Below are positions 1-64,000 of a stretch of DNA of 64,000 nt, piece after piece. Origin of the DNA: Streptomyces sp. MZ04 (lineage in GTDB: Bacteria; Actinomycetota; Actinomycetes; Streptomycetales; Streptomycetaceae). Numbering within the stretch: position 1 is the stretch's first letter; each line of letters starts with the position of its first letter. Location of the stretch: the NCBI RefSeq assembly GCF_004684775.1, contig NZ_SRIC01000001.1, positions 62,001 through 126,000 of the forward strand, in the 5' to 3' direction. The notes beneath the pieces are model-generated. The model searched no databases, was not told where the DNA came from, and worked only from the letters and a program-made list of their open reading frames with translations. The position numbers and the translations under genes are program-made.

Positions 1-1
1 T

Positions 2-718
2 GCCGAGCGGGCGGAACGGACGAGGGAGGAAGAGGCCCGGCGGCGCGTCGCCGAGGAGCGGCTGCGCATCGCCCGCGATCTGCACGATGTCGTCGCCCAT
101 CACATCGCCCTCGTCAACGTGCAGGCCGGAGTCGCCGCGCATGTGATGGACAAGCGGCCGGACCAGGCGAAGGAAGCCCTCTCCCACGTGCGCGACGCCA
201 GCCGCTCCGCGCTCAACGAACTGCGCGCCACCGTCGGCCTGTTGCGGCAGTCCGGCGACCCAGAGGCCCCCACCGAGCCCGCCCCCGGCCTCGCCCACCT
301 CGACGATCTCGTCGACACCTTCCGGCACGCGGGCCTCCCCGTGGAGGTGACCCGCGGCGACGCGGAGACGGAGCTGCCCGCCGGGGCCGACCTCGCCGCC
401 TACCGGATCATCCAGGAGGCGCTCACCAACGTACAGAAGCACGCGGGTACGGGCGCCAAGGCCGAAGTCAGCGTCGTCCGCGTAGGACCGAACATCGAGG
501 TGACGGTCCTCGACGACGGGCCGGGGGAGGGCACCGAGCCCCAGGATGACGAGGACAACGGCGGCGGGCACGGTCTGATCGGGATGCGTGAACGCGTCAG
601 CGCGCTCAGCGGCCGCTGCACCGCGGGCCCCCGCTACGGCGGCGGTTTCCGCGTCCATGCGATCCTGCCCGTCACGGCAAAGCCGGTCAGCCCGGCAGAG
701 GGAGGGACCACCGCGTGA
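2..718 (+). CDS. sensor histidine kinase, 3' part (cut by window start)
   Basis: This is the C-terminal part of a NarL-family sensor kinase; the reading frame is open from base 2, so the sensor and any membrane segments lie outside the window. The visible part opens with a charged helix leading into the dimerisation/phosphoacceptor motif RDLHDVVAHH, with the phospho-accepting His at visible residue 28 (HisKA_3 type). A HATPase_c domain follows, with an N-box-like EALTNVQKHAG, a G1 box DDGPG and a G2 region GHGLIGMRERV. The stop overlaps the GTG start of the response regulator by four bases, so the pair should be translationally coupled. The signal sensed cannot be told. Confidence 0.95.
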   Translation, partial: AERAERTREEEARRRVAEERLRIARDLHDVVAHHIALVNVQAGVAAHVMDKRPDQAKEALSHVRDASRSALNELRATVGLLRQSGDPEAPTEPAPGLAHLDDLVDTFRHAGLPVEVTRGDAETELPAGADLAAYRIIQEALTNVQKHAGTGAKAEVSVVRVGPNIEVTVLDDGPGEGTEPQDDEDNGGGHGLIGMRERVSALSGRCTAGPRYGGGFRVHAILPVTAKPVSPAEGGTTA

Positions 719-1401
719 CGATCCGGGTGCTGCTCGCCGACGATCAGGCACTGCTGCGCAGCGCGTTCAAGGTGCTCGTGAACTCCGAGTCCGACATGGA
801 AGTCGTCGCCGAGGCGTCGGACGGCGCGGAGGCCGTCGAGCTCGCCAGGGCGCAGGCCGCCGACGTCGTCCTGATGGACATCCGCATGCCCGGCACGGAC
901 GGCCTCGCCGCCACCCGGATGATCAGTGCCGACCCCGCCCTGGCCCACGTACGCGTGGTGATGCTGACGACCTTCGAGGTCGACGAGTACGTGGTGCAGT
1001 CGTTGCGCGCGGGTGCCTCCGGATTCCTCGGCAAGGGGGCCGAGCCGGACGAGCTGCTCGGCGCGATCCGCATCGCGGCCGCCGGCGACGCGCTGCTCTC
1101 CCCGGCGGCGACCAAGGGCCTGATCGCCAAGTTCCTCGCGCAGGGCGACGGTTCGGACGGTGACGGCGCGGGCGGGGTGCGCGGCGAGCGGCTCGACGCG
1201 CTCACCGGGCGTGAGCGCGAGGTCCTCGTCCAGGTCGCGGGCGGCCACTCGAACGACGAGATCGCCGAGCGGCTCGAGGTCAGCCCGCTCACCGTGAAGA
1301 CCCATGTGAACCGCGCGATGGCGAAGCTGGGCGCCCGTGACCGGGCACAACTCGTGGTGATCGCCTACGAATCCGGCCTGGTACGTCCAAGGGTGGAGTG
1401 A
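715..1401 (+). CDS. response regulator, NarL/LuxR family
   Basis: A 228-residue response regulator and cognate partner of the upstream kinase. The receiver domain spans about residues 3-120, with acidic residues in LLADDQ and the phospho-accepting Asp55 in VLMDIRMPG. A LuxR-type helix-turn-helix follows near residues 160-220 (LTGREREVLVQVAGG, then NDEIAERL and VKTHVNRAMAKLG). The GTG start at 715 overlaps the kinase stop. The next gene is a large RND pump on the same strand about 150 bp downstream, so it is a likely regulatory target, but that is inferred from position only. Confidence 0.96.
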   Translation: MTIRVLLADDQALLRSAFKVLVNSESDMEVVAEASDGAEAVELARAQAADVVLMDIRMPGTDGLAATRMISADPALAHVRVVMLTTFEVDEYVVQSLRAGASGFLGKGAEPDELLGAIRIAAAGDALLSPAATKGLIAKFLAQGDGSDGDGAGGVRGERLDALTGREREVLVQVAGGHSNDEIAERLEVSPLTVKTHVNRAMAKLGARDRAQLVVIAYESGLVRPRVE

Positions 1402-1415
1402 GCCGGAGTGCGGTG

Positions 1416-1532
1416 TACTGCGCCCGCAGTATGCGCCGCATCAGAACGGGACCCGGGAGTGACAGTTCCCTCTCCGGACATGGCAGATCGTGTAGGGGGC
1501 ACCGGCCTGCCGGTGCCCGTTCCTGCGCAGTA
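1416..1532 (+). promoter_or_regulatory. palindromes upstream of the RND pump gene
   Basis: The 151-bp gap between the response regulator and the pump gene holds a perfect 6-4-6 palindrome at 1416-1431 (TACTGC, GCCC, GCAGTA). A third GCAGTA lies at 1527-1532, close to the pump start. Between them, 1497-1518 is a GC-rich inverted repeat (GGGCACCGG, CCTG, CCGGTGCCC). The spacing fits an operator plus leader hairpin, possibly read by the upstream NarL-type regulator. No binding protein is demonstrated. Confidence 0.4.
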
Positions 1533-1552
1533 CGCCACAGAGAGAGACCACC

Positions 1553-4500
1553 ATGTCCTGGCTGTCCCGATTCAGCCTGGCCCAACGGGCCCTGATCGGG
1601 CTGATATCGATCGTCGCGCTCGTCTTCGGCGCCATCGCGATCCCTCAGCTCAAGCAGCAGTTGCTGCCCTCCATCGAACTCCCGATGGTGTCCGTCCTGG
1701 CCCCGTACCAGGGCGCGTCCCCCGATGTGGTCGAAAAGCAGGTCGTCGAGCCGCTCGAGTCCTCCATCGACGCGGTCGACGGGATCACCTCAATCACCTC
1801 CACGGCGAGCGAGGGCAACGCCGTGATCATGGCCCAGTTCGACTACGGCAACGGCTCCAAGCAGCTCGTCGCCGATGTCCAGCAGGCCGTGAACCGCGCC
1901 GGGGCCGAACTCCCCGACGACGTCGACCCGCAGGTCATCGCGGGCTCCACGGACGACATCCCGACCGTGGTCCTCTCCGTCACCTCCGACAAGGACCAGC
2001 AGGCGCTCTCCGACCAGCTCGACCGCACCGTCGTCCCCGCCATGGAGGACATCGACGGCGTCGGCCAGGTCACCGTCGACGGCGTACGCGACCTCCAGGT
2101 CGATGTCACCCCCGACGACAGGAAGCTGGCCAAGGCGGGTCTGACCCAGGCCGCGCTCGGCCAGGCGCTCCAGGCGGGCGGCGCCACGCTCCCCGCGGGC
2201 TCCTTCGACGAGGACGGCAAGAACCGCACCGTCCAGGTCGGCGGCGGCTTCACCTCCCTGAAGCAGATCCAGGACCTGATGGTCACCCCCGAGGCCAAGC
2301 CCGGGGAGCGCCCCGGCAAGCCGGTCCGCCTCGGCGACCTCGCCACGGTGAAGCAGCAGCCGGCGGACCCCACGTCCATCACGCGCACCAACGGCAAGCC
2401 GAGCCTCGCCGTCGCGATCACCATGGACCAGGACGGCAGCGCCGTCGCCATCTCCGACGCGGTCAAGGACAAGCTGCCCGACCTCCGCAAGGACCTGGGC
2501 AGCGGCTCCGGCCTGACCGTCGCGAGCGACCAGGGCCCGGCCGTCTCCAAGTCCATCGAGGGCCTCACCACCGAGGGCGCGCTCGGCCTGGTCTTCGCGG
2601 TCATCGTCATCCTGGTCTTCCTGGCGTCGATCCGCTCGACGCTGGTCACCGCGGTCTCCATCCCGCTCTCGGTCGTCCTCGCACTGATCGTCCTGTGGAC
2701 CCGCGACCTCTCCCTCAACATGCTCACGCTCGGCGCGCTGACCATCGCGATCGGCCGCGTCGTCGACGACTCGATCGTGGTCCTGGAGAACATCAAGCGC
2801 CATCTCGGATACGGCGAGGAGCGCGAGGCCGCGATCATCAAGGCGGTCAAGGAGGTCGCGGGCGCGGTAACGTCCTCGACCCTGACCACGGTCGCGGTGT
2901 TCCTCCCCATCGGCCTGGTCGGCGGCATGGTGGGCGAGCTCTTCGGCTCGTTCTCGCTGACGGTGACGGCGGCGCTCCTGGCGTCCCTGCTCGTCTCGCT
3001 GACCGTCGTCCCGGTTCTCTCGTACTGGTTCCTGCGCGCCCCCAAGGACGTGCGCGGCGCCGACCCGGATGAGGCCCGCCGCAAGGCCGAGGAGAAGGAG
3101 GCGAAGAGCAGGCTCCAGCGCGTCTACGTCCCCGTCCTGCGGTTCGCGACGCGGCGCCGCCTCACCAGCCTCGCCATCGCGATCGTGATCCTCGTCGGTA
3201 CGTTCGGCATGGCGCCCCTCCTGAAGACCAACTTCTTCGACCAGGGCGAGCAGGAAGTCCTGACCATCAAGCAGGAGTTGAAGCCCGGTACCAGCCTCTC
3301 CGCCTCCGACGCCTCGGCGAAGAAGATCGAGAAGATGCTGGACGGCCTCGACGAGATCAAGGACTACCAGGTCACCGTCGGCTCGTCCGGTTTCATGGCG
3401 GCCTTCGGCGGCGGCACGGACACCAACCAGGCCTCGTACACCCTGACGCTCAAGGACAAGTCGTCGTACGACAGGACCCAGGACCTGGTCGAGGAGGAGC
3501 TCGGCAAGCTCTCCGGCATCGGCCAGACGTCCATCGCGGCCGGTGACGGCTTCGGCAGCCAGGACCTGAGCGTGGTGGTCAAGGCCGCCGACGGGGACGT
3601 GCTGCGCAAGGCGTCCGACGAGGTGCGCGCCGAGGTCGCGAAGCTCGACGACGTCACGGACGTCCAGAGCGACCTCTCGCAGAGCATCCCGCGCATCTCG
3701 GTCAAGGCCAACTCCAAGGCGGCGGCGGCCGGTTTCAACGACACCACGCTCGGTCAGGCCGTCGCCCAGGCGGTCCGCGGCACGAAGAGCGGCAAGGCGA
3801 TCCTGGACGACACCGAGCGCGACGTGGTGGTGAAGTCGGCGAAGCCGGCGAAGACCCTCGCCGAGTTGCGCAGGCTGAACCTCGGCACTGGCGTCAGGCT
3901 TGGTGACATCGCTTCCGTCAAGCTGGTCGACGGACCGGTCTCGATGTCCCGCATCGACGGCGCGCGCGCCGCGACGATCACGGCGAAGCCCACCGGTGAG
4001 AACACGGGCGCGGTCAGCGCCGACCTCACCAAGAAGCTCGACGCGCTGAAGCTGCCGGACGGTGCCACGGCGTCCATCGGCGGTGTCTCCGAGGACCAGG
4101 ACGAGGCGTTCGCCTCGCTGGGCCTGGCGATGCTGGCGGCGATCGCGATCGTCTTCATGCTGCTGGTGGCGACGTTCCGGTCCCTCGCGCAGCCACTGAT
4201 CCTGCTGGTCTCCATCCCGTTCGCTGCCACGGGCGCGATCGGCCTGCTCATCGCGACGGACACCCCGATGGGCGTCCCGGCGATGATCGGCATGCTGATG
4301 CTGATCGGCATCGTCGTCACCAACGCGATCGTCCTGATCGACCTGATCAACCAGTACCGCAAGCAGGGATACGGCGTCGTCGACGCGGTCATCGAAGGCG
4401 GCCGCCACCGCCTCCGCCCGATCCTCATGACGGCCTTGGCGACGATCTTCGCTCTCCTCCCCATGGCCCTGGGCATCACGGGCGAGGGCGGCTTCATCGC

Positions 4501-4666
4501 CCAGCCGCTCGCGGTGGTGGTGATCGGCGGCCTGATCACCTCGACCCTCCTCACCCTCCTCCTCGTCCCGACGCTGTACGCGATGCTGGAACTCCGCAAG
4601 GAGCGGCGCCGCGCGAAGCGCGAGACGAAGCGGGCGAAGAAGGCGGGCGTCCCGGCGCAGATCTAG
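1553..4666 (+). CDS. RND-family efflux transporter (AcrB/HAE1-like)
   Basis: A 1037-residue inner-membrane permease of the resistance-nodulation-division superfamily, probably proton-driven. It has the full duplicated layout: TM1 at about 13-32, a large periplasm-type porter loop, TM2-6 at about 335-490, a second loop, and TM8-12 at about 855-1015. The family motif GRVVDDSIVVLENIKRH lies near residue 400 and carries the proton-relay aspartates of TM4. The Lys/Arg-rich C-terminus is cytoplasmic. No membrane-fusion partner or outer-membrane channel gene is adjacent, as expected for a monoderm. The ATG start follows GAGAGAGACC. The substrate is unknown; it follows a two-component system that may control it. 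Confidence 0.93.
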   Translation: MSWLSRFSLAQRALIGLISIVALVFGAIAIPQLKQQLLPSIELPMVSVLAPYQGASPDVVEKQVVEPLESSIDAVDGITSITSTASEGNAVIMAQFDYGNGSKQLVADVQQAVNRAGAELPDDVDPQVIAGSTDDIPTVVLSVTSDKDQQALSDQLDRTVVPAMEDIDGVGQVTVDGVRDLQVDVTPDDRKLAKAGLTQAALGQALQAGGATLPAGSFDEDGKNRTVQVGGGFTSLKQIQDLMVTPEAKPGERPGKPVRLGDLATVKQQPADPTSITRTNGKPSLAVAITMDQDGSAVAISDAVKDKLPDLRKDLGSGSGLTVASDQGPAVSKSIEGLTTEGALGLVFAVIVILVFLASIRSTLVTAVSIPLSVVLALIVLWTRDLSLNMLTLGALTIAIGRVVDDSIVVLENIKRHLGYGEEREAAIIKAVKEVAGAVTSSTLTTVAVFLPIGLVGGMVGELFGSFSLTVTAALLASLLVSLTVVPVLSYWFLRAPKDVRGADPDEARRKAEEKEAKSRLQRVYVPVLRFATRRRLTSLAIAIVILVGTFGMAPLLKTNFFDQGEQEVLTIKQELKPGTSLSASDASAKKIEKMLDGLDEIKDYQVTVGSSGFMAAFGGGTDTNQASYTLTLKDKSSYDRTQDLVEEELGKLSGIGQTSIAAGDGFGSQDLSVVVKAADGDVLRKASDEVRAEVAKLDDVTDVQSDLSQSIPRISVKANSKAAAAGFNDTTLGQAVAQAVRGTKSGKAILDDTERDVVVKSAKPAKTLAELRRLNLGTGVRLGDIASVKLVDGPVSMSRIDGARAATITAKPTGENTGAVSADLTKKLDALKLPDGATASIGGVSEDQDEAFASLGLAMLAAIAIVFMLLVATFRSLAQPLILLVSIPFAATGAIGLLIATDTPMGVPAMIGMLMLIGIVVTNAIVLIDLINQYRKQGYGVVDAVIEGGRHRLRPILMTALATIFALLPMALGITGEGGFIAQPLAVVVIGGLITSTLLTLLLVPTLYAMLELRKERRRAKRETKRAKKAGVPAQI

Positions 4667-4672
4667 CACGCG

Positions 4673-4706
4673 GTAAGGGGCGCCCGCAGTGGCGGGCGCC
4701 CCTTAC
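4673..4706. terminator. bidirectional hairpin terminator
   Basis: A perfect 15-bp inverted repeat (GTAAGGGGCGCCCGC, loop AGTG, and its complement) sits between the convergent RND gene and nadA. It can stop transcription arriving from both sides. There is no strong T-run, which is usual in high-GC actinomycetes. Confidence 0.85.
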
Positions 4707-4751
4707 CTACGAGCCTACGTACGAGCCTTACGTACGAGAAAAGAAACAGGA

Positions 4752-5960
4752 CTACGGAAGCGCCAGCATCCGCTCCAGCGCCAGCTTCGCGAACTGCTCG
4801 GTCTCGCGGTCGACCTCGATCTGGTTGACCAGGTTGCCCTCGGCGAGGGACTCAAGCGCCCAGACCAGGTGCGGCAGGTCGATCCGGTTCATGGTCGAGC
4901 AGAAGCAGACCGTCTTGTCGAGGAAGACGATCTCCTTGTCCTCGGCGGCGAAGCGGTTGGCCAGGCGGCGTACGAGGTTGAGCTCGGTCCCGATGGCCCA
5001 CTTGGAGCCGGCAGGCGCCGCCTCCAGGGTCTTGATGATGTGCTCGGTCGAGCCGACGTAATCGGCCGCGGCCACGACCTCGTGCTTGCACTCCGGGTGC
5101 ACCAGGACGTTCACGCCGGGTATCCGCGCCCGCACGTCCTCGACCGACTCCAGCGAGAAGCGCCCGTGCACCGAGCAGTGCCCGCGCCACAGGATCATCT
5201 TCGCGTCGCGCAGCTGCTCGACGGTCAGGCCGCCGCCCGGCTTGTGCGGGTTGTAGACCACGCAGTCCTCGAGCGAGAAGCCCATGTCGCGGACCGCGGT
5301 GTTCCGGCCGAGGTGCTGGTCGGGCAGGAAGAGGACCTTTGTCGAATGGGGCTCCCCCTGCTCGAAGGCCCACTCAAGGGCCCGCTTGGCGTTCGACGAC
5401 GTACAGATCGTGCCGCCGTGCTTGCCGGTGAAGGCCTTGATGTCGGCGGAGGAGTTCATGTACGAGACGGGCACGACCTGCTCGGCTATCCCGGCCTCGG
5501 TCAGCACGTCCCAGCACTCCGCGACCTGCTCGGCCGTGGCCATGTCGGCCATTGAGCAGCCCGCCGCCAGGTCGGGAAGCACGACCTTCTGGTCGTCGGT
5601 GGTCAGGATGTCCGCCGACTCGGCCATGAAGTGCACGCCGCAGAAGACGATGTACTCCGCCTCGGGCTTGGCGGCCGCGTCCTTGGCCAGCTTGAAGGAG
5701 TCGCCGGTGACATCCGCGAACTGGATGACCTCGTCGCGCTGGTAGTGGTGGCCGAGTACGAAGACCTTGTCCCCGAGCCTCTCCTTGGCGGCGCGGGCGC
5801 GCTCGACCAGGTCGGGGTCGGAGGGCGACGGCAGGTCGCCGGGGCACTCCACACCGCGCTCGCTCTTGGGGTCGGCCTCACGGCCGAGCAGCAGCAGGGC
5901 AAGCGGCGTGGGCTGAACATCGAGGTCCACGAGGTCCACGGGGGACTGGGCGGTGGTCAC
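4752..5960 (-). CDS. nadA: quinolinate synthase A
   Basis: A 402-residue enzyme that condenses iminoaspartate with dihydroxyacetone phosphate to quinolinate in de novo NAD synthesis. It is a [4Fe-4S] enzyme. The three cluster cysteines are visible in FCGVHFMAES, HPECKHEVV and CFCSTMN, and the substrate-binding HHYQRDE motif lies near residue 70. Length is usual for the long actinobacterial form. The start is GTG at 5960. No nadB or nadC follows inside the window. The divergent neighbour is an ErpA-type Fe-S carrier, a sensible partner for an Fe-S enzyme. Confidence 0.97.
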   Translation of the reverse strand: MTTAQSPVDLVDLDVQPTPLALLLLGREADPKSERGVECPGDLPSPSDPDLVERARAAKERLGDKVFVLGHHYQRDEVIQFADVTGDSFKLAKDAAAKPEAEYIVFCGVHFMAESADILTTDDQKVVLPDLAAGCSMADMATAEQVAECWDVLTEAGIAEQVVPVSYMNSSADIKAFTGKHGGTICTSSNAKRALEWAFEQGEPHSTKVLFLPDQHLGRNTAVRDMGFSLEDCVVYNPHKPGGGLTVEQLRDAKMILWRGHCSVHGRFSLESVEDVRARIPGVNVLVHPECKHEVVAAADYVGSTEHIIKTLEAAPAGSKWAIGTELNLVRRLANRFAAEDKEIVFLDKTVCFCSTMNRIDLPHLVWALESLAEGNLVNQIEVDRETEQFAKLALERMLALP

Positions 5961-6010
5961 GAGACACGCACCCTTTCTCTTCTGCAGACGAGCCTTTTCG
6001 TCTAATTGAC

Positions 6011-6025
6011 GTTATCTATCATAAC
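6011..6025. promoter_or_regulatory. short palindrome in the nadA/erpA divergent gap
   Basis: GTTAT, CTATC, ATAAC forms a 5-5-5 palindrome in an unusually AT-rich stretch between two divergent genes. On the minus strand it contains a TATGAT hexamer suited to a -10 element for nadA. It could be an operator or simply the promoter. Nothing in the window identifies a regulator. Confidence 0.3.
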
Positions 6026-6225
6026 CGCTTCACGTCAGTTTGACGATGGCCATAGTGTCGATGTGACGCGTTCGCCTTTCACGGGTCGGTGCTCCGGCGG
6101 ATGTCATGTGCGAGCATGAAGGGACAGACGGCCGAGAGACACAGCGCTCGGCCCGGAATGAATCCGCGGCCCCGACGGTTGCAACCGTCGGCAAGCAGTC
6201 TCCGTACAACCCGGGAGAGAAGCAG

Positions 6226-6582
6226 ATGTCCGTATCGGACGAGACCACCACCGTGAGCGACGGCATCCTCCTGTCCGACGCCGCCGCGGCCAAGGTCAAG
6301 GGCCTTCTTGAGCAGGAGGGCCGGGACGACCTGGCGCTGCGCGTCGCCGTTCAGCCCGGCGGCTGCTCCGGCCTGCGCTACCAGCTGTTCTTCGACGAGC
6401 GCACGCTCGACGGCGACGTCGTCAAGGACTTCGACGGCGTGAAGGTCGTCACCGACCGGATGAGCGCTCCTTACCTGGGCGGCGCCTCCATCGACTTCGT
6501 CGACACCATCGAGAAGCAGGGCTTCACGATCGACAACCCGAACGCCACCGGCTCCTGCGCCTGCGGCGACTCCTTCAGCTAA
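6226..6582 (+). CDS. erpA: HesB/IscA/ErpA-type iron-sulfur insertion protein
   Basis: A 118-residue A-type carrier that delivers Fe-S clusters to apo-proteins in the cytoplasm. The three conserved cysteines are present: one in GGCSGLRYQLFF and two in the C-terminal CACGDSF. The frame is open further upstream, but ATG 6226 preceded by GGGAGAGAAG gives the family's normal length and an Asp/Glu-rich N-terminus. It is divergent from nadA and ends at a strong palindrome. Distinguishing ErpA from IscA by sequence alone is uncertain; actinobacteria normally have this single copy. Confidence 0.92.
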   Translation: MSVSDETTTVSDGILLSDAAAAKVKGLLEQEGRDDLALRVAVQPGGCSGLRYQLFFDERTLDGDVVKDFDGVKVVTDRMSAPYLGGASIDFVDTIEKQGFTIDNPNATGSCACGDSFS

Positions 6583-6618
6583 ATCCGTACGCCGGGCCAA
6601 CGTCCGGTCCCGTACGTG

Positions 6619-6652
6619 GAAGACGGCCCCCGAGATCTCGGGGGCCGTCTTC
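6619..6652. terminator. perfect 34-bp palindrome terminator
   Basis: GAAGACGGCCCCCGAGA is followed directly by its exact complement, giving 17-bp arms centred on AGATCT. It lies between the convergent erpA and secreted-protein genes and should terminate both. Confidence 0.85.
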
Positions 6653-6667
6653 GTCTGCCGGCTGCGG

Positions 6668-8212
6668 CTACTTCCGCGGCACCGTCTCGCCGCCCGCCGC
6701 GTCCACGACCTTGCGGTCGCCGAGCGGCGCGTCCAAGGTCACGGTCTCCGTGAACTCCTTGGCGATCATGATGCAGACCTCGCCCTTCTTGTGGGTCTCG
6801 GTCACCTTGACGCTCACACTGCCCTTGCTCTCCTCGGCCGACGCCGAGTAGTCACTGCACACGCCGCCCCAGAAGTGCAGCGTCAGCGACTTGCCGTCCG
6901 CGCTGTAGGACTCGACGCGCAGCGTCGGGTTCTCGCCCGGCTTCCCGGAGGGCGTGGGAGTCGGCTTGGGGGTCGGCGTGCTCGGCGAGGTCAGGAACTT
7001 CGGCTCCACCGCCGGGTGCGTCACGGTGAAACTGTCCTGCGCGCCCTGCGGCTTCACCTCGAAGAGCCAGGACGGCACGAGCGCCTGGCGCCCGTCCACG
7101 AACTGCACGGCGAGCCCGAACGTCGCACCCTTCACGGTGATCGGCTGCGGCTTCGGGGGAGCGGACGAGGGCTCGCAGGGCGCCTGCGTCCGCTTGTCGT
7201 CGTCACCCGCTGTCTGCTTGTCGCCGTCACCCGCCGCCGGCTGCTGTCCGTTGCCCGGCGCCGGCTGCTCCCCGGAGCCCGTCGCGTGGTCCGGCACCGC
7301 CGTGGCGCAACCGCCGATGCCGACACGGCCATCGCCCTTGCCCGACTTGTTGAGCTGCTTCAGGGTCTCGTCGGCGCTCGTCACCGGATACGTCGCGCCC
7401 TTCTCCGGCGCCTTCAACTGGCCGCTGCCGCCGACCACTTGACCGTCCGAGCCGACCTGGATGCCGGTCGACCAGCCGTACGTCGGGAGGCCGCCCACCT
7501 TTGGGTCGGCGTTCACCACCCGTACGGCGCCCATGAGTTGGCGGGCGTCGAGCTTCGCGTCGTCCTGGCCGAGCGCCTTCAGGACCGGCGCGGCGGCCTT
7601 CTTCGCCGCGCTCTCACCGACCGCGTCGCCCGAGCCGTTCGGTGCGGTCGACGTCCCCGAACAGGGCTTGCCCTTCTGGCAGTTGTCGGTACCACCGGTG
7701 GCGTACTGGGTGAACGTCCAGGTGCCGGGGGCCTGCTTGCTCACCTGGAGCGAGGGTCCCGAGCCGTCCTTGGCCGGACCGATCCGCCAGGCCCCGTCCC
7801 GCGAAGTGGGCTTGCCCTCGACGCCCAAGGCCCGGGCGAGCTCGGTCACTTGGTCCGCGCCGACCGTGCCCCGCGCGTGGTACACGGCCGCCGAATCCGG
7901 CCCGTCGGGCAGCTTGCCCTCGGCGCGGTAGGCGGCGCCGTTCGGGTCGGGCTCGCCCGGGGCGATCCCTCCGGTGCCGCCGCTCCGGTCGCCGTCCGTG
8001 TATCCGTCGAGCGCGAGCGGCGGGGGCGCCCCGCCGTCCCCCGCGGGCGCGCCGCCGTCATTGCTGCTGCCGCTGCCGCCGGTCGCCGTCGCGGCGAAGT
8101 AGGCGCCGCCGCCACCGACGAGCAGGACCGTTGCCGCCACCGACGCGACGGCAAGGCGGGAACGCCGCCGCTGCGGCTCGGCCGCGTCATGAACGGATCG
8201 CTCGGTGCTCAC
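6668..8212 (-). CDS. membrane-anchored secreted protein of unknown function
   Basis: A 514-residue protein starting at GTG 8212. The basic N-terminus (QRRRSRLAV) precedes one hydrophobic segment at about residues 22-45, which probably acts as a signal anchor. A long Gly/Ser/Asp-rich linker and an extracellular body follow. Pro/Thr/Gly-rich linkers (TPTPKPTPTPSGKPGENP) interrupt the body near residues 410-430, and cysteines occur as isolated pairs suited to disulfides. No enzyme motif is recognised. An orthologue-like gene is common at this place in streptomycetes, but no function can be assigned from sequence. Confidence 0.85.
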   Translation of the reverse strand: MSTERSVHDAAEPQRRRSRLAVASVAATVLLVGGGGAYFAATATGGSGSSNDGGAPAGDGGAPPPLALDGYTDGDRSGGTGGIAPGEPDPNGAAYRAEGKLPDGPDSAAVYHARGTVGADQVTELARALGVEGKPTSRDGAWRIGPAKDGSGPSLQVSKQAPGTWTFTQYATGGTDNCQKGKPCSGTSTAPNGSGDAVGESAAKKAAAPVLKALGQDDAKLDARQLMGAVRVVNADPKVGGLPTYGWSTGIQVGSDGQVVGGSGQLKAPEKGATYPVTSADETLKQLNKSGKGDGRVGIGGCATAVPDHATGSGEQPAPGNGQQPAAGDGDKQTAGDDDKRTQAPCEPSSAPPKPQPITVKGATFGLAVQFVDGRQALVPSWLFEVKPQGAQDSFTVTHPAVEPKFLTSPSTPTPKPTPTPSGKPGENPTLRVESYSADGKSLTLHFWGGVCSDYSASAEESKGSVSVKVTETHKKGEVCIMIAKEFTETVTLDAPLGDRKVVDAAGGETVPRK

Positions 8213-8366
8213 CGCATCGCTCCTTCGACTGCACTGCTGTCCCTTGAGACCCGTGGGTGAGTCTCGTTCGTATCCCGCATCCCCTTTACGGGGGACAGCG
8301 GTGGGACGCAGCGGGGGAGCGCACGGTTCCCTCCGTGCGCTCCGGTGCCCCTGGAGTCAGTTTCGG

Positions 8367-8594
8367 TCAGTCTCCGTACTCGGACATTCCGTCGATCAGC
8401 CGCGCGGACGCGGTCGGCACGGTGACTCCGTGGATCAGGGCGGGCGACACCGGGGCGGCGGTGGCCGCGGCGGGCGCCACCCAATGCCGGGCCATGCGGG
8501 CGCAGTCGCCGCGCAGGGTCTCCATGTTCTCCGGGGGCTCGGAGGGCAGCTCGACGGGACGCGTGGTGACGACATGCTTCGAGATAACGGCCAT
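8367..8594 (-). CDS. small conserved-type hypothetical protein
   Basis: A 75-residue ORF starting at ATG 8594. It reads as an ordinary small soluble protein with hydrophobic and charged residues in proportion and no repetitive composition, unlike the frame shadows around it. It lies between the secreted-protein gene (same strand) and the PfkB kinase (divergent). There are no recognisable domains and one cysteine. A divergent promoter region with an ACTA/TAGT palindrome around 8633-8645 lies upstream. The gene could be spurious. Confidence 0.55.
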   Translation of the reverse strand: MAVISKHVVTTRPVELPSEPPENMETLRGDCARMARHWVAPAAATAAPVSPALIHGVTVPTASARLIDGMSEYGD

Positions 8595-8729
8595 AAACGC
8601 ACCGTACGCATCTGAAGCCCTGCGAAAAAAGCCCTACTATCGGGTAGTTTTGCCTCTTCAGTGGGGGTGCTCTGACCCGGTAGCGTGAACTGTCAACCCC
8701 TCGCCTCTCCTCCACAGGAGTACTCAGCC

Positions 8730-9704
8730 GTGCGTATCGCAGTCACCGGCTCCATCGCCACCGACCACCTGATGACCTTCCCCGGCCGCTTCGCCGACCA
8801 GTTGGTCGCCGATCAGTTGCACACGGTCTCCCTCTCTTTCCTGGTCGACGCCCTCGACGTCCGCAGGGGAGGCGTCGCCGCGAACATCAGCTTCGGCATG
8901 GGGCAGCTCGGCACCGACCCGATCCTGGTCGGCGCCGCGGGCTCCGACTTCCACGAGTACCGCGCCTGGCTCGACCGGCACGGCGTGGACACCGCGTCGG
9001 TGCGCATCTCCGAGACCCTGCACACCGCGCGCTTCGTCTGCACCACGGACGCCGACCACAACCAGATCGGCTCCTTCTACACGGGCGCGATGAGCGAGGC
9101 CCGCCTCATCGAACTGAAGACCGTCGCCGACCGCGTGGACGGCCTCGACCTGGTCCTGATCGGCGCTGACGACCCCGAGGCGATGCTCCGCCACACCGAG
9201 GAGTGCCGCTCCCGCGAGATCCCGTTCGCCGCGGACTTCTCGCAGCAGATCGCGCGCATGGAGGGCGAGGAGATCCGCACCCTCCTCGACGGCGCCACGT
9301 ACCTCTTCTCCAACGAGTACGAGAAGGGGCTCATCGAGTCCAAGACCGGCTGGAGCGACGCCGAGATCCTCTCGCGGGTCGGCCACCGTGTGACGACCCT
9401 CGGCTCGCGCGGCGTCCGCATCGAGTCCGTCGGCAAGGACCCGATCGAGGTCGGCGTCCCCGAGGAGGAGGCGAAGGTCGAGCCGACCGGCGTCGGTGAC
9501 GCGTTCCGCGCGGGCTTCCTCTCGGGCCTGGCCTGGGGCGTCTCGCACGAGCGCGCGGCACAGGTCGGCTGCATGCTGGCCACCCTGGTCATCGAGACCG
9601 TGGGCACGCAGGAGTACGAGCTGCGGCGCAGCAACTTCATGGAGCGCTTCACCAAGGCGTACGGCCATGCGGCTGCCGCCGAGGTCCAGACGCACCTGGC
9701 CTAG
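8730..9704 (+). CDS. PfkB-family carbohydrate kinase (adenosine-kinase-like)
   Basis: A 324-residue ribokinase-fold kinase. The N-terminus MRIAVTGSIATDHL and the glycine motif RRGGVAANISFGMGQLG form the substrate lid region. The C-terminal signature PTGVGDAFRAGFLSGL carries the anion hole and catalytic Asp. The frame continues upstream, but GTG 8730 has an AGGAG nine bases before it and gives the family length. Mycobacterial adenosine kinase is a PfkB protein encoded close to ctaC and a HesB-type gene, as here, so adenosine is a plausible substrate (inference). The stop codon lies inside the CTAG flank of a miniature inverted-repeat element. Confidence 0.9.
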   Translation: MRIAVTGSIATDHLMTFPGRFADQLVADQLHTVSLSFLVDALDVRRGGVAANISFGMGQLGTDPILVGAAGSDFHEYRAWLDRHGVDTASVRISETLHTARFVCTTDADHNQIGSFYTGAMSEARLIELKTVADRVDGLDLVLIGADDPEAMLRHTEECRSREIPFAADFSQQIARMEGEEIRTLLDGATYLFSNEYEKGLIESKTGWSDAEILSRVGHRVTTLGSRGVRIESVGKDPIEVGVPEEEAKVEPTGVGDAFRAGFLSGLAWGVSHERAAQVGCMLATLVIETVGTQEYELRRSNFMERFTKAYGHAAAAEVQTHLA

Positions 9705-9794
9705 GGCCTGTCCGATGGGTCAGGCCGGCCTTCGCGCCGGGTGCCGATTGATCAGGGCCCGCGACCCCGGCAGGACCCATCGGACAGACCCTAG
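9701..9794. mobile_element. 86-bp miniature inverted-repeat element with CTAG flanks
   Basis: Bases 9705-9721 (GGCCTGTCCGATGGGTC) and 9774-9790 are inverted copies matching at 16 of 17 positions. Both ends are bordered by CTAG (9701-9704 and 9791-9794), which looks like a 4-bp target duplication of the YTAR type used by IS5-group transposases. The element has no coding capacity. The left CTAG supplies the TAG stop of the upstream kinase. It may also serve as the terminator between this convergent gene pair. Confidence 0.7.
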
Positions 9795-9820
9795 TCACGA
9801 TCCGGGCGCACCTGGCCCGG

Positions 9821-11203
9821 TCACGAGCTCCGGCGGACCACATAGGCGGTTCCGTGGTCCGCCGGCCGCTCGCCCACGTACTCCTGCTCCCGCATCTCGC
9901 ACCACGCCGGGATGTCGAGCCGCGCCGCCTCGTCGTCCGCGAGGACCGTGACGGTGCCGCCGACCGGCACGTCCCCGATGACCTTCGCGAGCTCGATGAC
10001 GGGCAGCGGGCAGCGCTTGCCGAGCGCGTCCACGACCAGCGACGCGGGGGATTGCGCGCACGGGGGCGCCGCCACCGGAGCGCCCAGCTGTTCGCGCACC
10101 CCGGCCACCACACCCGGCAGCACCTCGAGAAAGCGCTCGACCTCCGCCTCCTGGGTCCCCCGTGGGAGTGACACCCGGACATTGCCCTCGCTCAGTACGC
10201 CCATGGCCTTCAGGACGTGGCTCGGGGTCAGCGTCGAGCTGGTGCAGGACGAGCCGGACGAGACCGAGAAGCCGGCCCGGTCCAGCTCGTGCAGCACTGT
10301 CTCCCCGTCGACATAGAGACAGGAGAACGTGACGAGATGGGGCAGGCGCCGCACGGGATCGCCCACCACCTCCACGTCCGGCACGAGCCCCGGCACCCGC
10401 GCCCGGATCCGCTCGGTCAGCTCCCGCAGCCTGGCCCCCTCCGCGGCGGCCTCGGCCCGCACGGCCCGCAGCGAGGCCGCGGCGGCGACCACGGCGGGGA
10501 TGTTCTCGAAACCGGCCGCCCGCCCCGACTCCCGCTCGTCGGCGGGGCCTTGAGCGGCGAACCGCACTCCCTTGCGTACGACGAGAAGTCCCGTACCCGC
10601 GGGCCCGCCCCATTTGTGGGCACTCGCGGCAAGGAGTGACCAGTCCCCGTCGACAGGACCCCACGGAAGCGACTGCGCCGCGTCCACGAGCAGCGGCACC
10701 CCGGCGGCGCGACAGGCCGACGCGACCTCCGCCACCGGCTGTTCGGTGCCCACCTCGTGGTTGGCGGACTGGAGGCAGGCGAGTGCCGTGTCGGGGCGCA
10801 GCGCCCCGGCGTACGCCTCGGGGTCCACCGCACCGGCCCGGTCCACCCCCACCTCGGTGACCGTCCCGCCATCGGCCTCGTGCGCCGCGGCCGCATGGAG
10901 GACCGACGAGTGCTCGACCGCGGACACCACCAGATGCCGCCCGACGCGCCGCCGCCCGGCGAGCGCCCCGGCGATCCCGGAGTGCACCGCGCGGGTGCCG
11001 GACGAGGTGAAGGAGAGCTCGTCCGGGCGGCACCCGACGGCCTCCGCGGCGGCCTCCCGCGCGGCATCGAGCAACAGCCGGGCCCGCCGCCCCTCCCGAT
11101 AGAGCCGCGCGGGATCGGCCCACCCCTCATCGAGCGAGGCCTGCAGCGCCTGCCGGGCGACGGGATGAAGGGGAGCGGAGGAAGCGGCATCGAAGTAGGA
11201 CAC
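9821..11203 (-). CDS. cysteine desulfurase fused to a TusA-type sulfurtransferase
   Basis: A 460-residue two-domain protein. Residues 1-375 are a class V PLP cysteine desulfurase: the PLP lysine is Lys197 (SAHKWGG), the PLP-stacking His lies in AVEHSS, and the sulfur-accepting loop SSGSSCTSST carries Cys320. Residues about 386-460 are a TusA/SirA domain with the persulfide motif RCPLP at Cys398. The fusion should pass cysteine-derived sulfur directly to the small carrier domain, for tRNA thiolation or cofactor synthesis. Which acceptor is used cannot be seen. It starts at ATG 11203 and is convergent with the PfkB kinase. Confidence 0.93.
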   Translation of the reverse strand: MSYFDAASSAPLHPVARQALQASLDEGWADPARLYREGRRARLLLDAAREAAAEAVGCRPDELSFTSSGTRAVHSGIAGALAGRRRVGRHLVVSAVEHSSVLHAAAAHEADGGTVTEVGVDRAGAVDPEAYAGALRPDTALACLQSANHEVGTEQPVAEVASACRAAGVPLLVDAAQSLPWGPVDGDWSLLAASAHKWGGPAGTGLLVVRKGVRFAAQGPADERESGRAAGFENIPAVVAAAASLRAVRAEAAAEGARLRELTERIRARVPGLVPDVEVVGDPVRRLPHLVTFSCLYVDGETVLHELDRAGFSVSSGSSCTSSTLTPSHVLKAMGVLSEGNVRVSLPRGTQEAEVERFLEVLPGVVAGVREQLGAPVAAPPCAQSPASLVVDALGKRCPLPVIELAKVIGDVPVGGTVTVLADDEAARLDIPAWCEMREQEYVGERPADHGTAYVVRRSS

Positions 11204-11539
11204 ACCACCACGCTATAGAACGCCCGCGCCCGAGGAGCGGCCCCGTAGGGGCGCGAGGAACTGCGCGACAAGCCCCAACGCACCCGCACTCGCGGACGGA
11301 CGGATTCCACCGAGCTACTGGGCGCCCCGACCCCCCGTCAGAAAGCCGCCGCCGGAAGGGGCGCCCACCCTTCGGAGTGACCCGCGGCGCGTTAGGCACC
11401 CTCCCCGCGCGACCCCAAATAGCGTCCAGTAAGGTTTGGCCCGCATAAACATCCAAACCCCTGCCCGCCGCAGGGCGGCGACCGACCACCGAGAAGGCCG
11501 CAGCCGAAGCGCGGGCCGAGACTCTCGGGAAGGCGCTAC
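11204..11539. other. 336-bp divergent gap: dispersed repeat half, inverted repeats, ctaC leader
   Basis: No gene is seen here. Bases 11239-11262 (GGCCCCGTAGGGGCGCGAGGAA and on) match one arm of the dispersed GC-rich palindrome at 33708-33793. A perfect 10-bp inverted repeat, TGGGCGCCCC at 11319-11328 and its complement at 11358-11367, could end transcription or bind a protein. A small GC hairpin (CCCTGC, CCGCC, GCAGGG) lies near 11457-11473 in the probable ctaC leader. The AT-richer stretch 11414-11455 is the best promoter candidate for ctaC. Confidence 0.5.
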
Positions 11540-12502
11540 GTGAGTCCCAACGGCTCCGACCGCTCGTCGCGGCGCCCGATGCGGCGGAAGCTGCCGCAGG
11601 TGCTGACTGCGGGCCTGATCCTTGCGACCGCTACAGGTTGCACATACAAGGACTTCCCCCGCCTTGGTATGCCCACCCCCGTAACGGAAGAGGCTCCGCG
11701 GATCCTCTCCCTCTGGCAGGGCTCGTGGGCGGCAGCGCTCGCCACGGGCGTGCTGGTCTGGGGTCTGATCCTGTGGAGTGTCATCTTCCACCGGCGCAGC
11801 CGCACCAAGGTGGAGGTACCTCCGCAGACGCGTTACAACATGCCGATCGAGACGCTGTACACGGTGGTCCCGCTCATCATCGTCTCGGTGCTCTTCTACT
11901 TCACGGCTCGCGATGAGTCGAAGCTCCTCAAGCTCGACGCAAAGCCCGCCCACACGGTCAACGTGGTCGGCTTCCAGTGGAGCTGGGGCTTCAACTACAT
12001 CGAGGACGTGCCGGGTTCCAACAAGGGCGACGCCAAGACGTCCAAGGAGCTCGAGGCCATCCCGGACAAGTTCCGCAAGGCCTTCCCGGCGAACGCCGGC
12101 GGTGTCTACGAGGTCGGTACGCCCGGCGAGCGGAACCCGCAGAACGGCAACCCCGGCCCGACCCTCTGGCTCCCCAAGGGCGAGAAGGTCCGCTTCGTAC
12201 TGACTTCGCGTGACGTCATCCACTCCTTCTGGGTGGTGCCGTTCCTCATGAAGCAGGACGTCATCCCGGGCCACACCAACGCCTTCGAGGTGACTCCCAA
12301 CAGGGAGGGCACCTTCATGGGCAAGTGCGCCGAGCTCTGCGGTGTCGACCACTCCCGGATGCTCTTCAACGTGAAGGTCGTTTCCCCCGAGCGCTACCAG
12401 AAGCACCTCGAGGACCTCGCGAAGAAGAACCAGACCGGTTACATCCCGGCCGGCATCGAGCAGACGAGCCACGAGAAGAACCGGGAGACGAACAACCTGT
12501 GA
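11540..12502 (+). CDS. ctaC: cytochrome c oxidase subunit II
   Basis: A 320-residue subunit of the aa3 oxidase carrying the CuA electron-entry site on the outside of the membrane. The N-terminus is a lipoprotein-type signal ending at Cys34 (ATATGC). Two membrane helices follow at about 56-78 and 100-122. The CuA ligands are His228 (VIHSFW) and Cys263, Cys267, His271 and Met274 ([12 protein letters not shown]). The start is GTG 11540. The stop overlaps the GTG of ctaD, starting the tightly coupled ctaC-ctaD-ctaF operon. Confidence 0.98.
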
Positions 12503-14235
12503 GCATCCTCAACGAACCTCAGGGTGCCGAGGCAGCAGACGACTCGTACGAGAATGAGCTGCCGGTACGGCGCAAGCAGCCGGGAAACGTCGTCATCAAG
12601 TGGTTGACCACCACTGACCACAAGACGATCGGCACGCTCTATCTGGTCACGTCGTTCGCGTTCTTCTGCATCGGCGGCGTGCTGGCGCTCTTCATGCGCG
12701 CCGAACTCGCTCGTCCCGGCTCGCAGCTGATGTCGAACGAGCAGTTCAACCAGGCGTTCACGATGCACGGCACGATCATGCTGCTGATGTTCGCGACGCC
12801 GCTGTTCGCCGGATTCGCGAACTGGATCATGCCGCTGCAGATCGGCGCGCCCGACGTGGCGTTCCCGCGGCTGAACATGTTCGCGTACTGGCTGTACCTC
12901 TTCGGCTCGCTGATCGCGGTGGGCGGCTTCCTCACCCCGCAGGGTGCGGCCGACTTCGGCTGGTTCGCCTACTCCCCGCTGTCGGACGCCGTCCGCTCGC
13001 CGGGCATCGGCGCCGACATGTGGATCATGGGTCTGGCCTTCTCCGGCTTCGGCACGATCCTCGGCTCGGTCAACTTCATCACCACGATCATCTGCATGCG
13101 CGCGCCCGGCATGACGATGTTCCGGATGCCGATCTTCGTGTGGAACGTCCTGCTGACCGCCGTGCTGGTCCTGCTGGCCTTCCCGGTCCTGGCCGCCGCG
13201 CTGTTCGCCCTGGAGGCGGACCGCAAGTTCGGTGCCCATGTCTTCGACGCGTCCAATGGCGGCGCGCTGCTATGGCAACACCTCTTCTGGTTCTTCGGCC
13301 ATCCAGAGGTGTACATCATCGCGTTGCCATTCTTCGGAATCATTTCCGAGGTCATCCCGGTCTTCTCCCGGAAGCCGATGTTCGGCTACATGGGCCTGAT
13401 CGGCGCGACGATCGCGATCGCGGGTCTCTCCGTGACCGTGTGGGCGCACCACATGTACGTCACCGGTGGCGTGCTCCTACCGTTCTTCTCCTTCATGACG
13501 TTCCTGATCGCCGTGCCAACAGGCGTGAAGTTCTTCAACTGGATCGGAACGATGTGGAAGGGCTCACTGAGTTTCGAGACACCGATGCTCTGGGCCGTCG
13601 GCTTCCTGATCACCTTCACCTTCGGTGGTCTGACCGGCGTCATCCTGGCCTCGCCGCCGATGGACTTCCACGTCTCGGACTCGTACTTCGTGGTCGCGCA
13701 CTTCCACTACGTCGTCTTCGGCACCGTGGTCTTCGCGATGTTCTCCGGATTCCACTTCTGGTGGCCGAAGTTCACCGGCAAGATGCTGGACGAGCGGCTC
13801 GGCAAGATCACCTTCTGGACGCTGTTCATCGGCTTCCACGGCACGTTCCTGGTGCAGCACTGGCTGGGCGCCGAGGGCATGCCGCGTCGTTACGCGGACT
13901 ACCTCGCGGCCGACGGCTTCACCGCGCTGAACACGATCTCGACGATCTGCTCGTTCCTGCTCGGCCTGTCGATCCTGCCGTTCTTCTACAACATCTGGAA
14001 GACGGCCAAGTACGGCAAGAAGGTCGAGGTCGACGACCCGTGGGGCTACGGCCGCTCGCTCGAGTGGGCGACGTCCTGCCCGCCGCCGCGGCACAACTTC
14101 CTCACGCTGCCGCGCATCCGCTCGGAATCCCCGGCGTTCGACCTGCATCACCCTGAGATCGTGGCGCTCGAGCAGCTCGAGCACGGCGGTCACGGTGCCA
14201 GCGTCCTCACCGGTGGCAAGGAGGCCGGCAAGTGA
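12499..14235 (+). CDS. ctaD: cytochrome c oxidase subunit I
   Basis: A 578-residue catalytic subunit with about 12 membrane helices that binds heme a and the heme a3-CuB centre and pumps protons. The helix II heme ligand lies in TMHGTIM. The CuB ligand and cross-linked Tyr motif is [10 protein letters not shown], the His-His CuB pair is in WAHHMYV, and the late heme ligands are in [10 protein letters not shown]. The frame is open further upstream inside ctaC, but GTG 12499 overlapping the ctaC stop gives the normal length and the acidic N-terminus of actinobacterial CtaD. The stop overlaps the GTG of ctaF. Confidence 0.98.
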
Positions 14236-14630
14236 AGATCCAGGGCAAGATGTTCATCTGGCTGAGCGTCTTCGTGCTCGCCATGGCGATCGTCTACGGC
14301 TGGTGGTCCAAGGAGCCGGCCGGTACGACCGCGCTCTTCCTGGCCTTCGGCCTGTGCATCATGATCGGCTACTACCTGGCCTTCACGGCCCGGCGTGTCG
14401 ACGCGGCCGCACAGGACGACAAGGAGGCCGAGGTGGCGGACGAGGCCGGCGAGGTGGGCTTCTTCAGCCCGCACAGCTGGCAGCCGCTCTCCCTGGCCGT
14501 CGGTGGCGCGCTCGCCTTCCTGGGCGTCGTCTTCGGCTGGTGGCTGCTGTACTTCTCGACCCCGATCATCCTGATCGGTCTCTTCGGCTGGGTCTTCGAG
14601 TACTACCGCGGCGAGAACCAGACCCAGTGA
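14232..14630 (+). CDS. ctaF: cytochrome c oxidase subunit IV (actinobacterial type)
   Basis: A 132-residue integral membrane subunit specific to actinobacterial aa3 oxidases. Helices are seen at about 7-24 and 31-50, and a C-terminal pair at about 86-124 is separated by a short acidic loop ([13 protein letters not shown]). It starts at GTG 14232, four bases inside the ctaD reading frame, and ends just before a strong terminator, so it is the last gene of the ctaC-ctaD-ctaF transcript. Its role is structural within the bcc-aa3 supercomplex. Confidence 0.95.
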
Positions 14631-14649
14631 GTCTGTAGTTCACCCCGCA

Positions 14650-14693
14650 CCGAGGGGCCCGGACACTCCGTCAAGAGAGTCCGGGCCCCTCGG
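14650..14693 (+). terminator. terminator after ctaF
   Basis: A long GC-rich hairpin with arms 14650-14668 and 14677-14693; CCGAGGGGCCCGGAC pairs with its complement with one bulge. It separates ctaCDF from the L,D-transpeptidase gene. Confidence 0.85.
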
Positions 14694-14763
14694 CGTGTCG
14701 GCTTGACACTCGTACGGGTCACCCGACGCGCCGGAGGTGATGAACCTTCATAGCGTGTGTTTC

Positions 14764-16011
14764 ATGAGCCACTCACCGCGAATCCGCACTGTATTGAGCT
14801 GCACGATGCTGGTGGCCGGCCTCGGTGTCGGGGCCACGGCATGTGTCGGTTCCGACGGCCATCCGCTCTCGGCCAAGCCGTACGACGCGGCCGGCCAGAT
14901 CGCCTTCAACGGCCCCGTGGGCAGCCAGAAGGCGGACCCGGACAAGGCGCTCGAGATCACCGCCGAGGGCGACGAGGGGCGTATCACCGATGTGACGGCC
15001 ACCGACGCCATGGGGCGGTACATCGCCGGTGAACTCGCCGCCGACGGCGCCCGCTGGCACAGCACTTCGCCGCTCGCCGCGGGGGCCCACTACACGGTGC
15101 GGGTCAGCACCGAGGACGAGGACGGCGCGCCGGGCCGCAAGGTCCTTGCCTTCGACACCGACGCCCCGGCCAAGAAGCGGCGCCTCGACGTCACCTTCGG
15201 CCCCGAGTCGGGCAAGTACGGCGTGGGGCAGCCCGTCACGGCCGCACTCAGCCACAATGTGAAGGACAAGAAGGCGCGGGCCGTCGTGGAGCGCGCGCTG
15301 AAGGTGGAGACGCAGCCCGTGACGGAGGGCGCCTGGCACTGGGTGGACAGCAAGACGCTGCACTACCGCCCCAAGGAGTACTGGCCCACGGGCGCCAGCA
15401 TCGCCGTACGCAGCAACCTCGAAGGCATCAAGGTCGGCAAGAAGCTCTGGGGCGGCGACGCCAAGCCGCTGAGGCTGACCATCGGCGACCGGATCGAGGC
15501 CGTGACGGACGCCGGGTCGCACTACATGACGGTCTACCGCAACGGCGAGGAGATCAACTCCATGCCGGTGACCACGGGCAAGCCCGGCTATTCCACGCGC
15601 AACGGCGTCAAGGTGGTCCTTGGCAAGGAGTACTCCGTACGCATGACCAGTGCCAGCATCGGAGCGTCGGACTTCTACGACAAAATGGTCTACTACGCGA
15701 CGCGGGTCACCGACTCCGGCGAGTACGTGCACGCGGCGCCCTGGTCGGTCGGCTCGCAGGGCAACGAGAACACCAGCCACGGCTGCACCGGCATGAGCAC
15801 CGACAACGCCGCCTGGTTCTACGAGACCTTCCGGCGGGGCGACATCGTGAAGGTCGTCAACAGCTACGGCGCGGACATGGATCCGTTCGGCAACGGATTC
15901 GGCGACTGGAACGTCGACTGGAAGAAATGGCGCGACGGCAGCGAGCTGCTCGCCGGCGCCAAGGAAGGCCCCACGGCGGTCGACGCGGCCCGGCTGCGGC
16001 CGCAGGTCTGA
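14764..16011 (+). CDS. L,D-transpeptidase lipoprotein (Ig-like plus YkuD)
   Basis: A 415-residue secreted cell-wall enzyme forming 3-3 peptidoglycan crosslinks. A signal peptide precedes a lipobox-like Cys27 (GVGATAC). Two Ig-like domains occupy about residues 40-250. A YkuD catalytic domain lies at about 255-385, with the motif HAAPWSVG ... SHGCTGMS and nucleophile Cys341. A short Trp-containing tail follows, as in the mycobacterial LdtMt2 type. The start is uncertain: ATG 14764 fits the signal peptide but has no clear ribosome site, while GTG 14737 and ATG 14740 lie directly on a GGAGG. It sits between the two halves of the cytochrome locus. Confidence 0.92.
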   Translation: MSHSPRIRTVLSCTMLVAGLGVGATACVGSDGHPLSAKPYDAAGQIAFNGPVGSQKADPDKALEITAEGDEGRITDVTATDAMGRYIAGELAADGARWHSTSPLAAGAHYTVRVSTEDEDGAPGRKVLAFDTDAPAKKRRLDVTFGPESGKYGVGQPVTAALSHNVKDKKARAVVERALKVETQPVTEGAWHWVDSKTLHYRPKEYWPTGASIAVRSNLEGIKVGKKLWGGDAKPLRLTIGDRIEAVTDAGSHYMTVYRNGEEINSMPVTTGKPGYSTRNGVKVVLGKEYSVRMTSASIGASDFYDKMVYYATRVTDSGEYVHAAPWSVGSQGNENTSHGCTGMSTDNAAWFYETFRRGDIVKVVNSYGADMDPFGNGFGDWNVDWKKWRDGSELLAGAKEGPTAVDAARLRPQV

Positions 16012-16025
16012 CCCGGCCTCAGGGA

Positions 16026-16072
16026 GACGTGCGGGAGGGGCTCACGCGGCGCGTGAGCCCCTCCCGCACGTC
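16026..16072. terminator. perfect 22-bp stem terminator
   Basis: Arms 16026-16047 and 16051-16072 are exact complements around a 3-base loop (GGC). The hairpin separates the convergent L,D-transpeptidase and receiver-like genes. The long arms give a very stable bidirectional terminator. Confidence 0.88.
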
Positions 16073-16093
16073 CTGTGCGCCCAGAAGGTCGCC

Positions 16094-16495
16094 TCAGGCT
16101 CCGACAGCCGGCCTGACACGCAGCAGGGCGGCCAGCGCTTCGGCGAACTCGACCGGCTCCACCGGAAGGGTCACCGCCGACTCCGCGCGGCTCCAGGTGG
16201 CCAGCCAGGCGTCCTGCGGGCGGCCCATGAGCAGCAGTACGGGCGGGCACTGGAAGATCTCGTCCTTGAGCTGACGGCAGACGCCCATGCCGCCCACGGG
16301 CTTGGCCTCGCCGTCGAGTACACAGACGTCGATGCCGCCCCGGTCCAGTTCCTTCAGCACGGCGGGCAGCGTCGCGCACTCGATGAACTCGACCGCGGGA
16401 ACGTCCGCAGCCGGCTTGCGTCCGGTGGCCAACCGGACCTGCTCGCGGGTGCTCGCGTTGTCGCTGTAGACCAGCACCGTGGCGGTCGGCTGCAT
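16094..16495 (-). CDS. stand-alone receiver-like protein with degenerate active site
   Basis: A 133-residue protein with the alternating strand/helix pattern of a CheY fold: ATVLVYSDN at the N-terminus, DVCVLDGEAKPVGG at the phosphorylation loop, PPVLLLMG, and AESAVTLPVEPVEFAEALAALLR at the end. The Asp in VLDGEA could be the acceptor. The usual acidic pair is reduced to SDN, and the conserved Lys before the last helix is missing (TLPVEP). It may act without phosphorylation, as a pseudo-receiver, or not be a signalling protein at all. It lies inside the cytochrome gene region, divergent from ctaE. Confidence 0.8.
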   Translation of the reverse strand: MQPTATVLVYSDNASTREQVRLATGRKPAADVPAVEFIECATLPAVLKELDRGGIDVCVLDGEAKPVGGMGVCRQLKDEIFQCPPVLLLMGRPQDAWLATWSRAESAVTLPVEPVEFAEALAALLRVRPAVGA

Positions 16496-16674
16496 TGTTC
16501 CTCCGCTTTGTTGAGGGGCTCTCGGCCGGGGACCGATGCGCGGATGCTACTCCTCCGAACACCCCGTCAACAGCGGTTCGGACAGCCCTTCGATGGGCCA
16601 TACGGGCAGGACACACGCCGTAGACACTCCGAACGGCACCCCCCGGGGTGAGGGCGGGATAAGCGACCGACATA

Positions 16675-17295
16675 ATGTCGGTCGTGGCGACAGCAACGAC
16701 AGTAGATACCGGGCACGCGCACCCGCCGGTCAATCGGCCGAACCTCACCAGCGTCGGAACCATCATCTGGCTCAGTTCCGAGCTGATGTTCTTCGCGGCC
16801 CTCTTCGCGATGTACTTCACCCTGCGATCGGTGACAGGTCCTGATCACTGGAAGGAAATGGCTTCGGCCCTCAACTTCCCGTTCTCGGCGACGAACACCA
16901 CGATCCTGGTGCTCTCCTCCCTCACCTGCCAGCTCGGCGTATTCGCCGCCGAGCGCGGTGACGTGAAGAAGCTCCGGATGTGGTTCATCGTCACCTTCAT
17001 CATGGGTGCGATCTTCATCGGCGGTCAGGTCTTCGAGTACACCGAGCTGGTCAAGAAGGATGGGCTCTCGCTCTCCTCCGACCCGTACGGCTCGGTCTTC
17101 TACCTGACCACCGGTTTCCATGGCATGCATGTGACAGGCGGCCTCATCGCCTTCCTGCTGGTCCTGGGTCGCACCTACGCGGCCAGGAGGTTCACCCATG
17201 AGCAGGCGACCGCAGCCATCGTCGTGTCCTATTACTGGCACTTCGTCGATGTCGTGTGGATCGGTCTCTTCGCCACGATCTACATGATCAAGTAG
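16675..17295 (+). CDS. ctaE: cytochrome c oxidase subunit III
   Basis: A 206-residue membrane subunit of the aa3 oxidase with five helices, the short form usual in actinobacteria. Family residues are seen in [26 protein letters not shown] and [18 protein letters not shown] 16675 gives a short His-containing N-terminus. It is the first gene of the ctaE-qcrC-qcrA-qcrB run, with 63 bp to qcrC. It is separated from ctaC-ctaD-ctaF by two unrelated genes, the usual arrangement in streptomycetes. Confidence 0.97.
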
Positions 17296-17358
17296 CCGGG
17301 CCCGAACCCGAACCATTCCGAAGCATCGACGCAGAAGATCCTGACACCGGGGTAATCC

Positions 17359-18168
17359 GTGAAAAAGCTCTCCGCACGACGACGCCACCCGCTGGCGGCG
17401 GTCGTCGTACTACTCCTCGCGCTGGCGGCCACCGGGGGGCTGTACGCCGCGTTCGCACCCGCGGACAAGGCGCAGGCCGACGACACCGCCCAGTCCCTTG
17501 CCATCGACGAAGGCAAGAAGCTCTACGCCGTTGGCTGCTCCAGCTGCCACGGAACCGGCGGTCAGGGGTCCTCCGACGGTCCGAGCCTGGTGGGCGTCGG
17601 CGCCGCCGCTGTTGACTTCCAGGTCAGCACCGGCCGTATGCCGCTCCAGCAGCCGGGCGCCCAGGCGCCGAAGAAGAAGGCCATCTACAACCAGGCCCAG
17701 GTCGACCAGCTCGCGGCGTACATCGCCTCGCTGGGCGCCGGGCCGAACGTCCCCACCGAGAAGCAGTACAGCCCGGAAGGGGCGGACATCGCCAAGGGCG
17801 GCGAGCTGTTCCGCACCAACTGTGCGCAGTGCCACAACTTCACCGGTGAAGGCGGCGCGTTGACGAACGGCAAGTTCGCACCGTCGTTGGAGGATGTCTC
17901 CCCGAAGCACATCTACGAGGCCATGCAGACCGGCCCGCAGAACATGCCGTCCTTCCCCGACACGGTCATGCCGGAGAAGAATAAGAAGGACATCATCGCG
18001 TACGTCGACGCGGTCAACGGCGAAGAGACCGAGAGCCCCGGTGGTCTCTCGCTGGGCGGTCTGGGACCGGTCAGTGAGGGCCTGTTCGGCTGGATCTTCG
18101 GCCTCGGCTCGCTGATCGCGGTCGCCGTGTGGGTCGCCGCTCGGACCGCAAAGGCCAAGAAGTCATGA
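17359..18168 (+). CDS. qcrC: diheme cytochrome c subunit of the bcc complex
   Basis: A 269-residue membrane-bound cytochrome cc that hands electrons from the Rieske protein directly to CuA of the oxidase, replacing soluble cytochrome c. An N-terminal signal anchor lies at about 11-32. Two heme c sites are seen: CSSCH at 60-64 and CAQCH at 155-159. Axial methionine candidates include GRMPL and QNMPSFP. A C-terminal membrane helix lies at about 238-262. The start is GTG 17359, and the stop overlaps the qcrA ATG by four bases. Confidence 0.97.
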   Translation: MKKLSARRRHPLAAVVVLLLALAATGGLYAAFAPADKAQADDTAQSLAIDEGKKLYAVGCSSCHGTGGQGSSDGPSLVGVGAAAVDFQVSTGRMPLQQPGAQAPKKKAIYNQAQVDQLAAYIASLGAGPNVPTEKQYSPEGADIAKGGELFRTNCAQCHNFTGEGGALTNGKFAPSLEDVSPKHIYEAMQTGPQNMPSFPDTVMPEKNKKDIIAYVDAVNGEETESPGGLSLGGLGPVSEGLFGWIFGLGSLIAVAVWVAARTAKAKKS

Positions 18169-19223
18169 GTAGCCAAGAGAATCCAGAAGAGAACCTGCCC
18201 AGCGTGCAGGAGACCGAGCACACCTCGGTAGCGGTCGCGGACGAGGAGAACCCGTTCGCCGACCCGGGGCTGCCGCCCCATCAGCATCGCGTCCAGGACA
18301 TCGACGAGAAGGCCGCAAGGCGCTCCGAGCGCACAGTCGCCTTCCTGTTCCTGCTCTCGATGCTGTCCACGGTCGGCTTCATCGCCGCGTTCGTGGCCTT
18401 CCCGGTCGACCAGAGCGTCTACATCTTCCCGATCGGCCGCATCAGCGCGCTCAACTTCGCGCTGGGCATGACCCTCGGCATCGCCCTCTTCAGCATCGGC
18501 GCGGGAGCGGTCCACTGGGCCCGCACCCTGATGTCCGACGTGGAGATCGCCGACGAGCGGCACGCCATCGAGGCCTCGCCCGAGCTTCGGGCCAAGGTCA
18601 TGGACGACTTCAAGACCGGCACCGAGGAGTCCCAGTTCGGCCGCCGCAAGCTGATCCGCAACACGATGTTCGGTGCGCTCGCCATGGTGCCGCTCACCGG
18701 CCTCGTCCTGCTGCGTGACCTCGGTCCGCTGCCCGAGGACAAGCTGCGGCACACGCTCTGGGGCAAGGGCAAGCTGCTCGTGAACATGAACACGAACGAG
18801 CCGCTGCGCCCGGCGGACGTCGCGGTCGGATCGCTGACCTTCGCCAAGCCCGAGGGCCTGGAGGAGCACGACCACGGCTTCCAGACGGAGATCGCCAAGG
18901 CGGCCCTGATGATCGTCCGGATCCAGCCGGACAACATCAAGGACAAGCGCGAGCTCGACTGGTCGCACGACGGCATCGTCGCCTACTCCAAGATCTGCAC
19001 CCACGTGGGTTGCCCGATCTCCCTGTACGAGCAGCAGACGCACCACGTCCTCTGCCCGTGCCACCAGTCAACCTTCGACCTCTCCGACGGTGCCCGAGTG
19101 ATCTTCGGCCCGGCCGGTCACGCACTGCCGCAGCTGCGCATCGGCGTGAACGACGAGGGCTACCTCGAGGCGCTCGGCGACTTCGAAGAGCCCGTCGGTC
19201 CTGCATTCTGGGAGCGCGGATGA
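18165..19223 (+). CDS. qcrA: Rieske iron-sulfur subunit of the bcc complex
   Basis: A 352-residue Rieske protein of the long actinobacterial type with three membrane helices (about 52-74, 88-110 and 165-185) before the cluster domain. The [2Fe-2S] ligands are Cys278 and His280 (CTHVGC) and Cys297 and His300 (CPCHQSTF). The disulfide pair is Cys283-Cys299. The acidic N-terminus is longer than in proteobacteria. ATG 18165 overlaps the qcrC stop, and the gene's own stop overlaps the qcrB ATG, so the three qcr genes are translationally coupled. Confidence 0.97.
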   Translation: MSSQENPEENLPSVQETEHTSVAVADEENPFADPGLPPHQHRVQDIDEKAARRSERTVAFLFLLSMLSTVGFIAAFVAFPVDQSVYIFPIGRISALNFALGMTLGIALFSIGAGAVHWARTLMSDVEIADERHAIEASPELRAKVMDDFKTGTEESQFGRRKLIRNTMFGALAMVPLTGLVLLRDLGPLPEDKLRHTLWGKGKLLVNMNTNEPLRPADVAVGSLTFAKPEGLEEHDHGFQTEIAKAALMIVRIQPDNIKDKRELDWSHDGIVAYSKICTHVGCPISLYEQQTHHVLCPCHQSTFDLSDGARVIFGPAGHALPQLRIGVNDEGYLEALGDFEEPVGPAFWERG

Positions 19224-20851
19224 GCACTTCGGCAAGCGACAAGCGCAAGAAGGAGGCGCCCGCCGGTGAGCGGCTCGCCGACTGGGCGGACGGCCGGCTC
19301 GGGATCTACTCCCTGGCCAAGTCCAACATGCGCAAGATCTTCCCGGACCACTGGTCCTTCATGCTCGGTGAGATCGCCCTCTACAGCTTCATCGTCGTCA
19401 TCCTCACGGGTGTGTATCTGACGCTGTTCTTCCACCCGTCGATGAACGAGGTGGAGTACCACGGCACCTATGTCCCGCTGCAGGGACAGCTGATGTCGGA
19501 GGCGTTCAACTCGACCATGCACATCAGCTTCGATGTGCGCGGTGGTCTGCTGATCCGGCAGATCCACCACTGGGGCGCGTTGATCTTCATCGCCGCGATG
19601 TTCGTGCACATGATGCGCGTCTTCTTCACGGGCGCCTTCCGCAAGCCGCGTGAGGTCAACTGGCTGTTCGGCTTCACGCTGCTCGTCCTCGGCATGTTCA
19701 CCGGCTTCACCGGTTACTCGCTCCCGGACGACCTGCTCTCCGGCACCGGTGTCCGCTTCATGCAGGGCGCGGTCCTGTCCGTGCCGATCGTCGGTACGTA
19801 CCTGTCGATGTTCCTGTTCGGCGGAGAGTTCCCCGGCACCGACTTCGTGGCCCGGTTCTACTCGGTGCACATCCTGCTGCTGCCCGGCATCATGCTCGGC
19901 CTCGTGGTGGCGCACCTGATCCTGGTCTTCTTCCACAAGCACACGCAGTTCGCGGGCCCCGGCAAGACCAACAACAACGTCGTCGGCATGCCGCTGCTCC
20001 CGGTCTACATGGCCAAGGCCGGAGGCTTCTTCTTCCTGGTCTTCGGTGTCATCACGGCCATCGCGGCGATCGCCACGATCAACCCGATCTGGGCGCTCGG
20101 CCCGTACCGTCCGGACCAGGTCTCCACCGGAGCCCAGCCCGACTGGTACATGGGCTTCTCGGAAGGCCTGATCCGCTTCATGCCGGGCTGGGAGATCAAC
20201 CTCTGGGGTCACACGCTCGTCCTGGGTGTGTTCATCCCGCTGGTGATCTTCCCGCTGGTCCTGGTGGCGATCGCGGTCTACCCGTTCATCGAGGCCTGGG
20301 TCACCGGGGACAAGCGCGAGCACCACATCCTGGACCGCCCGCGCAACGCCCCGACCCGTACGGCCTTCGGCGTCGCCTGGCTGTCCTGGTACTTCGTGCT
20401 GCTCATCGGCGGCGGCAACGACCTGTGGGCCACGCACTTCCACCTGTCGATCAACTCGATCACCTGGTTCGTGCGGATCTCCTTCTTCGTCTTCCCGGTC
20501 CTCGCGTTCATCATCACCAAGCGGGTCTGCCTGGGGCTGCAGCGGCGTGACAGGGACAAGGTGCTGCACGGACGCGAGTCCGGCATCATCAAGCGCCTGC
20601 CGCACGGCGAGTTCATCGAGGTCCACGAGCCGCTCAACAAGGAGCAGCTGCACACGCTCACCGCGCACGAGCAGTACAAGCCGGTCGAGATCGGCCCGCT
20701 GGTCGACGAGAACGGCGTCAAGCGCAAGGTGACCGGTTCGCAGAAGCTCCGGGTCAAGCTCTCGAAGGGCTACTACGGGGAGGAAAGCCAGATCCCCAAG
20801 CCCACCGTCGAGGAGTACAAGGAGATCACGAGCGGCCACGGCCACCACTGA
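19220..20851 (+). CDS. qcrB: cytochrome b subunit of the bcc complex
   Basis: A 543-residue quinol-oxidising subunit with eight core helices and two low- and high-potential b hemes. The heme His pairs are visible in VRGGLLIRQIHHWGALIF and ARFYSVHILLLPG with HLILVFFHKHTQF. The quinol-site motif appears as PDW in AQPDWYMGF. The C-terminal cytoplasmic extension of about 120 residues is an actinobacterial trait. The frame is open upstream, but ATG 19220 overlapping the qcrA stop is the evident start. It is the last gene of the operon, followed by a terminator. Confidence 0.97.
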   Translation: MSTSASDKRKKEAPAGERLADWADGRLGIYSLAKSNMRKIFPDHWSFMLGEIALYSFIVVILTGVYLTLFFHPSMNEVEYHGTYVPLQGQLMSEAFNSTMHISFDVRGGLLIRQIHHWGALIFIAAMFVHMMRVFFTGAFRKPREVNWLFGFTLLVLGMFTGFTGYSLPDDLLSGTGVRFMQGAVLSVPIVGTYLSMFLFGGEFPGTDFVARFYSVHILLLPGIMLGLVVAHLILVFFHKHTQFAGPGKTNNNVVGMPLLPVYMAKAGGFFFLVFGVITAIAAIATINPIWALGPYRPDQVSTGAQPDWYMGFSEGLIRFMPGWEINLWGHTLVLGVFIPLVIFPLVLVAIAVYPFIEAWVTGDKREHHILDRPRNAPTRTAFGVAWLSWYFVLLIGGGNDLWATHFHLSINSITWFVRISFFVFPVLAFIITKRVCLGLQRRDRDKVLHGRESGIIKRLPHGEFIEVHEPLNKEQLHTLTAHEQYKPVEIGPLVDENGVKRKVTGSQKLRVKLSKGYYGEESQIPKPTVEEYKEITSGHGHH

Positions 20852-20892
20852 TCCCTGAGCTCATCGAGCTCTGACCACAAGGTCGCCACGGC

Positions 20893-20925
20893 AAGAGCCC
20901 CGTCCATTGCGCGGACGGGGCTCTT
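20893..20925 (+). terminator. terminator after qcrB
   Basis: AAGAGCCCCGTCC at 20893-20905 pairs perfectly with 20913-20925 around a 7-base loop and is followed by a short T run, a classic intrinsic terminator for the qcr operon. Confidence 0.9.
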
Positions 20926-20986
20926 TGCCGTCCCCGGACCTGGATAGGGTGTCCCTGGCCCCTTTATACGAACTCAGGAGCGGCAG

Positions 20987-22051
20987 ATGAGCGCTGTGAC
21001 CCCCGCAGGAGGCAACACCGCGGCGGGCCGTTCCTGGCCCGACGTACTGAACGGACTGCTCGACGGGCGCGACCAGAGCGCCGACGACACCGCCTGGGCC
21101 ATGGACCGCATCATGCGGGGCGAGGCCACCGACGCGCAGACCGCCGGCTTCGTGGTGGCGCTGCGGGCCAAGGGCGAGACGGTCGAGGAGATCTCCGGTC
21201 TCGTACGCGCGATGTACGAGCACGCCAATCTCATCGAGGTGCCGGGGCGGACCGTCGACATCGTCGGTACCGGCGGTGACGGCGCGAAGACCGTCAACAT
21301 CTCCACGATGTCCGCGATCGTCATCGCCGGCGCGGGCGCCAAGGTCGTCAAGCACGGCAACCGCGCGGCCTCCAGCGCCTCGGGCGCCTCCGACGTACTG
21401 GAGAAGCTCGGGGTGAACCTGGAGCTGTCGCTCGACCGGGTCGTCGAGGTGGCCGAGGAAGCCGGGATCACCTTCTGCTTCGCCGTGAAGTTCCACCCGG
21501 CGCTGCGGCACGCGGGCGCGGCGCGCAGCCAGCTGGGGATCCGGACCGTCTTCAACCTCCTCGGCCCGCTCACCAACCCGGCCAAGGTCCGCTCCCAGGC
21601 GGTCGGCGTCGCCGACGCCCGGATGGCCCCCGTCGTGGCCGGAGTCTTCGCCGAGCGCGGGAACTCGTCGCTTGTCTTCCGCGGTGACGACGGCCTCGAC
21701 GAGCTGACGACGACCTCGACGTCCCGGGTCTGGGTGGTGCGGGACGGGCAGGTGCGCGAGGAGGCCTTCGACCCGCGGGACGTCGGCATCGACCTCGTGC
21801 CCATCGAGGCGCTGCGGGGCGCCGACGCCTCGTACAACGCGGATGTCGCGCTGCGGCTGCTCGACGGTGAGACGGGGCCCGTGCGGGACGCCGTGCTGCT
21901 GAACGCGGCGGCGGCCCTGGTCGCCCTCGACCCGACCGACGAGCCGCTCGCGGCGCAGATCGGGGCCGGTATGGCGAAGGCGGCGCAGTCGATCGACTCG
22001 GGGGCCGCGAAGCGGACCCTGGAGCGCTGGGTGGCGGCCAGCAACCGCTGA
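20987..22051 (+). CDS. trpD: anthranilate phosphoribosyltransferase
   Basis: A 354-residue enzyme that adds phosphoribose to anthranilate in tryptophan synthesis. The PRPP loop [18 protein letters not shown] lies near residues 88-105. [21 protein letters not shown] follows and [21 protein letters not shown] carries anthranilate-site residues, all as in the family. ATG 20987 has AGGAG eight bases upstream. The gene is monocistronic here, bounded by terminators on both sides, away from the Trp-attenuated anthranilate synthase gene at 47.5-49.4 kb. Confidence 0.96.
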
Positions 22052-22069
22052 GGCGGCCGACAGGTGTGA

Positions 22070-22106
22070 CGCAAGGCGCAGTCCGGATTCTGGACTGCGC
22101 CTTGCG
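22070..22106 (+). terminator. terminator after trpD
   Basis: Perfect 15-bp arms at 22070-22084 and 22092-22106 (CGCAAGGCGCAGTCC and its complement) close a 7-base loop. The hairpin ends just before the riboswitch transcript begins. Confidence 0.85.
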
Positions 22107-22135
22107 CGTCGAAGATCGTGTGGCAAGATGCTCAA

Positions 22136-22300
22136 CAGGTCATGAGTGACAGCGATTAGGCCCCGGCTCGCTGTCCGGCAACCCTCCGTCCGTGGCGGGG
22201 TGCCCCGGGTGAAGACCAGGTCGTACGCAGCAAGGCGTATGGCAAGCGCGGACCCCTGCGCACTCGATGAGTGTCGCATCCCTGGGGTCCTGGTCCTCAA
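22136..22300 (+). promoter_or_regulatory. SAM-IV-type S-adenosylmethionine riboswitch
   Basis: The stretch GGTCATGAGTGACAGCG (22138-22154), then CCGGCAACCCTCC and GGGGTGCCCCGGGTGAAGACC to 22217, follows the layout I know for the actinobacterial SAM-IV aptamer, including the S-box-like CCGGCAACC core. Downstream, GACCAGG (22214-22220) can pair with CCTGGTC (22289-22295), while GGACCCC (22250-22256) can pair with GGGGTCC (22284-22290). These two helices compete for 22289-22290 and could be the expression platform. It precedes a PLP enzyme, so methionine or sulfur control is expected. Confidence 0.85.
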
Positions 22301-22312
22301 GGGAGCAGTCTC

Positions 22313-22333
22313 GTGAGCAAGCGAATGCGATAG
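22313..22333 (+). CDS. six-codon upstream ORF after the riboswitch
   Basis: GTG-AGC-AAG-CGA-ATG-CGA-TAG encodes MSKRMR. It has a good ribosome site, AAGGGAG at 22299-22305, about seven bases upstream and directly downstream of the riboswitch switching helices. It ends 112 bases before the aminotransferase start. Its translation could link riboswitch state to the main gene, or it may be a chance ORF. A weak hairpin (GGGC, TTCTCG, GCCC, then CTTTT) follows at 22333-22350. Confidence 0.45.
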   Translation: MSKRMR

Positions 22334-22445
22334 GGCTTCTCGGCCCCTTTTCCGCACCCCCCTTTTCTCTTCATCACTGCACCGCCCTGCGTGCCGCACG
22401 GGCGTCGACGCAGTGAACTCGCCTGCCTTCCCACGGGAGTTCGCC

Positions 22446-23855
22446 ATGTCTGTTTCCGCCGTTGCCGCCGACTCGTCCGTCTGTGCCCCCCTCGCCGTCC
22501 TCGGCCGTGACGTCACCGTGCCGCTCGTCACCGGTGGCGAGGTGACCTACGCCGCGCTCGACTACGCGGCGAGCGCGCCGGCCCTGCAGCGGGTGTGGGA
22601 CGACGTGGCCGCGTACGCGCCGTACTACGGCAGCGTGCACCGCGGGGCCGGGTACCTCTCGCAGCTCTCCACCGACCTGTTCGAGAACAGCCGGGTCGCC
22701 GTCGCCGAGTTCCTCGACTGCCGCGAGGGCGACCAGGTCGTCTTCACGCGCTCGACCACCGACTCGCTCAACCTGCTCGCCGCCGCGCTCCCGGCCGACT
22801 GCCAGGTCTTCGTCTTCGAGACCGAGCACCACGCCTCGCTGCTGCCCTGGCGCGACGCCCGTGTGACGTACCTGAACGCCCCGCGCACCGCCGACCAGGC
22901 CGTCGCCACCCTCGAGCGCGCCCTCGCCGACCGCGACCCTTCCCCAAGCTCTCAACTTCGTTCGAGCAGGGGAGGCCCCACTGGGCCCGCCCTGGTCTGC
23001 GTGACCGGTGCGTCGAACGTCACCGGTGAGCTGTGGCCGGTCAAGGAACTCGCCGCCGCCGCCCACGCGCACGGCGCCCGTATCGTGCTCGACGCCGCGC
23101 AGCTCGCGCCCCACCACCCCGTCTCCGTCAGCGAGTTGGACGTCGACTGGGTCGCCTTCTCCGGTCACAAGCTGTACGCGCCCTTCGGCTCGGGCGTCCT
23201 CGCGGGCCGCTCCGACTGGCTGCGGGAAGCCGATCCGTACCTCGCCGGCGGCGGCGCCTCGCGGAAGGTGGCGCGGCGCACGGACGGCGGCGTCGACGTC
23301 GAGTGGCACGACACCGCCGCGCGGCACGAGGCCGGTTCGCCGAACGTCATCGGCGTGTACTCCATCGCCTCCGCCTGCAAGGCGCTGACCGAGGCGGGCT
23401 TCGACGAGCTCGTCGCCCGCGAGAACCACCTCATCGCCAAGGTCCGCGAGGGTCTCGCCGAGGTGCCCGCGGTGAAGGTGCTCTCGCTCTTCGGTGACGA
23501 CGCCCCGCGCGTCGGCGTCATCTCCTTCGTGGTCGAGGGCTGGAACAGCTCGCACTTCGCGGCCGCGCTCTCCGCCGAGTACGGCATCGGCGTACGCGAC
23601 GGTCTCTTCTGCGCCCACCCGCTGGTGCGCACCCTGCTCGGCAGCGACCCGCAGACCCAGGGCGAGTGCGGCGCTCCCGAGGCCGCGCCCGGCGAGAAGT
23701 CGCTGAACGCGATCCGGGTGAGCTTCGGCGCGGGCACCCCGGACGAGCACGTCGAGCGTTTCGTGCGCGCCGTCAAGGAGCTGGTGGCGGACGGCGCGCG
23801 CTGGAACTACCGCACCGAGGACGGGCGTTGCGTGCCGGACACCACCGGGGCCTGA
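22446..23855 (+). CDS. class V PLP-dependent aminotransferase, cysteine-desulfurase-like
   Basis: A 469-residue fold-type I PLP enzyme. The PLP lysine is Lys242 in FSGHKLYAPFGSG, and the aromatic-stacking His region ETEHHASLLPW is present. The N-terminus places DYAASAPALQRVW as in desulfurases. The C-terminal part lacks a clear SSGSACS sulfur loop and has RDGLFCAHPLV instead, so true desulfurase activity is uncertain. A SAM-IV-type riboswitch in the leader points to sulfur amino acid metabolism. ATG 22446 has GGGAG six bases upstream. Residues about 164-178 are encoded by an inserted copy of a dispersed palindromic repeat. Confidence 0.88.
   Translation: MSVSAVAADSSVCAPLAVLGRDVTVPLVTGGEVTYAALDYAASAPALQRVWDDVAAYAPYYGSVHRGAGYLSQLSTDLFENSRVAVAEFLDCREGDQVVFTRSTTDSLNLLAAALPADCQVFVFETEHHASLLPWRDARVTYLNAPRTADQAVATLERALADRDPSPSSQLRSSRGGPTGPALVCVTGASNVTGELWPVKELAAAAHAHGARIVLDAAQLAPHHPVSVSELDVDWVAFSGHKLYAPFGSGVLAGRSDWLREADPYLAGGGASRKVARRTDGGVDVEWHDTAARHEAGSPNVIGVYSIASACKALTEAGFDELVARENHLIAKVREGLAEVPAVKVLSLFGDDAPRVGVISFVVEGWNSSHFAAALSAEYGIGVRDGLFCAHPLVRTLLGSDPQTQGECGAPEAAPGEKSLNAIRVSFGAGTPDEHVERFVRAVKELVADGARWNYRTEDGRCVPDTTGA
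22936..22980. repeat. 45-bp palindromic repeat, copy inside the aminotransferase gene
   Basis: The ends ACCCTTCCCCA and GGGGAGGCCCCA enclose a variable hairpin centre (AGCTCTC, AACTTCGTT, CGAGC). The same ends occur at 40125-40169 and, on the other strand, at 57083-57115. The 45-bp length keeps the host frame open and adds the peptide DPSPSSQLRSSRGGPT to the enzyme. Confidence 0.75.
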
Positions 23856-23861
23856 GTCTGC

Positions 23862-24150
23862 GCGAGCGCGGCGCGCCCGGAGGTCGCGGGCACCGCGAAG
23901 GCCGTCACGACCAGGGCCGCCGTCGTCAGATGCGTCAACTGCCGTACGCTGCGCGCCCCGGTGACCAGAAAGGCCGCCGCCCGTCCCGCGAGGCCGCTGC
24001 GGGCCACGGCGGCGGCGAGCACGGAAGCGCAGATCAGCAGCCAGACGGTCTCGTCGCCGAGGGTGCCGAAGAGGGTGTCGCTGCTGATCACGCCGGTCGC
24101 AGAGGGTGATGCCTTGGCGCGGGTTCAGGGTCACGCCGTTCAGCGTGGTG
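23862..24150 (-). pseudogene. remnant of an SLC13-type anion permease
   Basis: On the minus strand LNGVTLNPRQGI (about 24145-24110) is followed, after a frame shift near 24090-24100, by VISSDTLFGTLGDETVWLL, ASVLAAAVARSGLAGRAA and AFAVPATSGRAAL. That pattern is a membrane permease N-terminus with the TSGRAAL motif I associate with SLC13-type carriers. The frame then ends in unrelated sequence overlapping the 3' end of the aminotransferase gene, so the rest of the permease is gone. There is no plausible intact start. It is a decayed fragment, not a gene. Confidence 0.65.
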
Positions 24151-24200
24151 CGGCGCCGTGAGCCCTCAATGAGCCGTAGATGAAAGGAAGTTCACCGGAC

Positions 24201-24359
24201 CTATGGGGGGCTCTGTCCCGGAAGCCGGTACCCCACACGTGCCGTCAGGTCCACCGTCCGCTCGTCCGAACGCGCCCTGCGGGTCCGCAGATCCAGCGTC
24301 AGATCCCCGCCGCGCAGCACCGTCACCTCCGGGCCGCCCGCCGCCGTACGCAGCAGCAT
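24201..24359 (-). pseudogene. remnant of an OmpR-family response regulator
   Basis: The frame ending at TAG 24201 reads EVTVLRGGDLTLDLRTRRAR, then TVDLTAR, and then jumps straight to VGYRLPG. The first part is the start of a winged-helix OmpR/PhoB DNA-binding domain. VGYRL is the hallmark near the end of that domain, and about 60 residues between them are missing. The receiver domain is also absent. It is a fragment with an internal deletion, lying next to the permease remnant. Confidence 0.7.
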
Positions 24360-24397
24360 GAGCCGCGGATGAAGAAACCCTCATCCAGGCGACACGG

Positions 24398-24679
24398 CTA
24401 GGAGTCGAGGCCGATCGCGAACGCCGCCTCCAGGTCGTGCTGCGAGTACGTACGGAACGCGACATGCGTGTCCGTCGCCTCCACGCCGGGGATCTTGCTG
24501 ATCTTGCCGGGGATGACATCGGCCAGGTCGTCGTGGCGGCCGACGCGCACCATGGCGATCAGGTCGTAGGTGCCGGTGACGGAGAAGACCTCGCTGACGC
24601 ACTCGAGGGCGGAGATCGACTCGGCGATCTCCGGGATCCGGTCCACGCTGGTCTTGATGAGCACGATCGCGGTGATCAC
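24398..24679 (-). CDS. stand-alone AsnC/Lrp ligand-binding (RAM) domain protein
   Basis: A 93-residue protein consisting only of the regulation-of-amino-acid-metabolism domain of the Lrp/AsnC family, without the helix-turn-helix. ITAIVLIKTSVDRIPEI, VSEVFSVTGTYDLIAMVRV and ISKIPGVEATDTHVAF match the alpha-beta sandwich, with the ligand loop at SVTGTYD. Such proteins form oligomers and bind amino acids, perhaps modulating full-length Lrp proteins. The GTG start at 24679 overlaps the stop of the upstream rhomboid gene by four bases. Confidence 0.9.
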   Translation of the reverse strand: MITAIVLIKTSVDRIPEIAESISALECVSEVFSVTGTYDLIAMVRVGRHDDLADVIPGKISKIPGVEATDTHVAFRTYSQHDLEAAFAIGLDS

Positions 24680-25407
24680 GGCTGGCTGTCTCCCTCGGTG
24701 GCCGGTGCTGGTTTCTTCACTCTATCCGTCCGGCCATAGCGCACCCACGCGTACAGAAAGCCCAGCGAGAAGCCCACCAGATGGGCCAGATAGGCGACGC
24801 CGGGACCTTGCCCGCCCTGGAGCGCGGCGAGCCACTGCAGTGTCACCCAGAACGGCAGCACCACCCAGGCGGGGAAGCGCAGCGGCAGGAAGAAGAGGAA
24901 CGGGAAGAGGCTGGTGACCCGCGCCTTGGGGAAGAGCCGCAGGAAGGCCCCGAGGACCGCCGAGATCGCCCCCGACGCGCCCACCAGGGTCTGGTCGGAG
25001 CCGGCGTGCGCGGCCGCGTAGGCGAGCAGGGCGAGATAGCCGCAGCCGAGGTAGAAGAGCGCGAACTGCAGGTGCCCCATCCGCTCCTCGACCATTGCCC
25101 CGAAGACGTAGAGGAAGAGCATGTTGCCGAGCAGATGCAGCCAGCTGCCGTGCACGAAGAGCGCGGTGGCCGGGGCGAGCGCGGCGCGCGGCACCCCGCT
25201 GATCAGCTCCGAGGGGACCACGCCCCACCGCGCGAAGTAGTCCTGCTGGGCGGCGAGCAGCTCGTCGCCGGTGCCGTACACGGGGTTGAGCCCGGACACT
25301 GGGGAGATCGCGAAGACCAGACAGCAGACGACGATCAGGCCGTACGTCACCGGGGCCGACTGGCCCCTGACCAGCCGGACCGCCGTCGCACCCCATGTGG
25401 TGATCAT
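24676..25407 (-). CDS. rhomboid-family intramembrane serine protease
   Basis: A 243-residue membrane protein with about six helices. The catalytic dyad is Ser145 (VGASGAISAVLG) and His209 (AYLAHLVGFSLG). The HGSWLHLLGNMLFLYVFG motif supplies the conserved His and Asn of the second helix. The start is ATG 25407. The stop overlaps the Lrp-type gene, so the two form a small operon. Rhomboids cut single-pass membrane proteins within the bilayer; the substrate is unknown. Confidence 0.93.
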   Translation of the reverse strand: MITTWGATAVRLVRGQSAPVTYGLIVVCCLVFAISPVSGLNPVYGTGDELLAAQQDYFARWGVVPSELISGVPRAALAPATALFVHGSWLHLLGNMLFLYVFGAMVEERMGHLQFALFYLGCGYLALLAYAAAHAGSDQTLVGASGAISAVLGAFLRLFPKARVTSLFPFLFFLPLRFPAWVVLPFWVTLQWLAALQGGQGPGVAYLAHLVGFSLGFLYAWVRYGRTDRVKKPAPATEGDSQP

Positions 25408-25546
25408 GAACAGAGCATGACGTAACGGACGCTACCCGCACAGACCGCCTCGCCGCCGTGGACGCCGCCGCATGGAGACCCTTACAGGCCTTAGGGTTAC
25501 GGGCACCGCGCACCATGGAATCCCGAAGGAAAGCGATACAGCCACG

Positions 25547-25786
25547 ATGACGGTTCCTCTGCCGACCGACACCACCCGGTGGCGCTGCACGCTCTGCGGC
25601 AACCTCACGCGTTTCGACGTGACCCGCTCGTCGAAGGTCGTCGAATATGTGCACCTCGACCTGGCCGGTGAGTCGAACGTCGAGGAACGCGAGGTGGTCA
25701 GTGAGACCATCGAGTCGGTGCGCTGCCGCTGGTGCAACGCGGTGGACAAGGTGGAACTCGTGGACAGGCCGGGCGCCGGCTCCTGA
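25547..25786 (+). CDS. small zinc-ribbon protein
   Basis: A 79-residue protein with two CxxC knuckles, WRCTLCGN near residues 12-19 and VRCRWCNA near 58-65, separated by a beta-rich stretch. This is a typical zinc ribbon. The frame is open upstream, but ATG 25547 with GAAGGAAAG about 14-22 bases before it is the likely start. It lies 34 bp before the NYN-domain gene on the same strand and may be co-transcribed with it. The binding partner, nucleic acid or protein, is unknown. Confidence 0.8.
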   Translation: MTVPLPTDTTRWRCTLCGNLTRFDVTRSSKVVEYVHLDLAGESNVEEREVVSETIESVRCRWCNAVDKVELVDRPGAGS

Positions 25787-25820
25787 GGGAGCGGGCCCCG
25801 CACAGCAAGTGGGGTGAGCG

Positions 25821-27170
25821 ATGGTGGAGAGCGCGAGCGGGGAGCCGGACGACGGCGCCGCTGAGGTGCTCGACCGCCCGCTGCCCGACGGGGTGCGCCG
25901 CCGGGTCGTCCAGATCGTCTCGGACGGGTTCGGCGGACTCACGGTGAGCGAACTGCCCGCACAGCTTCGGCAGTACGCCCGTTTCACACCGACCCGGCGC
26001 ACGAAGTTCGCGGGCAACGCGATGGCGACCGCCCTGGAGGGCGATCCGCTCTTCCGGCAGCGCATCGGCGAACGTCTCAGAGAGGCGCAGCCCGAGCTCA
26101 CCGGCGCCCTGGACGCGGGCTCACCGCCCCCGGCCGCGGACCCGCTCGACGTGGCGGCCGCGGCCTATGTGTTGCGCCCCACCGGCTGGGTGAAGCTGGT
26201 GACCGCCGCGGGCGAGGAGGCCCAGCGGGCGGACGCCGAGCGCGTCGACGACGAGACGCGGGCCGAGCTGGAGCGGCTGCGCGAGGAGCTCGCGGCGGCC
26301 CGCGGCCAGACGAAGGCCGAGACGGAACGGCTGCGCGCGGAGCTCGAGTCGGCGAAGAAGGAAGCCGAATCGATGCATCGCAAGCTGCGCGGCGCGCTCA
26401 GCGACGTCAAGCGCGGCGAGGCGGCCCTGCGCAAGGCGGCGGCCGACGCCGACGCCGTACGCGCCGAGGTCCAGGCGCAGGTCTCCGCCGCCGAGAGCGA
26501 GACCCGGCGGCTCAAGGCCCGGCTCGGCGAGACCGAGGCGGCGCTCGAGGCCAGCCGCAGGGCGGCGCGCGAGGGCCGCAGCGTCGAGGACATGCGGGTG
26601 CGGCTGCTCCTGGACACGGTCCTGGAGGCCACTCAGGGGCTGCGCCGTGAACTCGCCCTGCCGCCCGTGTCGGTGCGGCCCGCCGAGACCGTGGACGCCG
26701 TCGAGCCGGGGCGGATGACCCCGAAGGACATCGCGGCCCGCGCGCTCTCCGAGAACGATCCGGCCATCCTCGACCAACTGCTCGCGCTGCCGCAGGCGCA
26801 CCTGGTCGTGGACGGCTACAACGTCACCAAGACCGGCTATCCCACGATGCCCCTGGAGAAGCAGCGCCTCCGCCTGCTCGGCTCGCTCTCGCAGCTCGCC
26901 GCCCAGACCGGCGCTGAGGTGACCTGCGTCTTCGACGGGGCCGAACTCGCCGCGCCCGTCCTGCTCGCGCCGCCGCGCGGAGTACGGGTGCTGTTCTCCA
27001 AGCCGGGCGTCACCGCGGACGAACTGATCCGCCAGCTGGTGCGCGCCGAGCCTCCCGGGCGCCCCGTGGTCGTCGTCTCGACCGACCGCGAAGTGGCCGA
27101 CGGGATCGCGAAGGCGGGGGCGCGACCGGTCGCTTCGGTCGTCCTCCTGAAGCGGCTCTCGCGCGGCTGA
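25821..27170 (+). CDS. NYN-domain (YacP/PIN-like) protein with coiled coil
   Basis: A 449-residue protein with three parts. An N-terminal helical region (about 15-130) is followed by a long charged coiled coil (about 140-265) rich in Glu, Arg and Ala heptads. A C-terminal NYN nuclease-like domain (about 328-447) carries conserved acidic positions in LVVDGYNVTK, CVFDGAE, TADELI and VSTDREVADG. YacP/Rae1-type NYN proteins act on RNA or ribosomes in other bacteria; RNA cleavage here is inference. It starts at ATG 25821. Confidence 0.88.
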   Translation: MVESASGEPDDGAAEVLDRPLPDGVRRRVVQIVSDGFGGLTVSELPAQLRQYARFTPTRRTKFAGNAMATALEGDPLFRQRIGERLREAQPELTGALDAGSPPPAADPLDVAAAAYVLRPTGWVKLVTAAGEEAQRADAERVDDETRAELERLREELAAARGQTKAETERLRAELESAKKEAESMHRKLRGALSDVKRGEAALRKAAADADAVRAEVQAQVSAAESETRRLKARLGETEAALEASRRAAREGRSVEDMRVRLLLDTVLEATQGLRRELALPPVSVRPAETVDAVEPGRMTPKDIAARALSENDPAILDQLLALPQAHLVVDGYNVTKTGYPTMPLEKQRLRLLGSLSQLAAQTGAEVTCVFDGAELAAPVLLAPPRGVRVLFSKPGVTADELIRQLVRAEPPGRPVVVVSTDREVADGIAKAGARPVASVVLLKRLSRG

Positions 27171-27465
27171 CCGTACGCCCGATTCTGTGGAGCTAAGGGT
27201 GCCTGAGTAACTCCTGTGCCCTATGCCCGAATTGGGGCGACGCTTACGCAACGTAGCGTCAAGTGCCCATCACCGCCTGTGCGTCAACGGTAAAGAATGC
27301 GCCCGACCGGCGACTTTTTGCTGGTCAGGATTTGAACTGATCACAAGAAGGTCACTAAGGTCTCGCCTCGAACCTCCGCTCGGTTGATCACCCATCCGGG
27401 GTGACAGCGGTGGTACCCGCCCACCGGGTTTCGGTAGGCGGCTGGAGGAAGAAGGAGCCGCCTTC
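27171..27465 (+). promoter_or_regulatory. 295-bp leader region before the first NlpC/P60 gene
   Basis: No gene is seen. GACCGGC (27305-27311) and GCTGGTC (27320-27326) form a stem with one G-T pair and an 8-base loop containing five T. Further hairpin-capable sequence lies at 27400-27450 just before the GGAGGAAGAAGGAG ribosome-binding region. It may be a long regulated 5' leader, but I could not match it to a known riboswitch. Confidence 0.35.
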
Positions 27466-28497
27466 GTGGCGTCCCACCGTCGACCCAAGCAGCCGAGCCG
27501 CACCCGCGTGACCGTGCTCACCGCGACCGCCGCCGCTGCCGTGGCGCTCACCTCGCAGGCCGCCAACGCATCGCCGAGCGAGAAGCCGAGCAAGGACGAG
27601 GTCAAGTCCAAGGTCGACAAGCTCTACGAGGACGCGGGCCGGGCCACCGACCGGTTCAACGGCGCCAAGGAGAAGCAGGAGAAGCTCGAGAAGGAGATCG
27701 GCGAGCTTCAGGACAAGGTCGCGCGCGGCCAGGGGGACCTCAACGACCTGCGCAGCGGCCTCGGTTCGATGGCCAGCGCGCAGTACCGCTCCGGCGGCAT
27801 CGACCCCTCCGTCCAGCTCTTCCTCTCGGCCGACCCGGACGACTACCTCGACAAAGCGTCCACCATGGACCAGTTGAGCAGTCAGCAGGTCGAGGCGCTC
27901 CAGAAGGTCCAGGACAAGCAGCGGACCCTCGCGCAGGAGCGCAAGGAGGCTTCCGACAAGCTCAAGGACCTCGCCGACACGCGCAAGGAACTGGGCAAGA
28001 AGAAGAAGGAAGTCCAGAGCAAGCTCGGCGCAGCCCAGAAGCTGCTCAACACCCTGACCGCCGAGGAGAAGGCGGAGCTCGCCGCCAAGGAGCAGCGCGC
28101 CAGCCGCGACGCCGGCGACCGCGTGGACCTCGGCAAGGAGGTCCCGGCCTCGCAGCGCGGCCAGGCCGCCCTGAGCGCCGCCGCGACCCAGCTCGGCAAG
28201 CCGTACGTCTCCGGCGGCAGCGGCCCCAACTCCTACGACTGCTCCGGCCTCACGCAGTGGGCGTACAACCAGGCCGGTGTGCAGATCACCCGCACCACCT
28301 ACACCCAGCAGAACGACGGCACGAAGATCGGCCGGGGTGAGCTGAAGCCCGGCGACCTGGTGTTCTTCAACAGCCTCGCGCACGTCGGCTTCTACGCGGG
28401 CAACGGCCAGGTGCTCCACGCCCCGAAGCCGGGCGCCGTGGTGCGCTACGAGTCGATGTCGACCATCGGGTCCTTCCAGTTCGGCGTCCGCATCTGA
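27466..28497 (+). CDS. secreted NlpC/P60 peptidoglycan hydrolase (RipA-like)
   Basis: A 343-residue exported endopeptidase that cuts peptidoglycan stem peptides. The signal peptide ends near SQAANA (about residue 36). A charged coiled coil of about 180 residues follows, as in mycobacterial RipA. The C-terminal NlpC/P60 domain has Cys259 (YDCSGLTQWAY), His306 (HVGFYAGNGQ) and His318 (LHAPKPG). The start is GTG 27466. The next gene is a clear paralogue with the same length and layout. Confidence 0.95.
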   Translation: MASHRRPKQPSRTRVTVLTATAAAAVALTSQAANASPSEKPSKDEVKSKVDKLYEDAGRATDRFNGAKEKQEKLEKEIGELQDKVARGQGDLNDLRSGLGSMASAQYRSGGIDPSVQLFLSADPDDYLDKASTMDQLSSQQVEALQKVQDKQRTLAQERKEASDKLKDLADTRKELGKKKKEVQSKLGAAQKLLNTLTAEEKAELAAKEQRASRDAGDRVDLGKEVPASQRGQAALSAAATQLGKPYVSGGSGPNSYDCSGLTQWAYNQAGVQITRTTYTQQNDGTKIGRGELKPGDLVFFNSLAHVGFYAGNGQVLHAPKPGAVVRYESMSTIGSFQFGVRI

Positions 28498-28587
28498 TTT
28501 CCGGTCGGATTCCCGTCCGGCGGTCCGCATCTGAAACGACCGGCATGCCGCCCGAACGGGCGAATTCCGCCAACTACCGCTGACTCA

Positions 28588-28623
28588 ACGCCCCGTCCTC
28601 GACCTGCGTCGATGGCGGGGCGT
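28588..28623 (+). terminator. terminator after the first NlpC/P60 gene
   Basis: ACGCCCCG (28588-28595) and CGGGGCGT (28616-28623) form an outer stem with an inner TCGAC/GTCGA helix, closing a compact hairpin 90 bp after the stop codon. Confidence 0.7.
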
Positions 28624-28689
28624 CCGGCTGTGCACAGGCGATCCGCGTCGCGCTGCGTGATAGCTTGCGCGCTGTCCGTCAGCCCCGGC

Positions 28690-28855
28690 CGACGGATCTA
28701 CCGCCGGACGGGCGGGAAGTGACGCCTGTGGAGGCTCGCGTAAGACCGGAACACAGCGTCCGGCAGGGGCCCGTGAAGCAGGAACCCGCCGGAAGCCGGT
28801 CCGCGACGCGGGTCGGCAGGCCGGAGCCTCGGCCGCCGTGCCGGGGAGGACGTCA
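28690..28855 (+). mobile_element. decayed IS200/IS605-type right end with possible omega-RNA remnant
   Basis: The frame reads GREVTPVEA and then GPVKQEPAG (GTGAAGCAGGAACC at 28772-28785), the tail pattern I know from actinobacterial TnpB proteins. It is followed by a 7-bp stem CCTCGGC (28826-28832) / GCCGGGG (28839-28845) and the end sequence GGGGAGGACGTCAA. That order, tnpB tail, subterminal hairpin, then TCAA cleavage end, is the right end of an IS200/IS605 element, where omega-RNA is encoded. No transposase body remains. It now lies in the leader of an NlpC/P60 gene. Confidence 0.55.
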
Positions 28856-28913
28856 ATGTCGCGCGCATTCCCCGACCGTCGGGGGCGTCAGCGGAAGAGG
28901 AGAGCGGCTTCCC

Positions 28914-29951
28914 TTGGGATCCCATCGTCGTCCCGCAGATTCCGGACCCGACCGGGGTGCGCGTGGCACCCGCGTCACCGTTCTTTCCGTCGCGGCGGCC
29001 ACCGCTGCCGCCGCCCTCGGCGCCGCACCGGCGGGCGCCGCGCCGCAGGACACTCCGTCCGACACCAAGGCCAAGGTGGACCGCCTCTACGAGCAGGCCG
29101 AGCAGGTCACCGAGTCGTACAACAAGGCCGACGAGCGCGCGGACAAGCTGCGCGAGCAGGTCCGAATCGCCAAGGACAGCGTCGCCCGCGGCCAGGAGCG
29201 CATCAACACGATGCGCGGCGCGCTGGGCGCGCTCGCCGGGGCCCAGTACCGCTCCGGCGGCATCGACCCCTCGCTCGCCCTGCTGCTCTCCTCCGACCCG
29301 GACGGCTATCTGGACAAGGCGGCGGCGCTCGACCGCATCGGCGCCCGGCAGGCCGATGAGCTGACCGATCTGCACAAGGCCCAGCGCGCCCTGGCCCAGG
29401 AGCGCACGGAGGCGACCCGCAAACTCGCCGAGCTCGAGGAGAGCCGCAAGGCCGTGGCCCGCCACAAGCGCACCGTCGAGCACAAGCTCGCCAAGGCGCG
29501 GCGGCTGCTCAACTCGCTGCCGTCCGACGAACGCGACGCGTACGACAGGGCGTCGCGCTCGGGCCGCGGTGAGCTGCCCGACCTCGGCGCCGCGGTGCCC
29601 GCGTCGGCGCGGGCCGCGGCCGCCACGGCCGCCGCACGCTCGGCGGTCGGCCGCCCCTACGTGTGGGGGGCCAACGGTCCCTCCGGCTTCGACTGTTCGG
29701 GCCTCACGCAGTGGTCGTACGCACAGGCGGGCGTCGGCCTGCCGCGCACCTCGCAGGCGCAGCGGTACGCAGGGCGGCAGGTGCCGCTCGCGCAGGCGCA
29801 GCCCGGCGACCTCGTGGCCTACCGCGATGACGCGAGCCACATCGGGATGTACATGGGCAACGGCCAGGTCGTGCACGCGCCCTACCCCGGCGCGGCCGTG
29901 CGCTACGACCCGGTGGGCATGATGCCGGTGTCGTCCGTGACGCGGATCTGA
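28914..29951 (+). CDS. secreted NlpC/P60 peptidoglycan hydrolase, paralogue
   Basis: A 345-residue paralogue of the preceding gene with the same plan: signal peptide (cleavage near GAAPAGAA), coiled coil, and a C-terminal NlpC/P60 domain with Cys261 (FDCSGLTQWSY) and His residues in HIGMYMGNGQ and VVHAPYPG. I choose TTG 28914 because it gives LGSHRRP, matching VASHRRP at the start of the paralogue, and has AGAGGAGA ten bases before it. The longer open frame upstream runs through the IS200/IS605-type remnant. Confidence 0.93.
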   Translation: MGSHRRPADSGPDRGARGTRVTVLSVAAATAAAALGAAPAGAAPQDTPSDTKAKVDRLYEQAEQVTESYNKADERADKLREQVRIAKDSVARGQERINTMRGALGALAGAQYRSGGIDPSLALLLSSDPDGYLDKAAALDRIGARQADELTDLHKAQRALAQERTEATRKLAELEESRKAVARHKRTVEHKLAKARRLLNSLPSDERDAYDRASRSGRGELPDLGAAVPASARAAAATAAARSAVGRPYVWGANGPSGFDCSGLTQWSYAQAGVGLPRTSQAQRYAGRQVPLAQAQPGDLVAYRDDASHIGMYMGNGQVVHAPYPGAAVRYDPVGMMPVSSVTRI

Positions 29952-29989
29952 CCGGCGCTCCGCCGCCCGCTGCCCGTACGATCTGAAAC

Positions 29990-31168
29990 ATGGCTGGTCG
30001 CGGGCGTGGGTCGGGGGTGCTTGGGCTCTGCGTCGCGCTGCTCGTCGGGTGCGGCGGTCCTTCGGCGCCCGATGCCGCCCCCGGTGATGTGCGCCGGATG
30101 CTCGAGCGGCGCGCGGAGGCGGTGCTCGACCGGGACGCCGCCGCGTACCGCGCGACCGGCCGCCCCGCCGACGCCTACGACAACCTCCGTGATCTCCCGC
30201 TCGCCTCATGGGGGTACCGCCTGACCGCCTTCGACCGGGACGGCGAGCGGGCCACGGCGACCGCCGAGCTGCGTTACCGGATCAAGGGCTACGACACGGC
30301 GCCGCTGAGCACGACGCGCACGCTCTCGCTCCGGGAGCGCGACGGACAGTGGTACGTCGCCGCCGAGCGCCCCGCGAAGAAGGCCACCGAGCAACTCTGG
30401 GACCAGGGGCCCGTCGCGTCCGTACGGGGCGCTCACAGCCTCGTCCTGGGCGTCGGGCGCAGCGATGCGGAGTTGCGGGAGTACGCGGACATGGCCGACC
30501 GTGCGGTGCCCTTGGTGCGGGACGCCTGGCGGGGGAAGTGGCCCGGCCGGGTCGTCGTCCTGGTGCCCAAGTCCCTGGACGGCATGGCGGGGCTGCTGGG
30601 GGCACCCGCCTCCGGCTACCAGGGGATCGCGGCGGTGACCACGGGGGAGGCGGGCGGCTCCGGGCAGGCGCCCGCCGACCGGATCATCGTCAACCCGGAG
30701 GCGTACGGCGTGCTCGGCGCCTTCGGCAAGCAGGTCGTCATCACCCACGAGACGACCCACGTAGCGACCCGCGCGCACACCTCTCCGGCCACCCCGCTGT
30801 GGCTCTCCGAAGGCTTCGCCGACTGGGTGGGCTACCGCGGCACGGGCCGCACGGCGGCGCAGGCCGCGCCCGAACTGAGGCGCGCCGTACAGGAGGAGCG
30901 GCTGCCCGGAGCGCTGCCCGAGGACGGCGACTTCGGCTTCAGCGGGGACGCGGGGAAGCTCGCGCAGGCGTACGAAGGGGCGTGGCTGGCCTGCCGGATG
31001 ATCGCGGACCAGTGGGGCGAGGAACGCCTTACGGCGTTCTACGAAGAGGTCGGCGAGCACAAGAAGAGGCCGGGTGCGGTGGAGGGCGCCCTGAAGGAGG
31101 TCCTCGACACCACTCCGGAGGAGTTCACGGCGCGGTGGCGTACGTATCTGCGCGCGGAGCTCGGCTGA
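29990..31168 (+). CDS. lipoprotein with zincin-type HExxH motif
   Basis: A 392-residue probable lipoprotein with signal peptide and lipobox LLVGC (Cys21). Residues 40-130 form a small alpha-beta domain with a GYRLTAF/ATAELRY strand pattern. The second half contains HETTH at 253-257 and a downstream acidic residue Glu274 (LSEGFADW), the arrangement of gluzincin metallopeptidases. Zinc-dependent extracellular proteolysis is therefore likely, but the substrate is unknown. The gene follows the NlpC/P60 pair by 38 bp. Its 3' end overlaps the convergent membrane glycosyltransferase by 44 bp. Confidence 0.85.
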   Translation: MAGRGRGSGVLGLCVALLVGCGGPSAPDAAPGDVRRMLERRAEAVLDRDAAAYRATGRPADAYDNLRDLPLASWGYRLTAFDRDGERATATAELRYRIKGYDTAPLSTTRTLSLRERDGQWYVAAERPAKKATEQLWDQGPVASVRGAHSLVLGVGRSDAELREYADMADRAVPLVRDAWRGKWPGRVVVLVPKSLDGMAGLLGAPASGYQGIAAVTTGEAGGSGQAPADRIIVNPEAYGVLGAFGKQVVITHETTHVATRAHTSPATPLWLSEGFADWVGYRGTGRTAAQAAPELRRAVQEERLPGALPEDGDFGFSGDAGKLAQAYEGAWLACRMIADQWGEERLTAFYEEVGEHKKRPGAVEGALKEVLDTTPEEFTARWRTYLRAELG

Positions 31169-32363
31169 CCTCTCCGGGGGACGCGTCGCACCCCTGGAGG
31201 CGGGGCTCGGACACCGTCCGCCGCCACAGGCTCCGGCAGGCGAGCAGCGCGGCGGCGACGAGCAGACCATTGCGTACGAAGAGCAGCGCGATGCCCAGCG
31301 GATCACTGGCCACCACGTGCGAGAACCAGACGGGGAACTCCAGGAAGGTGACGAACGTGGCCGCGAGGACGAGCCGGGCGGGCAGCACCATTCGGCTCGT
31401 ACGGAACACCAGGCACACGGCGGCGATCCCCACCAGCCAGACCAGGTACTGCGGGCTGATCACCCGGCTCGTCACCGTGAACAGCAGCACCGCGACGAAG
31501 GCCGCGTCCGCGACCGTGCCCGCCGACCAGGCGCGCGCCCGCAGCCGCCACACGAGCAGCCAGCAGAAGGCCGCCACGGACAGCGCCTGCGCCGCCGTGC
31601 TGACCAGCGGGACGTAGGGGCCGAGGAACTCCACCGAGCCGTAGTTCAGCTGCACCTGGCCGCTCCAGCCGAAGTGCCGCGCGACATGGAAGACGAGGGC
31701 GCCGAGCGACTCGACCTCGGTGCCCCGGTCGCGCTGGAAGGTCAGGAAGGCGAGCGCCCCCGGCATCGTCACCAGGAAGGCGAGGGCGACACCGATGGCC
31801 GTGACCGCCGCCGCGCCCCAGGAGCGCCGGGTGGCACGCGCGCGTGGAGTGCCGACGAGCAGCAGCACCGGCCACACCTTGAGCAGCGCGCCGAAGCCCG
31901 CCAGCGCCCCCATCGTGCGCGGATGCCGGGCCCCCGCGAGCAGCGCGGCGACCGCGACGGCCGTCACCATCAGGTCGTAACGGGCGTACACGGTGGGCCC
32001 GAGCAGCGCCACGCCCACGACCCACACCCAGGCCCCCCGCAGCGTTCTGCCGGGCCGCGGCCCCGCGTACAGGAGCAGCCCGAGGGCCAGCGCGTCGGCG
32101 AGGAGCGCGAGGACGAAGAAGGCGGTCCCGTAGCCGATGAAGGGCAGCAGGGCGGGGGAGAGGACCGCGAGGGCGGCGGCGGGCGGGTACTGCCAGGTGA
32201 CGTCGTCGAGCGGGAAGGTGCCGGTGCGCAGGACCTCGTACCAGCCCTGGTAGATGACCCAGACGTCGCTGGTCACGTCGGGGCCCGGGGCGGTGAGGAC
32301 CTTGAGGACGCAGAGCAGCAGGACGGTCCGGGTCAGGACCCAGACGGAGAGGATCCGCACCAC
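31125..32363 (-). CDS. polyprenol-phosphate-mannose-type membrane glycosyltransferase (GT87/DUF2029)
   Basis: A 412-residue multi-pass protein with about ten to twelve helices. The first extracellular loop carries SDVWVIYQGWYEVLRTG and WQYPPAA, the pattern of the GT87 family. The loop's Asp is the likely catalytic base in relatives such as PimE. Such enzymes use lipid-linked mannose on the outer membrane face to build lipoglycans. The C-terminus is a charged tail that overlaps the convergent lipoprotein gene. It is divergent from a GT4 enzyme of similar theme. Confidence 0.82.
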   Translation of the reverse strand: MVRILSVWVLTRTVLLLCVLKVLTAPGPDVTSDVWVIYQGWYEVLRTGTFPLDDVTWQYPPAAALAVLSPALLPFIGYGTAFFVLALLADALALGLLLYAGPRPGRTLRGAWVWVVGVALLGPTVYARYDLMVTAVAVAALLAGARHPRTMGALAGFGALLKVWPVLLLVGTPRARATRRSWGAAAVTAIGVALAFLVTMPGALAFLTFQRDRGTEVESLGALVFHVARHFGWSGQVQLNYGSVEFLGPYVPLVSTAAQALSVAAFCWLLVWRLRARAWSAGTVADAAFVAVLLFTVTSRVISPQYLVWLVGIAAVCLVFRTSRMVLPARLVLAATFVTFLEFPVWFSHVVASDPLGIALLFVRNGLLVAAALLACRSLWRRTVSEPRLQGCDASPGEVSRAPRADTYATAP

Positions 32364-32514
32364 GCGCCACCACGCCCCTTTTCAGCCGGTTCATTGGGAT
32401 TCGGGAGCCATGATGGCGGACGGGGCCGTGGATCGGCCACGAGGCGGGGCGGTGAAGGGGCCAAGAGGCGGGGCCGTTCGGCGCCTTGCCCGGCTTTCGG
32501 TACTGTCGGCGACG

Positions 32515-33657
32515 ATGCACAAGACCCTGATCGTCACGAACGACTTCCCGCCCAGGCCCGGTGGCATCCAGGCGTTCCTGCACAACATGGCCCTTCGCCT
32601 GGACCCCGAGCAGCTCGTCGTCTACGCCTCGACCTGGAAGCGCGGCCGCGAGGGCGCGGAGGCGACGGCCGCCTTCGACGCCGAGCAGCCCTTCAAGGTC
32701 GTACGCGACCCCACGACGATGCTGCTCCCGACCCCGCGCGTCACCCGGCGCGCGGTCTCGCTGCTGCGCGAACACGGCTGTACGTCGGTGTGGTTCGGGG
32801 CGGCGGCACCGCTGGGGCTCATGGCGCCCGCGCTGCGCAAGGCGGGGGCGACGCGGCTCGTGGCGACGACGCACGGGCACGAGGCGGGGTGGGCGCAGCT
32901 GCCCGCGTCGCGGCAACTCCTGCGCCGGATCGGCGAGTCGACGGACACGATCACCTATCTCGGTGAGTACACGCGCTCCCGGATCGCCGCCGCGCTGACC
33001 CCCGCGGCTGCGGGGCGGATGGTCCAACTGCCGCCCGGCGTCGACGAGAAGACGTTCCACCCGGGCTCGGGCGGCGACGCGGTCCGGGCCCGGCTCGGCC
33101 TGACCGACCGGCCGGTGGTGGTGTGTGTCTCCCGCCTCGTGCCGCGCAAGGGGCAGGACACGCTGATCCTCGCGATGCCGCGGATTCTGGCGCGGGAGCC
33201 TGAAGCGGTGCTCTTGGTGGTCGGAGGCGGCCCTTACGAGAAGGAGCTGCGGAAACTGGCCGCCGAGACGGGCGTCTCGGAGTCGGTCCGCTTCACCGGA
33301 GCGGTGCCGTGGGAGGAACTGCCCGCGCACTATGGGGCGGGCGACGTCTTCGCGATGCCTTGCCGCACCCGGCGCGGGGGCCTCGACGTGGAGGGGCTCG
33401 GCATCGTCTACCTGGAGGCTTCGGCGACGGGCCTTCCGGTCGTCGCAGGCGACTCCGGGGGCGCGCCGGACGCGGTCCTCGACGGGGAGACGGGGTGGGT
33501 CGTCCGCGGCGGCGTCCCCGAGGACGCGGCCGACAGGATCGTCACCCTGCTCGGCGACGGTGAGTTGCGGCAGCGCATGGGGGAGCGGGGGAGGGCCTGG
33601 GTCGAGGAGAAGTGGCGCTGGGATCTCTTGGCGGAGAGGCTCAAGGAACTTCTGTAG
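32515..33657 (+). CDS. GT4 glycosyltransferase, PimB-like
   Basis: A 380-residue GT-B fold enzyme. The N-terminal domain opens with TNDFPPRPGGIQAFLHNMA, the acceptor-side glycine loop. The C-terminal domain holds VSRLVPRKGQDTL and the nucleotide-sugar motif EGLGIVYLEASATGLPVV. This pattern fits GDP-mannose-dependent phosphatidylinositol mannosyltransferases (PimB'), though other lipid glycosyltransferases look alike. The frame is open upstream, but ATG 32515 gives the family N-terminus and lies about ten bases after a GGTACTGT -10-like sequence, suggesting a leaderless or very short leader. Confidence 0.88.
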   Translation: MHKTLIVTNDFPPRPGGIQAFLHNMALRLDPEQLVVYASTWKRGREGAEATAAFDAEQPFKVVRDPTTMLLPTPRVTRRAVSLLREHGCTSVWFGAAAPLGLMAPALRKAGATRLVATTHGHEAGWAQLPASRQLLRRIGESTDTITYLGEYTRSRIAAALTPAAAGRMVQLPPGVDEKTFHPGSGGDAVRARLGLTDRPVVVCVSRLVPRKGQDTLILAMPRILAREPEAVLLVVGGGPYEKELRKLAAETGVSESVRFTGAVPWEELPAHYGAGDVFAMPCRTRRGGLDVEGLGIVYLEASATGLPVVAGDSGGAPDAVLDGETGWVVRGGVPEDAADRIVTLLGDGELRQRMGERGRAWVEEKWRWDLLAERLKELL

Positions 33658-33707
33658 CGCCTATGGGGGTGCTGCTGGGGGTTCGTTGGCGGCTTTCTGC
33701 CGTCATG

Positions 33708-33793
33708 GGCTGGTCGCGCAGTTCCCCGCGCCCCTGGGAAGCGGGGCGCAGCCCCGGCTTCAGGGGCGCGGGGAACTGCGCGAGCAACCAGCC
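33708..33793. repeat. 86-bp GC-rich dispersed palindrome
   Basis: Arms 33716-33736 (GCGCAGTTCCCCGCGCCCCT and one more G) and 33761-33781 are perfect 21-bp complements, extended outward by GGCTGGT (33708-33714) and ACCAGCC (33787-33793). The same arm, diverged, occurs at 11239-11262. I recognise this core as very common in streptomycete intergenic DNA. Here it separates convergent genes and may act as terminator. Confidence 0.75.
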
Positions 33794-33845
33794 GCGACCG
33801 GGAGTCGCGAGACAGCACCAGCCCCCACGGTGAGGGGGCGCACCG

Positions 33846-35642
33846 TCAGCCCCGGTAAAGCGCTTCAATCTCGTCGGCGTAATCCTTCGCCACAACGTTC
33901 CGCTTCAGCTTCAGCGACGGAGTCAGATGCCCCGACTCCTCCGTGAACTGCGTAGCGAGAACGCGGAACTTGCGTACGGACTCCGCCTTGGAGACCGCCG
34001 CGTTGCCGTCGTCGACGGCACTCTGGATCGCCGCAAGGAGATCCGCGTCGTTACGGAGCGACGCGGCCGTGGAGTCCGCGGGCTTCCCATGGTCCAAGGC
34101 CCAGCGGCCCACGAACTCGTCGTCGACCGTGACGAGCGCGCCCACGAAGGGGCGGCCGTCGCCGACGACCATGCACTCGGCGACAAGCGCGTGCGCGCGG
34201 ATCCGGTCCTCGATCACCGCGGGAGCGACGTTCTTGCCGCCCGCCGTCACGATGATCTCCTTCTTGCGGCCGGTGATCCGCAGATACCCGTCCTCGTCGA
34301 GCGTGCCGATGTCGCCGGTGTGGAACCAGCCGTCGGCGAGCGCCTCTTCGGTCGCGCCCTCGTTGTTCCAGTACCCCGTGAACAGGTGCTCGCCGTGCAG
34401 CAGCACCTCGCCGTCGTCGGCGATCCGGACGACCGAACCGGGCAGCGGCTGGCCGACCGTGCCGATCTTCGTGCGGTCCCACGGGTTGAAGGCGGTGGCC
34501 GCGCAGGACTCCGTCAGGCCGTAGCCCTCGAGGACGGTGAAGCCGATGCCGCGGAAGAAGTGGCCCAGGCGCTCACCCAGCGGCGCGCCGCCCGAGATCG
34601 CGTACTCGCCGCGGCCGCCGAGGACGGCCCGCAGCTTGCTGTAGACCAGCTTGTCGAACGTCTTGTACTTGATCTTCAGGCCGAGCGAGGGACCGCTCGG
34701 GGTGTCGAGCGCGCGGCTGTACGCGATCGCCGTGTCCGCGGCCTTGTCGAAGATCTTGCCCTTGCCGTCGGCCTGCGCCTTGGCGCGCGCCGAGTTGTAG
34801 ACCTTCTCGAAGACGCGCGGGACGCCCAGGATCATCGTCGGCCGGAACGACGCCAGCTCGTCCGTGAGGTTCTTGACGTCGGGCGCGTGGCCCAGCTTGA
34901 TCGGCGCCATCAGCGCGCCGACCTGGACGAGACGCCCGAAGACGTGCGCGACGGGAAGGAAGAGGAGCACCGAGCACTCGCCGGTGCGGAACAGCGGCTT
35001 CAGCCGCTCCACCACGTTGCCGCACTCCGCGAAGAAGCTGCGGTGCGTGAGCACACAGCCCTTGGGGCGGCCGGTGGTGCCCGAGGTGTAGACGATGGTC
35101 GCCGGGTCGTCGGCGCCGGCGACCGCGCTGCGCTCGTCGACGGTCTCTTCCGGGACGTCGGCGCCCGCGCGGTTCAGCTCCTCGACACCGCCGCGGTCGA
35201 TCTGCCATACGTCGACCAGGTCGGGAAGCCGGTCGCGGACGGAATCGACGGCCGCGCTGTGCGCGTCGAGCTCGACGACGATGGCCACGGCGCCGGAGTC
35301 ACCCAGGATCCACTGGATCTGCTCGGCCGAACTCGTCTCGTACACCGGCACGGTGACCGCGCCCGCGCTCCAGATCGCGAAGTCCACGAGCGTCCACTCG
35401 TACCGGGTGCGGGACATCAGCCCGACGCGGTCGCCGGGGCGCACTCCGGAGGCGATGAGCCCCTTCGCGGCGGCGCGCACCTCGGCGAGGAAGTTCTTGG
35501 CGGTGACGTCCTGCCAGGTGCCGTCCACCTTGCGGCCGATGACGGCGACATCCGGATGCTGCACGGCATTTCTGCGGACGATGTCGGTCAGATTGCCGTC
35601 CGCGGGGACCTCGTACAGGGCCGGAAGGCTGAACTCGCGCAA
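33846..35642 (-). CDS. long-chain acyl-CoA ligase (AMP-forming, FadD15-like)
   Basis: A 598-residue adenylate-forming ligase that activates fatty acids to acyl-CoA via an acyl-adenylate. The P-loop-like motif IVYTSGTTGRPKG, the A5 region GYGLTESCAA, the GWFHTGDIG motif and the hinge GYLRITGRKKEIIVTAGGKN are all in order. The frame extends to 35846, but TTG 35642, preceded by GTAGGAGCAGCAGTC, yields LREFSLPALYEVP, the normal beginning of the family. Role: fatty acid uptake or turnover. It is divergent from the phosphoesterase gene. Confidence 0.94.
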   Translation of the reverse strand: MREFSLPALYEVPADGNLTDIVRRNAVQHPDVAVIGRKVDGTWQDVTAKNFLAEVRAAAKGLIASGVRPGDRVGLMSRTRYEWTLVDFAIWSAGAVTVPVYETSSAEQIQWILGDSGAVAIVVELDAHSAAVDSVRDRLPDLVDVWQIDRGGVEELNRAGADVPEETVDERSAVAGADDPATIVYTSGTTGRPKGCVLTHRSFFAECGNVVERLKPLFRTGECSVLLFLPVAHVFGRLVQVGALMAPIKLGHAPDVKNLTDELASFRPTMILGVPRVFEKVYNSARAKAQADGKGKIFDKAADTAIAYSRALDTPSGPSLGLKIKYKTFDKLVYSKLRAVLGGRGEYAISGGAPLGERLGHFFRGIGFTVLEGYGLTESCAATAFNPWDRTKIGTVGQPLPGSVVRIADDGEVLLHGEHLFTGYWNNEGATEEALADGWFHTGDIGTLDEDGYLRITGRKKEIIVTAGGKNVAPAVIEDRIRAHALVAECMVVGDGRPFVGALVTVDDEFVGRWALDHGKPADSTAASLRNDADLLAAIQSAVDDGNAAVSKAESVRKFRVLATQFTEESGHLTPSLKLKRNVVAKDYADEIEALYRG

Positions 35643-35942
35643 GACTGCTGCTCCTACATAGGGCGCCGGCGCCACGACGTTGTGCGATGCGACGGTGCGG
35701 TCCAAGATCGGGCAGGTGCTCCCGGGGGGAAGTTGAACTGGAGCACTACTGGACTGCCCGGACGTTACCCATGGGTATGGCTTGTTCGGTAGGGGGTCCG
35801 GGCCAGATGTTCGGTGCGTCACACGTCGTTGTGGTCTGAACCGCACAGTACGCCACGCTCCTCACGACTCGGAAGTAACCGCAGGTCCGCCCGCTCATGA
35901 GGCCTCTACCCACCTTTGCCCGCTCGTTCTAGGGTGATCGGC

Positions 35943-36713
35943 ATGCCAGGTTTCCGGATCAATGTGGTCAGTGACGTGCACGGCAACACAAAGGATCTCG
36001 CCCGCGCGGGCGAGGGCGCGGACGCGCTCATCTGTCTCGGTGACCTGGTGCTCTTCCTCGACTACGCCGACCACTCGCGCGGCATCTTCCCCGACCTCTT
36101 CGGCGAGGAGAACGCCGACCGCCTGGTCGAGCTGCGCACCGCGCGCCGCTTCGACGAGGCCAGGGAGCTCGGCAAGCGGCTGTGGGCGGGCATAGACAGG
36201 GGACCGGCCATCGAGCGCGCGGTGCGCAAGCAGTACGCCGAACTCTTCGCCGCCTTCCCCACGCCTACGTACGCCACATACGGCAACGTCGACATACCGG
36301 CCCTGTGGTCCGAGTACGCGGCGCCCGGCACCACCGTCCTCGACGGCCAGCGCGCCGAGATCGGCGGGCGGGTCTTCGGCTTCGTCGGCGGCGGACTGCG
36401 CACGCCCATGCGGACGCCCTACGAGATCAGCGACGAGGAGTACGCGGCCAAGATCGAGGCCGTCGGCGAGGTCGACGTGCTCTGCACGCACATCCCGCCG
36501 GAGGTTCCCGAGCTCGTGTACGACACCGTCGCGCGCCGCTTCGAGCGGGGCAGCCGGGCACTGCTCGCGGCCATTCACAAGACCCGCCCGAGATACGCAC
36601 TTTTCGGCCACGTCCATCAGCCGCTGACCCGGCGCATGCGCATCGGGGCCACCGAGTGTGTGAACGTGGGGCACTTCGCGGGCTCGGGCAGGCCGTGGTC
36701 GCTGGAGTGGTGA
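35943..36713 (+). CDS. calcineurin-like metallophosphoesterase
   Basis: A 256-residue protein with the dinuclear metal motifs of the family in order: VVSDVHGN (about 6-13), LGDLVLFLDY (about 29-38), TYGNVD (about 112-117), a later CTHIPPEVPE His and the final LFGHVHQPL. The substrate is unknown; such enzymes cleave phosphomonoesters or diesters. The start is ATG 35943. It begins a run of four same-strand genes (phosphoesterase, SRPBCC, ArsA-like, DUF5304) followed by glucokinase, a conserved streptomycete order. Confidence 0.88.
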   Translation: MPGFRINVVSDVHGNTKDLARAGEGADALICLGDLVLFLDYADHSRGIFPDLFGEENADRLVELRTARRFDEARELGKRLWAGIDRGPAIERAVRKQYAELFAAFPTPTYATYGNVDIPALWSEYAAPGTTVLDGQRAEIGGRVFGFVGGGLRTPMRTPYEISDEEYAAKIEAVGEVDVLCTHIPPEVPELVYDTVARRFERGSRALLAAIHKTRPRYALFGHVHQPLTRRMRIGATECVNVGHFAGSGRPWSLEW

Positions 36714-36802
36714 CAGCGGTCGACCCGGTGCGCGATAGCCTTCACGCGTCACACACGTCTGCATGACCCCTTTGACGGACCGCATCTGGAGGAGCCACGG
36801 CG

Positions 36803-37240
36803 ATGGCGGAACACACCAGCTCGAGCATCACGATCGAGGCGGCACCGGCCGAGGTCATGGGAGTGATCGCCGACTTCGCGCGCTACCCGGACTGGACGGG
36901 CGAGGTGAAGAAGGCCGAGGTGCTGACCACCGACGACCAGGGCCGCGCCAAGGAGGTCCGCCTCGTCATGGACGCGGGCGCGATCAAGGACGACCAGACG
37001 CTCGGCTACACCTGGACCGGCGAGAGCGAGGTCAGCTGGACCCTCGTCAAGTCCCAGATGCTGAGGTCGCTCGACGGGGCGTACATCCTGAAGCCGTCCG
37101 GCGAGGCCACCGAGGTCACCTACCAGCTGACCGTCGACGTCAAGATCCCGATGCTGGGCATGATCAAGCGCAAGGCGGAGAAGGTCATCATCGACCGGGC
37201 TCTGGCGGGCCTGAAGAAGCGTGTGGAGGCCGGGGCTTAA
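36803..37240 (+). CDS. SRPBCC-family (START-like) protein
   Basis: A 145-residue helix-grip fold protein: SSITIEAAPAEVMGVIADFARYPDW at the start, VSWTLVKSQMLRSLDGAYIL in the middle and a long C-terminal helix. This is the polyketide cyclase/dehydrase-like SRPBCC class that binds hydrophobic ligands. It has no catalytic residues that point to a reaction. ATG 36803 has GGAGGAG upstream. It lies 43 bp before the ArsA-like gene, which suggests a shared function, perhaps with the upstream acyl-CoA ligase, but this is inference. Confidence 0.88.
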   Translation: MAEHTSSSITIEAAPAEVMGVIADFARYPDWTGEVKKAEVLTTDDQGRAKEVRLVMDAGAIKDDQTLGYTWTGESEVSWTLVKSQMLRSLDGAYILKPSGEATEVTYQLTVDVKIPMLGMIKRKAEKVIIDRALAGLKKRVEAGA

Positions 37241-37283
37241 GCGCTTCGGGGCACCGCAGGCCAGGGGCGTACCGTTCACCCTT

Positions 37284-38414
37284 ATGCGCACCCTCCTCGT
37301 CACGGGCCCCGGCGGTTCAGGCCGTACCACTGTCGCCAAGGCCACCGCGCTCACCGCGGCCCGGGAGGGCGCCCGCACCCTCCTCATCTCCGCCGACCCA
37401 GTCGACACCGCCGAAGAGCCGGGCCTCACCGTCCGGCGACTGACCCCCGGCGACGCATTCCGTGACGACCTCCTCGCCCTGCAGAAGAAGGCGGCCTCCG
37501 CCCTGGACCTGCTCGGCGCCGGACGCCTCGAGGGCGAGGAGCTGACCCCGCTGCCCGGCAGCGACGAGCTGGCCCTGCTGCGCGCCCTGCGCGACGCCGG
37601 GCAGGCCGCGTACGACACCGTGGTCGTGGACCTCCCTCCGGCACCCCGCGCCCTGGCGCTGCTCGCGCTCCCCGAGCAGCTGCGCCGCTACCTGCGCAGG
37701 CTGCTGCCCCCCGAGCGGCAGGCCGCCCGCGCCCTGCGCCCGATGCTCGGCCGCATCGCGGGCGTCCCGATGCCCGCCGGCTGGCTGTACGACACGGCGG
37801 CCCGCTGGGACGCCGAACTCGCCGCCGCGCAGGCCGTGATCGAGGATCCGGGCACGACCGTGCGGCTCGTCGTTGAACCGGGCCCCGCGGGCGCCGACGC
37901 GGTGCGCGCCGCCGCCACCGGCCTCGCCCTGCAGGGCCTGCGCACCGACGCCGTCCTCGCCAACCGCGTGCTGCCCGACGACACCACCGACACCTGGCTC
38001 GCCGGGCTCATCGCCCAGCAGCGCAAGACCCTGGCCGAGTGGACGGGGACGTACGGCGAAGAGCTCCGCACACTGCCGCACCTGGGCCACGACCCGAGCG
38101 GCGCCGACGACCTGGCGGCCCTCGGCGTGCCCGCGCCGGGCGCCGCCCGTGAGCCGGTCGAGTGGCCCGTCACCGACGCCCTCGCCGACGACGGCGTCCT
38201 CGTCTGGCACATCCCGCTCCCCGGAGCCGTGCGCGACGAGCTCGGCCTGATCCGGCGCGGCGACGAACTGGTCGTCACGGCGGGCCCGTTCCGGCGCATC
38301 GTCACCCTGCCGTCCGCGCTGCGCCGCTGCACCGTCGCGGGCGCCGGTCTTCGCGAGGGCGAGCTGCGGGTGCGGTTCACGCCCGACCCGGATCTGTGGC
38401 CGCGTACACGGTGA
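37284..38414 (+). CDS. ArsA/GET3-like protein with altered Walker A motif
   Basis: A 376-residue protein of the ArsA ATPase family. The nucleotide-binding loop is GPGGSGRTT at residues 8-16, where ArsA has GKGGVGKTT: both the signature Lys (now Pro9) and the catalytic Lys (now Arg14) are replaced. The switch region VVVDLPPAPRAL near residue 112 replaces the usual DTAPTGH. A small C-terminal beta domain (about 300-376) resembles the C-terminal domain seen in plant and bacterial ArsA relatives. ATPase activity is doubtful; nucleotide binding or client binding may remain. It starts at ATG 37284. Confidence 0.85.
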   Translation: MRTLLVTGPGGSGRTTVAKATALTAAREGARTLLISADPVDTAEEPGLTVRRLTPGDAFRDDLLALQKKAASALDLLGAGRLEGEELTPLPGSDELALLRALRDAGQAAYDTVVVDLPPAPRALALLALPEQLRRYLRRLLPPERQAARALRPMLGRIAGVPMPAGWLYDTAARWDAELAAAQAVIEDPGTTVRLVVEPGPAGADAVRAAATGLALQGLRTDAVLANRVLPDDTTDTWLAGLIAQQRKTLAEWTGTYGEELRTLPHLGHDPSGADDLAALGVPAPGAAREPVEWPVTDALADDGVLVWHIPLPGAVRDELGLIRRGDELVVTAGPFRRIVTLPSALRRCTVAGAGLREGELRVRFTPDPDLWPRTR

Positions 38415-38522
38415 ACGGCCTACCGCCGTTCGGGTAACGTCGGGAGTACGAATCCATAGGTCCCCGGTCCATGGTCCCGGTCCATGGGTCCACCGGCCGC
38501 CCTCCGCAGGAGTCTGCCCGTC

Positions 38523-38993
38523 ATGAGCGATGCCACCGAGCGCGAAGTGCCCGAGCCCGAAGCGGCCGACACCGACGCCGACGCCTGGGAGAAGGCGTGC
38601 GCCGAGGACCTCGCGGCGGAGAAGGCCCGCCGCCGGGAGCAGTACGGGACACCGCCGGGATCGGCGGGCGAGGAGCTGCGCAAGCTCGTCGACGCCGTCT
38701 CCGAGAAGCTGTCCGGACTCCAGACGCCGCTGCTCGGCGCGGTCGCGCAGGGCGCCGTCGAGCAGACGGTGAAGCAGGTCGTCCAGCAGGCGAAGGCCGC
38801 CGTCGAACCGGTCATCGAGCGCAACCCCGATGTCTTCGACCACCTCGCCGCCGCGGGCAACGAACTGCTCGCCGCCTACCGCTCCGCGGTCGAGAGCCAA
38901 GAGGGCCGCTGGACCCGCGGGAGCGATTCGGCGGGCGGCCCGGAGCGGCGTGACGAAGGGCCTGGGCCCGGCGAACACATCGACTTGGACTGA
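38523..38993 (+). CDS. DUF5304-type hypothetical protein
   Basis: A 156-residue acidic protein. The N-terminal 45 residues are rich in Asp, Glu and Ala. The middle is helical and amphipathic (LRKLVDAVSEKLSGLQTPLLGAVAQGAVEQTVKQVVQQAKAA in pieces), and the tail is acidic and probably disordered. I recall this as the DUF5304 family of streptomycetes, without known function. ATG 38523 has GCAGGAG upstream. It sits between the ArsA-like gene and glucokinase on the same strand. It has no membrane segment. Confidence 0.8.
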   Translation: MSDATEREVPEPEAADTDADAWEKACAEDLAAEKARRREQYGTPPGSAGEELRKLVDAVSEKLSGLQTPLLGAVAQGAVEQTVKQVVQQAKAAVEPVIERNPDVFDHLAAAGNELLAAYRSAVESQEGRWTRGSDSAGGPERRDEGPGPGEHIDLD

Positions 38994-39048
38994 CACACCC
39001 CTCGGGTACGGTTGGCCGTAGCGGGGCTCGACCGAAACTGAGGGACAC

Positions 39049-39990
39049 ATGGGACTCACCATCGGCGTCGATATCGGCGGCACGAAGATCGCGGCCGGAG
39101 TGGTCGACGAAGAGGGCACCATTCTCGACACCCACAAGGTGCCCACGCCGCCGACCGCCGACGGCATCGTGGACGCGATCTGTGCCGCCGTGTCGGGGGC
39201 CGGCAAGGGGAACGACGTGGAGGCCGTCGGCATCGGTGCCGCCGGATACGTCGACGACAAGCGCGCCACCGTTCTCTTCGCGCCGAACATCGACTGGCGC
39301 CACGAGCCGCTGAAGGACAAGGTCGAGCAGCGGGTCGGCCTGCCGGTCGTCGTCGAGAACGACGCGAACGCGGCGGCCTGGGGCGAGTACAGGTTCGGTG
39401 CGGGCCAGGGCCACGAGGACGTCATCGTCATCACGCTGGGCACGGGCCTCGGCGGCGGCATCATCATCGGCAACAAGCTGCGCCGCGGACGCTTCGGCGT
39501 CGCCGCGGAGTTCGGGCACATCCGGACCGTGCCGGACGGACTGCTGTGCGGCTGCGGGAGCCAGGGCTGCTGGGAGCAGTACGCGTCGGGGCGTGCCCTT
39601 CTGCGGTACGGGCGGCAGCGGGCCAACGCGACGCCGGAGGCCGCGGAGATCCTCCTCGGGCTCGGCGACGGCACGGTGGACGGCATCGAGGGCAAGCACA
39701 TCAGTGAGGCGGCCCGGCAGGGTGATCCTGTCGCCGTCGACTCCTACCGTGAGCTGGCCCGCTGGGTCGGCGCGGGCCTGGCCGATCTGGCCTCGCTCTT
39801 CGACCCCTCGGCGTTCATCGTCGGCGGGGGGCTCTCCGACGAGGGCGAGCTGGTCCTCGACCCGATCCGGAAGTCCTTCCGGCGGTGGCTGATCGGCGGG
39901 GAGTGGCGCCCGCATGCGCAGGTGCTGGCGGCTCAGCTGGGCAACAAGGCGGGGCTCGTCGGTGCCGCTGACCTTGCTCGGCAGGGGTAG
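39049..39990 (+). CDS. glkA: glucokinase, ROK family
   Basis: A 313-residue ATP-dependent glucokinase; in S. coelicolor the equivalent enzyme is also central to carbon catabolite repression. The N-terminal phosphate loop GVDIGGTKIAAGVVD is present. The ROK sugar-binding segment is VVENDANAAAWGEYRFGAG. The zinc motif GHIRTVPDGLLCGCGSQGCW carries Cys167, Cys169 and Cys174. The start is ATG 39049 and the length is typical. It is followed by a strong hairpin and a tandem repeat. Confidence 0.96.
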   Translation: MGLTIGVDIGGTKIAAGVVDEEGTILDTHKVPTPPTADGIVDAICAAVSGAGKGNDVEAVGIGAAGYVDDKRATVLFAPNIDWRHEPLKDKVEQRVGLPVVVENDANAAAWGEYRFGAGQGHEDVIVITLGTGLGGGIIIGNKLRRGRFGVAAEFGHIRTVPDGLLCGCGSQGCWEQYASGRALLRYGRQRANATPEAAEILLGLGDGTVDGIEGKHISEAARQGDPVAVDSYRELARWVGAGLADLASLFDPSAFIVGGGLSDEGELVLDPIRKSFRRWLIGGEWRPHAQVLAAQLGNKAGLVGAADLARQG

Positions 39991-40013
39991 TCGCTGCTCG
40001 GTGATTTTTTCTT

Positions 40014-40048
40014 GGCGCCCGTTGCCCCTCTGCGGGGCGGCGGGCGCC
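40014..40048 (+). terminator. terminator after glucokinase gene
   Basis: GGCGCCCG (40014-40021) and CGGGCGCC (40041-40048) enclose an inner GCCCC/GGGGC stem. The hairpin starts 24 bases after the stop codon. Confidence 0.8.
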
Positions 40049-40055
40049 TTGCTGC

Positions 40056-40107
40056 GTCGGTGCCCGGCGTCGGTGCCCGGCGTCGGTGCCCGGCGTTGCT
40101 GCCCGGC
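40056..40107. repeat. 13-bp tandem repeat, four copies
   Basis: GTCGGTGCCCGGC is present three times exactly (40056, 40069, 40082) and a fourth time with two changes (40095). It lies between the glucokinase terminator and the palindromic repeat at 40125 and is likely to vary in copy number. Confidence 0.85.
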
Positions 40108-40124
40108 GTTGGTGCGTTGTGCCC

Positions 40125-40169
40125 ACCCTTCCCCAGGCTCTCGGCTCCGCTCGAGCAGGGGAGGCCCCA
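40125..40169. repeat. 45-bp palindromic repeat, intergenic copy
   Basis: It has the same ends as the copy at 22936-22980 (ACCCTTCCCCA and GGGGAGGCCCCA) and a related centre with a GGCTCTC/CGAGCAG arrangement. It lies 57 bp before the start of the nuclease gene. Confidence 0.8.
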
Positions 40170-40226
40170 TGCGCCGTGCGGAACGCCTGCCCACAACGCA
40201 GGCGGCCAGCGCGTATCTTGGCCCGC

Positions 40227-40988
40227 ATGGCGATCACTCCGCTGCCCAACTCACGGACCGGTGAAGACGGTTCAGCCGTCGTCCGGGTGCTCAGTTACAA
40301 CATTCGGTCCATGCGGGACGACACCGACGCGCTGGCCCGCGTCATCGCCGCGTGCGAGCCCGATCTCGTACTCGTCCAGGAGGCGCCCCGGTTCTTCCGG
40401 TGGCGCAAGAAGCTGGCGCGCCTTGCACGTGCGGCCGATCTGGTGATCCTCTCGGGCGGGGCCACCGCCTCCGGGCCCGCGCTGCTCTGCTCGCTGCGGG
40501 CGACCGTGGAGCGGACCGAGGACGTGCTGCTCCCGCTCACCCCCGGCCTGCACCGGCGCGGCTTCGCGACCGCCGTCGTGCGGTTCGGGGGCGCCAGGCT
40601 CGGCGTGCTGAGCTGCCATCTGAGCCTGCGGAGCGACGAGCGGTACGCGCAGGGCGGGATGCTGCTCGACCGCCTCGCCGGGATGGGCGTGGAGCACGCC
40701 GTCGCGGGCGGTGACCTGAACGACCGCCCCAAGGGGCGTACGTTCCGCAGGCTCGCCGCTCAGCTGCGGGACTGCTGGGCGACGGCGCCCTGGGGCGGCG
40801 AGAACACCTCGACGCCGGGCGACCCCCATCAGCGTATCGACGCGATCTTCGCGACGTCCGGGGTCGAAGTGCTCGGCTGCGGTGTGCCGTTGGAGCTCGA
40901 CGGGGTGAGCGAGGCGGATCTGCGGGCGGCCACGGACCATCTGCCCGTGCTCGCCGCCCTCAGAATCCCGGCAGCTCAAGGGGGTTAG
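40227..40988 (+). CDS. endonuclease/exonuclease/phosphatase family protein
   Basis: A 253-residue protein with the EEP fold motifs: VLSYNIRSMRDD, LVLVQEAPRFF (metal-binding Glu), SCHLSLRSDER, AGGDLNDRPKG and the C-terminal ATDHLPVLA (Asp-His). This family includes DNases and phosphodiesterases of lipids or nucleotides. There is no signal peptide, so it acts in the cytoplasm. The frame is open upstream through repeats, but ATG 40227 gives a normal N-terminus. It overlaps the convergent membrane protein gene by four bases. Confidence 0.88.
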   Translation: MAITPLPNSRTGEDGSAVVRVLSYNIRSMRDDTDALARVIAACEPDLVLVQEAPRFFRWRKKLARLARAADLVILSGGATASGPALLCSLRATVERTEDVLLPLTPGLHRRGFATAVVRFGGARLGVLSCHLSLRSDERYAQGGMLLDRLAGMGVEHAVAGGDLNDRPKGRTFRRLAAQLRDCWATAPWGGENTSTPGDPHQRIDAIFATSGVEVLGCGVPLELDGVSEADLRAATDHLPVLAALRIPAAQGG

Positions 40989-41605
40989 ACGACCGCGCCG
41001 CGCCCCGGATCGTCGTCCTCGTCGTCGTCACCCTTCATCCGCGTCACCAGCGTGGCGAAGCCGCCGAGGAAGCCGCCGATGCTGAGCGTGGCGATCCACC
41101 ACGTCATGTTCCAGCCGAGCAGCACGGTGAGCAGGAGCAGCACAGGCCCGCCGATCACGGCCAGCCAGGCGAACTTCGCCGTCACGTCGGCCTCGGGCAG
41201 CGGCGGCGGCTCCGGCGGGACGAAGTGGCCCTCGTCGTCCGCGTCCAGGTCGTCGTCGGAGGCCTCGGGCGCGTCGTAGTCACGCGGACCGCCGACTCCG
41301 GGCGCGAAGGAGACGGAGCCGCCGAGGGGTGTCTTCGTGCCGGACGCGTCGGTGTCCTCGGAGTCCTTGCCCCGCTTGCCGTCCTTCTCCGAAGGCTCGT
41401 TCGTCTCGGGCTCGAGCAGCGCCAGGTCCTCCACGGACTTGAACGGCTTGGCGCCCGGCGGGTCCGCCGGTTCCTGGCCGTACCCGGCGACGATCTCCTG
41501 CCAGACCGCGTCCTCGTCCAGCGGCACGCCGCCCTCCGGGGTCGCCTTCTCCTCGGGCTCGCGGTCCTCGTCGTGGTCCGGTTCACGTCGGTCCTGCTCA
41601 GCCAC
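40985..41605 (-). CDS. membrane protein with acidic cytoplasmic N-terminus
   Basis: A 206-residue protein. Residues 1-130 are highly acidic and probably disordered, with a short ordered patch DEDAVWQEIVAGYG near residue 33. Two membrane helices lie at about 142-162 and 166-188, followed by a short DDDEDDD tail. The start GTG 41605 overlaps the stop of the upstream lipase gene by eight bases, so the two are coupled. I do not recognise a function. The acidic N-terminus may be a protein-binding region. Confidence 0.78.
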   Translation of the reverse strand: MAEQDRREPDHDEDREPEEKATPEGGVPLDEDAVWQEIVAGYGQEPADPPGAKPFKSVEDLALLEPETNEPSEKDGKRGKDSEDTDASGTKTPLGGSVSFAPGVGGPRDYDAPEASDDDLDADDEGHFVPPEPPPLPEADVTAKFAWLAVIGGPVLLLLTVLLGWNMTWWIATLSIGGFLGGFATLVTRMKGDDDEDDDPGRGAVV

Positions 41606-42377
41606 CGGAGGCCGTCCCTTCCTTGCCGACACTGGGGGCGAGCCGGCCGATGAACGCGAGGCTCTCGTCGAAAATCCGGTCCGCGTCGTGGTCCAACGTC
41701 GCGACGTGGTAGCTCTGTTCCAGCAGGATCTCGGTGACGTCCGTCGAGGACACCCGGCTGAGGATCCTGGCCGAGTCGACCGGCGGCACCACATGGTCCT
41801 GCGGGCTGTGCAGAAGCAGCAGCGGCTGGGTCACCTGCGGCAGCTCCCCGTCGACCCGGGCGAAGAACTGGCGCAGGGAGTGCGCCGCGTGCAGCGGCAC
41901 CCGGTCGTAGCCGACCTCGTCCGAGCCCTCCTTGGCGATGTCGCTCGCGATGCCCTTCGTCGTACGCACCAGATGGCGGGCGACCGGCAGCGCGCGCGCC
42001 GCGAGGCCGTGCACCTTGTTCCCCGGGTTCACCAGGACGATGCCGCGCACCGCGTCGCCGTGCTTCGCGGCCAGCCGCAGGGTGAGCGCGCCGCCCATGG
42101 AGAGGCCGAAGACGAAGACCTCCGAGCACCGCTCGAGGAGCCCGTGCAGCTCGCGCTCCACCTCCGCGTACCAGTCCTGCCAGCCGGTCATCTGCAGGTC
42201 CTCCCAGCGCGTGCCGTGTCCGGGCAGCAGCGGGAGGGAGACGGTCAGGCCCTGTTCCGCGAGGTACTCGGCCCAGGGGCGCAGGGACTGCGGGGATCCG
42301 GTGAAGCCGTGACAGAGGAGGACGCCGACCTCGCCGCCCTCGTGGCGGTACGGCTCGGCTCCGGGGAGGACCGGCAC
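41598..42377 (-). CDS. alpha/beta-hydrolase (monoacylglycerol lipase or carboxylesterase type)
   Basis: A 259-residue serine hydrolase of the Est30/Est1E group. The oxyanion motif is LLCHGFTGSP near residue 21. The nucleophile is Ser93 (FGLSMGGAL), the acid is Asp194 (SPQDHVVP) and the base is His224 (SYHVATLD). A short cap lies between. Lipid esters or monoacylglycerols are likely substrates, which fits the divergent acyltransferase next door. ATG 42377 is the start. The 3' end overlaps the acidic membrane protein gene. Confidence 0.9.
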   Translation of the reverse strand: MPVLPGAEPYRHEGGEVGVLLCHGFTGSPQSLRPWAEYLAEQGLTVSLPLLPGHGTRWEDLQMTGWQDWYAEVERELHGLLERCSEVFVFGLSMGGALTLRLAAKHGDAVRGIVLVNPGNKVHGLAARALPVARHLVRTTKGIASDIAKEGSDEVGYDRVPLHAAHSLRQFFARVDGELPQVTQPLLLLHSPQDHVVPPVDSARILSRVSSTDVTEILLEQSYHVATLDHDADRIFDESLAFIGRLAPSVGKEGTASGG

Positions 42378-42522
42378 TTCGGTCTCCTTCGTGAGATGTG
42401 GCTGCGGGGTTACGCGGAGTACTTCACGGTACGCGACCGGACTGACACCGACCAGGGCCGTCGGGCCCTTTGGGCTTACAGCGGGTTAAGGTCTGATCCA
42501 CACATAACAGGAGGCACTCGGT

Positions 42523-43272
42523 TTGATCTACGGCGCAATGAAGGTCGCCATCGGAGGGCCGCTGAAGCTCGGCTTCAGGCCCTGGGTGGAAGGCCTTGAG
42601 AACGTACCCGCCGAAGGACCGGCCATCCTGGCGAGCAACCATCTCTCCTTCTCGGACTCCTTCTTCCTGCCCGCGGTGCTCGACCGGAAGGTCACCTTCA
42701 TCGCCAAGGCGGAGTACTTCACGTCACCCGGTGTGAAGGGCAAGCTCACGGCGGCCTTCTTCAAGGGCGTCGGCCAGCTCCCCGTGGACCGCTCCGGCGG
42801 GCGCGGCGCGGGCGAGGCGGCCATCAAGAGCGGCATCGAGGTCCTGGAGCGCGGTGAGCTCTTCGGTATCTACCCGGAAGGCACCCGTTCGCCCGACGGG
42901 AGGCTCTACCGTGGCAAGCCCGGCGGCCTGGCCCGCGTGGCGCTCGCCACCGGGGCGCCGGTGCTTCCCGTGGCGATGATCGACACCGAGAAGATCCAGC
43001 CGCCCGGCAAGGTCCTTCCGAAGCTGATGCGGCCCGGCATCAAGATCGGTGAGCCGCTCGACTTCCGCCGGTACCAGGGCATGGACCACGACCGGTTCGT
43101 CCTGCGGGCGGTGACCGACGAGGTCATGTACGAGATCATGAAGCTTTCCGGCCAGGAGTACGTCGACGAGTACGCGACCGCCGCGAAGCGCCGTCTCGCG
43201 GACGAGGCGAAGGCCGAGAGGGAAGCCGAGAAGAAGGCCGCGGTGGCCGAGAAGGAACGGTCCGGCGCCTAG
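42523..43272 (+). CDS. 1-acyl-glycerol-3-phosphate acyltransferase (PlsC-like)
   Basis: A 249-residue membrane-associated acyltransferase that makes phosphatidic acid from lysophosphatidic acid. The catalytic motif NHLSFSDS has His40 and Asp45 (HX4D). FPEG-like substrate binding appears as GIYPEGTRSPDG. The C-terminus is a Lys/Glu/Ala-rich helix. I choose TTG 42523: AGGAGG lies at 42509-42514, eight bases upstream, whereas the first ATG (42538) is 23 bases away. It precedes macS on the same strand. Confidence 0.93.
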   Translation: MIYGAMKVAIGGPLKLGFRPWVEGLENVPAEGPAILASNHLSFSDSFFLPAVLDRKVTFIAKAEYFTSPGVKGKLTAAFFKGVGQLPVDRSGGRGAGEAAIKSGIEVLERGELFGIYPEGTRSPDGRLYRGKPGGLARVALATGAPVLPVAMIDTEKIQPPGKVLPKLMRPGIKIGEPLDFRRYQGMDHDRFVLRAVTDEVMYEIMKLSGQEYVDEYATAAKRRLADEAKAEREAEKKAAVAEKERSGA

Positions 43273-43325
43273 CGGCGTCGGTGCGGAGGGGGAGCCGAGA
43301 GGCGCCCTCAGGGGCAAGGGGGGAC

Positions 43326-44591
43326 GTGACCAGCACAGCTAAGCGTGTACGCGTCATGAGAATGTCGGTCGAGCAGCCGCTGTGGCGTGCGCTGACCGGC
43401 TACCGCGTGCTGACCATGCTCTACGCGATCGGCCTGTTCGTCGCCGCGTACGAGCGGTTCGACCGCCCCTGGGTGGCCATCGCGTACTACGTGGTGCTCG
43501 TCTGCTGGACGCTCGCCACCCTGCCGAAGGTCGCGGGCGCCGCGAGCTGCACCAAGCGGTTCCTCGTCATCGACCTGACCGTCGCGATCACCGGGATCCT
43601 GCTCACGCCGGTCGCCGACTCGCACCAGCGGATCGTGCACGACGGCCCGACGCTGCCCTCGATATGGACGGCGGGCGCGGTGCTCGCCTTCGCGATCAAG
43701 GGCGGCTGGCGGTGGGCGGCCTTCGCGTCGGCACTCGTCGGCGTCGCCAACATCGCGCAGCGCGGCAGGCCCACCCAGGACACGCTGCACAACGTCCTCC
43801 TGGTCTGCATCGCCTCCATCGCCATCGGTTACGTCGTCGAGGTGGCCCGCGCCTCCGAGCGCACCCTCGCCCGCGCCCTGGAGATCGAGGCCGCGACCCG
43901 CGAGCGTGAGCGCCTGGCCCGCGACATCCACGACAGCGTGCTCCAGGTCCTCGCGATGGTGCAGCGGCGCGGCAGCGCGCTCGGCGGCGAGGCGGCGGAG
44001 CTCGGCCGGCTCGCGGGGGAGCAGGAGGTCGCGCTGCGCGCGCTGGTGGCGGGCGGCCTGGTCCGTACGTCCCATGTGTCGGAGGACGCCTCGCTGGGGG
44101 CCGTGGTCCGCGCGGTGGAGGAGCCCGACGAGGACGCGGAGGACGCCGACCCCTGTGACCTGCGCTCGCTGCTCTTTCCGTACGCGGGCGCGAAGGTGAC
44201 CGTCTCGGAGCCGGGCGCCCCCGTCGGGCTCCCGGCGAAGACCGCACGGGAACTGGCCGCCGCGGTCGGCGCCGCCCTGGACAACGTCCACCGGCACGCG
44301 GGCCCGGACGCCGCCGCCTGGATCCTCGTCGAGGACGAGCCGGACGCGGTGATCGTGACGGTGCGGGACGACGGCCCCGGCATCCCCGATGGCCGCCTCG
44401 CGGAGGCCGAGGGCGAGGGGCGGCTCGGCGTCGCCCTGTCGATTCGGGGGCGGCTGCGGGACATCGGGGGGACGGCCGAGCTGATCTCGGTGCCGGGGCA
44501 GGGTACGGAAGTGGAAATGAGGGTCCCGCGGATCGCGGGGAGCCCGGAGAACGTGGGCAGCACACGGGGGAAGGCAGGAAAGGAACGATGA
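43326..44591 (+). CDS. macS: sensor histidine kinase MacS
   Basis: A 421-residue NarL-type kinase. Five membrane helices lie within residues 20-165. HisKA_3 has phospho-His202 in RLARDIHDSVLQVLAMV. HATPase_c contains the N-box-like AAAVGAALDNVHRHAG and the G1 box DDGPGIPDG. Gene order (phosphofructokinase, anthranilate synthase and PlsC neighbours) matches the S. coelicolor MacRS system, linked there to membrane integrity and actinorhodin production. GTG 43326 follows a GGGGGGA site; the longer open frame has no better start. The stop overlaps macR by four bases. Confidence 0.88.
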   Translation: MTSTAKRVRVMRMSVEQPLWRALTGYRVLTMLYAIGLFVAAYERFDRPWVAIAYYVVLVCWTLATLPKVAGAASCTKRFLVIDLTVAITGILLTPVADSHQRIVHDGPTLPSIWTAGAVLAFAIKGGWRWAAFASALVGVANIAQRGRPTQDTLHNVLLVCIASIAIGYVVEVARASERTLARALEIEAATRERERLARDIHDSVLQVLAMVQRRGSALGGEAAELGRLAGEQEVALRALVAGGLVRTSHVSEDASLGAVVRAVEEPDEDAEDADPCDLRSLLFPYAGAKVTVSEPGAPVGLPAKTARELAAAVGAALDNVHRHAGPDAAAWILVEDEPDAVIVTVRDDGPGIPDGRLAEAEGEGRLGVALSIRGRLRDIGGTAELISVPGQGTEVEMRVPRIAGSPENVGSTRGKAGKER

Positions 44592-45292
44592 GCGAGCAGC
44601 GGCAGGACGTGCGGGACGACCGGGACGGCAAGGGTGCGGTCAAGGTCATGGTCGTCGACGACCACCCGATGTGGCGGGACGCGGTCGCCCGCGACCTCGC
44701 GGAGGCGGGCTTCGACGTGGTCGCCACGGCGGGCGACGGCGAGCAGGCTGTGCGCCGCGCGCAGGCCGCCGCGCCGGACGTCCTCGTACTCGATCTGAAC
44801 CTGCCCCTGAAGGCGGGCGTCCAGGTCTGCAAGGAACTCGTCGGCGCCAACCCGGCCCTGCGGGTGCTCGTCCTCTCGGCCAGCGGCGAGCACGCCGATG
44901 TCCTGGAGGCGGTCAAGTCGGGGGCCACCGGCTATCTCCTGAAGTCGGCCTCCACCGCCGAGCTGACCGACGCGGTGGGCCGCACGGCCGTCGGCGACGC
45001 GGTCTTCACGCCGGGCCTCGCGGGCCTGGTCCTCGGCGAGTACCGCCGCCTCGCGTCCGATCCGGCGCCGGGCACCCCGGACGACCCGAAGGCCCCGCAG
45101 CTCACCGACCGCGAGACCGAGGTGCTGCGGCTCGTGGCCAAGGGCCTGAGCTACAAGCAGATCGCCGAGCGCCTGGTCATCTCGCACCGCACCGTGCAGA
45201 ACCACGTGCAGAACACCCTGGGCAAGCTCCAGCTGCACAACAGGGTGGAGCTCGTGCGGTACGCGATCGAGCGCGGACTCGACGACGAGTAG
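44588..45292 (+). CDS. macR: response regulator MacR, LuxR family
   Basis: A 234-residue regulator. An N-terminal charged tail precedes the receiver domain (VMVVDDHPMWRDAVARDL), with Asp69 in VLVLDLNLPLKAG as phosphorylation site. A LuxR helix-turn-helix lies at about 168-228 (LTDRETEVLRLVAKGLSYKQIAERL). The ATG overlaps macS, so the pair is coupled. In the named S. coelicolor system the regulon consists of membrane-protein genes. Identification by gene order and family, not by alignment. Confidence 0.88.
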   Translation: MSEQRQDVRDDRDGKGAVKVMVVDDHPMWRDAVARDLAEAGFDVVATAGDGEQAVRRAQAAAPDVLVLDLNLPLKAGVQVCKELVGANPALRVLVLSASGEHADVLEAVKSGATGYLLKSASTAELTDAVGRTAVGDAVFTPGLAGLVLGEYRRLASDPAPGTPDDPKAPQLTDRETEVLRLVAKGLSYKQIAERLVISHRTVQNHVQNTLGKLQLHNRVELVRYAIERGLDDE

Positions 45293-45371
45293 CCCTCATT
45301 CGACCCTCATTCGAGTGAACATGCTTGATCAACTCCCTTGCGGGGCAACGGAATTGACCGTCCGCACCGTC

Positions 45372-45421
45372 CCTCAGTGACCTGGATCACCATTAGCGTG
45401 ACTCGCATCAGGTCACTGAGG
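45372..45421 (+). promoter_or_regulatory. inverted repeat and Crp-like palindrome before pfkA
   Basis: CCTCAGTGACCTG (45372-45384) and CAGGTCACTGAGG (45409-45421) are perfect 13-bp complements, 24 bases apart. Inside the left arm lies GTGA-N6-TCAC (45377-45390), the half-site spacing of Crp/Fnr-family operators. The right arm ends just before the GAAGGGA ribosome site of pfkA, so an RNA hairpin could also mask translation. Confidence 0.5.
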
Positions 45422-45435
45422 CGAAGGGACATTCC

Positions 45436-46473
45436 ATGGCGGCCAAGAAAGTCGGAGTACTGACCGGAGGCGGCGACTGCCCCGGGCTCAACGCCGTCAT
45501 CCGGGGCGTCGTCCGCAAGGGCGTCCAGGAGTACGGCTATGACTTCGTCGGCTTCCGGGACGGCTGGCGCGGTCCCCTGGAGGGCGACACCGTCCGGCTC
45601 GACATCCCGGCCGTGCGCGGCATCCTGCCCCGCGGCGGCACCATCCTCGGCTCCTCGCGCACCAATCCGCTCAAGGTCGAGAACGGCATCCGCCGGATCA
45701 AGGAGAACCTCGCCAAGTACGAGGTCGACTCCCTCATCGCGATCGGCGGCGAGGACACCCTCGGCGTCGCCGCCCGGCTCACCGACGAGTACGGCATCGA
45801 TGTCGTCGGCGTACCGAAGACCATCGACAACGACCTGTCCGCCACGGACTACACCTTCGGCTTCGACACCGCGGTGGGGATCGCCACCGAGGCGATCGAC
45901 CGGCTGCACACCACCGCCGAGTCGCACATGCGGGTCCTCGTCGTCGAGGTCATGGGGCGGCACGCGGGCTGGATCGCCCTGCACTCGGGCCTCGCGGGCG
46001 GCGCGAACGTCATCCTCATCCCCGAGCAGCGCTTCGACCTCGACCAGGTCTGCGCCTGGGTGACCTCGCGCTTCAAGGCCTCGTACGCCCCGATCGTCGT
46101 CGTCGCCGAAGGGGCCATGCCCAAGGACGGCGAGATGGTCCTCAAGGACGGGACGCAGGACTCCTTCGGGCACGTCAGGCTCTCCGGGGTCGGCGAGTGG
46201 CTGGCCAAGGAGATCGAGGGGCGGACGGGGAAGGAAGCCCGGACGACCGTGCTCGGTCACGTCCAGCGGGGCGGCACCCCCAGCGCCTTCGACCGCTGGC
46301 TCGCCACCCGCTTCGGCCTGCACGCGATCGAGGCCGTACGGGACGGCGACTTCGGCAAGATGGTCGCGCTGCAGGGGACGGACATCGTGCGGGTACCGAT
46401 CGCTGACGCCACGTCGAAGCTGAAGACCGTGGATCCGAAGCTGTACTCCGAGGTGGGGGTCTTCTTCGGCTGA
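45436..46473 (+). CDS. pfkA: 6-phosphofructokinase with PPi-type active-site residues
   Basis: A 345-residue enzyme that phosphorylates fructose 6-phosphate. The motif GGGDCPGLNAVIRG binds the phosphoryl donor. The catalytic segment PKTIDNDLSATD has Asp131 as base, and MGRHAGWIAL binds substrate. At the donor-specificity positions it has Asp107 (GGEDTLG) and Lys128 (PKTIDND), which in the family usually mark pyrophosphate rather than ATP use. Actinomycete enzymes of this group include both kinds, so the donor is unsettled. ATG 45436 follows GAAGGGAC. Confidence 0.95.
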   Translation: MAAKKVGVLTGGGDCPGLNAVIRGVVRKGVQEYGYDFVGFRDGWRGPLEGDTVRLDIPAVRGILPRGGTILGSSRTNPLKVENGIRRIKENLAKYEVDSLIAIGGEDTLGVAARLTDEYGIDVVGVPKTIDNDLSATDYTFGFDTAVGIATEAIDRLHTTAESHMRVLVVEVMGRHAGWIALHSGLAGGANVILIPEQRFDLDQVCAWVTSRFKASYAPIVVVAEGAMPKDGEMVLKDGTQDSFGHVRLSGVGEWLAKEIEGRTGKEARTTVLGHVQRGGTPSAFDRWLATRFGLHAIEAVRDGDFGKMVALQGTDIVRVPIADATSKLKTVDPKLYSEVGVFFG

Positions 46474-46482
46474 GTGGAGCGC

Positions 46483-46504
46483 CCCGGAGGCTCCGGCCTC
46501 CGGG
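46483..46504 (+). terminator. short hairpin after pfkA
   Basis: CCCGGAGG and CCTCCGGG close a 6-base loop 10 bases after the pfkA stop and 36 bases before the next start. It may terminate or attenuate read-through. Confidence 0.55.
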
Positions 46505-46539
46505 TGCCGTCCCCCAGGGCGGTACCTACACTCGGCCCC

Positions 46540-47556
46540 ATGGAGATCCTCGCCTTCGGCGTGCAGGCCGACGAGAAGCCGCTGATCGAGAAGGCCTTCG
46601 CCGCCCACCACGACGTCCGCTGCCTGGACGTCTTCCTCACCGAGGACACCGCCCCCATCGCCGCCGGCTACGAGATCATCTCCACCAGCGTCAACGCCGA
46701 CCTCGGCAACCGCGTCCTGCAGACCCTCGCCGCCGGCGGGACGCAGATGATCGCCCAGCGCTCGACCGGGTTCAACAACATCGACCTCCAGGTCGCCGAG
46801 CGCCTCGGCTTCACCGTCGCCCGCGTCTCGTACTACTCGCCGTACTCCGTCGCCGAGTTCGCCTGGACCCTCGCGATGGCCGTCAACCGCCGCATCGTCC
46901 GCGCCAGCAACCGCACCCGCGACTTCGACTTCCGCCTCGACGGCCTGATGGGCCGTGACCTGCGGGGCCGCACGGTCGGCGTGCTCGGCACCGGGAAGAT
47001 CGGCGAGGCGTTCACCCGGATCGCGCACGGCTTCGGCATGAAGCTGCTCGGCTGGGACATCACCCAGAACCCCGCGTGCGTCGAGCTCGGCATGAAGTAC
47101 GTCGAGAAGGGCCGGCTCTTCGCCGAGGCCGACCTGATCAGCCTGCATGTGCCGCTGCTCCCCGCCACCCACCACATCATCGGCGCCGACGCGCTGCGGA
47201 TGATGAAGGACGACGCGATCCTGGTGAACTCGAGCCGGGGCGGGCTCATCGACACCGAGGCCCTCGTCAGGGAGGTGCGCGCGGGCCGTTTCGCGGGCGT
47301 CGGGCTCGATGTGTACGAGGCGGAGGCGGGGCTCTTCTTCCTCGACAAGTCCCTCCAGGTCGTCGAGGACGACACCCTGGCCCGCCTGGTGACATTCCCG
47401 AACGTCGTGGTCACCTCGCACCAGGCGTACTACACCCGGGACGCGGTGGGCCAGATCATCGACACCACGGTGCAGAACGTCCTGGACTACCGGGAGGGCC
47501 GCCGCGGCGAGAACGTGCTGGTCCCGGCGGCCCCCGCCCCTGCCCCTGCCCCCTAG
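46540..47556 (+). CDS. D-2-hydroxyacid dehydrogenase (D-lactate dehydrogenase type)
   Basis: A 338-residue NAD-dependent dehydrogenase. The NAD loop is GVLGTGKIGEAFTRIAHGFG near residue 147. Catalytic residues follow the D-LDH pattern: Arg in VNSSRGGLID, Glu in LDVYEAEAG and His in TSHQAYYTRDA. YSPYSVAEFAW near residue 102 is typical of LdhA. Likely reaction: pyruvate to D-lactate. The frame is open upstream, but ATG 46540 gives MEILAFGVQADE, the family start. It ends in a run of Ala-Pro repeats and overlaps the convergent anthranilate synthase gene by four bases. Confidence 0.9.
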   Translation: MEILAFGVQADEKPLIEKAFAAHHDVRCLDVFLTEDTAPIAAGYEIISTSVNADLGNRVLQTLAAGGTQMIAQRSTGFNNIDLQVAERLGFTVARVSYYSPYSVAEFAWTLAMAVNRRIVRASNRTRDFDFRLDGLMGRDLRGRTVGVLGTGKIGEAFTRIAHGFGMKLLGWDITQNPACVELGMKYVEKGRLFAEADLISLHVPLLPATHHIIGADALRMMKDDAILVNSSRGGLIDTEALVREVRAGRFAGVGLDVYEAEAGLFFLDKSLQVVEDDTLARLVTFPNVVVTSHQAYYTRDAVGQIIDTTVQNVLDYREGRRGENVLVPAAPAPAPAP

Positions 47557-49403
47557 ACCAGTACGCCCGACAGGAGCTCCCGCACGATCGCCGTGCCGCG
47601 CAGCGAGAGCACCGACTCGGGGTGGAACTGGACGCCCGCGAAGCCGGGCCCCCGCAGCGCGTGCACCTCGCCCGTCGCCGCGTCCCTGCTGACCTCGACG
47701 CCGTGCGCGGTCAGTTCGGCCGCCGTCTCGTCGTCGCAGCGCGCCACGAAGCTGTTGTAGAAGCCGACCGTCTCCGGCCGCCCGAACAGATCGATCCGGG
47801 TCTGCGCGCCCTGGTACGGGACCTCCTTGCGGACGATGTCCAGGCCGAGTTCGGCGGCGAGCAGTTCATGGCCGAGGCAGACGCCGAGGACTCCGTGCCG
47901 GTGGTTCCTGATGGCGTCGGCCGCGAGCGAGCGCAGGAAGGTCATCTTCGGGTCGGTGGAGTCCGCGGGGTCGCCGGGGCCCGGGCCCAGGACCAGCGGG
48001 CCCTCGTGGGCGAGCACCGTCTCCCGCAGGCCCGGCTCGTCGTAGCGCCGGATCGTCACGTCCAGTCCCGAGGAGCGCAGCAGGTGCGCGAGCATCGCCG
48101 TGAACGTGTCCTCGCCGTCGACCACCAGGGCGTGCCCGGACAGCTCGGCCGTCTGTTCCTGCATCCGCAGCCAGAACGGGGCGAGCCCGGCCCGGCGGCT
48201 GTCCAGTGCCGCCCGCACTCGCGGGTCGTCGGCGAGTGCGGGGCGTACGTCCTCGTGGCGGGGCCGTCCGGGACGTACTCCCAGAGCCGCGAGCACGCCC
48301 GCCGCCTTCGCGTGGGTCTCCGCGACCTCGCCCGCCGGGTCCGAGCCGCGCACCAGCGTGGCGCCGACCGGGACGCGCAGGCGGCCCGCGGGGGAGATGT
48401 CGGCGGTGCGGATCAGGATGGGGGAGTCGAGCGTCTGGGCGCCGCCCGCGTCGCGGCCGATGAGGGCGAGGGCGCCCGCGTAGTAGCCGCGGCCCCCGGT
48501 CTCGTGCCGCTCGATGACCCGGCAGGCGTTCTGCACCGGCGACCCGGTGACCGTCGCCGCGAACATCGTCTCCTTGAGGACCTCGCGCGCGTCGAGCGAC
48601 GACTTGCCCCGCAACTCGTACTCGGTGTGCGCGAGATGGGCCATCTCCTTCAGGCGCGGGCCGACGACGACACCGCCCATGTCGCCGACCGTGCACATCA
48701 TCTTGAGCTCCTCGTCGACGACCATCGACAGCTCCTCGGTCTCCTTGCCGTCGGCGAGGAAGGTGAGCAGATCGTCCGCGGTGGGGCCGTCGGCCGGGTA
48801 GCGGTACGTCCCGCTGATCGGGTTCATCACGACCGTCCCGCCGGACATCCGCACATGCACCTCGGGGCTGGCCCCGACCAGGGTGCGGTCCCCGGTGTGT
48901 ACGACGTACGTCCAGTAGGCACCCCGCTCGCCCACCAGCAGCCGCCGGAAGAGCGCGAGCGCGTCCGCCCTGCCGAAGCCGGGGATCGCACCCTCGTACG
49001 TACGGCGGATGACGAAGTTGGCGCCCTCGCCCCGCCCGATCTCCTCGCGCAGGACCCGCCCGACGATGTCCGCGTACGCGTCGTCGTCCACGTCGAAGGC
49101 CCCGTCCTCGACCCGCACGTCGTGTGCGGGCAGTGCCGACAGGGCCTCGGCGAGCGGGAGTTCGTACGTCTCGTCGGGGGTGAGGACGGCGAGCGGCGTG
49201 CCGTCGTCGCGCACGTCGAAGCCGCGCTCCCTGATCTGCCGGAAGGGGATGAGCGCGAGGCCCTCGTCGGGGATGTCGGCGAGCCGGTCGTAGGTGCCGA
49301 CGGAGCCGATCAGGACCTCGACCGTGTCGTGGTCGTGGCCGGGGGTGCGGCGGCGGAGCACGGCGAACGGGCGGTCGTCGGACAGGAGGTCGGTCAGGTG
49401 CAT
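47553..49403 (-). CDS. anthranilate synthase family fusion (TrpE-TrpG in one chain)
   Basis: A 616-residue single chain joining a chorismate-utilising domain (about 1-420) to a class I glutamine amidotransferase domain (about 425-616). The chorismate part shows NPISGTYRYP, ELSMVVDEELKMM and FAATVTGSPVQNACRVIE. The amidotransferase has Cys509 in GVCLGHE and the His-Glu pair in VQFHPES. This layout is shared by fused anthranilate synthases and PhzE-type aminodeoxyisochorismate synthases. The WWW leader peptide and attenuator upstream argue for tryptophan-linked anthranilate synthesis. Confidence 0.92.
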   Translation of the reverse strand: MHLTDLLSDDRPFAVLRRRTPGHDHDTVEVLIGSVGTYDRLADIPDEGLALIPFRQIRERGFDVRDDGTPLAVLTPDETYELPLAEALSALPAHDVRVEDGAFDVDDDAYADIVGRVLREEIGRGEGANFVIRRTYEGAIPGFGRADALALFRRLLVGERGAYWTYVVHTGDRTLVGASPEVHVRMSGGTVVMNPISGTYRYPADGPTADDLLTFLADGKETEELSMVVDEELKMMCTVGDMGGVVVGPRLKEMAHLAHTEYELRGKSSLDAREVLKETMFAATVTGSPVQNACRVIERHETGGRGYYAGALALIGRDAGGAQTLDSPILIRTADISPAGRLRVPVGATLVRGSDPAGEVAETHAKAAGVLAALGVRPGRPRHEDVRPALADDPRVRAALDSRRAGLAPFWLRMQEQTAELSGHALVVDGEDTFTAMLAHLLRSSGLDVTIRRYDEPGLRETVLAHEGPLVLGPGPGDPADSTDPKMTFLRSLAADAIRNHRHGVLGVCLGHELLAAELGLDIVRKEVPYQGAQTRIDLFGRPETVGFYNSFVARCDDETAAELTAHGVEVSRDAATGEVHALRGPGFAGVQFHPESVLSLRGTAIVRELLSGVLV

Positions 49404-49451
49404 CGGTGTCGTTCCTTCTCACTCGGAGAGGAACGGCCTCAGAACGCAACA

Positions 49452-49474
49452 AAGGCCGCCCCTCGGGCGGCCTT
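49452..49474 (-). terminator. Trp attenuator terminator hairpin
   Basis: AAGGCCGCC (49452-49460) and GGCGGCCTT (49466-49474) form a 9-bp stem with a 5-base loop. On the minus strand it follows the leader peptide stop by 21 bases and is followed by TTTGTTGCG. It ends the transcript before the fusion gene when tryptophan is plentiful. Confidence 0.88.
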
Positions 49475-49495
49475 CGCGATTCGGTGTACGCGCAG

Positions 49496-49555
49496 TCAGT
49501 GGGCCGCCGGGAGAGCGGTCCACCACCAGTTCTGGATCGATGCGTGCGCGAACAT
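49496..49555 (-). CDS. trpL: trp leader peptide
   Basis: A 19-residue leader, MFAHASIQNWWWTALPAAH, with three consecutive Trp codons at positions 10-12. Ribosome stalling at these codons when tryptophan-tRNA is scarce would prevent formation of the downstream terminator hairpin at 49452-49474 and allow expression of the anthranilate synthase fusion. The sequence closely follows the streptomycete leader pattern I know. It is preceded by GCCGCTC rather than a strong ribosome site. The stop is TGA at 49496-49498. Confidence 0.93.
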   Translation of the reverse strand: MFAHASIQNWWWTALPAAH

Positions 49556-49565
49556 GAGCGGCAGC

Positions 49566-51862
<2,297 letters not shown>

Positions 51863-51920
51863 TTCCCGGGTATTCACCGGCGTATCCGGGGCTTTTGCGA
51901 GCAGGGAGTGGCGGGTAAGG

Positions 51921-51939
51921 TTAGGTTAGCCTCACCGAT
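51921..51939 (+). promoter_or_regulatory. iron box (IdeR/DmdR-type operator)
   Basis: TTAGGTTAGCCTCACCGAT matches the actinobacterial DtxR-family consensus TTAGGTTAGSCTAACCTAA at most positions, especially the left half. It lies about 73-91 bases before the bfd start. Iron-loaded regulator bound here would control bfd. Confidence 0.75.
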
Positions 51940-52011
51940 CAATCGGGACGGGCACCACTGATAGATCCTGCCGTCGATCCCGATCGATGACGCACCGGGG
52001 AGGTGAACCGC

Positions 52012-52224
52012 ATGTTCGTCTGCAACTGCTTCGGCATCACCGAAGAGCAGGTGAAGAAGCATGCGGACGACGGTGCCTGCACCCCCCGCCAGATAGCGTC
52101 GGCCTGCAAGGCGGGCACGGACTGCGGTTCGTGCGTGCGACGCATCCAGGCCCTGCTCGGCCGGGGCGCGTGCCCCACTCGCGAGCTGGTCGCTCCGGAG
52201 GCGGAACTCCCGGAAGCTGCGTAG
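52012..52224 (+). CDS. bfd: bacterioferritin-associated ferredoxin
   Basis: A 70-residue [2Fe-2S] protein that transfers electrons to bacterioferritin to release stored iron. Cluster cysteines are Cys4 and Cys6 (VCNCFG) and Cys38 and Cys41 (DCGSC). ATG 52012 has GGGGAGG eight bases upstream; an in-frame GTG three codons earlier is overlapped by that ribosome site. It is convergent with bfr, and an iron box sits upstream, consistent with expression under low iron. Confidence 0.95.
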   Translation: MFVCNCFGITEEQVKKHADDGACTPRQIASACKAGTDCGSCVRRIQALLGRGACPTRELVAPEAELPEAA

Positions 52225-52245
52225 CTCTCCGAAGGTGTTTGGCTC

Positions 52246-52725
52246 TTAGCTCTCCGGCTGCTCGACGAGCTGCGCGATGTAGAGCGGCTCGCCCAGCTTC
52301 TCGATCAGCTCGAGCTGGGTGTCGAGATAGTCGATGTGGTGCTCCTCGTCCTCGAGGATCGACTCGAAGATGTTCGCGGACGTGATGTCCCCCTTGCCGC
52401 GCATCACCTCGACCCCGCGCTTGAGGCGGTCGATCGCCTCCACCTCGATCTGCCGGTCGGCCTGGAACATCTCGGTGACCGTCTGGCCCACGCGAACATG
52501 GAAGAGCCGCTGGTAATTGGGCAGACCGTCGAGGAACAGGATCCGGTCGGTCAGCACTTCCGCGTGCTTCATCTCGTCGATCGACTCGGACCTGGTGTAC
52601 TTCGCGAGCTTCGGCCAGCCGAAGTTCTCCTGCATTTTCGCGTGAAGGAAGTACTGGTTGATCGCCGTCAGTTCGGCGGTCAGCTGCTCATTGAGAAACT
52701 CGATGACCTCGGGGTCGCCCTGCAT
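52246..52725 (-). CDS. bfr: bacterioferritin
   Basis: A 159-residue heme-containing ferritin that stores iron in a 24-subunit shell. The ferroxidase site shows Glu18 (TAELTAINQYF), Glu51 and His54 (DEMKHAEVL), and the EDEEHHIDYL motif later. Met52 is the heme ligand. ATG 52725 has GAAGGAG upstream; the longer open frame is not needed. It is convergent with bfd, which is the expected partner for iron release. Confidence 0.97.
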   Translation of the reverse strand: MQGDPEVIEFLNEQLTAELTAINQYFLHAKMQENFGWPKLAKYTRSESIDEMKHAEVLTDRILFLDGLPNYQRLFHVRVGQTVTEMFQADRQIEVEAIDRLKRGVEVMRGKGDITSANIFESILEDEEHHIDYLDTQLELIEKLGEPLYIAQLVEQPES

Positions 52726-52892
52726 CGCAGAGGCTCCTTCCAAGTGTGTTGACTGGCCAGGTAGCGCGCATCCTTGCACCGGTGTTCGGAGGTCGTCCAG
52801 TAAGTGCACGCTTAGTAGGAGTTGCCCGAATCGGTGTTTGGCCGGGGGCCGTCTGGTCACGTCCACTGCCCCGGGTCTGTCAGGATGGAGGC

Positions 52893-53525
52893 ATGGGTCA
52901 GCCGGCGGATCACGCATCTCGGAGAGCAGCGGAGCCGGAGCTTCCACCGGGACAGCGCCTGCAGCGCGGCTGGCCGGTCACGCACTACGGCCCGGTGCCG
53001 AAGTTCCGCCCGGAGCGCTGGGAGTTCAGGGTCTTCGGGGCCACCGCCGACGGCGAGAAGCACTGCTGGACGCATGAGGAGTTCTCGGCTCTTCCGTACG
53101 CCACCGTGGTCGCCGATCTGCACTGCGTCACGAAGTTCAGCATGCTCGGCGCCGAATGGGGCGGTGTGCCCGCGCGTGCGCTGCTCGACATCGCGCCGCC
53201 CGCGCCCAATGCCACGCATGTGATGGTCTGGGCCGAGTACGGCTTCAGCTCGAATCTGCGGATGGCCGACTTCGCCTCCGACCGCACGATTTTCGCCACG
53301 CACAAGGGCGGCGAACTGCTCACCGCGGAGCACGGATTCCCGCTGCGGCTCGTGGTGCCCCATCTGTATGCCTGGAAGGGCCCCAAGTGGGTCCGCGGCA
53401 TCGAGTACATGACGGCCGACCGCCGCGGCTTCTGGGAGGAGCGCGGCTATCACAACGTCGGCGACCCCTGGAGCGAGCAGCGGTACTCGTACCAGGAAGA
53501 GCCCGGGGACGGCCCCGAGCTCTAG
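52893..53525 (+). CDS. molybdopterin-dependent oxidoreductase, sulfite-oxidase-like
   Basis: A 210-residue cytoplasmic protein made only of the Mo-cofactor domain of the sulfite oxidase fold. Cys78 in VADLHCVTKFS is the probable molybdenum ligand. FPLRLVVPHLYAWKGPKWVRGI is the characteristic cofactor-binding segment of small YedY-like members. No signal peptide or heme domain is present, unlike MsrP. ATG 52893 follows GGATGGAGGC. The substrate is unknown; sulfite or a methionine sulfoxide are the family's usual substrates. Confidence 0.88.
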   Translation: MGQPADHASRRAAEPELPPGQRLQRGWPVTHYGPVPKFRPERWEFRVFGATADGEKHCWTHEEFSALPYATVVADLHCVTKFSMLGAEWGGVPARALLDIAPPAPNATHVMVWAEYGFSSNLRMADFASDRTIFATHKGGELLTAEHGFPLRLVVPHLYAWKGPKWVRGIEYMTADRRGFWEERGYHNVGDPWSEQRYSYQEEPGDGPEL

Positions 53526-53570
53526 TCCTGCGTACGCTGCCGACTTCGTTGGTTTCGTTGGTTTCGCTGG

Positions 53571-54107
53571 TCAGTGGTGGTACTGGTGCACCACGGCGTG
53601 GCCCTTGCCGTGGCCGATCATCCACTTGTTGACCGGAGTGGTGATCACGAACGCGGCGGCCAGCGCGATGGCGAGGATCCACCAGAACATGGGGTCCGAG
53701 AGGTGGGCGTCCATCGCTCCCGGCCAGAGCGCGATCACCCCGTTGTCGATCAGCTCCATCACCGCGATGGACAGGGTGTCGGCGGCGAGCGCGACGCGGA
53801 ACGCCGTCCTGAAATCGACGCCGGCCTTGAGGATGCCGCGCAGGGTCAGGGCGTAACCGAAAGAGAAGGCCAGGATGATCGCCAGGATCATCGTCTGCAT
53901 GTTGCCCCAGCCGAGCGCGGTGCCGATGATCATGCCGAGGATCTCGCCGATGGCGCACCCGGTGAGGCAGTGCAGCGTCGCCTGGGCCGCCATGCGCCAG
54001 CTGACCTTGCCGATGCCGTGCGCGTGACCGTGGTGCTCGTGCTCGTGGTGCGCGTGGTCGTGGTGCGCGGGCTCGTGCTGGTGCTCGGCGTGAGTGTCGT
54101 GCTGCAT
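53571..54107 (-). CDS. DUF4396 membrane protein with His-rich N-terminus
   Basis: A 178-residue protein. Residues 3-30 contain 14 histidines interspersed with Asp and Glu, a likely metal-binding cytoplasmic tail. Four to five membrane helices follow (about 40-62, 66-90, 100-120 and 135-160), with conserved-looking TLHCLTGCAIGEILGM and MELIDNGVIALWPGA. It is related to DUF4396 proteins, whose function is unproven. A CsoR-like palindrome lies 51 bp upstream, so copper or a related metal may control it. The 3' end carries a 9-bp TTCGTTGGT triplet repeat. Confidence 0.85.
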   Translation of the reverse strand: MQHDTHAEHQHEPAHHDHAHHEHEHHGHAHGIGKVSWRMAAQATLHCLTGCAIGEILGMIIGTALGWGNMQTMILAIILAFSFGYALTLRGILKAGVDFRTAFRVALAADTLSIAVMELIDNGVIALWPGAMDAHLSDPMFWWILAIALAAAFVITTPVNKWMIGHGKGHAVVHQYHH

Positions 54108-54157
54108 GAGGAGTCCCCAACGTCGGATAGCCGTTCCTGCCGTCAGACAAGAACGGT

Positions 54158-54174
54158 ATACCCCTGGGGGGTAT
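54158..54174. promoter_or_regulatory. CsoR-type metal operator
   Basis: ATACCCC, TGG, GGGGTAT is a perfect 7-3-7 palindrome, the pattern bound by copper-sensing CsoR repressors (TACCCCNNNGGGGTA cores). It lies 51 bp upstream of the His-rich DUF4396 gene, in its promoter region. Confidence 0.72.
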
Positions 54175-54192
54175 TCCTCAAGGGGGCTGCTT

Positions 54193-54246
54193 GCTCCTCA
54201 GTTCCTCAGCTCCTCACTTCCTCAGTTCCTCAGTTCCTCAGTTCCT
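54193..54246. repeat. 8-bp tandem repeat at the nfo stop codon
   Basis: Six units of GTTCCTCA or close variants (GCTCCTCA, CTTCCTCA) run from 54193 to 54240 with a partial seventh. The nfo stop codon lies within the array at 54230-54232, so slippage would change the gene's end. Confidence 0.85.
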
Positions 54247-55108
54247 TCAGCCGTGCCACGTCCGCCGCGTGCCCTTCCTTGCCGCCGGGCGTCTCGATGA
54301 TCAGCGGTACGCCCTCGGTCGCGGGGTGGGTCATCAGCGCGCGGAACGGGTCCTCGCCGATGTGGCCGGTGCCGATGTTCTCGTGGCGGTCCTTGTGGGC
54401 GCCGACCACGTCCTTGGAGTCGTTGGCGTGCACCAGCTTCAGCCGGCCCTCGCCGACGGTGTCGACCAGCAGATCGAGGGTCTGGTGCATGCCGCTCGGC
54501 CCGGTCAGGTCGTGGCCCGCCGCGAAGATGTGGCAGGTGTCCAGGCAGATCCCCAGCTTCGGGTGGGCGTCCAGTGCCTCGAAGTACGGGCCGAAGTCCC
54601 AGGTGCGGGAGCAGAGCGAGAAGCCCTGGCCGGCGGTCGACTCCAGGAGGAGGCAGGGGTCGTCGTCGTGCGTCAGCTCGTCCAGGAGCGGCAGCATCCG
54701 GTCGCGTACCTGCTTCAGGGCGACGGAGCGGTCCCGGCCGCCGGTCGCGGAGCCGGTGTGCACGACGACGCCGAGGGCGCCGATCTCGCGGCCGCGGCGC
54801 AGCGAGTGGCGCAGGGATTCCACGGACTTCTCGACGGTCGCCTCGGTGTGCGAGCCGAAGTTGATGAGGTAGGGCGCGTGGACGTACGCGGGGATCTTCT
54901 CGGCGGCGCAGGCCGCGCGGAACTCCTCGTCCTGCTTCGGGTTCCCGGGCGGCGTCGCCCAGCCGCGCGGGTTGGCGACGAAGACCTGGACGGCCTCGGC
55001 GCTCAGTTCACGGGCGTACGAGAGCCCTACGGAGGCGAGCCCGCCGGCTACGGGGACATGGCCGCCGACGGGGTTGCGGGGCGTGGTGCTGAGGGACTTT
55101 GTGCTCAC
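54230..55108 (-). CDS. nfo: deoxyribonuclease IV (endonuclease IV)
   Basis: A 292-residue AP endonuclease of base-excision repair with a trinuclear zinc site. Metal ligands are visible in YVHAPYLINFG, LLLESTAGQG, GICLDTCHIFAAGHD, LKLVHANDSKDVVGAHKDRHENIG and PLIIETPGG. The start is GTG 55108. The last codons and stop fall in an 8-bp tandem repeat, so the C-terminus may vary between strains. It is upstream of, and in the same direction as, the DUF4396 gene. Confidence 0.95.
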   Translation of the reverse strand: MSTKSLSTTPRNPVGGHVPVAGGLASVGLSYARELSAEAVQVFVANPRGWATPPGNPKQDEEFRAACAAEKIPAYVHAPYLINFGSHTEATVEKSVESLRHSLRRGREIGALGVVVHTGSATGGRDRSVALKQVRDRMLPLLDELTHDDDPCLLLESTAGQGFSLCSRTWDFGPYFEALDAHPKLGICLDTCHIFAAGHDLTGPSGMHQTLDLLVDTVGEGRLKLVHANDSKDVVGAHKDRHENIGTGHIGEDPFRALMTHPATEGVPLIIETPGGKEGHAADVARLKELRN

Positions 55109-55142
55109 CGTTTCAGGGTGTCACGCGGTCCCACGCTCTCTG

Positions 55143-57134
55143 TCAGCGGATCTCGATGGTGATGGTCGACCCCTTGGGGGCCTCCTCGCCACCCTCCACG
55201 GACTGATCATTCACGGTGTCCCCGAAGAGGCCGAGCAGACCCTTGTCTTCCTCGACCTGGAAGCCCGCGTCCTCCAGCTCCTGCGTGGCGTCGTCGACGC
55301 TCATGCCCTCGACGTCCGGGACCTCGACCATCTGCGGGCCCTTGGAGAGCGTCAGCGTGACCGTGTCACCCTCGGCGAGCTGCTTCTCGCCCTCCTTGGG
55401 GGACTGCTGGGCGACGTCGCCCTTGTCCTCCTCGGAGTGGACCCGCGTCGTGGCGATCTTCACCTTGAGGCCGGCGTCCTCCAGGTCGGCGGTCGCGTCG
55501 GCCTCGGACTCGCCCGTCACGTCGGGGACGTCGACCGGGGAGCCCTTGCTGACGACGATCGCGATGGCGGAGCCCGCCTTGCGCTTGGTGCCCGAGCCCG
55601 GGTCCGTGCTGATCACGGAGCCCTTGCGGACCTCCTCGCTGAAGGCCCTGGTCGTCATCCCGGGAGCGAGACCGGCGTCCTTGAGCTTCTTCTTCGCCGC
55701 GGCCAGCGGGGTGCCCTCGAGGTTCGGGACCTTCACGATCTCGGGGCCCATCGAGACGGTCAGCGTCACGTCGCCGTTGTCCCCGATGCGCTCGCCCGCC
55801 TTGGGATCGGTGGCCATGACCGTGCCGCGCTTGTCGGTGTCGCTGTACGCGCGCTTGACGTCCTTCACGTCGAGCCCGGCCTCGTCGAGGCGCTTCTTGG
55901 CAGCGGCCTCGGTCTTCGCGAGGAGCGGCGGGACCTTCGTGAACTGGCCGGAGTTGATGTACCAGACGCCGGCGCCGAGGCCGAGCGCGAGAAGTACGGC
56001 GGCGACGATCGCCAGGACGCCGCGGCGCGGGTTGGACCGCCCGCGCCCGCGCCCGCGTCCGGGGCCGGGGGCGGTCGGCGGGGCCGCCGGAGGCGTCGCC
56101 AGGATGCTGGTGCGGTTGAGCGGGTCCTGCTGCTGGTTCTCGCCGTCCGTGGGGAGCGACATCTGCACGGACCGCGCGGCGCGCGGAATCACGCTCGTAC
56201 GGTCGTCGGCGTTGTCGTGCTCGGTCGTGCGCGCCTGCGGCGGCACCGCGTCCAGCTGCTCCAGGGAGAGCGCGGCCCGCGCCTCCCTGGCCTGCCCGAG
56301 GAGGGCCACCGCGTCGTGCGGGCGGACGTCCGGGGTGCGGGCGGTGGCGGAGGCGACCAGTTCGTCGAGCTCCACGGGGAGCCCGGGGACGGCCGCCGAC
56401 GGGGGCGGCACGTCCTCGTGGAGGTGCTGGTAGAGCACCTGGGCGGGCGATTCGCCGGAGTGCGGCTTGGTGCCGGTCAGCATCTCGTAGAGCACGACCC
56501 CGCACGCGTACACGTCGACGCGGGTGTCCGCCGTGCCGTGCTCGATCTGCTCGGGCGCGAGATAGGAGACCGTCCCGAGGACCGTGCCGGTGGTGTTCGT
56601 GACGGTGTCCACCGCGCGTACGAGCCCGAAGTCGGCGACCTTGACCCGGCCGTCGTCCCCTATGAGGACGTTCTCCGGCTTCATGTCGCGGTGCACGAAA
56701 CCGGCGCGGTGCGCGGCGCCGAGCGCGGCGAGGACCGGCTCCAGGATGTCGAGCGCGGCCCGCGGCTGGAGGGCGCCCCGCTCGCGCAGGACGTCGCGCA
56801 GGGTGCACCCGGCGATGTACTCCATCGCCAGATAGACGTACGCGCCGTCGGCGCCCTGGTCGTAGACCCCCACCACGTTCGGGTGCGAGAGCCGGGCGAC
56901 CGACTTCGCCTCGCGGATGAAGCGGTCGACGAACGAGACGTCGGCGGCGAGCGTCGGGTGCATCACCTTGAGCGCGAGCACGCGGTCGAGGCGGGTGTCC
57001 ACGGCCCGGTAGACCGTGGCCATCCCGCCGACCGCGATCCGCCCGTCCACGCGATAGCGGCCGTCGAGCACCTGCCCGACGATGGGGTCTCCCCGGCCGA
57101 AGGCTGGGGAAGGGTCCTGAAGGGTCGTGTCCAC
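55143..57134 (-). CDS. PASTA-domain serine/threonine protein kinase (PknB/PkaF-like)
   Basis: A 663-residue receptor kinase. The kinase domain is at about 27-285: glycine loop IAVGGMATVYRA, Lys56, the catalytic loop HRDMKPEN (Asp150) and DFG 168-170. A Pro/Gly/Arg-rich juxtamembrane stretch and one membrane helix (about 372-393) follow. Four extracellular PASTA repeats at about 398-663 should sense peptidoglycan. The start is GTG 57134. Residues about 8-18 (PSPAFGRGDPI) are encoded by a 33-bp palindromic repeat inserted near the N-terminus. Confidence 0.95.
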   Translation of the reverse strand: MDTTLQDPSPAFGRGDPIVGQVLDGRYRVDGRIAVGGMATVYRAVDTRLDRVLALKVMHPTLAADVSFVDRFIREAKSVARLSHPNVVGVYDQGADGAYVYLAMEYIAGCTLRDVLRERGALQPRAALDILEPVLAALGAAHRAGFVHRDMKPENVLIGDDGRVKVADFGLVRAVDTVTNTTGTVLGTVSYLAPEQIEHGTADTRVDVYACGVVLYEMLTGTKPHSGESPAQVLYQHLHEDVPPPSAAVPGLPVELDELVASATARTPDVRPHDAVALLGQAREARAALSLEQLDAVPPQARTTEHDNADDRTSVIPRAARSVQMSLPTDGENQQQDPLNRTSILATPPAAPPTAPGPGRGRGRGRSNPRRGVLAIVAAVLLALGLGAGVWYINSGQFTKVPPLLAKTEAAAKKRLDEAGLDVKDVKRAYSDTDKRGTVMATDPKAGERIGDNGDVTLTVSMGPEIVKVPNLEGTPLAAAKKKLKDAGLAPGMTTRAFSEEVRKGSVISTDPGSGTKRKAGSAIAIVVSKGSPVDVPDVTGESEADATADLEDAGLKVKIATTRVHSEEDKGDVAQQSPKEGEKQLAEGDTVTLTLSKGPQMVEVPDVEGMSVDDATQELEDAGFQVEEDKGLLGLFGDTVNDQSVEGGEEAPKGSTITIEIR
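57083..57115. repeat. 33-bp palindromic repeat, copy inside the kinase gene
   Basis: Read on the minus strand it has ACCCTTCCCCA at one end and GGGGAGACCCCA at the other, with a short GCC-TTC-GGC hairpin centre. It is the same family as 22936-22980 and 40125-40169, but 12 bp shorter. The length is a multiple of three. Confidence 0.75.
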
Positions 57135-57224
57135 GGAGGGAGTCTACGAGCCGCCGCTGACACCGATGCCCGCGCGGGCGGCCCCGGGGCCCGACTGCAG
57201 CCGACCTGTGACAGGCGCGGGCGT

Positions 57225-58025
<801 letters not shown>

Positions 58026-58235
58026 TCAGCCTCCCTGGACGGCGGTGAGCACTTCGACGCGGTCGCCGTCGGCGAGCGCCGTGGTGGACCACCGCGTGCG
58101 CGGGACGACGGTTTCGTTGAGCGCCGCGGCGACGCCGGACGGGGCCGCGGTGAGTGTGGCGACGAGGGCTTCGAGCGTGGTGCCCGCGGCCACCTCGCGG
58201 ACTTCTCCGTTGACTGAGACGGCTGAGAGGGTCAT
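58026..58235 (-). CDS. thiS: thiamine sulfur-carrier protein
   Basis: A 69-residue ubiquitin-fold carrier ending in the required Gly-Gly (VQGG). Its C-terminal thiocarboxylate donates sulfur to ThiG. VSVNGEVREVAAGTTLEALV and AALNETVVPRTRW are typical of the family. The start ATG overlaps the thiO stop by four bases and it ends six bases before thiG. Confidence 0.96.
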   Translation of the reverse strand: MTLSAVSVNGEVREVAAGTTLEALVATLTAAPSGVAAALNETVVPRTRWSTTALADGDRVEVLTAVQGG

Positions 58236-59422
58236 GCGGGCTGCTCCAGGAAGGGCTGTGCCGAGGGGGCCGGTGCGAACCGGCGGGGAGTGAACGCCCT
58301 TGCCTCGTCCGGCAGTTCACCGGTGACCAGGGCGTGCGCCATGACGTCGCCGGTGACGGGCGTCAGGAGTACGCCGTTGCGGTAGTGGCCGGTGGCCAGC
58401 TGGAGGCCGGGCAGGGCGGTGGGGCCGAGCATCGGCGCGTTGTCGGGGGAGCCGGGGCGCAGACCCGCGCGGGTCTCGGTCAGCGGCAGCTCCGTGATGC
58501 CCGGTACGAGCTCGTGGGCGTCCCGAAGCAGCTCGTACACGCCGCCCGCGGTGACCGTCGTGTCCCAGCCGAGCTCCTCGCTGGTCGCGCCGACCACGAG
58601 CTCGCCGTTCTCGCGCGGCACCAGGTAGACATGGCTGCCCCGGACCACGGCGCGCACCGTGCGGCTCAGGAACGGCGCGTGGCGCTCGGGCACCGTAAGC
58701 CGCAGCACTTGCCCCTTGACCGGGCGAACGGGCGGCAGAACCCCCTCAGGGACCCCTGTGAGGCGCCCGCTGAGGCTGCCCGCGGCGAGCACGGTCCGGT
58801 CGGCCTCCAGGGCGGTGCCGTCGGCGAGGACGACGCCGGTGGCCCGGTCGCGTACGACCGTCAGTCGCTCCGCCCACGCCCGGTGGAGGACCACGCCCGC
58901 CCGCTCGCACGCCACCAGGAGCGCCGCGGCGAGCCTGCGCGGGTCGACCTGGTGGTCGCCGTCCACGCGGAGCCCGCCGCGCACGCCCGGCGCGAGCATC
59001 GGTTCGAGACGGCGGCACTCGCGCCCGCTCAGCCACTCCGAATCGAGCCCCGACTGGCGCTGCAGGGTGTGCAGTTCGCGCAGATGGGCGCGGTCGTCGG
59101 CGTCGAGCGCGACGGCGAGCGTGCCGCACGCGCGGTAGCCGAGACCGCGGCCGCTCGCCTCCGTCAGCTCCTCCGCGAACTCCGGATAACGCTTCGCGGA
59201 GGCCAGATTCAGGCCGAGCAGCGTCTGCTCGCCGTAGTGCAGCTCGGTGACCGCGGCCAGCATGCCCGCGGCGACCTGCGCGGCGCCGCCGCCCGGCTCG
59301 GGGTCCACGACCGCCACGGACAGGCCGCGCTGCGCCGCCCGCCAGGCCGTGACCAGGCCGATGATGCCGCCCCCGACGACGAGGACGTCCGTCGTCGCGT
59401 GGGGTGGTGTACGTGAATGCAT
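58232..59422 (-). CDS. thiO: glycine oxidase
   Basis: A 396-residue FAD enzyme oxidising glycine to the imine needed by ThiG. The N-terminal dinucleotide motif is VLVVGGGIIGLVTAWRAAQRG. The substrate/FAD-end motifs are TRAGLRPGSPDNAPMLG and GHYRNGVLLTP. The frame is open to 59542, through the riboswitch, but ATG 59422 gives the normal N-terminus. First gene after the TPP riboswitch. Confidence 0.95.
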   Translation of the reverse strand: MHSRTPPHATTDVLVVGGGIIGLVTAWRAAQRGLSVAVVDPEPGGGAAQVAAGMLAAVTELHYGEQTLLGLNLASAKRYPEFAEELTEASGRGLGYRACGTLAVALDADDRAHLRELHTLQRQSGLDSEWLSGRECRRLEPMLAPGVRGGLRVDGDHQVDPRRLAAALLVACERAGVVLHRAWAERLTVVRDRATGVVLADGTALEADRTVLAAGSLSGRLTGVPEGVLPPVRPVKGQVLRLTVPERHAPFLSRTVRAVVRGSHVYLVPRENGELVVGATSEELGWDTTVTAGGVYELLRDAHELVPGITELPLTETRAGLRPGSPDNAPMLGPTALPGLQLATGHYRNGVLLTPVTGDVMAHALVTGELPDEARAFTPRRFAPAPSAQPFLEQPA

Positions 59423-59433
59423 GGGTGTCCAGC

Positions 59434-59530
59434 CCCTCCCTTCGCCGGCATGACCCGGATCAGGTTCGTACGGTCGGAGGCCGTTCAGCCTCCCTCTCAG
59501 CCCGGTGCGTCCGGGCTCCCGCGAGTGCTC
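59434..59530 (-). promoter_or_regulatory. TPP riboswitch
   Basis: On the minus strand the order is GCGGGAGCCCGG, CACCGGGCTGAGAGGGAGGC, GACCGTACGAACCTGATCCG and GGTCATGCCGGCGAAGGGAG. These are the THI-box elements CUGAGA and ACCUGAUCYGG with GYUAAUACC-like GGTCATGCCGGC. The 3' end GGGAGGGG acts as the ribosome site for thiO, so thiamine pyrophosphate probably blocks translation. It controls thiO-thiS-thiG. Confidence 0.97.
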
Positions 59531-59663
59531 TGCACCGGCCACCCTAGCCCGTCGTGTCCGGAGGCAGTAGGGGGAGCTGTCCGGGTATGGGCGATGACGG
59601 TGTGTCAGAGATCTCCTCGTCGCGCCCTGAAGTCGGCGTCCTGTGCCGCCCTACAGTGATCGG

Positions 59664-60884
59664 GTGAGCGAGCAGCAGAGGCAGGCAGAGCGCCGGGTTG
59701 TCATCGTCGGCGCGGGGATGGCCGGGGTGCAGACCGCCGTGGCCCTGCGCGATCAAGGGTTCGCCGGTGCGGTCACCCTCATCGGGGCGGAGCCCCATCA
59801 GCCGTACGACAGGCCGCCGCTGTCCAAGGCCGTGCTGCTGGGCAAGGCGGAGGGCTCGGCCTTCGACGTCGACTTCGAGGCGCTGGGCATCGAGCTGAGC
59901 CTGGGCCACGAGGTCACGGGCATCCGCCCGGCGGACCACGAACTCGACACCGCTTCGGGGCCGGTTCCCTACGACGCCCTCGTCATCGCGACCGGCGCCG
60001 AGCCGATCCTGCTGCCGGGCGCCTCCGGAGTCCCCGGCGTGCATCTGCTGCGCACCCTGGACGACGCCGAACGGCTGCGGCCGGTCCTCGCCGAGCAGCA
60101 CGACATCGTGGTCGTCGGGGCGGGCTGGATCGGCGCCGAGTTCGCCACCGCCGCGCGCGAGGCGGGCTGTGCGGTCACCGTGGTCGAGGCCGCCGAGCGG
60201 CCGCTCGCGGGGGCGCTGCCCGCGGAGGTCGCGGCACCGATGACCGCCTGGTACGCGGACTCCGGGGCCGAATTGCGCACCCACGCGCGCGTGGAGCGCG
60301 TCGAGCCCGGCACCGTCCTCCTGGACGACGGCACCCGGCTGCCCGCCGACGCGGTCGTCGTCGGCATCGGCGCGCGGCCCGCGACGGACTGGCTCGCGGA
60401 CTCCGGGATCGCTCTCGGCACCCACCGGGAGGTCGTCGCCGACGACCATCTGAGGACCTCGGAGCCGGATGTGTACGCGGTCGGCGACTGCTCCTCCTTC
60501 CCTTCGGGAAGGTACGGCGAGCGCCTCCTGGTCCACCACTGGGACAACGCCCTCCAGGGCCCGCGCACGGTCGCGGCCAACATCATCGGCGAGACCCCTT
60601 CGGCGTACGACCCTGTCCCGTACTTCTGGTCCGAGCAGTTCGGCCGCTTCGTCCAGTACGCGGGACACCACGGCTCCGCCGACGCACTGGTGTGGCGCGG
60701 TGACCCGTCGGGCGCGGCCTGGACGGTGTGCTGGCTGCGTGCGAGCGCCCTGGTGGCGGTCCTCGCGGTGGGCCGCCCCCGGGACCTCGCCCAGGGCCGC
60801 AAGCTGATCGAGACCGGCGCGCGGCTCGATCCGGCCAAGGCGGCGGATCCCTCGGTGCCGCTCAAGAAGGCGGTGCGGGAGTAG
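59664..60884 (+). CDS. FAD-dependent ferredoxin-reductase-like oxidoreductase
   Basis: A 406-residue flavoprotein of the ferredoxin/rubredoxin/putidaredoxin reductase family. It has an FAD motif RVVIVGAGMAGVQTAVALRDQG, the active PYDRPPLSKAVL segment, an NAD motif IVVVGAGWIGAEFATAAREAG and the FAD-closing VYAVGDCSSFP. A C-terminal reductase_C domain (about 330-400) is present. It passes electrons from NAD(P)H to a ferredoxin, often for a P450, but no partner gene is adjacent. The start is GTG 59664 just after a TACAGT -10-like sequence. Confidence 0.9.
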   Translation: MSEQQRQAERRVVIVGAGMAGVQTAVALRDQGFAGAVTLIGAEPHQPYDRPPLSKAVLLGKAEGSAFDVDFEALGIELSLGHEVTGIRPADHELDTASGPVPYDALVIATGAEPILLPGASGVPGVHLLRTLDDAERLRPVLAEQHDIVVVGAGWIGAEFATAAREAGCAVTVVEAAERPLAGALPAEVAAPMTAWYADSGAELRTHARVERVEPGTVLLDDGTRLPADAVVVGIGARPATDWLADSGIALGTHREVVADDHLRTSEPDVYAVGDCSSFPSGRYGERLLVHHWDNALQGPRTVAANIIGETPSAYDPVPYFWSEQFGRFVQYAGHHGSADALVWRGDPSGAAWTVCWLRASALVAVLAVGRPRDLAQGRKLIETGARLDPAKAADPSVPLKKAVRE

Positions 60885-60935
60885 CCGCGCCGACTGCTCC
60901 GCCCTCTGTCAGTCGCCGGGGATACGCTTTGTCCT

Positions 60936-61301
60936 GTGACCGAGATTGACGCAAAGACTGATGCTCTCGTCCCCGCATGGCTCCACCTCCCCGACATCGC
61001 CGAAATGCTCGACGTCGAGGTGACGCGCGTGCGCCAGCTGGTCAAGGAGGGCCAGCTGATCGCCGTGCGCCGTGGTGAGAACCGCGCGCTCCAGGTGCCC
61101 GCCGACTTCATCGACGGCGACAAGATCGTCAAGGGCCTGACCGGCACCTTGACGCTCCTGAGGGACGACGGCTTCTCCGACGAAGAGATGCTGGAGTGGC
61201 TCTTCACTCCCGACCCGACCCTGCCGGGCACGCCCGCGCAGGCGCTGAGCGAGAATCGCGGCACGGAGGTGAAGCGCCGCGCCCAGGCGCTCGCCGTCTG
61301 A
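60936..61301 (+). CDS. Rv2175c-family DNA-binding protein
   Basis: A 121-residue protein with an excisionase-like helix-turn-helix ([40 protein letters not shown] in segments, about residues 15-60) and a helical C-terminal part. In mycobacteria the family member Rv2175c is a DNA-binding substrate of the kinase PknL. The PASTA-domain kinase gene lies about 3.8 kb away here, which makes a similar relation possible but unproven. The start is GTG 60936. Confidence 0.9.
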
Positions 61302-61319
61302 CCTGATCCGCATCCGTGT

Positions 61320-61357
61320 GTGTACGGGCCGCACCGCGCTCCACGCTGCCCGTACAC
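61320..61357 (+). terminator. inverted repeat in the thiE leader
   Basis: GTGTACGGGC (61320-61329) and GCCCGTACAC (61348-61357) are perfect 10-bp complements with an 18-base loop. The repeat lies between the Rv2175c-type gene and thiE, and may end the upstream transcript or regulate thiE. Confidence 0.55.
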
Positions 61358-61386
61358 CACCGCCACCGACACCGGGGGGAACCTCC

Positions 61387-62037
61387 ATGGCCATCACGCC
61401 TGCCCGAGAGCAGCTCGCCGACGCCCGCCTCTACTTGTGTGTGGACGCCCGCAAGCGCCAGGGAGACCTCCCGGAATTCCTCGATGCCGTCCTCGCGGGC
61501 GGAGTCGACATCGTGCAGCTGCGCGACAAGGGCCTGGAGGCCGCCGAGGAGCTCGAGCACCTCCAGGTCTTCGCCGACGCCGCGCGCCGGCACGGCAAGC
61601 TCCTGGCCGTGAACGACCGCGCGGACGTCGCGCACGCCATCGGCGCCGACGTGCTGCACCTGGGCCAGGGCGACCTGCCCGTGCCCGCGGCCCGCCGCAT
61701 CCTGGCCGACGACGTCCTCATCGGCCGCTCCACGCACGCCGAGTCCGAGGCCGCAGCGGCGGCCGTCCAGGACGGCGTGGACTACTTCTGCACAGGCCCC
61801 TGCTGGCCGACCCCCACCAAGCCGGGACGGCACGCCCCCGGTCTCGACCTGGTCCGGTACACGGCGTCGCTCGGCACGGACCGCCCGTGGTTCGCGATCG
61901 GCGGCATCGACGCGGGCAATCTGGACGAGGTGCTCGAAGCGGGCGCCCGCCGCGTCGTGGTCGTCCGGGCCATCACCGAGGCGGACGATCCGGCCGCCGC
62001 TGCGGCGGACTTCGCAAAGCGGCTGCGTACGGCCTGA
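61387..62037 (+). CDS. thiE: thiamine-phosphate synthase
   Basis: A 216-residue TIM-barrel enzyme joining the pyrimidine and thiazole halves into thiamine phosphate. Family parts are [64 protein letters not shown] and [29 protein letters not shown]. The frame is open upstream, but ATG 61387 with GGGGGGAACC is the evident start. It is separate from thiO-thiS-thiG and divergent in direction, without its own visible TPP riboswitch. Confidence 0.96.
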
Positions 62038-62117
62038 TCGGCGGGGTTTCGGCCATCCTTCGGGGAGGCTGTCCGCAGGGTGGACGGGGATTAGCCGGTG
62101 CGGCACCCCGTCGCTAA

Positions 62118-63047
<930 letters not shown>

Positions 63048-63091
63048 GCGGCCGTACCCCCGGGGCGGCGGCCGTGGGGAGAGGGGCGTAC

Positions 63092-63946
63092 ATGGGCTGG
63101 ACGGTCCTCTACATCGCGTTCGGATGCGTCGCGCTGTGGCTGCTCGGCGAGGTGCTGCTGCAGTACAAGGCGCGGCTGCGCTGGCGTCTCCTCGCCTTCG
63201 GGGGCTTCCTCGGGGTGGTCGTCGGCGTGCTGATGCCGTCGGTGGTCGTCATCGGCGCCGGCGCGATCGCCTTCGCGACGGGACAGACGTACGTGACGCT
63301 GTCCTTCCGCCGCGGCTTCTCGACCGGCTGGGCGCTCGGCGGCCAGCCCGGCCTGAGCAAGCGCCGCAAGACCTCGCCACGGGCCGCCGCCCAGGACCCG
63401 ACGCTCCAGGTCTCCGACCTCGCGTACGAGCAGCCTGAGCCGCCCGCGCACGCGCCCGGCGAGGGGGTCTACGCACCGGAGCCCATGCCGGACGACACCG
63501 GGCAGTACGGCGTGTACAGCGACTCCGCGTACGCGCAGCAGCAGCAGCCCGCCCAGGACAGCGGCTACGGCTACGACACGTACGCCACGGCGGGCTACGA
63601 CCCGCAGCAGCCCTACGCGTACGGAGAGACCGGGCAGCAGGAGTACGCCGCGTACTCCGACCCGTACATCGGGACGCAGACGTACGGCGGCCAGCAGAGC
63701 TACGACACCTACGGCGACCAGCAGCAGTACCCGCCCTATCCCGCCGCCGATCCGTACGGCAACGGGGCCGGTGGCTACAGCGAGACGCCGCCCGGCGGGG
63801 TCTGGGTGCCCCAGCAGCGCAGCGTGGACGATCCGTACGGGGCGTACGGGGGCGAACTCCCGCCCGAGCAGCCGTATCCGAACCAGGGCGAGCATGCCCA
63901 GGGGCACGGATACGACGCGGGCTACAACGAGCAGTACCGGTACTGA
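63092..63946 (+). CDS. membrane protein with Tyr/Gln/Gly-rich disordered tail
   Basis: A 284-residue protein. Two or three membrane helices lie in the first 70 residues (about 3-20, 31-52 and 55-68). From about residue 95 the sequence is low-complexity and rich in Tyr, Gln, Pro, Gly and Asp, with repeated units such as DPYG, GGQQSYDTYGDQQQYP and YGAYGGELPPEQPYP. It is disordered and could form assemblies. ATG 63092 has GGGAGAGGGG upstream. It follows metF by 44 bp. The function is unknown. Confidence 0.85.
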   Translation: MGWTVLYIAFGCVALWLLGEVLLQYKARLRWRLLAFGGFLGVVVGVLMPSVVVIGAGAIAFATGQTYVTLSFRRGFSTGWALGGQPGLSKRRKTSPRAAAQDPTLQVSDLAYEQPEPPAHAPGEGVYAPEPMPDDTGQYGVYSDSAYAQQQQPAQDSGYGYDTYATAGYDPQQPYAYGETGQQEYAAYSDPYIGTQTYGGQQSYDTYGDQQQYPPYPAADPYGNGAGGYSETPPGGVWVPQQRSVDDPYGAYGGELPPEQPYPNQGEHAQGHGYDAGYNEQYRY

Positions 63947-63955
63947 TCCCGGGGC

Positions 63956-64000
63956 TCACCGGGAGCCGCGGAACTCCGGCCCCTCCACGATCAGCCCGGC
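63956..64000 (-). CDS. 3' end of a gene cut by the window edge
   Basis: Minus-strand codons ending with TGA at 63956-63958 read AGLIVEGPEFRGSR. Codon usage is normal for this DNA, so a convergent gene probably ends here. Too little is visible to name it. Confidence 0.4.
   Translation of the reverse strand, partial: AGLIVEGPEFRGSR

Follow-up and report, generated by a model that had tools for sequence, protein, structure and literature searches.

TnpB guide RNAs are familiar as components of transposons; that the protein can be re-used is shown by TldR, a protein akin to TnpB. According to one report, the reRNA corresponds in sequence to the tnpB 3' end together with the right end of the element, its last ~16 nt are derived from the flank, and the TAM equals the target motif (Karvelis 2021, PMC8612924). 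Another presents TldR and its guide RNA as RNA-guided parts turned to gene regulation (PMC13418256). The PATEs of Haloquadratum walsbyi are transposase-free elements with near-terminal palindromes, some of which are derived from IS605-type elements by deletion of the core (PMC3119063).

The site described here lies in the 9.1-Mb genome of Streptomyces sp. MZ04, within the window (the whole stretch of 64,000 nucleotides that was analysed), where two NlpC/P60 genes stand in tandem around it; this family name was taken from the translations and the original prediction rather than from a family search. We consider it somewhat probable that a TnpB-less mini-element of IS200/IS605 type, now truncated on its left, landed in the promoter of the gene for a secreted NlpC/P60 hydrolase, a cell-wall enzyme, and has since been kept, its promoter and fold now forming a structured leader. 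Comparison of the alleles establishes the origin of the element, its insertion site, the retention of its fold and the invariance of TGATAGCTT, and the keeping of an RNA shape at the start of a gene suggests that the element now helps to run the hydrolase gene. The features are listed below.

Features of the element site and its neighbours (positions in the window)
Feature	Position	Strand	Remarks
NlpC/P60 gene 1	27466..28497	+	Upstream of the site; orthologue upstream of the site also in the loci compared
Terminator-like hairpin of gene 1	28590..28625	+	Read by eye; loop ends TCGATG
Extended -10-like TGATAGCTT	28658..28666	+	Hexamer 28661-28666; apparent left edge of the remaining element; putative promoter
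Stem 0 hairpin	28674..28697	+	Near the presumed transcript start; corresponds to mini-element GTCCGACAAC gga GTTGTCGGAC
Omega-RNA-like core	28698..28856	+	TnpB-tail-derived sequence and right end
Closing helix CCTG/CAGG	28725-28728 with 28779-28782	+	100% of cells paired; one-sided variation in 2 of 4 pairs
Stem I	28746-28752 / 28757-28763	+	93% paired; two-sided change at 2 pairs
Stem II	28795-28804 / 28808-28817	+	93% paired; two-sided change at 2 pairs
Stem III, right-end hairpin	28827-28833 / 28840-28846	+	86% paired; two-sided change at 4 pairs; outer 6 pairs counted
Candidate guide-supplying flank, then leader hairpin	28857..28898	+	In relatives, the sequence to the right of the empty site
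Leader hairpin 3' of element	28870-28875 / 28879-28884	+	Predicted fold
NlpC/P60 gene 2	28914..29951	+	TTG start at 28914; SD-like GGAG upstream

The core is homologous to the omega-RNA part (TnpB 3' end plus right end) of IS200/IS605 TnpB elements. The TnpB-like tail frame noticed in the original prediction (TPVEA/VKQEP) is present, and the window frame, ...REVTPVEARVRPEHSVRQGPVKQEPAGS..., resembles genuine TnpB C-termini, those of Nocardia and Pseudonocardia ending ...AAGRAESSTPVELVSVSTPVERPAVKQEPAGSAA and ...GPVKQEPAGSAG. The predicted 7-bp subterminal hairpin was also found (stem III, CCTCGGC cgccgt GCCGGGG, with one G-T pair), shortly before the right end GGGGAGGACGTCAA, which is likewise present but has 28856, and not 28855, as its last base. 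On the left, the remnant reaches beyond the 28690 given at first, to TGATAGCTT.

A covariance model, R1, was built from nine site alleles (the window and eight orthologues). Of 84 sources it matched 79, among them 23 that carry the label of tnpB-type ends, with the site alleles topping the score ranking partly because nine of them made the model. Since R1 also matches real tnpB 3' ends, the identification of an IS605-type right end with its omega-RNA region holds, and a conserved scaffold fold goes with the homology. All five misses were TNB-domain loci of the window's own genome; the sixth such locus (L034) matched at 48.7 bits. Among 392 same-genus genomes, 138 were matched at E<=1e-4, and a search of the own genome with 28500-28930 returned one other stretch, on contig C193 (76% over ~90 bp, E 2e-9); both results exceed what chance would give. 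The site element shares with autonomous IS200/IS605 elements a precise right junction and a short target motif on its left, the motif being read by eye. As the original prediction held, there is no transposase or nuclease body at the site: neither a tnpA nor a tnpB ORF was found there, and a search of the entire genome of the window gave no Y1 transposase. A riboswitch or another leader family of Rfam was rejected, as 28400-29000 has no match to any Rfam family at E<=1. Elsewhere in the window, a SAM-IV riboswitch (22138-22254, + strand, 113.8 bits) and a TPP riboswitch (59420-59532, - strand, 63.9 bits) were detected.

When 61 genomes were searched with 28500-28930, matches to the flanks could be told apart from matches to the element. 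Sixteen aligned same-genus alleles are without the element and have GGCTACTGTCTGCC or a near variant of it, resembling a -10 box with the leader after it, and the empty junction, GGCTAC-TGTC, is the apparent -10 box of gene 2. In most filled alleles the element ends in GTCAA or nearly so and is followed by the TGTC of the site (GTCAA-TGTC), the junction having drifted in two lineage-A subclades, those of S. mesophilus and B-S-A12. The proposed location in the leader of an NlpC/P60 gene is borne out, and it can be refined in that the insertion struck the hydrolase promoter itself. Gene 2 begins with TTG in the window and with GTG in the 31 other alleles printed.

The element at 28690-28855 is real, but it is no orphan as had been supposed: it belongs to a family of mini-elements, and the same site is filled, in the same orientation, in 12 of the Streptomyces sampled. 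Nine of these alleles belong to lineage A and three do not; S. antnestii, S. mesophilus and S. indicus are among the filled species. A DNA search of the 392 same-genus genomes gave at least 7 filled alleles (G000, G185, G229, G313, G007, G121 and G394), a lower bound because not every weak match was assigned to a locus. Scanning genome contigs with a pattern yielded 11 stretches, eight in Streptomyces, all at the site (three of them repeating G185, G313 and G229, as judged by sequence matches), and three tnpB ends; tnpB-end matches fall in named loci of Nocardia (L080, L083) and Pseudonocardia (L088). Because the pattern demanded a 23-nt motif, the conservation of this motif is partly ascertained; the blocks CTACCGCCGGAC[G/T]GGCGG and CTG[T/C]GGAGG were not part of the pattern. 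With many empty sites in the genus, the leader is not essential.

The family consists of ~280-bp TnpB-less mini-elements scattered through Streptomyces, of which the site element is a member without the left end; the left-end hairpin of the mini-elements was not seen in any of the 12 site alleles. Copies were classed as mini where no TnpB was found within ~1.5 kb on either side. Most of 26 printed copies, read by eye, have the layout GCTAC, left end CGAACACTTGCCCAGTGCTCCACCCTTCAGGGTGGAG, palindrome GTCCGACAAC gga GTTGTCGGAC, core and ...GAGGACGTCAA, and in our reading of them GCTAC would be the target motif. Seven R1 matches each were found in G268 and G394, and six in G226. Like PATEs, these elements lack a transposase gene, occur in many dispersed copies (44 among the 79 rows of the element tree) and have ends derived from the IS605 type. 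A Y1 transposase was found in 11 of 13 other genomes searched and in neither G007 nor G304; these two and G000 have TNB-domain genes. The stretch on C193 of the window's genome is another such TnpB-less copy (L002, G000:C193:2696-2847) and scored 98 bits to R1. A second captured-looking copy, known from two genomes (L139, G185:C12:365021, and L058, G332:C1:6993735; 94% alike), lies between lipB and a regulator gene, both named from reading translations. Its order is TGATARCTTC, scaffold, short flank and strong GC hairpin, resembling a stand-alone RNA gene, and relatives have an empty CTAC-ATTC site or variants at this locus.

In the element tree (79 rows: 12 site, 44 mini and 23 tnpB-type, the last made up of 18 found by tblastn, L034 itself, three recognized by translated tails and L155 by eye), the nine lineage-A site alleles, the window included, form one clade (support 99/92), and all 44 mini-elements and 23 tnpB ends fall outside it. 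The G007+G121 and G394 alleles nest among the mini-elements. Since lineage A, G007+G121 and G394 are separate in this tree, the site was hit at least three times in the same orientation; descent of all 12 filled alleles from one ancestral insertion is rejected. In the gene tree (32 rows, 391 columns) the filled genomes do not group together, the sister of the window being the empty G304, so that alleles have been moved, lost or gained and the element may postdate the gene splits. Simple vertical descent of lineage A is unsupported by the gene tree. Between the window and G304, identity in the flanking genes is 0.84-0.99 per 100-bp bin, mostly >=0.92, and it is 0.71-0.72 between the two genes and over the initial 100 bp of gene 2. 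The drop spans 28560-29010, inside otherwise highly identical flanks, and from this local drop it is likely that short allele tracts were exchanged between the window and G304, its closest sampled relative. The TCGATG variant of the terminator loop, which lies outside the element and is common to 7 of the 9 lineage-A alleles and to none of the printed empty alleles, fits an exchange of short tracts.

Repeated insertion at one site, the nesting of the G007/G121 and G394 alleles among mobile copies and the patchy occurrence are what would be expected if the promoter were merely a hot spot, its GCTAC repeatedly hit by mini-elements that then decay as neutral fossils, with similarity coming from recent or repeated insertion out of a mobile pool and structure selected only during mobility. 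We regard this as a possible but rather unlikely account, since the nine lineage-A alleles form one clade without a mobile copy and the Streptomyces matches of the lineage-A pattern lie at this site in 8 of 8 cases. Conservation bears on it in both directions, as follows.

Applied to alignment A2 (12 rows), RNAalifold did not recover stems II and III, in our view because lineage A is not correctly aligned with lineage B there; the structure was drawn by eye and counted on lineage A alone. In alignment A3, whose nine lineage-A rows are those from which the structure was drawn, 94.3% of 300 cells pair. Two-sided changes occur in eight pairs (17 cells, against a shuffled mean of 6.5, with 0 of 500 shuffles reaching 17), a contrast that relatedness alone can produce. 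With partners slid by 1-3 columns, pairing fell to 27-51% (at most 51.4%), although drawing the structure from the same sequences favours the unslid version. These two-sided changes in the stems agree with the retained structured RNA that had been predicted and, having been counted inside lineage A alone, argue against the neutral-fossil account, as does the identity of TGATAGCTT in 9 of 9 lineage-A alleles. The stem 0 hairpin is predicted in all 12 site alleles despite differing sequence. Scaffold folding-energy z values range from -0.4 to -2.8 and are below -2 in 3 of 12 alleles, so that predicted energy alone is not decisive.

Identity was compared over 21 between-subclade pairs of 8 of the 9 lineage-A alleles, VRA16 being omitted because its gene 2 is cut. 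The core reached 0.755 without gaps (0.712 with gaps), the neighbouring noncoding sequence 0.587 (0.462) upstream and 0.555 (0.504) downstream, and third codon positions 0.623 in gene 2 and 0.725 in gene 1. Since the last value is near the core level, constraint is visible as blocks and stems and not as overall identity, and the near match of the silent sites of gene 1 is a point in favour of neutral decay. When lineage A is compared with lineage B, the core (0.679) is less conserved than the third positions of gene 1 (0.718).

On the preferred reading, that of a captured element serving as an mRNA leader, a mini-element would have inserted at the apparent -10 box of the hydrolase gene and lost its left end. 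Transcription would start just after TGATAGCTT, near 28674, and ~240 nt (about 241 by window position) with an omega-RNA-like fold would constitute the leader at the 5' end of the hydrolase mRNA. Once folded, this leader may act in cis, either on how stable the mRNA is or on how accessible the SD is, and TnpB encoded elsewhere may still bind the leader RNA. If this is true, the RNA part alone has been captured and kept as a gene leader. The alleles of this one promoter, filled in some Streptomyces and empty in others, are a ready natural comparison set.

It seems improbable that this leader doubles as a guide RNA, being processed to a working omega-RNA for a TnpB made elsewhere, with the guide TGTCGCGCGCATTCC directing cleavage of the empty promoter allele beside GCTAC (GCTAC plus TGTC...) so that the filled allele is driven between strains or kept. 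Were it so, a homing guide RNA without its own nuclease would be housed in a host 5' UTR. Several observations are compatible with this: i) tnpB-type genes (PF07282) occur in 12 of 12 genomes searched, the number of matches per genome being 1 to 39, as well as in the genome of the window itself, ii) GGCTAC directly precedes the guide-like flank in the empty alleles, and iii) the window and G304 appear to have exchanged alleles locally. However, ordinary recombination suffices for such an exchange, only one of the six tnpB-type loci of the own genome matches the model, and the guide region varies among the lineage-A subclades. The original prediction took the bases after the element as the guide, a claim that so far finds no support: in most predicted folds these bases pair in the downstream leader hairpin, and the flank after 28856 was inherited from the old empty site. 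Very unlikely, finally, is a contribution of the element limited to a new promoter, the remainder being passive leader, which would suit an insertion at the apparent -10 box and the invariance of TGATAGCTT but not the stems up to 180 nt further on, which keep pairing via two-sided changes.

The site also leads to a wider family in Streptomyces, that of mini-elements which lack TnpB but bear an omega-RNA-like region; among the open-access titles searched, none on such elements and none on an omega-RNA-like leader in Streptomyces was found. Compared with the omega-RNA/reRNA of TnpB, the same part of the element is concerned, and a single covariance model recovers tnpB ends as well as the site element; unlike the omega-RNA of IS200/IS605 TnpB elements, however, the site element has no tnpB in cis, has its own -10-like promoter and lies in the leader of a host gene. 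Structured 5' leaders and riboswitches likewise have a conserved RNA fold upstream of the SD, whereas the site element has no Rfam match and is of transposon origin. The mini-elements resemble PATEs in being transposase-free, in their near-terminal palindrome and in their IS605-type descent (PMC3119063); they differ from those of Haloquadratum walsbyi in occurring in Streptomyces, in keeping an omega-RNA-like core and in that one lineage is fixed in a gene leader. In the TldR system the effector is a protein with a guide RNA (PMC13418256), whereas at the present site the RNA itself would be the leader, with no protein gene linked to it.
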